Shown: piece after piece, positions 1 to 36,332 of the stretch
Position numbering within the stretch: the stretch's first letter is position 1
How the letters are laid out: each line of letters opens with the position of its first letter
Assembly: GCA_020346225.1 (NCBI GenBank)
Contig: CP070777.1
Span: 2,186,406-2,222,737, forward strand
Source of the DNA: Candidatus Zixiibacteriota bacterium
GTDB taxonomy: Bacteria > Zixibacteria > MSB-5A5 > GN15 > FEB-12
Reading direction: 5' to 3'
Length of the DNA stretch: 36,332 nucleotides
Made by a program: the position numbers and the translations under genes
Notes under the pieces: model-generated
The model's input: only the letters and a program-made list of their open reading frames with translations
Databases searched by the model: none
Told to the model about the DNA's origin: nothing

Positions 1-141
1 CCCATGTTTTGCGACCCGGACGCGGGTGACTTCGGCCTTCAGGGCGACTCTCCCTGCGTTGGCGCCAACAACAGCTGTGGTGAGTTGATCGGTGCCATGG
101 ATACCGGCTGCGGAATCGCTGCTCGTCCTACCCCGAGCTGA
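1..141 (+). CDS. C-terminal end of an exported repeat-type protein (partial)
   Basis: The first 141 bases read as 46 sense codons and a TGA in frame 1, entering from outside the window. The peptide is rich in Cys, Gly, Asp and Asn and ends with a CGELIGAMDTGCG-like stretch followed by a short tail. Such Cys-containing ends are, to my knowledge, seen on secreted beta-helix or repeat proteins of FCB-group bacteria; that family link is recall, not demonstrated here. The function cannot be told from this fragment. The following gene starts 137 bases downstream on the same strand. Confidence 0.5.
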   Translation, partial: PMFCDPDAGDFGLQGDSPCVGANNSCGELIGAMDTGCGIAARPTPS

Positions 142-278
142 AACCGACCGCGATTTTAGTGGATTTTGTCGCCGGAGCGCGCGTAATTGGCCTGTGTTGC
201 GCGCGCTACCGCAAGGCGGACGAGCACCAGAGACAGGCAAAACCCTATGGAAATCCAGTTGATGAAAGGGAGCATCCT

Positions 279-1340
279 ATGACTATATCAAGGAAGACGG
301 TAATAGCGGCAATGATGGTTCTTCTGACAGGCGCCGTCGTTGGCGAAGCCGGCGAGACCACAGTGGGTGGTACCCTGTTTGCCCACTGGAAGATGGACTT
401 GACCGAAGCAGCCGGTGCGAGCGAGTTCGGCCTGAGCCGTGCTTACGTTACCGTCAAATCAAAGCTGTCCGAGCGTACTTCGGCTAGAATCACGGCTGAT
501 TTGCGAGAGGCCGACGGTTTCGACGGCTATTCAATCGTTCTCAAGTACGGCTACCTTGACTGGAAGCCGGGTTTCGGCAAAGGCGTTTACAGGTTCCGCT
601 TTGGCCTGCAACCGACTCTTTATATCGACGAGATGAACAAGCTGTGGGGACGGCGGTATCTTATGAAGACTGTTGGCGACCTTCGCGGGTTTCTCACAAC
701 GTCGGACCTGGGAGTCGGAGCCATGCTGGATCTCGGTGAGAAAGGGCGGGCCGGTCACGTGGCTCTCAACATCTGGAACGGGACATCGTACACGGATATC
801 GAGGAGCGCAACCGGCGGAAAGACCTGAGCGTCTTCGCCCGTTTTGCCCCGCTCAGAGGTCGCCCGGACCTCGAGCGTTCGGCCATCCAGGGTCAGGTTT
901 ACGTTGGAGCGCTGAATGTCGCCCCCGGAGAAGGTGAGGAAATCTCCGACTACGACCACAGCCTGTTTTCCATAGGCGGACTTCTGGCCTACCGACGTAC
1001 TCTGGATATAGGGGTCGATGTGAACTTTTACCGCGAGGGTCAGGGCCCCGGCGCCGACGATTTGAAGCAGACCGGCCACTCATTCTTCCTGACGCTGTAT
1101 CTTAGTGATCTTGTGGCCGCTGATTCGCCGCTGAGAACGCTCAACTTTTTCGGGCGCGTGGACATGTATGATCCCGATGCTTATGCTGATGATGACGGTG
1201 AGACGACAGTAGTCGCAGGTGTGGAGTGTGTGCCGGTCAGCGGCTTCAAAGCATCGTTAAACTGGCGCAGCACGAGTTTTCAGGCGGATGACAGGGACTC
1301 GGCGAAGTTCATGTACCTTAACACGCTGGTTGCTTTCTGA
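279..1340 (+). CDS. Porin-like outer-membrane beta-barrel protein
   Basis: A 353-residue protein that probably forms an outer-membrane beta-barrel pore. The start was set at the ATG at 279, because an AAAGGGAG ribosome-binding site lies 8 bases upstream and the protein then opens with a signal peptide (MTISRKTVIAAMMVLLTGAVVG, cleaved near GEA). The frame is open 120 bases further upstream, but that part is Arg/Cys-rich and lacks a signal. The mature part alternates hydrophobic and polar residues with many aromatic strand ends (KYGYLDWKPGF, RFRFGLQPTLYIDEMN) and ends in Phe, as expected for BAM-assembled barrels. The pattern recalls phosphate-selective porin O/P-type proteins, but substrate cannot be inferred. 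It converges with the hydrogenase operon, with only 17 bases between stops and no clear terminator. Confidence 0.75.
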   Translation: MTISRKTVIAAMMVLLTGAVVGEAGETTVGGTLFAHWKMDLTEAAGASEFGLSRAYVTVKSKLSERTSARITADLREADGFDGYSIVLKYGYLDWKPGFGKGVYRFRFGLQPTLYIDEMNKLWGRRYLMKTVGDLRGFLTTSDLGVGAMLDLGEKGRAGHVALNIWNGTSYTDIEERNRRKDLSVFARFAPLRGRPDLERSAIQGQVYVGALNVAPGEGEEISDYDHSLFSIGGLLAYRRTLDIGVDVNFYREGQGPGADDLKQTGHSFFLTLYLSDLVAADSPLRTLNFFGRVDMYDPDAYADDDGETTVVAGVECVPVSGFKASLNWRSTSFQADDRDSAKFMYLNTLVAF

Positions 1341-1357
1341 GCGCGGAGCAAGAGCAG

Positions 1358-1858
1358 CTAGTCTGGCGGCATCTTCGCCATAGCGTCCCGGAGCGACTGA
1401 AGTTCTTCTACTATCAACTCTACGAGCCGGTGAGCGGCTGCCTTGACTTCGGGGCTCAGGGTGACGCCGTGTTGGAAATTGCCGCCCTCGATGCCGTAGA
1501 CTATCAGCGACTTCGGCCCGGAGCCCTGAGTTTCAGCCAGCCGGATAGCTTCGGGCAGTCCCAAGGTATGCGACGAGTGACGACTCCAACCGGTCGGCAG
1601 TTCGTCCCGGGCCGTATCTATTCGGTGGATCAGCCCCGGGGCGGAAGAAGACTTCGCCGCGTCCACAACGATGACTCTCTCGTAACCCTGCCAGCAATGA
1701 AGCAGGTAGGTTCCTTCGCCGGAACCCTCTTTCACGACGACATCGGGTAGCTTGAGCTTCAGCAGTTGCCTGGCCACGTAAAGTCCCGCGCCGTCATCGC
1801 TGCGGAACTCGTTCCCTATCCCGATTATGAGGCAACATTTGCGGACAACATTCATCAT
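1358..1858 (-). CDS. [NiFe] hydrogenase maturation endopeptidase (HycI/HybD family)
   Basis: A 166-residue protease of the family that removes the C-terminal peptide from a [NiFe] hydrogenase large subunit after nickel insertion. Visible family marks are [13 protein letters not shown] near the N-terminus (the acidic residue at the HybD Glu16 position is Asp here), the VIVVDA motif with the second acidic nickel ligand, and [10 protein letters not shown] with the His ligand. The start overlaps the stop of the large-subunit gene in an ATGATGA arrangement, so either of two adjacent ATGs (1858 or 1855) may be used. It is the last gene of the operon and its obvious substrate is the neighbouring large subunit, whose C-terminus retains a cleavable extension after its final His. 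Confidence 0.9.
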
Positions 1859-3150
1859 TCGTGCTCGACTGTCAAATTAAGGAAATGGCAGGAGCAGGAA
1901 ATGCAGGGGTCATAGTTGCGTATTATCTGCTCACACTTCACTGTCAACTCGTCCTGCGGCAGGTTCAGATGTCCCGTCACGAATTGCCGCAGGTCGTTTT
2001 CGATCATTTTTTGATTCTGCGATGTTGGCGGGACGATCTTGGCATCGGTGATGATACCGGCGCCGTCAATTTCGTACCGGTGGTACAGGCTGCCCCGCGG
2101 CGCTTCGGTACACGCACATCCGCGACCGGCGCCGGGCGCGACCTGAAGGCAGAGCCGTCGCGGTGGTTCGTACTTCTCGATGATGGCGAGCGCTTCGTGA
2201 ACGGCATGAAGCGTTTCGACACCCCGGACGATGATGCTTTTGAAGGGATTCCGGCAGGTTCTTTCCAGACCGGCGCCGCCGGCGGCCTGCCGGGCGACAG
2301 GCGACAGCTTGTCGAAATTCAGATTGTAGCGGGCCAGAGGCCCGGTCAGGTAAATGCCGCCGCCGGCCATCACCGAATGAAGCGAGGTAGCATGCTTGAC
2401 CTGTTCTTCCCCAAAGTGCTGTTCGTATTCCCCGACCGCGATATCCAGTCCGCTGCTCGACACCAATCTGCCTCCGCACAGCGGGTACTCGGTGGGATGA
2501 CGCAGAGAAACGAAATTGTAATCCTGTTCGAAATCGGGAAAATCGAGGGAGGCGGCGAATTCAATCAAATCCCGGGCGGCATCCAGAGCCCACTGCAGCT
2601 TTTCGACGAACCCGAGCAAATCAGCAGCCGTCGGGACCCTGTAAAAGCCGCCCACTTTGACGTTGATCGGATGAATCTCGCGGCCGCCGATAAGGCTGAC
2701 CAGCGCATTGCCGATTTTCTTCAGCTGCAGCCCCGTCCTGACAACCTCAGGGTACTCGCGCGCCATCTGGATAGCGTCGTCGTAACCGAGAAAATCAGGG
2801 GCATGCAGAAGACAGATATGCAGGACATGGCTTTCGATCCACTCGCCGCAGTAGATGAGACGGCGCAAATCCCTCAGTGGACCGCCCACCTCGACACCGC
2901 AAGCGTCTTCCATGGCATAGACGGCGCTCATCTGGTAGGCGACCGGGCAAATGCCGCAAATGCGGGCGGTAATGTCCGGAGCCTCGGTGAAATGGCGGCC
3001 GCGAAGGAAAGCCTCAAAGAAGCGCGGCGGCTCGAAAATATTGAACTTAACGTCGCTCAGTTTTCCGTTCCTGACCTTGACCAGCAGGCCGCCTTCGCCT
3101 TCCACCCGGGTCAGGTAATCGACGTTTATCGTTTTATTCTTCTCTTTCAT
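1855..3150 (-). CDS. hydA: Group 3b-type [NiFe] hydrogenase large (alpha) subunit, HydA-like
   Basis: Catalytic subunit holding the NiFe(CN)2CO centre of a cytoplasmic NAD(P)-linked hydrogenase; 431 residues. Nickel-binding motif L1 is RICGICPVA (Cys65, Cys68). The C-terminal motif is DPCISCSCH (Cys416, Cys419, His422) followed by a nine-residue tail FLNLTVEHE, which the downstream maturation protease should cut off after His422. The start was placed at the ATG at 3150 ([21 protein letters not shown]), preceded by a GAGAGAG ribosome site. A longer frame to 3219 would overlap the small-subunit gene deeply and adds nothing family-like. It overlaps the end of the small-subunit gene by 17 bases. 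The subunit set (FAD/NAD(P) plus Fe-S partners) points to group 3b (sulfhydrogenase/NADP-hydrogenase) rather than a membrane uptake enzyme. Confidence 0.93.
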
Positions 3151-3919
3151 GTATCGTGCTCTCTCGGCGGTATTCGTCCGCCTCTGCATTATAGCTGCGG
3201 AAGGCGCGCACCAGCTCATCGCCGGTTATACCCATCTGTTTAAGCCGCTGGGCCAGGGCCTCGGTGTTTGGGGTTTCCATCGGCCCGTAGCAACTGTAGC
3301 AGGCACGGTGGAAGGCAGGGCAGATGGCCCCGCACCCGGCGTGCGTGACCGGACCGAGGCACGGCAATCCCCGGGCGACCATGACGCAGGCCACACCGCG
3401 CAACTTGCACTCTATACATACACTGTGAGATGATATGAGAGGTTTGCGACGGTTCAAAAAGGCGCTGATGACCTCCAGCAGCTGGCGCTTATTTACCGGG
3501 CAGCCCCGCAGTTCAAAGTCGACCGGAACGTGGTCACTGATGGGCGTCGAATTCTGCAGGGTGCTGATGTATTTCGGGTTGGCATAAATCGCCGATACAA
3601 ATTGTCTCGTGTCGGCGAAATTGCGCAGGGCCTGTATACCCCCAGCCGTAGCGCAGGCACCGATACTGACCAGGTACCTGGAGTTGCGGCGGATCTTGTG
3701 GATGCGCTCGGCGTCGTGCGGTGTCGTGATGGAACCCTCGACCAGAGAAATCCGGTAAGGCCCCTTGACGACGGCCCGGGATACTTCCGGGAAACTGGCA
3801 ATCTGAACCGCATCCGCGACCGCCAGCAACTCATCCTCGCAGTCAAGAAGACTCAACTGGCAGCCGTCGCAAGAAGCGAATTTCCACACCGCCAGTTTTG
3901 CTTTCTTTTCTCCCGGCAT
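3134..3919 (-). CDS. hydD: [NiFe] hydrogenase small (delta) subunit, HydD-like
   Basis: Fe-S electron-transfer subunit that pairs with the large subunit; 261 residues and no Tat signal, so cytoplasmic. The proximal [4Fe-4S] ligands are CDGC (Cys17, Cys20), Cys89 in IGACAT and Cys140 in RGCP, the standard small-subunit pattern. A second Cys-rich half (Cys168, 171, 178, 187, 196, 200, 207, 210) can bind two more clusters, as in group 3 enzymes. The ATG at 3919 lies one base past the stop of the upstream FAD subunit, and the gene runs 17 bases into the large subunit, so translation is probably coupled across all three. Confidence 0.92.
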
Positions 3920-3920
3920 T

Positions 3921-4790
3921 TCAGATCTCCCGCTTGTTGAACAGGTTCTTCAGAGTTTCGTAGCTGAACACGGGACCGTTTTTGCATACGAACTTGGGCC
4001 CGAACTGGCAATGACCGCACAGGCCCACTCCGCATTTCATATTTCGTTCCATGGAAACGTAGATATCGTCGATGTTCATGCCTTTCTTCCTCAGCGCCAT
4101 GACCGCAAAGCGCATCATGACCTCCGGTCCGCAGATCAGGGCTACGGCGTTGAGCGGGTCAAAAGGGGAACGCGGCACCAGAGTTGTGACCACGCCGACA
4201 TTTCCCCACCAGGATTCATCGCCCCGGTCGACGGTTACTTCGACCTCAAGGTCGAAACGAGCCCGCCACTTCTCCAGCTCACGACGGTAGAGGATGTCGG
4301 CCGGCGTGCGGGCACCGTAGAGCAGCACAATCCTGCCGTACTTCTTGCGGTGAGCCAGCAGGTGATATAGAGCCGGCCGGAGCGGTGCCAGCCCGATGCC
4401 GCCGGCTATGACAACGATATCATTCCCCTCGGCCTCGTCCACCGGCCAGCCTTTTCCGAAAGGCCCCCGTATGCCCACCATATCTCCTGTTTTTAACCGG
4501 TGAAGCGCGCCGGTGACCGGCCCTACCACCCGGGTTGTGTGCACCAGAAACTGAGGTTTGGCCGGATCACCGCTAATGGACAGGGGAACCTCGCCGACCC
4601 CGAAGACATAGAGCATATTGAACTGACCGGGTTCAAAGTGCAGACCATTCCGGTCGCTCCCGGATTTCAGCCTGAGCGTGAAGGTGTCGGCGGTGTCCCG
4701 TTCGATTCGCCTGATGACAAACGGCCGGGGAGCGATCATTCCGGAAATTCCGCCGGTGTCCACCAGATCTTTTTCAGGTAGTCCCGCCAT
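3921..4790 (-). CDS. hydG: Hydrogenase FAD/NAD(P)-binding subunit, HydG-like
   Basis: Diaphorase-type subunit that passes electrons between NAD(P)H and the Fe-S chain; 289 residues of the ferredoxin-NADP reductase/dihydroorotate dehydrogenase electron-transfer fold. FAD-domain features include [23 protein letters not shown], followed by the nucleotide motif GGIGLAP (130-136) and CGPE (220-223). The C-terminal [2Fe-2S] site is Cys253, Cys258, Cys261 and Cys269 (CGVGLCGHC...C). The ATG at 4790 overlaps the preceding gene by 17 bases. A second ATG at 4739, with GGCGGAA upstream and no overlap, would remove 17 residues and is also plausible since the conserved fold begins after it. Gene order and motifs match sulfhydrogenase gamma subunits. 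Confidence 0.9.
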
Positions 4791-5241
4791 AAATGTCCAG
4801 AAGTTGCAGCCTCAGGGCCAGCAGCTCATCTTCCATAACGTGAGCGAAGCGCTTCATTATTTCGTATCCCAGTTGGTAGTCTTCGTTGCACTTCTCCCTC
4901 ATGCAGGTTCCGTCGAGAACGATGGCCCTGGTGAGTTCCACCGCCCGGCAGTCGAAGTGCCGGAAATACGGAGGGATGAGCCACGACCATCCCACCACGT
5001 CGCCCGCCTTGAGCGTCTGCACTACGATACCGCCTTTGTGCGGCCGAAAGACTTCCAGCGCCAGCTTGCCGTGACGGATAAAATAAAACTCGTTCGCTTC
5101 ATCGCCTTCCCTGAAGATGTACTGCCCTTCATCGAAGCGCACGTTGGAGGCACACCCGACCAGCAATTCAATGTGTCTTTCGGCCATGCCCTGAAGGAAG
5201 GGATGTTCGGCTAGGTATGGTTTTAACGTCTGCATACTCAT
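4774..5241 (-). CDS. Cyclic-nucleotide-binding-fold protein inside the hydrogenase operon, no HTH
   Basis: A 155-residue protein consisting almost only of a CRP-like cNMP-binding beta-roll ([27 protein letters not shown]..., [15 protein letters not shown]...) with a short helical C-terminus. No helix-turn-helix follows, so it should not be a DNA-binding regulator by itself. The phosphate-binding cassette of true cAMP receptors (GExxxxxRSA) is replaced by [17 protein letters not shown], so ligand binding may be lost or altered. It starts in an ATGA overlap with the Fe-S subunit gene behind GGAGGA and overlaps the FAD subunit gene, so it is a built-in operon member. An allosteric or assembly role for the hydrogenase is an inference from position. 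Confidence 0.85.
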
Positions 5242-6407
5242 ATATTACTCTCCTCCGTGACTGTGGCTTGTGCCGGATCGTGTTCGCGAATTGCGCATAC
5301 TTCTTCGGTTATATCGATGCCTACCGGGCACCAGGTGATGCAGCGGCCGCAGCCGACGCAGCCGGAACTGCCGAACTGGTCGTGCCAGGCGGCCAGCTTG
5401 TGTGTCAACCACTGCCGGTAACGTGATTTGGCTGAGGGCCGGACGGAGCCTCCGTGGATGTACGAGAAGTCCATGGTGAAACATGAATCCCAGCGCCGCT
5501 CCCGCCTGGCCCTGTGAGCTTCTAGATCCGTGGTATCCTCGGTGGCGAAGCAGAAGCAGGTGGGGCACACCAGGGTGCAGTTGGCGCAGGTGAGACAGCG
5601 TTTACCGACGCGGTCCCAGTAGACGTTTTCTATGTTCCGGTACAGGAGCTCCCGCAGGTCAGCGGTGTCGAGAGACCGACCCATTCTGCCGGCGGCACGG
5701 CTCAACAATTCATCGGCTCGACTCTGGATTTCGTTCGAAGCCCTTTCAGCCGTCAGTTTCGACATTGCGCTGAGGCCGGCTTCACTGCCGGTATCGACGA
5801 GCAGCCGGTGCCCGCTATCGTCGACTACCTCGGTCAATACAATATCATAGCCGTGGCGGGCGCGCGGTCCTGTGCCCATCGAGGCACAAAAACAGGTGCC
5901 TCCCGGCTCGGTGCAGTTAACGGCTATAATGAATGTGTTTTCTCGCTGACGCCGGTAGTATTCGTCGGAGAATTCACCGCCGGTCAGCACCCGGTCCAGA
6001 ATCTCAATGGCCGCCAGTTCGCAGGGACGGACGCCCACAAATGCCAGCTTCGGCGGCTCGGGCTGTTTCTGCTTTAGTTCAAAGGCCCGCTTATTTCGAG
6101 CAGCTTGCCACAACTCGAGCCGGGGAGGATAGAGATATTTCTTCCACGACTGTGGGCCGACCACGTACCCGAAAAGAGCGCTATTCGGCATCCTTTCGAG
6201 GTGATAGGCGGCTGCGTCCTGTCGGTCGGTCCAGCCGACCGGCAGGTCGGTCGGGCCGGCAATTTCGTCAAGGATTATAACGTCGTCGCGGACGGTCGGT
6301 CCTATTATGCGGTACCCTGATTCGCTCAGGCCGGCAAAGAACTGCGCCAGTTGAGCCGTGCTGATAACGGCCGGTTCGTGGAGACTGCGGCGTGCCTTGT
6401 TAGTCAC
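5238..6407 (-). CDS. hydB: Hydrogenase 4Fe-4S (beta) subunit, HydB-like
   Basis: Electron-transfer subunit of the group 3b hydrogenase; about 389 residues. Two ferredoxin-like Cys clusters lie in the C-terminal half: [16 protein letters not shown] (about 271-288) and [16 protein letters not shown] (about 349-364). Upstream are the family motifs GVRPCELAA and [15 protein letters not shown]. Of two in-frame GTG codons (6413 and 6407), the inner one is preferred because AGGGGGG lies five bases upstream of it, whereas the outer GTG falls inside that G run. It is the first gene of the operon; its stop overlaps the ATG of the cNMP-fold gene. Confidence 0.9.
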
Positions 6408-6734
6408 TATCACCCCCCTGAAACCGACATCGTGAGCACCTAACCGGTTTCGGAGTATCTCTCAATAAGTTGGGGACCCGCGCCCTTGCGACCATAGCCA
6501 ACCTCTCGTGAAAGGCTCCATAGGTAATTTAGCCACATCTTGCCATGAATGTCAAGCGGATTTTGAGAAAAAATTCACAAAATGGCCAGAGGCGCCATCC
6601 TGTATAGTGCTTATAAATGGCCGCTTATGGCGACCGGGGTCGGCCGGCTATCTGGTAAAAATGGGTACTTCTTGGCCGATGTCTCTATGGTCAACATTTT
6701 TCAACTTTTCATCGGCGGAAATGTAGAAAGATAG
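6408..6734. other. Intergenic region between hydrogenase operon and glycosyltransferase genes
   Basis: About 330 bases, visibly more AT-rich than its neighbours. I see no convincing protein-coding frame. It contains the minus-strand promoter candidate for the hydrogenase operon (6526-6555). It also holds A/T tracts (6568-6580) and a TCAAC-ATTTT-TCAAC direct repeat near 6692-6706 that could be regulatory. No FNR-type TTGAT-N4-ATCAA box was found by eye. Confidence 0.4.
6526..6555 (-). promoter_or_regulatory. Candidate sigma70-type promoter of the hydrogenase operon
   Basis: Read on the minus strand there is a perfect TTGACA at 6555-6550, an 18-base spacer, and TAAATT (4 of 6 to the -10 consensus) at 6531-6526. 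It points toward the hydB-like start at 6407, leaving a leader of roughly 110 bases. It is the best match in the gap, but the spacer is at the long end and the -10 is weak. Confidence 0.4.
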
Positions 6735-6848
6735 AGTCGAGGCGATATAGGTACTGTAAAGGAGAATGTCATCGTTCGCGGCAAGCCACATCAGCTTTCA
6801 TGGTCGGCTCCGCATGCGGGCGCAAGTGCCTGCGATTTCGCAGACAGC

Positions 6849-7910
6849 GTGCTGCTTGCTTTACCGGACCATCTTTCATCCCGACCTGAATACGAAAGGT
6901 TCGAGAACTTGCCTGCTGACAATGGAGAGGGTGAGTGGGCCCGCGAAATTTTGTCATTCGACACCGTAAATCTTCCGTCGTTTGCAGCTCGCCGGCGTAA
7001 CCATGGTATACTGTATCGCTGCCTGGTTTCAACTGTGTACTTCCGTATTCTGATTCGCAGACTGCCTCGGTTCCGCGTCCTTCATGTAGTCTATCCGGTG
7101 GGGATATCGCCACTTGCCTGGCCGCTTCTGATGGTTCTGGCGGGGAAGTTCTTCGGTCTGAAAGTCGTTCTTGATTATCCGGGGCCGCTTACGCTCAGTC
7201 GTCTGCGAGGGAAAAGCCTTCTGGTGCAGAAGTTCTGGCATCTTTCCGACCGCGTGCTGGTGCCTTCGCGATATCAGCAGCAACTGGTCAACATGCTGGG
7301 CGGTCGAGCAAGTTGCGTGCATCATCCTGCAGTGTGCGGCCGGATCAGCCCTCGCACAATCGACCGGGTTCAACCGAAGCTGCTGGTAGTGGCCGATCTG
7401 GAAGAGGAAAACAACATCGCCTGTCTCATTAGAGCCTATAAACTGGTGAAGCAGAAATATCCCCGGACGGAGCTGGCCGTCATAGGCTCCGGTTCGCAAC
7501 GGACCGGCCTGGAACGCCTGCTCGGGGCCGATACGCGTTCCGGCGTTACGTTCGTTTCACGCGGTGACCGGCCGGAGCGACATCGCTGGTTCGCCGCCTG
7601 CGACCTCTATGTAAACTGCAGCACGGTTGACTGTCTTACCGGTGCCACTCTGGAGGCGATGGCGCACGGCCTGCCGGTTTTGACAACTCCGCTGGGCAGT
7701 GACCTGACCGCTTTTCGCGACCATGACAACATCATCAGTTTTTCCTATAACAACCACGGTGCCCTGGCCGATCGAATTATCGAACTGGTTGAAGAACCCG
7801 GCCTGGTGCAGTCGCTATCTCGAAGGGCAAGGGAAACGGCGCAGCTTCTGGAGCGGCAAATGGCACCACTGCAGTGTCGTGACTTGTATCGGAGCCTGAC
7901 TGCCGACTGA
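6849..7910 (+). CDS. GT4-like glycosyltransferase
   Basis: Retaining glycosyltransferase of the GT-B fold (glycosyltransferase family 4/group 1), 353 residues from the GTG at 6849, expected to act at the cytoplasmic membrane on a polysaccharide or glycolipid. The N-terminal half has hydrophobic helices (ISPLAWPLLMVLAG) and ends with DYPGPLTLSRL. The C-terminal donor domain shows LLVVADLEEENNIACLIRAY, AVIGSGSQR and CDLYVNCSTVDCLTGATLEAMAHGLPVL. The usual E-x7-E signature reads D-x7-E. The 5' end is uncertain: the GTG has no ribosome site, the frame stays open back to 6735, and AAAGGAG at 6758-6764 sits six bases before an in-frame ATC at 6771. A second glycosyltransferase follows 123 bases downstream on the same strand. 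Confidence 0.8.
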   Translation: MLLALPDHLSSRPEYERFENLPADNGEGEWAREILSFDTVNLPSFAARRRNHGILYRCLVSTVYFRILIRRLPRFRVLHVVYPVGISPLAWPLLMVLAGKFFGLKVVLDYPGPLTLSRLRGKSLLVQKFWHLSDRVLVPSRYQQQLVNMLGGRASCVHHPAVCGRISPRTIDRVQPKLLVVADLEEENNIACLIRAYKLVKQKYPRTELAVIGSGSQRTGLERLLGADTRSGVTFVSRGDRPERHRWFAACDLYVNCSTVDCLTGATLEAMAHGLPVLTTPLGSDLTAFRDHDNIISFSYNNHGALADRIIELVEEPGLVQSLSRRARETAQLLERQMAPLQCRDLYRSLTAD

Positions 7911-8033
7911 TAGCCGACGGTATTCTCCTGTCCGTTTTTTGTTGTACTCTCGTGCCGCCAGCTGGTATTTTTCCTGCAAGACCACCGGTTCCTACGACGG
8001 GGGCCAAAAACGACCTGAAGCGTGCTGCAGGTA

Positions 8034-9062
8034 ATGGAAAAACGCGACCACAGGTATCATCTGACGATAATTATTCCGGTCCGAAACGAGGAGAAATTCC
8101 TGGGCCAGACACTGGACCAGATTTACCTCCAGGACTACCCCATGGACCGGCTGGAGGTGGTAGTGGTCGACGGCGGCTCCACCGACCGGTCGCGTCACGT
8201 GGCCGAGGCTTTCAAAAGCCGTTTCGGGGCGCTCAAATTGCTCGACAATCCCCGGCAACTGACGTCGGCGGGCATAAATATCGGAATAAAGAATTCCACG
8301 GCGCCCTTCGTGTTTATCCTGCACGCGCGCACGTTTATTCCAAGCAAGAATCTTGTGAAGGACATCATCGAAATTTTCGAGGGGAGCGGGGCTGATTGCC
8401 TGTGCCGGCCGCGCCCCCTGACTCCCCCGGATATCAATGAGTTCGAGATGGCCGTGGCGTTGTGTCGTGGCTCGGCTCTGGGGCATAACCCGGGTTCCGA
8501 AGCGTACAGCGACTATGAGGGTTTTATCGACCCAACCTCGGCGGGGTCGATCTATCGCCGTGAAGTATTTGACCGGGTGGGCTTATTCGACGAGGAGTTT
8601 GACACCTGCAGTGATGTTGATTTCAACTACCGTGTGAAGGCGGCCGGGCTCAAATCTTATATTTCCCCGAAACTCCGGGTTTTCCTGTATCCCCGTTCGA
8701 CCATTCAGGCCCTGTGGCGGCACATGAGGCGACTGGGCGCCGGCCGATTCAAGTTTACGCAGAAGCACCAGATCTTTTCGCCCATCCAGTGGCTGGCCGG
8801 AGGCGGCGTGCTGGCCTTCGGTTTTCTGATCCTGCTGGCCCTGGTATCGCAGCCGTTTTACGTCGTGCTGAAGAACCTGGTGGCTCTGTATGTTTTGGCG
8901 ATTGTTGGCTTCTCGCTCTGGCTGTATATGAAGGAGCGACGCCTGGCCTGTTTGCTTTACGGGCCGGTGATATTCCCGGCCATTCACTTCGGGCTGGGAC
9001 TGGGATTTCTCAGGGCGATGCTGGAGAAGTTCAGAACCAAGCCCCAATCGGATCAGGACTGA
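8034..9062 (+). CDS. Family 2 glycosyltransferase with C-terminal membrane segments
   Basis: An inverting GT-A glycosyltransferase of the kind that extends exopolysaccharides (ExoA-like), about 342 residues. It opens with the family hallmark YHLTIIIPVRNEEKFLGQTL and has VVVDGGSTDRS as the nucleotide-sugar aspartate region. SAGSIYRREVFDRVGLFDE and CSDVDFNYRVKAAG correspond to the acceptor and ED-type catalytic region. Two or three hydrophobic segments near the C-terminus (GGGVLAFGFLILLALVSQPF, LVALYVLAIVGFSLWLYM, LLYGPVIFPAIHFGLGLGF) should anchor it in the inner membrane. The ATG at 8034 places the conserved fold close to the N-terminus; a GTG at 8022 is an alternative start. Its stop is 16 bases before the nuclease gene. 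Confidence 0.88.
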   Translation: MEKRDHRYHLTIIIPVRNEEKFLGQTLDQIYLQDYPMDRLEVVVVDGGSTDRSRHVAEAFKSRFGALKLLDNPRQLTSAGINIGIKNSTAPFVFILHARTFIPSKNLVKDIIEIFEGSGADCLCRPRPLTPPDINEFEMAVALCRGSALGHNPGSEAYSDYEGFIDPTSAGSIYRREVFDRVGLFDEEFDTCSDVDFNYRVKAAGLKSYISPKLRVFLYPRSTIQALWRHMRRLGAGRFKFTQKHQIFSPIQWLAGGGVLAFGFLILLALVSQPFYVVLKNLVALYVLAIVGFSLWLYMKERRLACLLYGPVIFPAIHFGLGLGFLRAMLEKFRTKPQSDQD

Positions 9063-9078
9063 GGGACTGAAGACAGTC

Positions 9079-10317
9079 GTGTTGACAAGTTACAGCCACA
9101 GTTCGCTCGACACCTTTCGTATCTGTCCGCGCAAGTTTCGCTATGCTTACATCGACAAGGTACCGGTGGTTCGGGTGGTTACCGCCGACACCTATCTCGG
9201 CACGGCCGTCCACCGCGTTCTCAAGAACCTGTATACCCTGGGCGCGGACGGCGTTCTGCTGGCACAGGATGAAGCCATGTCGGCCTACCGGGCCGAGTGG
9301 GATAAGCTGGATACCAGACAGGTTTCCGTAACTTCGGATTACTATACCGTCGATGATTACATCCGCATCGGTGAGGAAATACTCGGGCGCCATTATGAAC
9401 GCTATCAGCCGTTCAACCAGGGTACCCTGCTGGGCGCGGAGCTTTACCTGGACTTCGTTCTGCCCAATACGCCCTTCAGATTCCGCAGCTATATTGACCG
9501 CCTGTGGAAAAGGGACGACGATACCGTCGAGATATGCGACTACAAGACGGGTCAGGCTTTGATGACCGCCGATGATCCGCGTTTCCTGGCGCAGATGGGG
9601 CTTTACCAGCTGGCCGTTCAAGCGAAATACCCCGGGCTCGACGACATCGAGCTGGCCCAGTATCTGCTGCGCAAGGACATGGTGATAAGGCGTCGCCTCC
9701 GGCCGGATGAGCTGGACGAGTTGGCCGAGAGTTTGAGGCAGGCTGTCGTCAACACCATCGAGGCAGCCCGACTCGGCGACTTTCCAGCACAGGAGGGCAC
9801 CCATTGTGTTTACTGCAACTATCAGGACCGGTGTCCCGCCAAAGTACATCGTCGCCTGCTCGAAGAGGAAGAGTCTGAGGAGGATCGGGACCTCGCTCCG
9901 GAGGAGGCCCGCGAATTGGCCGACCGGTTTCTGGCCAAACTTATTCAGAGCCGCCGGGTGGGTGCCGAACTGGACAGCCTTAAGGAGCAACTGGTTCAGC
10001 TGGCAAAACGCTGCGATGTCTCGCGCTTTGATGGTGACACGGGTAAAGTGACGGTTAGCATAAGAAAGAAAGAAAAGTTCGTCACCAAATCGGAGGATGC
10101 CCGGGCGTTCGCGGAGCTCACGGCACTGTGCCGCCGGATGAGGCTGGACGAGTACTTTACCCTTGACGGAAGGGGCCTGATGAGCAACGTCTATACCAAG
10201 AAGAGCCTGCCCCCGGAGCAACTGGAGGAGTTGGGCAAGTTCGTTTCGGAAGCGGAACAAATTCGCGTTGTCGGTAAGCCCGAACAGGATACGGAAGAGG
10301 AGCGCGACGAGGATTAA
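9079..10317 (+). CDS. RecB/Cas4-like PD-(D/E)XK nuclease with Fe-S cysteines
   Basis: A 412-residue protein of the PDDEXK_1 (RecB-type) nuclease family. Nuclease marks are SYSHSSLDTFRICPRKFRYAY at the N-terminus, LGTAVHRVL with the conserved His, the acidic residue in SYIDRL, and the catalytic CDYKTGQ. Cys16 together with three cysteines in CVYCNYQDRC (near residue 240) matches the iron-staple [4Fe-4S] arrangement of Cas4 and AddB. About 150 charged residues follow (LEEEESEEDRDLAPEEAREL...), which I cannot assign. GTG at 9079 is the likely start, with GAGGGA some distance upstream. There are no cas genes or repeats nearby, so a DNA-repair or recombination role is more likely than CRISPR adaptation. 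It is last in a three-gene plus-strand run ending at a strong terminator. Confidence 0.85.
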   Translation: MLTSYSHSSLDTFRICPRKFRYAYIDKVPVVRVVTADTYLGTAVHRVLKNLYTLGADGVLLAQDEAMSAYRAEWDKLDTRQVSVTSDYYTVDDYIRIGEEILGRHYERYQPFNQGTLLGAELYLDFVLPNTPFRFRSYIDRLWKRDDDTVEICDYKTGQALMTADDPRFLAQMGLYQLAVQAKYPGLDDIELAQYLLRKDMVIRRRLRPDELDELAESLRQAVVNTIEAARLGDFPAQEGTHCVYCNYQDRCPAKVHRRLLEEEESEEDRDLAPEEARELADRFLAKLIQSRRVGAELDSLKEQLVQLAKRCDVSRFDGDTGKVTVSIRKKEKFVTKSEDARAFAELTALCRRMRLDEYFTLDGRGLMSNVYTKKSLPPEQLEELGKFVSEAEQIRVVGKPEQDTEEERDED

Positions 10318-10346
10318 CCGGACCGCCTGCCGACTTGTGGTTCAAA

Positions 10347-10372
10347 AAAAGCCCGGACAGTGCCGGGCTTTT
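10347..10372. terminator. Strong bidirectional rho-independent terminator
   Basis: A perfect 10-base-pair stem (AAAAGCCCGG / CCGGGCTTTT) with a six-base loop ACAGTG, flanked by an A run on one side and T run on the other, so it works in both directions. It sits between the stop of the nuclease gene and the end of the convergent secreted-protein gene. Confidence 0.85.
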
Positions 10373-10394
10373 CGCATGGTGTCTTTGGAATACG

Positions 10395-10976
10395 TCAATC
10401 CTGCGCCCGTATAACGAAGGCGGGGCGAATTTCGCGGAGGCGCTGATTGGACAGGTTGAGCGTATCGGGGGGCTCGCCGTTGCCGCCCTGGACGCGATCG
10501 GCTACCACCTGCAGGGAATTATGCGGGTGGGTGGTGGTCGTGTCGACCGTCAACGCCTCGATGGGCTTGTCATTGAGCGACGAAACGAATACCGTTACGA
10601 CCCGTCCGCGTCCCGGCTTGAGGGTCTTGCTGGTGGGTCCCCAGTTCGCTATCAGGCCCATGGTTACGCACTGGTCGGCCGTGTCGGCGCGAAACGCCTT
10701 GTAGGTGAAATGCTCAACCCGGCCGCCGGTAAATATGGCCGAATCCGCGACCACGCGGTTGTCCGGTCCGGCGTCCAGCTTCAGCGGTAAGGTCAACCCG
10801 ACCACGTTCTCGTCGTTGACATAGGATACGTTAACAGTCCAGTTTAACTCGTCGATTCTGTTAACTTCGGCATACACGGTATCAAGTTGGCCGAAACCGT
10901 CTGACTGGGCCGAAGCCAGACCGACCCCGGCAACCAGCGATGTCAGCACAAGCGTTATAGTTATCCGTAACTTCAT
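10395..10976 (-). CDS. Secreted cohesin-like protein
   Basis: A 193-residue exported protein. It begins with a clear Sec signal peptide (MKLRITITLVLTSLVAGVGLASAQ) behind GGAGGTAAG. The mature part has the look of a cohesin-type beta-sandwich: WTVNVSYVNDENVVGLTLPLKLDAG, VTMGLIANWGP, LKPGRGRVVTVFVSSL. I recognise this only by pattern; the residues that bind a dockerin cannot be judged. A dockerin protein is encoded at 25881-27965 in the same window, but nothing shows that the two interact. It follows the TPR lipoprotein gene by 39 bases, so the two are probably co-transcribed and end at the 10347-10372 terminator. Confidence 0.6.
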   Translation of the reverse strand: MKLRITITLVLTSLVAGVGLASAQSDGFGQLDTVYAEVNRIDELNWTVNVSYVNDENVVGLTLPLKLDAGPDNRVVADSAIFTGGRVEHFTYKAFRADTADQCVTMGLIANWGPTSKTLKPGRGRVVTVFVSSLNDKPIEALTVDTTTTHPHNSLQVVADRVQGGNGEPPDTLNLSNQRLREIRPAFVIRAQD

Positions 10977-11015
10977 CTTACCTCCGCCATTTACAGCAAT
11001 CTTCTATTTTACTCA

Positions 11016-12524
11016 TTAATCGGCCAAAAGATCCTTCGTTTGAGGGCTCAGATCGACCCGGGCCAGGGACCTGCGCAGATGCAAAAGCAGCGAATCGGCA
11101 ACGCCGGGGCTGCCCATTAGTCTGCGATGCAGGCGGGCGGCCTCCTGAGCGGCCTTACGTCCGGGTTCAGTCTCGGGGAATCTATCAAAAACCGAAACCA
11201 GCACAGCGGCGGCGCTGTCGGGCTGGTTATTGCGTTTGAGAAGCTCGGCCTCGTAGAGGAGCGCCCTGGCTTCTACCACGGTGCCGGGCCTGAGGCTGAT
11301 GGTTTCCGCGATATATTGGCGTGCTTCGTGGTACCAGGCGAGAGCCTCTTCCTTGCGCCCTTGAGCCTTCAAGGCGTCAAGTACTCTCAGGATCGCCGTC
11401 AGCGCTTCATCCGAGCCGCGGTACTTCTGTATCAGCAGATTGTACTCGGCCTCGGCCCGGGTCCAGTTTCCTTCGCGCTCGTAGCTGCGGGCGAAGGCGT
11501 ACTGGGGCATAGGCGTCGAATCGAAAAACTTTGGGTATTCCGTTTTCAGCCGGAGAATCATCTCCCGGCATTCCGCGTACCGCCGACCGGCCATTTGAGC
11601 CAGACTCATTCTGACCAGCAGGATCGGCGCGCCGGTGCTGTCTTCTGCGCCAAGATTATCCAGCAGGTTTCGGTATAGGCCCAGAGCAGTGTCAGACCGG
11701 CGCAGCGGTCCGGCGTAGATGTCGGCTATTCGCGTCATGACTTCCCTGTAACCGGGCCGGGTGCGGTCGGCCAGAATTTGAAGTTCGACGAGCTGTTGTT
11801 CCCACCGGCCGGCTTCCTCGTAGAGGTCGGCCAGGCCGGCATGGGCCGCCGCAGCGAGGCGCGTGTCGGGGTTATCGGCGATTATCTTCCGGTAATACTG
11901 TTCTGCGCGGAAGAACTCTCTGGATGCGGCCGCCGAATCGCCCAATAGGTGCAGTGTCTGATAGAGCTTGATGGGCAACTTGAACGCACCCGTGATTATC
12001 TCACCGGCATCATCAACCGGCGGGTAGTAGTCCTCAATAACGCGACTGTATGCCACCAGGGCGCTGTCCCAGGCACCTCGACTCTGGTAGGTCCGGCCGA
12101 GCTTCAGGTAGACGGCCAGCGACTGTTTATCGGTGAGAGGGACACTTTGCAGCAGTCGATTCAGGTTGTTGGCCGAGCTATCTTGAAGCCCGGCCGCGGC
12201 GAACAGCTCCGAGAGTTTCAGTGACGATTCAAAGGCCAGATAGCGCACTTCATTGTATTCCACCGGGTTCTTGGCGGTATCGAGGGAATCGAGATAGACG
12301 CTGCAAAAGCGGGTCACGTCGCGGTATAGTGGAGAAATCCTCAGAGCCTCGGCGGGTGTCATCTGCCTTCCGGTTTCGCGAGCCTTTCGAACCTCTCGGT
12401 CAGCGTTATGGAGTTTCTTCTCGGCCGTATATCGAATCTCGATGGCGGTGTTGTCGCCGCACGAGAGGGCTGAGAGGGCACCAAGTAAGGCTATCAATAT
12501 CAATCTGTTACAAAGATAATTCAT
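11016..12524 (-). CDS. TPR-repeat lipoprotein
   Basis: About 502 residues. The start was set at ATG 12524 because the protein then opens with a lipoprotein signal (MNYLCNRLILIALLGALSALSC, lipobox LSALSC); the longer frame to 12590 hides this. The body is all-helical with tetratricopeptide-like 34-residue repeats (for example AVYLKLGRTYQSRGAWDSAL, AHAGLADLYEEAGRWEQQL, EGNWTRAEAEYNLLIQKYRG). It is expected to sit at the periplasmic face of a membrane as a scaffold for protein contacts; no specific partner is evident. It is divergent from the phage-head island and forms a likely two-gene unit with the secreted protein downstream. Confidence 0.8.
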   Translation of the reverse strand: MNYLCNRLILIALLGALSALSCGDNTAIEIRYTAEKKLHNADREVRKARETGRQMTPAEALRISPLYRDVTRFCSVYLDSLDTAKNPVEYNEVRYLAFESSLKLSELFAAAGLQDSSANNLNRLLQSVPLTDKQSLAVYLKLGRTYQSRGAWDSALVAYSRVIEDYYPPVDDAGEIITGAFKLPIKLYQTLHLLGDSAAASREFFRAEQYYRKIIADNPDTRLAAAAHAGLADLYEEAGRWEQQLVELQILADRTRPGYREVMTRIADIYAGPLRRSDTALGLYRNLLDNLGAEDSTGAPILLVRMSLAQMAGRRYAECREMILRLKTEYPKFFDSTPMPQYAFARSYEREGNWTRAEAEYNLLIQKYRGSDEALTAILRVLDALKAQGRKEEALAWYHEARQYIAETISLRPGTVVEARALLYEAELLKRNNQPDSAAAVLVSVFDRFPETEPGRKAAQEAARLHRRLMGSPGVADSLLLHLRRSLARVDLSPQTKDLLAD

Positions 12525-12603
12525 ACTCGATAAATCGGCCGACGCATCGTCCCTGTAAATCAAACCCGAATATAGGTCATGGAATCTCAAGGCTCAAGCT
12601 GAT

Positions 12604-12642
12604 TTTTCAGATGCCGCCGCTACGAAAGCGCGGCGCTGAAAA
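12604..12642. repeat. Imperfect inverted repeat at left edge of the phage-head island
   Basis: TTTTCAG and CTGAAAA arms enclose a second stem GCCGC(C)GCT / AGCGCGGC with a single bulged C and an ACGAA loop, giving a hairpin of about 15 base pairs. It lies between the divergent TPR lipoprotein gene and the portal gene. There is no T tract after either arm, so it is not a textbook terminator; it may mark the island edge or be regulatory. Confidence 0.4.
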
Positions 12643-12733
12643 GGGCACCGTAGAGCCTAAGCTCAAAAACGCAAAAAAGCTACAGGATCGATGGTGATTG
12701 TTTCTGCGCGAGGGCCGTAAAAAGGAGCTGATC

Positions 12734-14002
12734 ATGAAATCCAGCGGCCAAGAGATTTGTGCCGGTACCATCCGGACCGACTGCTATCCCGCGCTGGCCA
12801 CGACAGCGAAGTCGTTGGGACAGTCGGGATTTCGCCCGGAGGCCCGGCTCGGTCGGGTGCTGAGCTGCGCCTCAGGCGATATCCTGAGCGGACGATACCG
12901 GATTCAGTTGTACCGATTTCTTACTCAGAACGTTCCCGTCGTGAATGCCTGCATTTCCACGTGGGTGCGGCTTAGCGCCGCTCCCGGGAACTTTCGGATC
13001 GACAATGAAACGGGTCCCGACGCCCGACGGGCCCGGGAGAAACTGGCGGGCCTATGTGAGCGCGTCTATCGACCCACCGCCGGCAACGCGGGCAGCATGG
13101 TCACTTTTCTGTCGGACCTGTTCGGGGGTCTCTACCGCGACGGGGTTGCGGGCGGCTTTATAACCGTTAAGCAGAACGGCACCGGCGTCGACAGATTCAT
13201 ACCCGTAGATGTTGTCGACCTTCTGTGCCGCCGGCGAGGGGCTCAGCGGCATCTGATGCTGGAACTGGACAGCCGTACGATTGACCTTGACCGTAGCGAC
13301 TTCTATCACATTCCCCTCAACGCCGATATCAATCATCCTCTGGGCAGGTCGGTTCTCCAGCCGGTACCGTTCGTAGCTTATATCGAGCAGCAGCTTGTCG
13401 ATGATATGCGTCGAACGAGTCATAACTCCGGCTTTCACCGGCTGCACGTCAAGGTGACTCCGCCGGAGCGGATGGCCGGGGAAGCCGACAACGCCTATAC
13501 TGACCGCATCAACAGCTATTTTGACTCCACGGTGACCATGATCAAATCGTGCGAAGTCGATGACAACCCCGTAACCTGGGACAACGTGGCTATTGAACAC
13601 ATAGGTCCCAGCAATGTCCGAACGGTGACCAACAGCTGGTTTCTGAATCATCGCAGTATGATCGAGGAGGTTTGTGCCGGGACGGGCCTGGCGCCGTTCC
13701 TGCTGGGATATTCATACGGAGCCACCGCGACCTGGTCGTCCTTCAAATTCGATCTGGTGATGCGACAGGTGCGGTCGATTCAGACGGAGGTTGCCGCTTT
13801 TCTTCAGTGGCTGGGGAACATCGAGTTGGCGCTGGCCGGGCTCAACCAGCGCTGCCGCTTTGAATTCGACAACACTTTCGCCTACCAGGCGGCCGAGAAT
13901 GCCCGGGTGCAGTCGAGTCGGGTCGACAGCTTGCTGAAACTGTACAACGCCGGGCTGATTGACCGCAATGACGCTCGGCGAAGGGCCGGAGACCTGATAT
14001 AA
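12734..14002 (+). CDS. Phage portal protein
   Basis: A 422-residue portal-type protein, the ring at the capsid vertex through which DNA is pumped. Evidence is the pattern VPVVNACISTWVRLSAAPGNFRI near the N-terminus, FLSDLFGGLYRDGVAGGFITVKQNG, a FYHIPLNADINHPLGRSVLQPV segment, and MIEEVCAGTGLAPFLLGYSYGATATWSSFKFDLVMRQ near the C-terminus, all typical of HK97/SPP1-like portals. The helical C-terminus ends with YNAGLIDRNDARRRAG. The ATG at 12734 has AAAAAGGAG six bases upstream and is preferred over a TTG at 12698. Its stop TAA overlaps the presumed non-canonical start of the terminase reading frame. Confidence 0.85.
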   Translation: MKSSGQEICAGTIRTDCYPALATTAKSLGQSGFRPEARLGRVLSCASGDILSGRYRIQLYRFLTQNVPVVNACISTWVRLSAAPGNFRIDNETGPDARRAREKLAGLCERVYRPTAGNAGSMVTFLSDLFGGLYRDGVAGGFITVKQNGTGVDRFIPVDVVDLLCRRRGAQRHLMLELDSRTIDLDRSDFYHIPLNADINHPLGRSVLQPVPFVAYIEQQLVDDMRRTSHNSGFHRLHVKVTPPERMAGEADNAYTDRINSYFDSTVTMIKSCEVDDNPVTWDNVAIEHIGPSNVRTVTNSWFLNHRSMIEEVCAGTGLAPFLLGYSYGATATWSSFKFDLVMRQVRSIQTEVAAFLQWLGNIELALAGLNQRCRFEFDNTFAYQAAENARVQSSRVDSLLKLYNAGLIDRNDARRRAGDLI

Positions 14003-14067
14003 AGTCTGAAGAACTTCCTGTTGACTGGCGGCGGACTCTGGTTGACCCGGTCTACTTCGCCAGTGCC

Positions 14068-15327
14068 GTGCTTGGCCTGGACCTTCACGGCGGGCAGAAG
14101 CGGTGGCTGCGGGAATCGATAAAACGGCAGAACCTGCTGGTTACCGGCAATCGCTGGGGGAAATCGTTCGTTTGCGCGGTGAAGCTGCTCTACCGTGCCT
14201 TCTGGCGCATTCGCAAGCTCAAGTATGACAGTTGCAGTCGTTACCGGGTTGTAACAGCGTCAATTACCCAGGACCAGGCCAACATCGTATTCAACCTGGC
14301 CGTCAGGTTGGTCCGCCAATCGATATACCTGAAACCCTTAATCGTATCGATTATCCGTACGCCCTATCCGAAGATGACCCTGCTGGGAGGTGTCACTATT
14401 GAGGCCCGCTCCACCCAGAACCGGGGGGAGTATCTGCTGGGAAACGACTATGATCTGTTCGTCTTCGATGAGGTAGCCTTCGAAACCGACCCGGAGTACG
14501 TGGTCGAAGAGGTTATCCAGATGCGGCTGGCCGACCGCGAAGGGATGCTGGATCTGGTTTCGACGCCCAACGGCAAGAACTGGTTTTACCTGCGGGCGCG
14601 AGACGTAATCGAGGGGAAACGTGACGGGTACTATCAGACCGGAGACAGCCGCGAAAACACTTTCATTTCGGTCGAGGCTCTGGATGAACGCCTGCGCAAT
14701 TTCACGGAACGCCGCGTCCAACAAAATATCATGGGACAGTTCGTTGACTGCGGCGGCGAAATCCTGCGCGGCGAATACGTGGACCGGGCCCTGGCCGGTT
14801 TCGATGCGTGGGACAGCGGCAAACACGGGAGCATGTTCATCTCCGGCTGGGACCTGGCCCGCAAGAAGACAGCCACGGTGGGTGTAACTGTTGAAGTCGC
14901 CGGTGATAAAGTGCGCGTTGTTGACCTGCAGCGCTTCCGGCGCTTCGACTGGAATGTCGTTATCGAAAAGATCAAGCAACGTCAGTTCAAATACCCCGGA
15001 CAACTGATTGTCGATGCCACCGGCCTGGGCGATGTCATCGTCGAACAGCTGGCATCGCATCACCCGATCTCGGTGATTTTCACTGAAAAGACGAAGGCCG
15101 AACTTCTGACCAACCTGGAACTCTTTCACGCCAGGGGACGGGTTGCCTATGAGCGATGGGAAGTGGCCGACGGCCCCGGACGGGTGTGGTCGCTCGAAGA
15201 CGAACTGCGCCGGGCCAGGTGGGACGACAACAACGATTGCGACGCCCTCATGGCGCTGGCCCTGGCCCTCTGGCCGCTGCACCAGTCGCGGAAGGTTGCC
15301 ATCGAGCCCCGTCTGGGCAGTTTTTAG
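14068..15327 (+). CDS. Phage terminase large subunit (ATPase plus RuvC-like nuclease)
   Basis: Motor protein that packages DNA into the prohead and cuts it. From the GTG at 14068: Walker A TGNRWGKS (26-33), Walker B LFVFDE (130-135), coupling motif STP (165-167). The RuvC-like nuclease domain has Asp262 (GWDLA), Asp316 (IVDATG) and Asp392 (DCDAL). All key residues are present, so the enzyme could be active. The GTG has no ribosome site, and coding-like sequence continues upstream in frame (EELPVDWRRTLVDPVYFASA), so the true N-terminus is probably near 13999. There an ATA codon overlapping the portal stop follows GGAG by seven bases. No small-terminase gene was recognised nearby. Confidence 0.92.
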   Translation: MLGLDLHGGQKRWLRESIKRQNLLVTGNRWGKSFVCAVKLLYRAFWRIRKLKYDSCSRYRVVTASITQDQANIVFNLAVRLVRQSIYLKPLIVSIIRTPYPKMTLLGGVTIEARSTQNRGEYLLGNDYDLFVFDEVAFETDPEYVVEEVIQMRLADREGMLDLVSTPNGKNWFYLRARDVIEGKRDGYYQTGDSRENTFISVEALDERLRNFTERRVQQNIMGQFVDCGGEILRGEYVDRALAGFDAWDSGKHGSMFISGWDLARKKTATVGVTVEVAGDKVRVVDLQRFRRFDWNVVIEKIKQRQFKYPGQLIVDATGLGDVIVEQLASHHPISVIFTEKTKAELLTNLELFHARGRVAYERWEVADGPGRVWSLEDELRRARWDDNNDCDALMALALALWPLHQSRKVAIEPRLGSF

Positions 15328-15360
15328 GCGCGTTGCTCCACCGGGAAAAAAGCTTGTATC

Positions 15361-15387
15361 CCCGGGTCCGGGAGCTTAGATTTTTTT
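15361..15387 (+). terminator. Weak terminator candidate after the terminase gene
   Basis: A GC-rich short hairpin (CCCG GGTC CGGG) lies 34 bases after the terminase stop and is followed by a run of seven T at 15381-15387, with AAGCT/AGCTT arms outside it. The stem is short and the T tract begins several bases late, so activity is doubtful. If real, it separates the inhibitor gene from the packaging genes. Confidence 0.3.
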
Positions 15388-15447
15388 CAGAGGAATCGCA
15401 CTGAGCGAAACCCGCCTTAAGAACTCTACTCGTGGAGGGATGGCCCG

Positions 15448-15849
15448 GTGAATAGCAGGAATATATCTACTCTATTGCTTCTGGTTTTTGCGGTGGCCTG
15501 CATTGCCTGTAGTAGTGAGAACGCTGATCCCCCGATTTACACCGGATTGACCGATACAGTCCGCGTTACGGCTGGGGACCAGTTCAAGATCGTTCTGGAA
15601 TCAAACATCACTACCGGTTTCAGCTGGCAGTTTGCCACTACCCTGGATTCAACGGCGCTCAGGCTCGTGGAGCACGACTATGTTCCGCTTCCCAACCCCG
15701 ATAAGCTGCTCGGGCGAGGCGGTCATGAGCACTGGCTCTTTGAAGCGCTGGATGAAGGCTCGACCGCAATCGCGCTGCAGTACCTGCGGCCGTGGGATTC
15801 GACCAGCGTGGCCAAAGAAGCCAATTTCACGGTTGAAATCAGTAAGTAG
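15448..15849 (+). CDS. Chagasin-family (I42) cysteine-protease inhibitor lipoprotein
   Basis: A 133-residue protein with a lipoprotein-type signal (MNSRNISTLLLLVFAVACIAC, lipid Cys18 or Cys21) followed by a chagasin/ICP immunoglobulin-like domain. Chagasins block papain-like cysteine proteases with three loops; all three are recognisable here: NITTGF (53-58), GRGGHE (89-94) and RPWD (114-117). VTAGDQFKIVLE at the start of the domain also fits. GTG at 15448 is preceded by GGAGGGA. It stands alone between the terminase and prohead-protease genes, with a hairpin after it, as a cargo (moron-like) gene would. Target proteases are unknown; a host surface or self-protection role is inferred. Confidence 0.85.
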   Translation: MNSRNISTLLLLVFAVACIACSSENADPPIYTGLTDTVRVTAGDQFKIVLESNITTGFSWQFATTLDSTALRLVEHDYVPLPNPDKLLGRGGHEHWLFEALDEGSTAIALQYLRPWDSTSVAKEANFTVEISK

Positions 15850-15879
15850 CAGCCAGGTCGTTTCGACCAAAATATCAGA

Positions 15880-15910
15880 CGCCCCTCGAGGGGAGGAATC
15901 TCGAGGGGCG
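15880..15910. repeat. Perfect 11-bp inverted repeat (hairpin) after the inhibitor gene
   Basis: CGCCCCTCGAG and CTCGAGGGGCG arms are separated by nine bases (GGGAGGAAT). The stem is very GC-rich and lies 31 bases past the inhibitor stop. It has no clear T tract on the plus strand; read on the minus strand it is followed by TCTGATATTTTGG. It may stop transcription from either the inhibitor gene or the small antisense ORF. Confidence 0.5.
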
Positions 15911-16020
15911 GATTCTCAAGGAAGACGATAAGGATTGATAGTGGGTGTCGCATTGATCTCAAACACCGCTGGACACCCGAGGGTATTTCAAGTTCCGCCT
16001 GAGCGGAGACGTAAGTCACC

Positions 16021-16134
16021 TCAAAAGCCGGCGCCGTAAACGTCCGAGAATGTGATAGTCATCGTAAGAATGAAGACGACAATAGCGATAACCCACTTCA
16101 GGCCGCGCGTCAGTTTCTTCCGATAAATAGTCAT
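16021..16134 (-). CDS. Possible small single-span membrane protein (37 aa), antisense in the head island
   Basis: An ATG at 16134 opens a 37-codon frame on the minus strand ending in TGA. The peptide starts with a basic stretch (MTIYRKKLTRGLK) followed by a hydrophobic span WVIAIVVFILTMTITF and a short polar tail SDVYGAGF, a typical N-in membrane anchor or signal-like profile. AGGATGG lies about ten bases upstream, an acceptable ribosome site. It is the only gene-like frame in an otherwise empty gap and is opposite in direction to the island. No family is recognised; it could be a chance frame. Confidence 0.4.
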   Translation of the reverse strand: MTIYRKKLTRGLKWVIAIVVFILTMTITFSDVYGAGF

Positions 16135-16377
16135 AATCAACCATCCTATTCTTGTGGCAACTCCACCACCTCTGAGTGCAAAGGTTGTGCCGCCCCTCGG
16201 TGAGGCTCCCCGGTCTGCCCTAACATGGCCGCTCTCAGAGCCTTAGGTCCGATGTGCAACTATTGAACGCGACCGACCGGGCCTACAAAAGTCAGCAGCT
16301 TTTTGCGCAAAATACGTGGGACTCTGCTGGTGAAAATTCCCCGGTGCCGGGGTGCAAAAGCCAATTGCGGAGGTGAC

Positions 16378-17907
16378 ATGGACACCACTCTGGGCAGAGT
16401 CAAGGCCGAACTGGCGGAACCGGCGGCGGACCGAATCGAGTCGCTGGTGACGCTCATTAATAAGAACATCAACCCGCCGACCGCGGTCAGCCGGGCGGAT
16501 GTGCATATCCGTGCCATGTATGTGGTTTCGGACGAGGTCAACAGTTTCGGCGGACGTTTTCCGCCGGAGGAACTGGCCAGCCTGGTCGAGCTTCTGGTCG
16601 ATTCACCGGTGCTGGTTGGTCATCGCAAAGACAAGTTACCGGTGGCTCGAACCTTTCACGCCGAGATCGTCAAACGCAACGGGCGCGACTGGGTCAAGTC
16701 GTACTTCTACTGGCTTCGCTCGGCCGACCATGCCGAGGATTTGAAGGAGAACATCGACGGCGGTATTTACAAGGAATGTTCGATAGGCTTTACTTACCAG
16801 CTTCCGGAATGCTCCGTATGCGGTGGCGATATCCGCACCTGCCGTCACCAGCCCTTCGAAACCTATTCGGCCCACGGAAGGAGACAGCGCTGCCATTTCA
16901 ACTACCGGCGTATAGAACGGGTCCTCGAGACGTCGCTGGTCTACCGCGGCGCGATACCCGACACGATGGTATCGAAAGATCTCAAGGTAACGGACCAGGC
17001 GGCGAACCCGACGGAATGGCGTCCTGATAAGATCGCGGACCCAATGCAGCTTCCGCCGGGGCAGAGGTACCTGATCGTTCCCCATTATGATTCTCTGGAG
17101 GTCCTCGTGGACTGTCGCGAGGGCAGGATGGCATTATTCGACATGCGCGGCCACGCTGTCGGCGAGAGGCTCACCGCTGACCTGGATGCGTCGGCCCTGC
17201 CCGAAATGAACCGTGCGTTCGGCGTGCTGGTGGCGTATCGCGGAAAGGAGCGGTGCCCGGTCGCCTCGCTCGTGAAATTCCTGAGCGGAAAAGCCGGGCC
17301 GGTAACACGCATCGAACTCAAACTCACTGCGCAGAACAATTCGGATGGCGACGCCGTGGATTTCAGCGAAAAGAAACTCAGGGTCAGGGCAATGCGTTAC
17401 GCCCTCACTGACGTGGCCGGTCTGGAGGAGGCGGCCGCCAGACTGATGACCAAATGCGGGGTACGCGTGTGGGCCGAAGATGGTCCGCCGCCCGCGCACG
17501 CCGGTTATGTGTACTGTCCCGAAAACGGATCTGACACCTTTGCCGGCCGATGGGGGATATATCAGTCGACGCATAAATCTTCAGCTGTTATGTCGATTTG
17601 CCATGACGGCAACGTGATTTGCTACGACATAAGTCAGTTCAGCTTACTGCGCCTGACCAAAGGCGGGCGGTTTCTGGCCCGGCGGCTGGAGGGCGGCAGG
17701 GCGCCGTCCGGGTTGCTCCGCCACGTTGCCAGCGGCCGGGTGACGTCTCTTATCGCGAAAGAAGAGGGCCTTCTGCTGCAAACAACCGGGGGCCTGAGCG
17801 GTAGTTATGTTATCCAGCCGATCCGAATCAACCGGTGTGACAAGTTCCTCATCTATCGCGTCGGTGATGAGTTCGTGCCTATTGAGTCAGGAGAGTCGGA
17901 GCAGTGA
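16378..17907 (+). CDS. HK97-type prohead protease with long C-terminal extension
   Basis: A 509-residue protein. Residues about 40-215 match the prohead serine protease (S78/U35) pattern: DSPVLVGHRKD with the likely catalytic His82, GIYKECSIGF with Ser135, and LETSLVYRGAIPDT. Such proteases trim the scaffold and capsid shell during assembly. A CxxC-x6-CxH set (Cys145, Cys148, Cys155, His157) directly after the Ser motif could bind zinc. The remaining roughly 300 residues (LIVPHYDSLEVLVDCREGRM... to VGDEFVPIESGESEQ) have mixed beta/alpha character and no recognised fold; ordinary relatives are about 200 residues. ATG 16378 follows GGAGGTGAC. The stop overlaps the next GTG start. Confidence 0.8.
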   Translation: MDTTLGRVKAELAEPAADRIESLVTLINKNINPPTAVSRADVHIRAMYVVSDEVNSFGGRFPPEELASLVELLVDSPVLVGHRKDKLPVARTFHAEIVKRNGRDWVKSYFYWLRSADHAEDLKENIDGGIYKECSIGFTYQLPECSVCGGDIRTCRHQPFETYSAHGRRQRCHFNYRRIERVLETSLVYRGAIPDTMVSKDLKVTDQAANPTEWRPDKIADPMQLPPGQRYLIVPHYDSLEVLVDCREGRMALFDMRGHAVGERLTADLDASALPEMNRAFGVLVAYRGKERCPVASLVKFLSGKAGPVTRIELKLTAQNNSDGDAVDFSEKKLRVRAMRYALTDVAGLEEAAARLMTKCGVRVWAEDGPPPAHAGYVYCPENGSDTFAGRWGIYQSTHKSSAVMSICHDGNVICYDISQFSLLRLTKGGRFLARRLEGGRAPSGLLRHVASGRVTSLIAKEEGLLLQTTGGLSGSYVIQPIRINRCDKFLIYRVGDEFVPIESGESEQ

Positions 17908-18227
17908 ACGTTACGGCCAGGAACAATGTGTTGGACGGCGCACTGAAGTCGAGTGTATCGTTTTTGAAAGTTGTGGGCATCATCGTCAGCCTGGCGGCCG
18001 CCTATTTCCTGACGATTCAGTCGCTGAAGGTGGAGCTGGCGGCCAAGGCCGAGGGGGCCGTTGTAGAGACTCTGGACAAAAGACTTACAAACTTTGAGGT
18101 GATGTTGCGCGAGGGCGTGGTCAGTAGAGAGCAGTTTTATCAGTTCTCGAAAGATGTCGAGGCGCGATTGACCCGCATTGAATTCTACCTCAAAGAACAA
18201 ATGGGAGAAAAAAGTGGAAAACGCTGA
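17904..18227 (+). CDS. Small protein with one membrane segment and a coiled coil
   Basis: 107 residues starting at a GTG that overlaps the protease stop (GTGA), with GGAG just upstream. It has one hydrophobic segment (FLKVVGIIVSLAAAYFLTI, residues about 20-38) followed by a heptad-rich helix (VVETLDKRLTNFEVMLREGV, ARLTRIEFYLKEQM). The architecture resembles small phage holin- or spanin-associated or membrane-tethering proteins, but there is no family signature. It is followed, with overlapping reading frames, by another coiled-coil gene. Confidence 0.7.
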   Translation: MNVTARNNVLDGALKSSVSFLKVVGIIVSLAAAYFLTIQSLKVELAAKAEGAVVETLDKRLTNFEVMLREGVVSREQFYQFSKDVEARLTRIEFYLKEQMGEKSGKR

Positions 18228-18615
18228 GCAGATTGCTGCTTACATCGCTGAGGTCGTCCGTCAGATGGAGGCCGAGAGCTTGACCAGTCTCGATTTTGAC
18301 CGGCTCAAGGCAACGCTGGTCGATTTCAAGGCGATGATGGCCAGGCATCAGGAGCAAGAGGGCGAGCTGAACACGCTCCGCGAAGACTATATTCGACGCA
18401 TTTCCGGAATGGAGAAGGCCATGGCCGTGGCCGGACGCGGTCGCTCGGGCGTCAAAGATGCCCTCGAACGTATCGAGGGTCTGGCGACTCTTACGGCCGC
18501 CGCTCTCGTCGAATGCTACCGCAAGGCTCAAGCCCGGTTTCAAGATACTTTCCCGGCCAGTTTTGGTCTGCCGGCCGGCCGCTCCCGGAGCCACAGCAGG
18601 AGTCGGCTGAACTGA
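18214..18615 (+). CDS. Coiled-coil protein, possible scaffold or small structural protein
   Basis: 133 residues; GTG 18214 was chosen because GGGAG lies seven bases upstream and the gene then overlaps its neighbour by only 14 bases. Almost wholly helical and charged (AYIAEVVRQMEAESLTSLDF, LVDFKAMMARHQEQEGELNT), ending in a basic Ser/Arg tail SRSHSRSRLN. Its position just before the decoration and capsid genes is where phages often keep a scaffold, so this is a guess at role. No family recognised. Confidence 0.7.
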   Translation: MENAEQIAAYIAEVVRQMEAESLTSLDFDRLKATLVDFKAMMARHQEQEGELNTLREDYIRRISGMEKAMAVAGRGRSGVKDALERIEGLATLTAAALVECYRKAQARFQDTFPASFGLPAGRSRSHSRSRLN

Positions 18616-18702
18616 GGAAATTGAAAGCTGTGGGATTTTCATCCCGGCCCGCGGGAGCTACTCCCGGTCAATCCCGGTGAATACATAAACAAGGGGAGAA
18701 CT

Positions 18703-19122
18703 ATGACTATTCGACCACAGAATCTGGAAACCATATCGCCGGTCCTGGCAAGCTTCCAGGTAAGTCAGACGGCCGGTGTCGACGACCTCAAGGACGCTGA
18801 TATCGGAGCGCCGGTGAAGTTGAGCGACAACGGCGAGGTCGGGCCCTTGGGCGCCGACGAACAGTTGCTTGGTAAGCTCATCAGCCTGACGCTGACAGAT
18901 GGCGATGACGGGCAGCGGGTCGCCACGGTGCAGATTGGCGGTATCTGCCGCTTGCCGGTCTCGGCGCCGGTGCCGCTGGTGGGTAATCGTATCGTGGGCG
19001 GCGGCAGCGGCACTGTCAAGCAGGCTCCGGCGGTCGCCTCGGACCCGGACGGCGGCAATATAGCGCGCGGTACGGTGCTGGACGTAAACGGAACCATCGA
19101 CTGCGTTATCCTTCTCAATTAG
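18703..19122 (+). CDS. Capsid decoration/cement-like protein
   Basis: 139 residues, directly upstream of the capsid gene. The composition and pattern DADIGAPVKLSDNGEVGPLG...LLGKLISLTLTDGDDGQRVATVQIGGICRLPVSAPVPLVGNRIVGGGSGTV fit small beta-rich head decoration proteins (DUF2190-like), which clamp the outside of mature capsids. ATG 18703 follows GGGGAG by six bases. It ends 12 bases before the capsid ATG. Assignment is by pattern and position. Confidence 0.7.
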   Translation: MTIRPQNLETISPVLASFQVSQTAGVDDLKDADIGAPVKLSDNGEVGPLGADEQLLGKLISLTLTDGDDGQRVATVQIGGICRLPVSAPVPLVGNRIVGGGSGTVKQAPAVASDPDGGNIARGTVLDVNGTIDCVILLN

Positions 19123-19134
19123 AAAGGAGCCACA

Positions 19135-20235
19135 ATGGATTTCAGTCAATTTTTGCATACCGCCGCCTGCGCGCATCTTCAGCGTCAGAGCGACAAGGAC
19201 GATGTGACCGGCCCCGTCGACCTCAGCCGGGCGGGAACCATCGAGGTCGACAGGGACCTGTACCTGGAGGCGGACGCCAGAGGTATGTCTCTATCCGAGC
19301 TGCTCGAATGCGACGAGTACGACCCGTCACTTCCGGGCAGTTCTCTTGACGCTTTCGGACGGCAACTGGTGCTGGCCGGCATTCGCCTGGGCGGCAAAGC
19401 ACCCACAACCGTCGAGCAATTCTACCAGCAGGCGCCGGCGCTGCTGCCGGAGTTTATGCTGCGCGAAATCAAAAGAGGTCAGGCCATGCGGCCGGAACTG
19501 GGCAAACTTGTCGCCAGTTCGACAACCATCGCCAGCAACAACTACACGCCTTTTCACATCGACACGGACAGTAACACGCGCTTCTCGCTTCGTCCTATCG
19601 GCGAAGGCTCCGAGATACCCAAGTTGCTGGTAACGGAACAGAACCATTCCGTCAATGTGGCTGACTACGGCCTGGCCCTCAAGACCAGCTACAAGGCCCT
19701 TCGTTACCGAACCACATCGCAATTCCGCGTTCTTCTGTGGTACATCGGTTTTCGGATTCAAACGGACAAGATCGCCATGCTGATGGACACCATTATCAGC
19801 GGTGACGGCAACGATAACCCGGCCGCCGTGGTCAATTCGGCCGTCAGCGGAACGCTCACCTACGACGACCTGGTGTCGCTCTGGGCCAGTTTTTCGCCCT
19901 TCGAGATGAACACCATCGTCTGTCATATCGACAAGCTGAAGACCATCTTGACGCTGGAGGAGTTCAAGGACCCCATGGCGGGATACCGCTTCCAGAGTTC
20001 GGGGCAGCTCTTCAGTCCGCTTGGCGCCGGCATGATCCGGTGTGACGAGGTCTCGGCCGATTATGTCGTCGGCCTGGACAATCGTTTCGCCGTCGAAGAG
20101 GTCGTGACGCAGCCGTTGATGATCGAGTACGACAAGGTTATCGACCAGCGTTTCGAAGAAGCCGTCATCTCCGAGTCGGTGACGTTTGCCAAGATTATCA
20201 AGGAAGCGTCGGTTATTCTCAATACGAACTTCTAA
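19135..20235 (+). CDS. Major capsid protein (HK97 fold)
   Basis: 366 residues, with AAAGGAG five bases before the ATG, the strongest ribosome site of the island, as expected for the most abundant protein. The first 115 residues are acidic and helical, suitable for a delta-domain that the upstream protease could remove. The rest contains capsid-like stretches: FSLRPIGEGSEIPKLLVTEQ, VNVADYGLALKTSYKALRYR, TYDDLVSLWASFSPFEMNTI and VVGLDNRFAVEEVVTQPLMI. It sits in the usual place after protease and decoration genes. I am fairly sure of the role although no single motif is diagnostic. Confidence 0.82.
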   Translation: MDFSQFLHTAACAHLQRQSDKDDVTGPVDLSRAGTIEVDRDLYLEADARGMSLSELLECDEYDPSLPGSSLDAFGRQLVLAGIRLGGKAPTTVEQFYQQAPALLPEFMLREIKRGQAMRPELGKLVASSTTIASNNYTPFHIDTDSNTRFSLRPIGEGSEIPKLLVTEQNHSVNVADYGLALKTSYKALRYRTTSQFRVLLWYIGFRIQTDKIAMLMDTIISGDGNDNPAAVVNSAVSGTLTYDDLVSLWASFSPFEMNTIVCHIDKLKTILTLEEFKDPMAGYRFQSSGQLFSPLGAGMIRCDEVSADYVVGLDNRFAVEEVVTQPLMIEYDKVIDQRFEEAVISESVTFAKIIKEASVILNTNF

Positions 20236-20241
20236 ACAAAG

Positions 20242-20263
20242 CGGGCCCGGTTTTCCGGGCCCG
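20242..20263 (+). terminator. GC hairpin between capsid and propeller genes (attenuator candidate)
   Basis: A perfect nine-base-pair stem CGGGCCCGG / CCGGGCCCG with a TTTT loop, followed by GTTTCTG. It lies six bases after the capsid stop and 14 bases before the next ATG. The T tail is poor, so it may only partly stop transcription, favouring capsid over downstream proteins, or it may protect the capsid mRNA 3' end. Confidence 0.6.
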
Positions 20264-20277
20264 GTTTCTGAAACCCT

Positions 20278-21690
20278 ATGCTGAAGAAAATCACAGAGAT
20301 ATCTCCCGCCAGCGGCCTCGGTAACCCGCAGTCGAAGAAGCTGCTTCGGGTCGAATCGGGGGAACACGCCGGCCGACTTCTGGCTGTGATCCCGGTAAGC
20401 GCCGATGAAATATGTTACGCCTATGCCGACCGGCCTTACGTCTCCTGGAGCGCACTCGAAACCCTGGCTGACGACGCCAGTTGCCTGGGGTGTGATGCCG
20501 TCATGGACCCGGTCGGTAACGTGCACGTGGTCTACGTCGAGCAGGCCACCAGTCATCTGGTCACGCGGAAACTTTCCTATGCAGGGGGTACGTGGTCGCC
20601 CGGTGACAAAGTCTACATTTATAATGGCGGTATCGGACTGGCGCCCTCGCTGTCAATCGATTCCGGCGGCACCCTCTGGGTCAGTTGGGGCCGCCTGTCG
20701 GCCGGATACTACGATATCCAGGTTAAAGGCTCGGCTGACGCCGGGGCTACCTGGGGCAGTGGACCGGATGACATCGGCGATACCCTCAAGACCGGGATGG
20801 CGGCGGCCTGTCCGAAGCTGATAGCGTCCGGAGGACGGGTTTACGTTGTCTACTCGGGAACGGGGAACGATCTGTTCGTTCGCCATAAGCCGCTTTCCGG
20901 CGGAACCTGGGAAGACGAGTTCACGGTCGCCTCGGCGGCCGGGATCGATGAGCAGTTCGATGCCGGCGTATCGTCTGACGGCCTCCTGGGGATTGTGCTG
21001 GACTGCGGAGAACTGCGCTACCGGCAATATGACGGGGTCAACTGGAGTGCTATAACGACCCTGGATGAGAGCGAATGCAGGCACCCGCAAATATATTTCA
21101 GCGGCGGCGTTCCTGTGGTCTGCTATTTGTCGGATCCGACGCCATCGCAGACTGTCATGAAGTATGTGCATCGGGCCGGCGGCAGTTTCTCGTCCCCTGA
21201 GGCCGTGGAAGTGCGAGCCGGTTCGTTTGACCGCGTCATGCTCTTTGACAGTCAGTCGGGCAGCTACGCCGACGTGACGGAAGCGGCCGCCGGGAGCGAA
21301 ACGGGTGACATCGTGCATCCGTCCACAGGCACTATGATAAAGAACCTCGGCGATCGCATCTATCTCGGTATGGCGGAGCCGTTCCGGCTGGCGACATGCC
21401 TCCTTTCTACACCCGGTGCCGGTGGCGCCGTCGCCTATGCTTACTGGGACGGGGCCAACTGGAAGTCCTTCACGCCTGCAGGGGGGACGTATAACTACGA
21501 CCTGAGCGAAAAGCAACTGCTCTTGTGGAACGACTTTCTTTCCATCCCGGCTGACTGGCAGCAGACGATGGTGGACGGCGCCACCATGTACTGGCTCCGG
21601 ATCGACGTCACCGCCGCCTTCGCCGTCGGGCCGGTAGGCTCTCAACTTAATGCCGTATCGGCGCTCACCGCCATGGTGGTAAGGAGGTAG
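20278..21690 (+). CDS. Asp-box beta-propeller protein, likely tail-fibre or receptor-binding
   Basis: 470 residues without a signal peptide. It has repeated beta-blade-like segments with W-containing turns (YAGGTWSPGDKV, LSGGTWEDEFTV, YDGVNWSAITTL) and a perfect Asp-box SADAGATW (152-159), typical of sialidase/BNR propellers. A separate C-terminal domain (YAYWDGANWKSFTPAGG... to YWLRIDVTAAFAVGPVGS) resembles the YWDGxxW modules of viral surface proteins. Sialidase catalytic residues were not identified, so binding rather than hydrolysis is more likely. The start lacks a ribosome site and lies just after a hairpin, so it may be expressed weakly. Confidence 0.65.
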   Translation: MLKKITEISPASGLGNPQSKKLLRVESGEHAGRLLAVIPVSADEICYAYADRPYVSWSALETLADDASCLGCDAVMDPVGNVHVVYVEQATSHLVTRKLSYAGGTWSPGDKVYIYNGGIGLAPSLSIDSGGTLWVSWGRLSAGYYDIQVKGSADAGATWGSGPDDIGDTLKTGMAAACPKLIASGGRVYVVYSGTGNDLFVRHKPLSGGTWEDEFTVASAAGIDEQFDAGVSSDGLLGIVLDCGELRYRQYDGVNWSAITTLDESECRHPQIYFSGGVPVVCYLSDPTPSQTVMKYVHRAGGSFSSPEAVEVRAGSFDRVMLFDSQSGSYADVTEAAAGSETGDIVHPSTGTMIKNLGDRIYLGMAEPFRLATCLLSTPGAGGAVAYAYWDGANWKSFTPAGGTYNYDLSEKQLLLWNDFLSIPADWQQTMVDGATMYWLRIDVTAAFAVGPVGSQLNAVSALTAMVVRR

Positions 21691-21691
21691 T

Positions 21692-22504
21692 ATGTCTTAC
21701 ACAACTTCGGAGATGGTCAGGCATTATCTCGACAACCCCTTCCCGGTCCAAAGTCGTGTTCATGACCAGTCAATGGTGCTCAGTGGCGACGACTATATCA
21801 CCTTCTTCGGCGGCGCCGTCGAGCCGACGTCGGTAACGGTCAAGGCACCGGCCGGCGGGGGACTCGCGCGGGTCAACGTGTATCTGTCCGGCGCCATCAC
21901 GGCTTTCTCCAGCGTTCCGGCGGTAAACGGCACGGTAGTGGTCGCTTCCGACAGCTCGCTGGGGACTGTCTTCGTCGCGGGTGTGGATTACGCCGTTGAT
22001 TATGCCGCCGCTACCATCAGTATCAAGACAGGCGGCGCCATATCGGTCGGTCAGACGGTGATTGTATGGTTCTTGCCTTATACGTTGTACCAGTCCGGAA
22101 GCGATTACCTGATCGACCATTCCCGGGGAGCGATTAAACGCGTGGCGACCGGGGATCTCGTCGACGGACAGACGGTGTACCTCGACTACAACCCCACCTT
22201 CGTCAGCCACCGGGAGGAAATCGTGGCCCAGGCGGTGGCCGAGGCCAACGGCGCCGTCGAGCTGGCGGTGGATCCCGATCGACAGTTCGGCGCCGACCGC
22301 CGCCTCCAGATGGCGGCCACCTACCGGGCCCTGGAAATAATCTGCCGGGCTTCGGCGGCCCGCGAACTATCCGGTCTGCGCGGCGACAGCAAAGCGGCCC
22401 AGGTCTGGATGACGCTCGGCGAGCATTATCACCGGCGAAGTGATGAGCTGCTCAGCGGTTTTCGACCGCCCCTGGCCGGACCTGCTTCACCGGCGTTGAG
22501 TTGA
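21692..22504 (+). CDS. Head-tail connector-like structural protein
   Basis: 270 residues with a strong AAGGAGGT ribosome site overlapping the previous stop. The first 170 residues are beta-rich with Gly/Val/Thr repeats and DYLIDHSRGAIKRV, a phrase seen in virion proteins. The last 100 residues are helical (EIVAQAVAEANGAVELAVDP, LQMAATYRALEIICRASAAR), like head-completion adaptors. Place after the capsid and propeller genes supports a virion role, but the exact function is not clear. Confidence 0.6.
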   Translation: MSYTTSEMVRHYLDNPFPVQSRVHDQSMVLSGDDYITFFGGAVEPTSVTVKAPAGGGLARVNVYLSGAITAFSSVPAVNGTVVVASDSSLGTVFVAGVDYAVDYAAATISIKTGGAISVGQTVIVWFLPYTLYQSGSDYLIDHSRGAIKRVATGDLVDGQTVYLDYNPTFVSHREEIVAQAVAEANGAVELAVDPDRQFGADRRLQMAATYRALEIICRASAARELSGLRGDSKAAQVWMTLGEHYHRRSDELLSGFRPPLAGPASPALS

Positions 22505-22513
22505 GGAGGAATT

Positions 22514-22888
22514 ATGTTGTCTGCCCTGTCACATATAAAGGCGCACCGAGTGTGGTTTGTGCCGAAGTTCAACGTCTGGGGTACGCCCGGATCGGAAGAT
22601 ATCGATTACCTTGTCGTCGAGACGGTCGATTCCGTCAACGGTGTACTCTTCGGCCGGGCTGCTCTCGGAGACGACTCGCAGCCGGTGAAATTCGAGGACC
22701 TGACGGACTTTCGCGGTAACACCCTGCCATCGACGATCCTTAACCCGCGCGTGCTCGTCCGACAGAAAAGCGACTACACGGCACACATCGTCGGCGACGA
22801 GTTCCCCACCGGATTCCACATCGCGCGCCAGGCTGACGCCACGGGGCCCGTAACGGTGGATCTTCTGATAGTCGAGATGGGTGACTGA
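22514..22888 (+). CDS. Unknown small island protein
   Basis: 124 residues, behind GGAGGA. Mixed beta character (HRVWFVPKFNVWGTPGSEDI, DYLVVETVDSVNGVLFGRAA, VTVDLLIVEMG) without signal peptide or membrane segment. Its place between the connector-like gene and a small coiled-coil gene suggests a minor virion or assembly protein such as a head-closure or tail-terminator component; no motif proves it. Confidence 0.65.
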   Translation: MLSALSHIKAHRVWFVPKFNVWGTPGSEDIDYLVVETVDSVNGVLFGRAALGDDSQPVKFEDLTDFRGNTLPSTILNPRVLVRQKSDYTAHIVGDEFPTGFHIARQADATGPVTVDLLIVEMGD

Positions 22889-22889
22889 T

Positions 22890-23156
22890 ATGGCCGGTAG
22901 GAAAGCCGCGACGCAAAGCGTTGACGAAATAACGATGCTGGATAACCTGATCCGGGAGTACTACCAAGAGTTGTCCGGCAGAGACAAGAAGGACTTCAAA
23001 CCGGGAGATTTCTTGAAAATGATCGAACTGAAACGCAAACTGGCTCCGGTCGATGCCGAGCAGAAGAAATTCCTTCAAATGCTCAGCAGGATTCGGCGGG
23101 AAACGCTGGGCAAGAATCAGCGGGCCGCCAGGAAACAGGACAGCAAAGATGCTTAG
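22890..23156 (+). CDS. Unknown small helical island protein
   Basis: 88 residues from ATG 22890, directly after the preceding stop. Charged and helical (MLDNLIREYYQELSGRDKKD, FLKMIELKRKLAPVDAEQKK), rich in Lys and ending in a basic tail. This size and composition would suit a small terminase subunit or assembly chaperone, but there is no helix-turn-helix that I can identify. It overlaps the start of the next gene by eight bases. Confidence 0.6.
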   Translation: MAGRKAATQSVDEITMLDNLIREYYQELSGRDKKDFKPGDFLKMIELKRKLAPVDAEQKKFLQMLSRIRRETLGKNQRAARKQDSKDA

Positions 23157-24435
23157 GAGAACGGTGGTGCGGTTTTTCACGGTAGTTTTGATCGTGGCCG
23201 TGACGGCCGCCGTCGCTGTTGCCGCTCCGGCTCAACCGGCCTCGAAAACCTTCAGGCTTGACGGGGAACGTTCCTTGCCCGACGCCGGTTCGCGTGATAT
23301 GACGGCCGTCATAAGCACCGCTTCCGATGCAACCGAATCCGCCTCGTTTGAAATCTCACTCTGGCAGGGAGAGTGTCGGTTCGTCGTTGATCTCCGGCGC
23401 GACCAGGCGCCATCGGAGGGCCCATCTTCGATAACCGGTTTCCAGGTGACGGACGACACCGTGTTGATACCCGGCCGCAAGGTGCAACATCGCTTATTCA
23501 AAACCCCGGGTGGAATGGAATGGGAAATGACTCTTCTGGACCATCCCGGCAGCAATCTCATCGACTTCGACATCCAAACCGACGGGCTCGTCTTTTTCTA
23601 TCAGGACACGCTTTCAACGTTTGCCCGCGATTCCCTTGGGGCGGTACGGCCGGACTCTGTCATCGGCGCCTATGTGGCCTACCATGCCGGCAAAGCACAC
23701 GACCGCCTGGTGATCCACCGAGGTGACACCACCCGACACAGCTACGGTACGGGGCAGGCGTTCGTTATTTATCGTCCTCGCGCCTGGTATGACGGCGATA
23801 CCGTCTGGTGCGACCTGCGGCTGGATATGAGGGATGGAATTCTGTCGGTGGCGCTCGATGCCAATTGGCTCAGAAGCGCTCGCTTTCCGGTGACGATCGA
23901 CCCCACTTTCGGCAATACGGCGATCGGCGCCTCGAGCATGAACTGGAATCAGCTTTACGCCTACTGCCACTATCTAACCGGGACAAACACCTATACCGTA
24001 CCGGCAGGGAAAACTGCTACCGTTACCCGGTATTCGGTTTACGGTTCCGAGACCGGCGCCGGCGACATTGATATTCAGATGGCGGCGTTTGCAATGTCGG
24101 GCGGCTTTCCAGAGGCGAGGGTCGACCAGCCCGTCACGATCACCGTCGCCGGCGGCACGCCGGGCTGGTTTCACAGCGGTTCGGTGAGTCACTCGCTGAG
24201 GGCGCAGGAAGAATACGGCGTGGCGGTCGGGTGCGCCCCGCGTTCAGGCGGTACTGTCTATTATAATGATGTTGCTTACTCAACCGCAACCGACAGGACC
24301 AACTGCACTCTCGGCTCGACAGGCTGGACGCAGGAGACTGAGACGAGCTTTAACTTCTCGATGTATGCCACTTACACGGAGCAGGAGGGGCCGAGCGTAG
24401 CCTCGGCGCGCCGCCGAATGTTGACTGAACGTTGA
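23149..24435 (+). CDS. Exported phage-tail-like protein with Sec signal peptide
   Basis: 428 residues from ATG 23149 (AGGA eight bases upstream), overlapping the preceding stop. It begins with a classic signal peptide MLRRTVVRFFTVVLIVAVTA followed by AAVAVAAPAQP. The body has segments I associate with phage tail or adhesin proteins: LLDHPGSNLIDFDIQTDGLVFFYQDTL, RPDSVIGAYVAYHAGKAHD, YGTGQAFVIYRPRAWYDGDTVW, and RFPVTIDPTFGNTAIGA before a beta-sandwich-like end. A signal peptide on such a protein is unusual, since virion proteins assemble in the cytoplasm. It could be a surface-displayed product; the family link is recall only. Confidence 0.65.
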   Translation: MLRRTVVRFFTVVLIVAVTAAVAVAAPAQPASKTFRLDGERSLPDAGSRDMTAVISTASDATESASFEISLWQGECRFVVDLRRDQAPSEGPSSITGFQVTDDTVLIPGRKVQHRLFKTPGGMEWEMTLLDHPGSNLIDFDIQTDGLVFFYQDTLSTFARDSLGAVRPDSVIGAYVAYHAGKAHDRLVIHRGDTTRHSYGTGQAFVIYRPRAWYDGDTVWCDLRLDMRDGILSVALDANWLRSARFPVTIDPTFGNTAIGASSMNWNQLYAYCHYLTGTNTYTVPAGKTATVTRYSVYGSETGAGDIDIQMAAFAMSGGFPEARVDQPVTITVAGGTPGWFHSGSVSHSLRAQEEYGVAVGCAPRSGGTVYYNDVAYSTATDRTNCTLGSTGWTQETETSFNFSMYATYTEQEGPSVASARRRMLTER

Positions 24436-24460
24436 ACGGCAATTTTCTGAAGGATTTCAG

Positions 24461-25867
24461 ATGGCAGAAAGAGCAATAGAACGGAGTATAAGGGCAACCC
24501 TGACCGCGCTGGCGGCGGTGCTTGTCTGCGGACTCGGCCGGGGCGCCGTTGTCAATAACGTCGGAACATCGCCCGAAGACTCGGTCGTCGTTTCGGTCAT
24601 AAACTGGGACTCGGCCGGCCTGGCGCCGATCGCCGCCGACAGCTTCTGGGTCATGGTGGTCAAATCGGGCACCGACGAGGTTGCTTTTAGAGATTCCGGC
24701 ACGACCGGTATGGTCGGTCTGGATACCGTCACCATCGCCGGGAGTACCGCGTACTACTATCATCGGCTCGCCGGCGAGATTGACGGCACCGGTTCGCCGG
24801 GAATGTACGCCGGGGCGCTGCTGGCCAAAAACAGCGGTCTGGGTCTTTTCAACTGTTCGCATTTCACGTTTCAGGTCGTGGGATGGGAACTGGACGATCT
24901 CGGCGATTCGGCGGCAATGGCGTCGGTGTTGTACGATTCTTTGATAACACAGGCGGAAATCGTCGACAGCCTCTACGCAGTCCTTGACAGTCTGCAAAAG
25001 CACGACGATTGGGTATCGTCATATGATCCGGCCTCTCAAGCGGTGCGTCTGCAGGAAACCGAGTTTGCCGAGTTTGCCGATACCGTGTATGGAAGAGATT
25101 CGCTGCTGTTCGCCGAGGGCTACTGGCATAAGATCGCCGTCCGGTCCGATTCCGGCGCCGCCACTGCCGCCGTTGACTCGGCCTCGATCGCCGCCTGGGT
25201 CTGGAACACGCCCCAGGTCAACCACACTTCTGACGGTACTTTCGGCAAGTACCTCGATAGCGAGATTTCCGGGATCGGCAGCGGCAGCGGTCTTTATTCG
25301 TTTTCTCTGATGACCCTCGACTCGACCGTTCAGCAGGTCATTCCGAAAGCTCGCGTGGTCATCCGCAACCTCGACCAGACAGCGGTGCTGGCAGTGGGTG
25401 GCACCGACGCCGGCGGTGAGGTCAATTTCAATCTGGATGCCGGCAACTACCTGGCCGTCGCGTCCGCCAGCGGTTACCTGTTCAACAGCCGGGATACCAT
25501 CGTCGTTTCCGGGACCGCCACGGACACCGTCTTCGGCGAGCAGTTCGATCCCGGGGCGCCGCCCTCGCCCGACCTCTGTCGCGTCTACGGGCACCTTTAC
25601 GACATCAGCGGCCAGGCCGAACAGGGGGCGACGGTCACAGCCGGATTGCCGTCCGGTGTGGTGCGATATCAGAATGCCGTTATATCGCCGGCTACGGTAT
25701 CGATCACGGTCGATGCTTCGGGATACTTCTATCTTGACCTGATACCATCGGCGTTGCTGCAACCGGAAAACACGGCCTATGAGTTCTGTATCACCAGGGC
25801 CGACGGCACTATCCTAAGACAACGGCTGATCGTGCCGGATGACGTTGACTGGCAGTTGACGTGGTAA
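24461..25867 (+). CDS. Exported tail-like protein with C-terminal regulatory-like beta domain
   Basis: 468 residues, with AAGGA eight bases before ATG 24461. The N-terminus looks like a Sec signal (ATLTALAAVLVCGLGRGAV). The middle contains SIAAWVWNTPQVNHTSDGTFGKYL, resembling short repeats in phage tail proteins. The C-terminal 180 residues form two beta modules of the carboxypeptidase-regulatory type (VVIRNLDQTAVLAVGGTDAG, CRVYGHLYDISGQAEQGATV) ending VPDDVDWQLTW. Last gene of the island: it converges with the dockerin gene, only 13 bases separate the stops, and no terminator is visible. Confidence 0.65.
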   Translation: MAERAIERSIRATLTALAAVLVCGLGRGAVVNNVGTSPEDSVVVSVINWDSAGLAPIAADSFWVMVVKSGTDEVAFRDSGTTGMVGLDTVTIAGSTAYYYHRLAGEIDGTGSPGMYAGALLAKNSGLGLFNCSHFTFQVVGWELDDLGDSAAMASVLYDSLITQAEIVDSLYAVLDSLQKHDDWVSSYDPASQAVRLQETEFAEFADTVYGRDSLLFAEGYWHKIAVRSDSGAATAAVDSASIAAWVWNTPQVNHTSDGTFGKYLDSEISGIGSGSGLYSFSLMTLDSTVQQVIPKARVVIRNLDQTAVLAVGGTDAGGEVNFNLDAGNYLAVASASGYLFNSRDTIVVSGTATDTVFGEQFDPGAPPSPDLCRVYGHLYDISGQAEQGATVTAGLPSGVVRYQNAVISPATVSITVDASGYFYLDLIPSALLQPENTAYEFCITRADGTILRQRLIVPDDVDWQLTW

Positions 25868-25880
25868 GCGTCAGATTGGG

Positions 25881-27965
25881 TCAGTGGCGGGGTGGTGATG
25901 ATGACCCGTAGAGATAGTTCATGTAGTAAACAACATCGGTAAGGTTCACGTGATTGTCACCGTTGGCGTCGGCGCGCTGAGAACCTCCCGTCGGCGGCGG
26001 CCCGTTTCCCGTAACAAAGGCGATCAGATAGGTGAGATCGACGATATCGGCGCTACCGTCTCGATTGTAGTCTCCGGCTTCATAGAACCCGGAGCAATCG
26101 TGCCTGACCCATATGGTCGATGCCCCGCTGATGCCGCTGTCATCGGTGGCAACAGCCTTAATGAAGTACTCTGAGGGTGAGCTTTCCTCCGGCGCCGTCC
26201 ATGACAGCTGCCAGCCGTCGGCGGGGTTCCGGTCCGACCCGAGCACATGGCCGTCGGTTGACCGGCTTTCGGCTCCCACGGCCAGGAGCATCTCGACCGG
26301 TCGCCACTGTTTCTCAAAGCAGATTTCGGCCTTTGTATCGTCAGCGCGCCAAGGCAGCCTCTCGATAGTTCCCGTCAGCGGATTCATGACCGAGATAGTG
26401 ATGACCCCTTCCTTCCGGGAGACGCCATCGACGGTAAGCCAGGTCGGCGGTGAGGGGCCAATCGCCAGCAGAACCGATTTCCCTTCCGCCTGGGCCAGGC
26501 AGCGAATCGTCCGGTAATCCGGATCGAACCGGTGCTCCAGGGTCAGTTCGCCGGCGTGCTCCCCGATGAATTCACCGAGTCCCCGGTAGAGTGACTCTAC
26601 GCTGGTACCTCGGTTAACCCTGCTGCGGCACTTTTCCGCCAACAACTCCACCAGGACGCTGTCGGAAAATCGGTTCAGATAGTCGTGGCCGCGTCCGGCC
26701 CACCGCCTGATGGCACAGGCAGCGGCTACCGGGCCGCCGTACCGCTCGCCGAACTCGCCGTAGTCAGACTGACACAGCGGAGTCAACCCGGCCGAATAAG
26801 TGCTCTGGAGGGCACAGCAGTACAGAGTAATCTCGCTCACGTCTTCGTCGCGGCAGGACATAAGGAAATCAACCTCGGAGCAGACGTCCTCAAAATTGTT
26901 GGGCGATACTAACTCCGGCACGGGCGGTGTTGGCTCGACATATACAGAAACTTCATCCGATACCGACCGACCGAGAGAATCGCAGACAGTGACTCTGATA
27001 GTATAGGTTCCCTCCTTTAGCCCGGAACAATCCCAGAAGCATCGCGATCCGCGGCCCCCGGGGCAAGGTGGTGAATCACCGGCTTTCATCAGGGCCGTGT
27101 AATCGCGGCCGAATTCCCGGAATGGTCCGCCTGAGGAATACTCGAATGACATGTAGTCTATGGCATCGGAGCCCGATGATTCAAAGGCCCAGATCGTCGT
27201 CTTGCCCAGGATGATCTCGCCCGGCCGCGGCGACAGGACGGATATTTCAGGTCCGGGTTGCGGCGGTTTGGCCGACGCCGGGCAACCGGCGGCGTAGATG
27301 AGAAGTCTTCCGGGAAAAGACACCGACTCATTGCCGACCGGGTCGACAAAGCCGATCCGTTCATCCCAGATGTTGTAGCACCGGCAGGTGGCTCCGCCGT
27401 CGCTGTCGGTCAACAGAGACACGCCGCTGGTCGTATCCAGGGGATTGCCGATGAACAGCCCGGCGAAGAACGGGCCATAGACCGTCACCGGTTCGTCAAG
27501 CGGCACCCAGATGTCATAATATCCGGCTTCTTTGATATAAACCTGGTAATCCGTGGAAATGGCCAGAGGCGAGTCCGGAAAGGGGCAGTGTTCCGGACCG
27601 TAAATGACATCCTCGATATCCACCGATGCAAAAATCATGATCGGCCGGGAGAAGTACATCGATATGCCCACTTCGGTAACGGTGAACGGATACGGGTCGG
27701 GACAGGTTAGGGACGGATCGATGTAGTTCTTGTACAGCTCCTGTCCGACGACGAAGCCGTCGATACGGTAGGCGGGCGAGCCGGCCGGATTGATGATGGT
27801 CACGCCGTCCGGCCGTGGTGCTTCCTTAACCCTGAGTTCGGTCCCGGCGTTAACGACGGACGGATCGACCTTCTCGGTACTGATGTATTTTTCCGTGGCG
27901 TTGATTAGATGCGGCGTCAGCAGCGTTAGAAGCAGGACGAAGAAGCATTTACAGGAACACGACAT
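25881..27965 (-). CDS. Secreted multidomain dockerin protein with degenerate C39-like domain
   Basis: 694 residues, Cys-rich, with a signal peptide (MSCSCKCFFVLLLTLLTPHLINA) behind GGAG. An N-terminal beta region of about 225 residues is followed by an Ig-like module (ISVLSPRPGEIILGKTTIWAF) and linkers (PPVPELVSPNN). A region of about 130 residues then resembles a C39-type papain-fold peptidase but reads YGGPVAAACAIRRW where the catalytic Cys of CGP would be, and TWLTVDGV where HWV would place the His. A further beta module follows. The C-terminus is a type I dockerin with two calcium loops, GDYNRDGSADIVDLTYLIAF and ADANGDNHVNLTDVVYYMNY. Likely a surface or extracellular protein; the peptidase-like region is probably inactive. 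Confidence 0.75.
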   Translation of the reverse strand: MSCSCKCFFVLLLTLLTPHLINATEKYISTEKVDPSVVNAGTELRVKEAPRPDGVTIINPAGSPAYRIDGFVVGQELYKNYIDPSLTCPDPYPFTVTEVGISMYFSRPIMIFASVDIEDVIYGPEHCPFPDSPLAISTDYQVYIKEAGYYDIWVPLDEPVTVYGPFFAGLFIGNPLDTTSGVSLLTDSDGGATCRCYNIWDERIGFVDPVGNESVSFPGRLLIYAAGCPASAKPPQPGPEISVLSPRPGEIILGKTTIWAFESSGSDAIDYMSFEYSSGGPFREFGRDYTALMKAGDSPPCPGGRGSRCFWDCSGLKEGTYTIRVTVCDSLGRSVSDEVSVYVEPTPPVPELVSPNNFEDVCSEVDFLMSCRDEDVSEITLYCCALQSTYSAGLTPLCQSDYGEFGERYGGPVAAACAIRRWAGRGHDYLNRFSDSVLVELLAEKCRSRVNRGTSVESLYRGLGEFIGEHAGELTLEHRFDPDYRTIRCLAQAEGKSVLLAIGPSPPTWLTVDGVSRKEGVITISVMNPLTGTIERLPWRADDTKAEICFEKQWRPVEMLLAVGAESRSTDGHVLGSDRNPADGWQLSWTAPEESSPSEYFIKAVATDDSGISGASTIWVRHDCSGFYEAGDYNRDGSADIVDLTYLIAFVTGNGPPPTGGSQRADANGDNHVNLTDVVYYMNYLYGSSSPPRH

Positions 27966-28077
27966 GGTTGCTCCGCGGGTAGCTTTGAATCGGGCTCTTT
28001 ATCTTGATTATCGAGCGATTTCTCATTTACTTGATGCGAAAGGAGAATTTTGGCGGACATTGTCCGGGAAGAACGCG

Positions 28078-28938
28078 ATGACGAGAGAAAACACGGGACG
28101 GCCGGGCAGAAAACCCGAATGGCTTCGCGTGCGAGCGTTTTCAGGCGACCGCTTCGACCGCGTCAGCCGGCTTTTAAGACAGCACGACCTCAACACCGTG
28201 TGTCAGGCGGCCAACTGCCCCAATCGTGGAGAATGCTTTAACCGCGGAACGGCTACCTTTTTGATTCTGGGACCGCAGTGTACTCGCCGTTGTACTTTCT
28301 GCGATGTCAAGCCCGGGCAGCCAGCGCCGCCCGATCCCGACGAACCCCGGCGCGTGGCCGAGGTCGCCCGCGAACTGGACCTGAGGCACGTCGTGGTTAC
28401 CTCGGTGACCCGGGATGATCTTCCCGACGGCGGTGCCGCGCAGTTCGCCGAAGTGGTGCGGCTTATCAGGCAATACCTGAAAGATGCCACTGTCGAGATT
28501 CTTACCCCCGATTTCAAAAGCAGTCCCGAAGCCAGAGAAACCATTCTCAATTGCGCTCCCGACGTTTTCAACCATAACGTCGAAACGGTTCCCCGGCTCT
28601 ACCCGGCGGTAAGGCCGCAGGCTGACTATCACTGTTCCCTTAATCTGCTCGCGTATGTGGCCGAGCACTCGGATATAGTCACCAAGTCGGGCCTCATGGT
28701 CGGTTTGGGGGAGAGCTTCGATGAACTCACGCAGGTATTCACGGATCTCGCCGACAGTGGCGTTTCAATCCTAACCATTGGTCAATACCTGGCCCCGTCG
28801 AAAGACCATTTCCCCGTGCAGCGGTATTATCATCCGGATGAATTCGCCGGGTTGAAAAAGGCGGCCCTGGCCGCCGGGATGAAGAAAGTGCACTCGGCTC
28901 CGCTGGTCCGGTCTTCATACAAAGCGGATCTGCTTTAG
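28078..28938 (+). CDS. lipA: Lipoyl synthase
   Basis: Radical-SAM enzyme that inserts two sulfurs into octanoyl-E2 to make lipoate; 286 residues, normal length. The auxiliary cluster motif is C-x4-C-x5-C (Cys42, Cys47, Cys53, in CQAANCPNRGEC). The radical-SAM motif is CTRRCTFC (Cys68, Cys72, Cys75), and the C-terminal RSSY (278-281) supplies the serine ligand. TPDFKSS and HNVETVPRLY are further family marks. The ATG at 28078 places the family start correctly; an open frame extends upstream but lacks similarity. No lipB is adjacent. Confidence 0.96.
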   Translation: MTRENTGRPGRKPEWLRVRAFSGDRFDRVSRLLRQHDLNTVCQAANCPNRGECFNRGTATFLILGPQCTRRCTFCDVKPGQPAPPDPDEPRRVAEVARELDLRHVVVTSVTRDDLPDGGAAQFAEVVRLIRQYLKDATVEILTPDFKSSPEARETILNCAPDVFNHNVETVPRLYPAVRPQADYHCSLNLLAYVAEHSDIVTKSGLMVGLGESFDELTQVFTDLADSGVSILTIGQYLAPSKDHFPVQRYYHPDEFAGLKKAALAAGMKKVHSAPLVRSSYKADLL

Positions 28939-28955
28939 ACTCTATATCCCGCCAA

Positions 28956-28968
28956 TGAGCTAAGCTCA
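28956..28968. promoter_or_regulatory. Palindrome upstream of the HD-GYP regulator gene
   Basis: TGAGCT-A-AGCTCA is a 6+1+6 perfect inverted repeat 86 bases upstream of the regulator ATG and 18 bases past the lipA stop. A second hairpin, CGGCGG/CCGCCG (28990-29009), lies between it and the gene. It could be an operator for an HTH dimer or part of the lipA 3' end; no T tract supports a terminator. Confidence 0.3.
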
Positions 28969-29053
28969 ATATTTAAACAGAAGTCGTCCCGGCGGTAACA
29001 AAGCCGCCGCGCTGTCCGATAATTTCAGAGATTAAAAGCAAGAAAGGACAGCG

Positions 29054-30568
29054 ATGGCAGGCAATCGACCGACCCAGATTGTCGTCGTAGACGACGAGAA
29101 ATACATCTGTCATATCATCGATGAAGCCCTTTCCGCAGAACCGTATAACGTGGAATTCTTCTGTGACCCGCAGCGGGCCCTGGATTATATAAAGAACAAC
29201 CCTGTCGATCTGGTTCTAACGGATCTGGTCATGGGAGACTGTACGGGCATACAAATCCTCGATACCACTCAGGCCAATCATAAAGACGCTATAGTCATTC
29301 TGATGACCGCCCACCCGACGGTGCAGACGGCCATATCGGTGCTGAAGAAAGGCGCCTATGACTTTCTGGTTAAGCCGTTCAAGCTCGACATTCTAAAGGC
29401 GGCTATTGAGCGCGGCCTGGGGCACCAGCAGGTCCTCCGCGACGTAGTCAGCCTGAAAGGTCAGGTGGAGTTTCTCAAGGTCGCCAACGCCGGTGCCGCC
29501 GAGGTGGATATCCCCAGTTTCCTGACGCTGGTCGTCGATTCATGCAAGAAGGAACTGTCGGCCTGCGCTGTCTGCGTGACCGAACTCGATCCCGATACCG
29601 GTGAAGTGATCGAAGAAGCTTATGATGCCGAAAAAGATGAGTGTCTCAAAATACTGGTGAGTGAAGCGCGCGAACTGATTGCCCGGCTGAAGAATGAGGG
29701 CGGCGTGGTTATCAGAAAAGAGGAGATTGAGCGCGGCGGCGTGCCGGCGACCAAGACGCTCATTTCGCAGCCGATTCTGGTTCGTGGAAAGCTCCATGGA
29801 GCCATCAACGTGCTCGTGATGCGTCGCTTCGATGAGCTCACGCGGGGTCAACTCGATGTCCTCTCGATCCTGGCCAACTCGGCCGCCTCGGCTATCGCCA
29901 ACCACCGTCTCTACAAGAATCTGAAACGCTCCTACCTGGAGGCGATCCGCGGACTGGCCAATGCCATTGAGGCGCGTGATGAATACACGGCCGGTCACAC
30001 CGACCGCGTCAGCCGTCTGGCCGAGGTCATCGCCGCTGAGTTGGGCTGGGATAGGGAGCGGCTGACCAACCTGATGATGGGCTGCACCCTGCACGATATC
30101 GGCAAAATCGGCGTGCCCGATCGTATCCTCAATAAGCCCGGTTCGCTTACGCCCGAGGAGCGGGAAAAGATGATGCGTCATCCGGAGGTGGGCCTGAAGA
30201 TTATCAGCGAGATTGAACTGTTCCGGCCGGCCATCCCGTATATCATGGCTCACCACGAGTGGTACAACGGCGACGGTTACCCCGGTGGACTGAAACAGGA
30301 AGATATCCCCGTTGAAGGACGCCTGCTGTCAGTGGCCGACACTTTTGATGCCATCATGTCCGACCGACCGTATCGCAAGGGCCGCAGCTTCAGAACCGCC
30401 ATGTCCGAACTGATCAAATACCGCGGCACTCAGTTCGATCCGCAGATTGTGGATGCTTTCATCAAGGCGGTCAAACAGAAGAAGGTGAACCTCAAGGAGA
30501 TGTACGGCCACGACGAGGACCTGGCCGTCATTGACCGGCTCCTGGAAAGCGAAATGGTATCGGCGTAA
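29054..30568 (+). CDS. REC-GAF-HD-GYP response regulator (c-di-GMP phosphodiesterase-type)
   Basis: 504 residues, AAAGGA upstream of the ATG. A receiver domain (about 1-125) has Asp13/Asp14, the phosphoacceptor Asp57 (LTDLVMG) and Lys107. A GAF-like middle (about 150-285) follows, then an HD-GYP domain (about 293-470) with H347-D348 (HDIGKIGVPD), HH at 400-401 and GDGYPGG (407-412). HD-GYP proteins hydrolyse cyclic di-GMP and this one would respond to phosphorylation by a sensor kinase not present in the window. Its last 41 bases overlap, tail to tail, the convergent M50 protease gene, and its terminator lies inside that gene. Confidence 0.93.
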   Translation: MAGNRPTQIVVVDDEKYICHIIDEALSAEPYNVEFFCDPQRALDYIKNNPVDLVLTDLVMGDCTGIQILDTTQANHKDAIVILMTAHPTVQTAISVLKKGAYDFLVKPFKLDILKAAIERGLGHQQVLRDVVSLKGQVEFLKVANAGAAEVDIPSFLTLVVDSCKKELSACAVCVTELDPDTGEVIEEAYDAEKDECLKILVSEARELIARLKNEGGVVIRKEEIERGGVPATKTLISQPILVRGKLHGAINVLVMRRFDELTRGQLDVLSILANSAASAIANHRLYKNLKRSYLEAIRGLANAIEARDEYTAGHTDRVSRLAEVIAAELGWDRERLTNLMMGCTLHDIGKIGVPDRILNKPGSLTPEEREKMMRHPEVGLKIISEIELFRPAIPYIMAHHEWYNGDGYPGGLKQEDIPVEGRLLSVADTFDAIMSDRPYRKGRSFRTAMSELIKYRGTQFDPQIVDAFIKAVKQKKVNLKEMYGHDEDLAVIDRLLESEMVSA

Positions 30569-31721
30569 ACGAAATAATCAGGATTATCAGAGCTACAATT
30601 CCCAGCCCGGTGGCTATGCTACCGGGCTTTTTGTGATCGTAAATCGTCGGTGGGTGCTTGACGCCGAAAACGATACCGAAGATTGCGAAGAACCACCATA
30701 TCGGCGATTGCATGCCCAGAAGCAGCAAAGCTCCCAGAGCCACGAAGCCGAAAAGGTGCTGGCGCCTTCGCCCCAGGCCGTAGAGAATGTGGCCGCCGTC
30801 AAGTTGACCGATAGGCAAAAGATTGATGGCCGTCACCAGCATTCCCACCCACCCGGCAAAAGCGGCCTCTGTCAGATGGTAAACAAAACCGTCCTTGACC
30901 GGTCCCAGCAGGCTCAGTGTCGACAGCTTCATCAAGATCGACTCGCCGTCGAGCGAAAACATCAACTCCCCGACCGGAAATGAGTCCGCCGGCACCGCTG
31001 CCGATTGTGAGAGACCGTACCACAACCAGCCTATGGCTACTATCCATCCGGCGATCGGGCCGGCCGCCCCGACCTCGATCAGGTCACGGCGATTCCAGAA
31101 AGGAGATTTCGATTTTATGATGGCTCCGAATGTACCGATTATATTGGGCGCCGGGATGAAATAGGGCCACGAGGTGACGATGTTGCGGCGGCGGCTGGCC
31201 AGAAAGTGTCCCATCTCGTGAACGAGCAGAATCGACATGAGCGCCAGGGTGAACTCGATTCCGACACCCTGTCCGAGAGCTGATAGGGTCGCCCGCATGA
31301 TCTCCGGCATGGCCGCTATGGAAATCTTGATCTGCTGCCATCCCGATTGCAGCGCCTCCAGTATGGCCGGATCGGCCTCGGCCAGTCTCTGAAGCACCAC
31401 CGCCTGCGATTTATAGAACACCGGTACCAGGTAAACGGTGACGAGAGTAAGAGCGAACAGCACCAGGTTGATGGTTGGAATCCGGAAACGGGGAGTCGGA
31501 TTGATTCGAATGAGCAGTTGCCCGTTGGCTTCATGGAACGAGAAACTATACCCGGCCAGGCGCAGTCGGTCGGAGACGAGTTTGATCGAGCGCTCCTTTT
31601 CGTACCGGCTTTGCAGACTGATAACCAGGCTGTCCTTCTGCTGGTAAACGACGCCTATTTCGAAGAGGTCCTCCAGCAGCCGGCTGACGGTGTCGGTGTT
31701 CCTTTCGGCGGGACTGGCCAT
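30528..31721 (-). CDS. M50 site-2-type membrane metalloprotease
   Basis: 397-residue integral membrane zinc protease that cuts substrates within the membrane. HEMGH (168-172) supplies two zinc ligands and the catalytic Glu; LPIGQLDGGH (302-311) supplies the third ligand Asp308. Several hydrophobic spans surround them, and a soluble N-terminal region of about 80 residues precedes the first span, as in M50 proteins of the YUP-type subgroup. An extended -10 (TGATATAAT) ends so close to the ATG that the mRNA would be leaderless. The gene converges with and overlaps the HD-GYP gene by 41 bases. Confidence 0.93.
   Translation of the reverse strand: MASPAERNTDTVSRLLEDLFEIGVVYQQKDSLVISLQSRYEKERSIKLVSDRLRLAGYSFSFHEANGQLLIRINPTPRFRIPTINLVLFALTLVTVYLVPVFYKSQAVVLQRLAEADPAILEALQSGWQQIKISIAAMPEIMRATLSALGQGVGIEFTLALMSILLVHEMGHFLASRRRNIVTSWPYFIPAPNIIGTFGAIIKSKSPFWNRRDLIEVGAAGPIAGWIVAIGWLWYGLSQSAAVPADSFPVGELMFSLDGESILMKLSTLSLLGPVKDGFVYHLTEAAFAGWVGMLVTAINLLPIGQLDGGHILYGLGRRRQHLFGFVALGALLLLGMQSPIWWFFAIFGIVFGVKHPPTIYDHKKPGSIATGLGIVALIILIISFTPIPFRFPGAGQ
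30604..30632 (+). terminator. Terminator of the HD-GYP gene, embedded in the convergent M50 gene
   Basis: AGCCCGGT and ACCGGGCT form an eight-base-pair stem around a nine-base loop, followed by TTTTT (30628-30632) on the plus strand. It lies 36 bases after the regulator stop but inside codons about 365-373 of the opposite-strand protease (KPGSIATGL). A textbook rho-independent terminator shape. Confidence 0.8.
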
Positions 31722-31726
31722 ATGTC

Positions 31727-31735
31727 ATTATATCA
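31727..31735 (-). promoter_or_regulatory. Extended -10 promoter of the M50 gene, leaderless candidate
   Basis: On the minus strand TGATATAAT is a perfect extended -10 element. Its last T is six bases before the A of the protease ATG, the usual distance to the transcription start. No good -35 is seen and no ribosome site lies between, so a leaderless transcript is the simplest reading. Confidence 0.45.
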
Positions 31736-31849
31736 TGTTATCGGTTGTTTGAACATAGAAAATCGGTCGGCGGTTCACGGTCTGATATGTGACAGGCACT
31801 GTCCAAGAAGTCCTTGACATTACAGGGTAATCTGATTTTTCTGAATCCG

Positions 31850-34258
31850 ATGCGGCTTATCTCACTGGAAATCTCAAACTTTCGTGTCATCAAAGGGGTC
31901 AGGCTCGACTTTCCCGATAAGGTCATCGGTATCATCGGCCCCAACGGTGCCGGCAAGTCATCGCTCATCGAAGCTATAGCGTGGGCGCTTTACGGCAACC
32001 AGGCGGCGCGAACCGGCAAAGACGAAATCAAGTCGGCTTTCGCCTCTTCCGGCGAAAACTGCCAGGTTACCCTTGACTTCTCGGTGAACGAGGAGCAATA
32101 CCGGGTGGTCCGACGGCTGGTAGGGAAAACGGAGCGGGCCGAAGTAGAACTGTATCGCGGCGAGGCGGCGGAATCGGTCGGTGTCAATGAAACCAAAGCG
32201 TATGTCGGCCAGCTTCTCGGTCTGGACTGGCGCGGCTTTCTGACTTCTTTTCTGGCGCGCCAGCAGGAGCTCAACGCCCTGTCGGACCTTCAGCCGTCGA
32301 AACGTCGCGATCACATCGCCGGCATGCTCGGCATCGAGCGACTCGACAAAGCCATACAGAAAGTCAAAGAAGACACGCGGCTCAATCAGGAAAAGGGTCA
32401 TTTCCTTCAGACTCAGCTGGCTGAAAAGGGCCAGGTCGAAAAGCGGATTGAAGAGTTGGTCGCCATGATCGGCGATCTGGAGCAGCCGACCGCCAAACTG
32501 TATGCGGAACAGCAGGTAGCCGAGGCGGCCCTGAAAGATGTCAAGAAGAAGTTCGAAGAGTCGCAGCGTCAGAGGGATCAGTTGCTGAACCTGAAGGCAC
32601 GCGTCGAGGCTGAAGAGCGAACCGGCCGGAATCTGACTGACCAGCTTAAAGGACTGAAAGAAGAGTTGGCCGAACTTCGTGCCGGTCAGGTGCAAGTCGA
32701 AGACCTGTCCCGCCGGCTTAAACTGCTGCCGTCGGCCAAAGCCGAACTTGACCGGCTCAGGGAGCTTAAGAGCCAGGTCGCTCTGAAAGATGAGCTGAGT
32801 GCCCGCAAGTCCGATCTTGAAAAGAAGGCCGCTGAACATAAAATGCGTCTCGAAGACATCAGCCGCCGTCTCGACGAGCTGCAGGCGCGCCTGGGTGCCT
32901 TTCCGGAGAGCCTCGACCGGCTTGCCGCCGACGCTCGAGCTCGGCTGGAAGAGGAGCGGGACTCCTACACACGCATAAACGCCGATTTGAAAGCGACTCA
33001 GGCGGAAATTGGCAGGCTGAAGCAGCAGCTGGACTCTATCACCGAACTCGGCCCGCAATCCGAATGCGAACGTTGCGGGCGACCTTTTGGCGAGGATTAC
33101 GGTCGCATCAAGGAGCATCTCGGTCGGGAGCTGAATCAGTTAGAAACCGCCGCGGCCGCCAAGGAAAGAGAGCTCCAGGCCAGTCGGGACAAGGGTGAAT
33201 TGCTCAAGCAGAAGGTAACCGACGCTGACAAGCAGCAGAAACAGCACTATCAGGGGCGCGTCGACCTCGAGAGCGCCGAAAGGGACAGGGACACTTTGAG
33301 TGCGCACCGAGAAGAAACGGTCAGGGACTTTCGTCAGGTTTCGGCCCAGCTGCAGAAATACGAGTCGGTCGTGTTCGACCCGGCCCGGTTTGACGCCGCC
33401 GAGGCCCGAGTGGAAGAGTTCGAAAAGTTGCAGCAGGAATGCAACCGCCTGAAGGGACTTGTCTCACGGACGCCCAACGTGGAGACAGCGATAGCTGATG
33501 TTTCCGGCAAGTACGAAACCGTGCAGCACAACCTCAGACGTTATTCTGCCGAAGTGTCGAGCCTGGGCATAACCGAAGAGGAGTTTGAGCAGACCGGTGT
33601 TGCCTTCAATCGGGCCCAGGAGAAGCTGCAAACAGTGACCAAAGAGTATCTCGCGTCGTCCAAGGAAAAGGAGCTTAACGAACGCGAGCTTCAGGCCAAG
33701 CGCGAACGGCTGAGCGAGTTTGACCGGACCGCCAACGAACTGGAGCGGGCGCGCGGCGCGCAGTTTCTGGGTGAGAAGCTGGGACGCCTGTTCGCCGAAT
33801 TCCGCAAACAGCTAATTGCTTCTATTCGACCTTCGCTGGCCGATCTCTCTTCGCGCCTTCTGGCGGAAATGACCGATGATCGCTACAATCTGGTCGAGCT
33901 CGATGACCAATACGACCTGCGCGTCATGGACGGCGGCGTCTTCTACGGGGTGGACCGCTTCAGCGGCGGGGAAAAGGACCTGGCCAACCTCTGTCTGAGA
34001 CTGGCCATCTCTCTGGCCCTGACCGAATCGGCCGGGCTTGACCGCTCTTTTGTCATCCTCGATGAAGTTTTCGGCTCCCAGGACAGCCAGCGCAAAGACC
34101 TGATTCTCCAGGCTATGGGCCGGCTCAAAGTCCGGTTTCCCCAGATACTTTTGATTACTCACGTGGATGACGTGAAAGACGGAGTGGAAGAGATTGTGGA
34201 AGTCTTGCCGACCGGTTCGGGCTGGTCGGAGGTGAGGGTGAATGGCTCGTCCGCGTAA
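31850..34258 (+). CDS. SbcC/Rad50-like SMC-family ATPase
   Basis: About 802 residues. N-terminal Walker A GPNGAGKS (30-37), Q-loop region LARQQELNALSDLQPSKRRD, long coiled-coil arms with a zinc-hook CERC (Cys406, Cys409) at the apex, signature FSGGEKD (704-710) and Walker B VILDE (735-739). This is the Rad50/SbcC plan for bridging and processing DNA ends; arms are shorter than in E. coli SbcC. The start was set at ATG 31850 (MRLISLEISNFR); a TTG at 31814 extends the frame but adds no family sequence. The expected SbcD/Mre11 nuclease gene is not adjacent; a thermonuclease gene overlaps its end instead. Confidence 0.92.
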   Translation: MRLISLEISNFRVIKGVRLDFPDKVIGIIGPNGAGKSSLIEAIAWALYGNQAARTGKDEIKSAFASSGENCQVTLDFSVNEEQYRVVRRLVGKTERAEVELYRGEAAESVGVNETKAYVGQLLGLDWRGFLTSFLARQQELNALSDLQPSKRRDHIAGMLGIERLDKAIQKVKEDTRLNQEKGHFLQTQLAEKGQVEKRIEELVAMIGDLEQPTAKLYAEQQVAEAALKDVKKKFEESQRQRDQLLNLKARVEAEERTGRNLTDQLKGLKEELAELRAGQVQVEDLSRRLKLLPSAKAELDRLRELKSQVALKDELSARKSDLEKKAAEHKMRLEDISRRLDELQARLGAFPESLDRLAADARARLEEERDSYTRINADLKATQAEIGRLKQQLDSITELGPQSECERCGRPFGEDYGRIKEHLGRELNQLETAAAAKERELQASRDKGELLKQKVTDADKQQKQHYQGRVDLESAERDRDTLSAHREETVRDFRQVSAQLQKYESVVFDPARFDAAEARVEEFEKLQQECNRLKGLVSRTPNVETAIADVSGKYETVQHNLRRYSAEVSSLGITEEEFEQTGVAFNRAQEKLQTVTKEYLASSKEKELNERELQAKRERLSEFDRTANELERARGAQFLGEKLGRLFAEFRKQLIASIRPSLADLSSRLLAEMTDDRYNLVELDDQYDLRVMDGGVFYGVDRFSGGEKDLANLCLRLAISLALTESAGLDRSFVILDEVFGSQDSQRKDLILQAMGRLKVRFPQILLITHVDDVKDGVEEIVEVLPTGSGWSEVRVNGSSA

Positions 34259-34904
34259 AAGCCGGCGGAAACCGGTCTACCGGTGGGCCTTCGTGGCCCT
34301 GCTGGTTGTCCTCATACTGACCGTCAGGCTGGTTGAGGAGATCGGGTTTGAGCGGAAACCATCCGACCGTTTCACTGTAAAAGCTGTGATTGACGGAGAC
34401 ACCGTGGAACTGCTCGGCGGCGACCGCCTCAGACTGCTTTCGATCGACACCCCGGAAGACGGCGAACCATACTATGATGAGGCCTGTCGGTTCCTGGCCG
34501 ATATCGCCCTGGGCAAGACCGCGCGCATCGAGTACGCCCGGGTCCGTCGCGACCGTTACGGCCGCCTTCTGGGATATCTCTATATAGATTCCGTCTTTGT
34601 CAACCTGGCTATTCTGGAAAACGGGCTGGGCAATCTGTACCTGTTTGAGGATTCCGATGTCGGCCGCAGCGAAACCGGTCAGCTGCTGGCTGCGCAGCGA
34701 GATGCCCTGAGGTCAGGGCGAGGCATATGGTCGGTGGCCAGGGCGCCGGAGGATCATTACGTGGCGACATCCGGGTCATTTCGGTTTCACCGGCCGGGGT
34801 GTCGGAGCGTGGTCAGACTCAAGCCCGGCAGCTACCGGACCGTTCCGACGCGCCAAGAGGCCCTGTACGAGGGTCTGTCGCCGTGCCGAAATTGTAAGCC
34901 GTGA
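34242..34904 (+). CDS. Membrane-anchored thermonuclease (SNase-like) with C-terminal Cys/His domain
   Basis: 220 residues overlapping the SbcC-like gene by 17 bases behind GGTGAGGGTGA. An N-terminal hydrophobic span (WAFVALLVVLILTVRLV) anchors it, probably facing the periplasm. The SNase domain shows VIDGDTVEL (Asp51), RLRL (Arg64), IDTPE (Asp69, Thr70, Glu72) and DRYGRLL (Arg108), the full catalytic set. The last 40 residues hold HRPGC (His183, Cys187) and CRNC (Cys215, Cys218), which may bind zinc; similar tails occur on some bacterial SNase proteins. Overlap with the SbcC-like gene suggests co-expression. Confidence 0.9.
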   Translation: MARPRKSRRKPVYRWAFVALLVVLILTVRLVEEIGFERKPSDRFTVKAVIDGDTVELLGGDRLRLLSIDTPEDGEPYYDEACRFLADIALGKTARIEYARVRRDRYGRLLGYLYIDSVFVNLAILENGLGNLYLFEDSDVGRSETGQLLAAQRDALRSGRGIWSVARAPEDHYVATSGSFRFHRPGCRSVVRLKPGSYRTVPTRQEALYEGLSPCRNCKP

Positions 34905-34917
34905 GAGAGAAAGAGAT

Positions 34918-35403
34918 GTGACGGTGCGAAAGGTAAAGACTGGTTCTCTGTTGGGGTGGCTGGCGGCCTGCGTGATATTGTCCGCGTGCAACTGCGGCAA
35001 GAGGCAGACGGTCATCTACGACCAACCCCGGATTCCGGACACCGGTTACTACGAGAAGGCCTGGATCGATCCCAGAATACTGCTCACCGACAGCCTGTTT
35101 ACACTTATCGTCGCCGACCGGATAGACTCTTTCTACGTGGAGAATCCCCCCGATCCCGAACAGGCGCTGGCTCCCGCTATCGAGTTTAGAGTGCCTCCGC
35201 CGGGGTGTTTCGTCCAGGTCGACCTGGCGGACGACCGGGGCGGCCTGGTGCGGCCGCTGGTCGCCAGAAACTTGGGAGTGGGTTTCTACAAGGTTACCAT
35301 TAATACCGGTCGTCTGGACCCTTCTCTTTCCCGGACCGGGACGTTCTATCTGCGGACCGAATACTGCGGCTTCGAGGTCGTGGAACAGGTTAGCCCCAAG
35401 TAA
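34918..35403 (+). CDS. Small lipoprotein of unknown function
   Basis: 161 residues starting at GTG 34918 behind GAGAAAGAG. A lipoprotein signal is clear ([14 protein letters not shown], lipobox LSAC at Cys24). The mature part is beta-rich ([34 protein letters not shown]) and may be an Ig-like fold; no family recognised. It sits 13 bases after the thermonuclease gene and is probably in the same operon. Confidence 0.75.
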
Positions 35404-35491
35404 GTTACACCAGCACAGATTGTCTAATAATTGCGCAGGCAACCGCCTTCAATCCGGTCCCGTGGCGCCGATAATCGATATATACGTAAAT

Positions 35492-35507
35492 ACCCCGAAT
35501 TCGGGGT
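35492..35507. promoter_or_regulatory. 16-bp palindrome ahead of the NtrC-type gene
   Basis: ACCCCGAATTCGGGGT is a perfect palindrome in the 157-base gap between the lipoprotein stop and the activator ATG. It can be an operator for a dimeric regulator or, folded as a six-base-pair stem with an AATT loop followed by GTTCTTCGTGTT, a weak terminator for the upstream operon. Confidence 0.45.
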
Positions 35508-35560
35508 GTTCTTCGTGTTGGACCGTTAGGAAGGTAAAGCCCAGCCCCGGAGGATTAAAC

Positions 35561-36332
35561 ATGCCAAACATCCTTGTCGTTGACGACAAAGACTCCATGC
35601 GTAATATGCTTACCGAGACGCTGCTCGAAGAGGGCTATCGAGTAGACTCGGCCTCTACCGGGAAGAAAGCGATGGACCTGGTGCGCAACAAGTCATACGA
35701 CCTGGTCCTGACCGATCTAAAGATGCCTGATGTGGATGGACTGCAGGTTCTCTCGGAAGTGAAGGGAGTTGACTCCGAGACAGCAGTGATCCTTATGACT
35801 GCTTTCGGCACGATTGAAGACGCAGTGACGGCCATGAAGATGGGGGCCTTTGATTTTGTCACCAAGCCCTTCGATACGGAGCACCTTTGCGTTCTGGTCA
35901 ATCGCGCCCTTGAGAATCGTCGGCTGATCGCCGAAAATACCCTGTTGCGCGAGGAGCTTTTCGCCAACACGGGGCTGGGCAGTATTATCGGCAAAAACGA
36001 AAAGATGATCGAGATTTGCCGCCTCATCGAGAAAGTGGCGGCGTCCGATGCCTCGGTGCTGCTGCAAGGGGAATCCGGTACCGGCAAGGAACTGTTCGCG
36101 CGCGCCATCCACACTCTGTCGCTGCGCAAGGACAAACCGTATATCGCCATCAACTGCGCGGCCATTCCGCGCGAGCTGCTGGAAAACGAGTTGTTCGGTT
36201 CCGAAAAGGGCGCCTTCACCGGGGCCCACACCCGCAAGATGGGCAAATTCGAGATTGCCCACTCCGGCACCATATTCCTGGACGAAATCGGCGACATGGA
36301 TATTTCCCTCCAGGCCAAGCTCCTGCGCGTGC
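35561..36332 (+). CDS. NtrC-family sigma54 response regulator (truncated by window end)
   Basis: The first 257 residues are present and the frame runs off the end. GGAGG lies seven bases before the ATG. A receiver domain (1-120) has phosphoacceptor Asp52 (LTDLKMP) and Lys102. A sigma54-activating AAA+ domain follows with Walker A GESGTGKE (170-177), the sigma54 loop GAFTGA (217-222) and Walker B TIFLDE (237-242). The DNA-binding HTH must lie beyond the window. No partner kinase is visible. It is separate from the HD-GYP regulator upstream although both are two-component outputs. Confidence 0.95.

Follow-up and report, generated by a model that had tools for sequence, protein, structure and literature searches.

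Gene transfer agents (GTAs) are defined by six features: proteins derived from caudoviricetes; a fully endogenised genome, often at several loci; mostly vertical inheritance, co-diversifying with the host; packaging of mostly random host DNA; a particle too small for its gene set; and delivery of the DNA to other cells (PMC9662315). They have been formally recognised in few lineages only. RcGTA (Rhodogtaviriformidae) has a 49-nm tail, BhGTA is long-tailed, and the tail of BaGTA is variously reported (PMC9662315). FpGTA I of Faecalibacterium is an experimentally supported GTA, for which particles and packaged DNA have been demonstrated: a 10.5-kb operon gives rise to capsids of ∼40 nm without identifiable tails, with packaged fragments of 8.4 to 8.9 kb (PMC12946183). 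We found no link between Zixibacteria and GTAs in the literature covered by open-licence PubMed Central papers. Here, we examined a gene cluster of about 13 kb in a Zixibacteria chromosome, which is best read as belonging to a new, phylum-wide, short-tailed GTA-like lineage.

Like FpGTA I, the Zixibacteria cluster is compact and carries genes for terminase, portal, a scaffold-like protein, and capsid; no replication genes were found in it, and in some families it occupies more than one locus; particles have been demonstrated for FpGTA I, whereas the Zixibacteria cluster is known from its genes alone. With RcGTA it shares vertical inheritance, head and neck genes, and an adaptor of similar predicted fold. 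In contrast to the tailed RcGTA, no tape measure was found in the Zixibacteria genome, and the Zixibacteria capsid matched another family (phrog_3922), a difference of family assignment rather than of aligned capsids. BhGTA/VSH-1 and BaGTA are likewise endogenised, vertically retained, and phage-derived, and some are divided between loci, but they belong to other hosts and are likened here by description, not sequence. The short-tailed phages T7, SU10, HRP29, P22, and LME-1 resemble the cluster in the adaptor fold and in a beta-propeller beside the neck genes; unlike them, the cluster is inherited with its host, and no replication or integration genes were found in it.

The window, by which we mean the whole stretch of 36,332 nucleotides that was analysed, spans positions 2186406 to 2222737 of a single-contig Zixibacteria MAG of 3.18 Mb. 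A gene call based on codon usage returned an unbroken series of plus-strand genes from 12698 to 25867 of the window, with minus-strand host genes on either side (Table 1). A first-pass annotation had described a head-only island lying between such host genes, with intact, open, and tightly packed head and packaging genes and no visible integrase, replication, tape-measure, or lysis genes. The PHROGs names and the unbroken gene call agree with the description of the head and packaging genes, and the flanking ORFs were confirmed as host-type (TPR, dockerin, glycosyltransferases, hydrogenase subunits). The absences also held: no Pfam or PHROGs match to integrase or replication genes was obtained among the ORFs scanned, nor to tape-measure or lysis genes among the window ORFs scanned. 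The tape-measure family PhageMin_Tail (PF10145), the only tail family tested outside the cluster, had no match in the complete genome. The longest direct word common to both flanks was 15 nt, fell within flanking genes, and equalled the maximum of 100 shuffles, leaving no att repeats beyond chance. The chagasin-type inhibitor gene within the run is restricted to loci of the window's genus and is an unrelated passenger.

Table 1. Genes of the Zixibacteria cluster, in window coordinates, with the evidence for each assignment
Product	Position	Strand	Evidence
Portal protein	12734..14002	+	phrog_30703 7e-14, phrog_3753 2e-12; order with terL kept in relatives
Terminase large subunit, ATPase and nuclease	14068..15327	+	phrog_2 2e-28; conserved catalytic residues
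Chagasin-family I42 peptidase-inhibitor lipoprotein	15448..15849	+	PF09394 3e-24
Prohead protease-like N-terminal domain with long C-terminal extension	16378..17907	+	phrog_16951 7e-18
Small membrane-anchored coiled-coil protein	17904..18227	+	TM and coil by sequence; 33/40 loci, 14 families
Scaffold-like coiled-coil protein	18178..18615	+	Precedes decoration and capsid genes
Decoration/virion structural protein	18703..19122	+	phrog_4588 1e-5; 35/40 loci
Major capsid protein	19135..20235	+	phrog_3922 3e-61
7-bladed beta-propeller (predicted)	20278..21690	+	AlphaFold2 pLDDT 91.8
Head-to-tail adaptor with Ig-like insertion (predicted)	21692..22504	+	AlphaFold2 pLDDT 87.2
Small conserved neck/tail candidate	22514..22888	+	31/40 loci, 12 families
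Possible small terminase, 88 aa	22890..23156	+	Position in family f16
Lineage-variable secreted protein	23149..24435	+	Signal peptide by sequence; 9/40 loci
Fibre-/surface-type protein, Ig/CarboxypepD_reg domains, N-terminal signal	24461..25867	+	PF13620 6e-7 (sub-threshold); 31/40 loci, 13 families

The terminase was said to carry its full catalytic set, and it does: Walker A (G27NRWGKS33), Walker B (D134E135), and the nuclease aspartates (D262, D316, D392) were at least 93% conserved across 51 Zixibacteria terminases. The product of the fourth gene fits a prohead protease-like protein: its homologues in Zixibacteria keep H107, S160, and a Cys/His knuckle. By profile, the scaffold-like protein matched its counterpart in a second phylum (phylum Y; 88% probability), and the small neck/tail candidate matched gene c3 of a third (phylum X) weakly. 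Profiles of the capsid and adaptor searched against PDB sequences returned nothing useful. The 88-aa protein is helical, and in family f16 it is encoded between the portal gene and terL; because neither PHROGs nor the PDB returned a TerS match, we can only infer its role, and our guess is a small terminase without a DNA-binding domain.

The AlphaFold2 model of the 270-aa adaptor matched T4 gp13 best (Z 9.1, rmsd 3.8, 105 aligned) and also SU10 (Z 8.5), HRP29 (6.4), T7 gp11 (5.9), and the RcGTA neck (6toa; 5.8). These Z values are middling, and several of the top rows are adaptors or neck proteins; by its fold and gene position, the product fits a predicted head-tail adaptor. The model of the 470-aa propeller protein matched PLL lectins over 281 residues (Z 27). 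Foldseek placed first a chain from the portal-tail complex of phage LME-1, with a P22 gp10-like model ranking lower. Its profile gave only weak sialidase-like matches to PDB sequences. Beta-propellers are a common fold, so the modelled fold alone is no proof of a nozzle, and both a nozzle-like tail protein and a lectin-like binding protein remain as candidate identities. Taken together, the predicted adaptor and 7-bladed propeller suggest a short-tailed particle. The description of the island as head-only and without a tail thus stands for its head genes and not for the tail; on account of the adaptor fold and the propeller, we amend it to head plus neck, probably short-tailed.

A holin-like gene (∼104 aa) was present in 71 of the 132 genomes sampled from the phylum. 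At 14 of the 40 loci compared it followed the capsid gene at a distance of ∼7 kb, and it lay downstream of the fibre gene at those loci that have one. One member matched phrog_6918 at 1.5e-4, and Pfam gave no name. This gene was not found in the window's own genome.

We then quantified the distribution of the cluster in the 132 phylum genomes, all of one class and 78 of them of good quality. The capsid gene was present in 111 (73 of the 78 good-quality genomes), the terminase in 115 (71 of 78), and one or both in 124, two of the terminase matches being weak. Both genes were nearly always single copy, with frames free of stops. One genome, RBG-1, had the capsid gene and no terminase match. Terminase identity was 72 to 75% within the genus, about 59 to 72% within the family, 51 to 60% within the order, and 40 to 49% within the class. 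A 29-row capsid alignment searched against named genomes recovered 80 loci, mostly titled Candidatus Zixiibacteriota, Zixibacteria, or GN15 and including RBG-1; the remainder were titled "bacterium," Calditrichota, Thermoplasmata, Flavobacteriaceae, Ignavibacterium, or FCB group, and we take several of these to be mislabelled members of the phylum. Capsid breaks or absences in three single-contig MAGs (G023, G025, and G026) were considered as decay and rejected, as they coincide with 100-N scaffold gaps.

Gene order was compared at 40 loci, which together cover most of the phylum's families. The recurring order was portal, terL, protease, TM-coil, scaffold, decoration, capsid, propeller, adaptor, small genes, and fibre-like gene, with the adaptor and the following small gene trading places in some families. 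At 11 loci, from families f1 to f4 of one order, host flanks were shared on both sides (a TPR or m10395 gene to the left, dockerin to the right). In some families the portal and terL pair and the capsid module sit at separate loci, both retained and the pair still together.

With GTDB family labels standing in for a host tree, the capsid tree placed Zixibacteria in one clade (98), and each of six multi-member families formed one clade, with 5 changes, the minimum. The terL, adaptor, and propeller trees were likewise at their minimum change counts, every testable GTDB family forming one clade. Pairwise identities were correlated between genes (Spearman 0.84 for capsid versus terL; 0.93 for terL versus portal). 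Among close pairs, dN/dS medians ranged from 0.04 to 0.25 by gene: 0.04 for the capsid (15 pairs), 0.07 for portal and 0.10 for terL (one pair each), 0.12 for the propeller, 0.16 for the adaptor, and 0.19 for the protease. Intact frames speak against neutral decay, and so do these low values. The trees and substitution rates indicate that the cluster is passed on vertically with its host, under purifying selection. The phage side of the capsid tree was sparse, with one long-branched phage, and the distance of the cluster from free phages is uncertain because viral relatives are poorly sampled.

Three of the six GTA features can be examined in sequence, the other three being experimental, and each of the former was found: caudoviricete-like proteins (PHROGs for portal, terminase, capsid, and decoration protein, predicted fold for the adaptor); endogenisation (chromosomal flanks, with two loci in several families); and vertical inheritance (trees against GTDB labels, an identity gradient, and synteny). 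For that reason we call the cluster GTA-like rather than an established GTA. We consider it probable that this domesticated head-neck module of caudovirus origin acts as a short-tailed GTA. Scaffold, protease, and decoration protein would serve particle assembly, the portal-adaptor neck would be capped by the propeller, and the terminase would package pieces of the host chromosome into small short-tailed particles. Packaging may be non-specific and headful, since no DNA-binding small terminase was recognised. Particles would be released by lysis, via the 3′-end holin of many relatives, and the DNA would be delivered to kin. Against the GTA reading count the missing holin of the window's own genome and the RBG-1 capsid without a terminase match; the candidate recipient-binding protein and the candidate small terminase are its weak points.

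The main functional rival that remains is a domesticated phage particle with another use (killing, getting rid of DNA, or serving as a compartment, for example), which we regard as unlikely. The secreted and surface-type genes with signal peptides at the 3′ end and the closest resemblance of the propeller, to sugar-binding lectins, would suit such a use. However, portal and terminase are kept with all catalytic residues, which a DNA-free particle would not need. Distribution, flanks, and selection all tell against the other two readings. A prophage remnant, defective and in decay and reduced to head genes, would explain why integrase and replication genes were not found among the ORFs scanned, nor the tape-measure family genome-wide, but retention across the phylum, low dN/dS, matching trees, and intact frames make it very improbable; nor did the cluster look like an active prophage, which would have an integrase, replication genes, and att repeats and would occur sporadically. 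An integrating, PICI-like capsid satellite that borrows tails, to which the compact head-packaging set and the failure to find long-tail genes would point, is the least credible of all, given no integrase in the scanned flanks, no att repeats beyond chance, a chromosomal neighbourhood constant in related families, a fixed phylum-wide rather than sporadic presence, and a neck adaptor of its own. The first-pass annotation had offered all three of a GTA-like particle, a capsid satellite, and a trimmed prophage; only the first has strong support, from its vertical inheritance as a single copy throughout the phylum, under purifying selection. The annotation held that occurrence in few strains with att repeats and a nearby integrase, or pseudogenes in close relatives, would refute its proposal; we found neither.

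Relatives of the capsid occur beyond the phylum. Of 254 genomes sampled elsewhere, 10 had the family phrog_3922, and none of 14 controls did; at least two further phyla were nearly saturated with it (34 of 39 genomes, 50 to 88% identity; 13 of 14, 53 to 75%), mostly as a single copy per genome. The clusters of phyla X and Y have genes for decoration protein, capsid, adaptor, protease, and portal in common with the Zixibacteria cluster but arrange them differently; gene c6 of phylum X, taken by its length for a propeller, proved to be a terminase. Capsids in human-gut "phage" records were about 31 to 35% identical to that of the window. One such record, MT835508, might have passed for a free phage that encodes a tape measure, but it is a chromosome fragment with rpoA, Rnf, NrdD, and oleate hydratase genes. 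IMG/VR held 32 loci with a related capsid, many of ∼10 kb and most with portal and protease in unchanged order. The gut clusters of ∼10 kb combine Zixibacteria capsid, portal, and protease families with an FpGTA-like size and order, and from this resemblance to its published description we infer that they and FpGTA I may be one and the same system. Caution is warranted for GenBank "Bacteriophage sp." and IMG/VR entries, which may be chromosomal GTA-like loci. If the GTA reading is true, capsid-mediated gene exchange would be a long-standing heritable trait across large parts of the bacterial tree, a breadth that rests on retention in almost an entire uncultured phylum and on relatives in at least two others.

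How the capsid family came to be in several phyla bears on origin, not function, and either answer is compatible with the GTA reading. We give an even chance to the view that a single widespread phage clade was domesticated several times independently: in the capsid tree, the free phage L152 branches between the clades of the phyla, and gene order varies between phyla, but each phylum forms one clade with a clear, long vertical history. More tentatively, the Zixibacteria cluster could be a branch of one very old, multi-phylum, short-tailed GTA lineage that takes in the at least two further phyla and gut bacteria, the Faecalibacterium GTA included; that each branch was then host-inherited for most of its phylum's history is an equally tentative part of that proposal. 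The contig of L152 carries a 1285-aa ORF downstream, a candidate tape measure.

Within the phylum Zixibacteria, capsid and terminase searches of the genome G055 (98% complete) returned no match for either; this genome retained the holin-like gene (C50:38306-38605), which looks like a remnant left once the cluster was lost. In RBG-1 (G010), the capsid gene was intact (locus L067), and a terminase search of the genome gave no match. Several of the 100-N gaps inside single-contig Zixibacteria MAG chromosomes (loci L032, L033, L155, L156, and L160) coincided with apparent split points of the cluster; given these gaps, large-scale order in these assemblies is unsafe.

Outside this phylum, a third small group of three genomes from three genera (L220, L221, and L280) carried capsids 94-96% identical, a divergence far below that within the other phyla carrying the capsid family, and the gene may have spread recently. 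The human-gut record MT835508 (L153) is labeled Bacteriophage sp. in GenBank; rpoA, Rnf complex, and NrdD genes surround its head cluster, and it is a chromosome fragment.

Passenger and variable genes of the window cluster
Feature	Position	Context
Chagasin-family I42 peptidase-inhibitor lipoprotein	15448-15849	Inserted within cluster
Secreted protein	23149-24435	Lineage-variable slot

The chagasin-family insertion was limited to the window's genus (other loci with the gene, L031, L033, and L155). The variable slot was filled by unrelated-looking secreted proteins across lineages (that of the window and those of L034, L035, L043, and L061-L063), several of which ended in a C-terminal Arg-Arg-Arg-Leu/Met tag.
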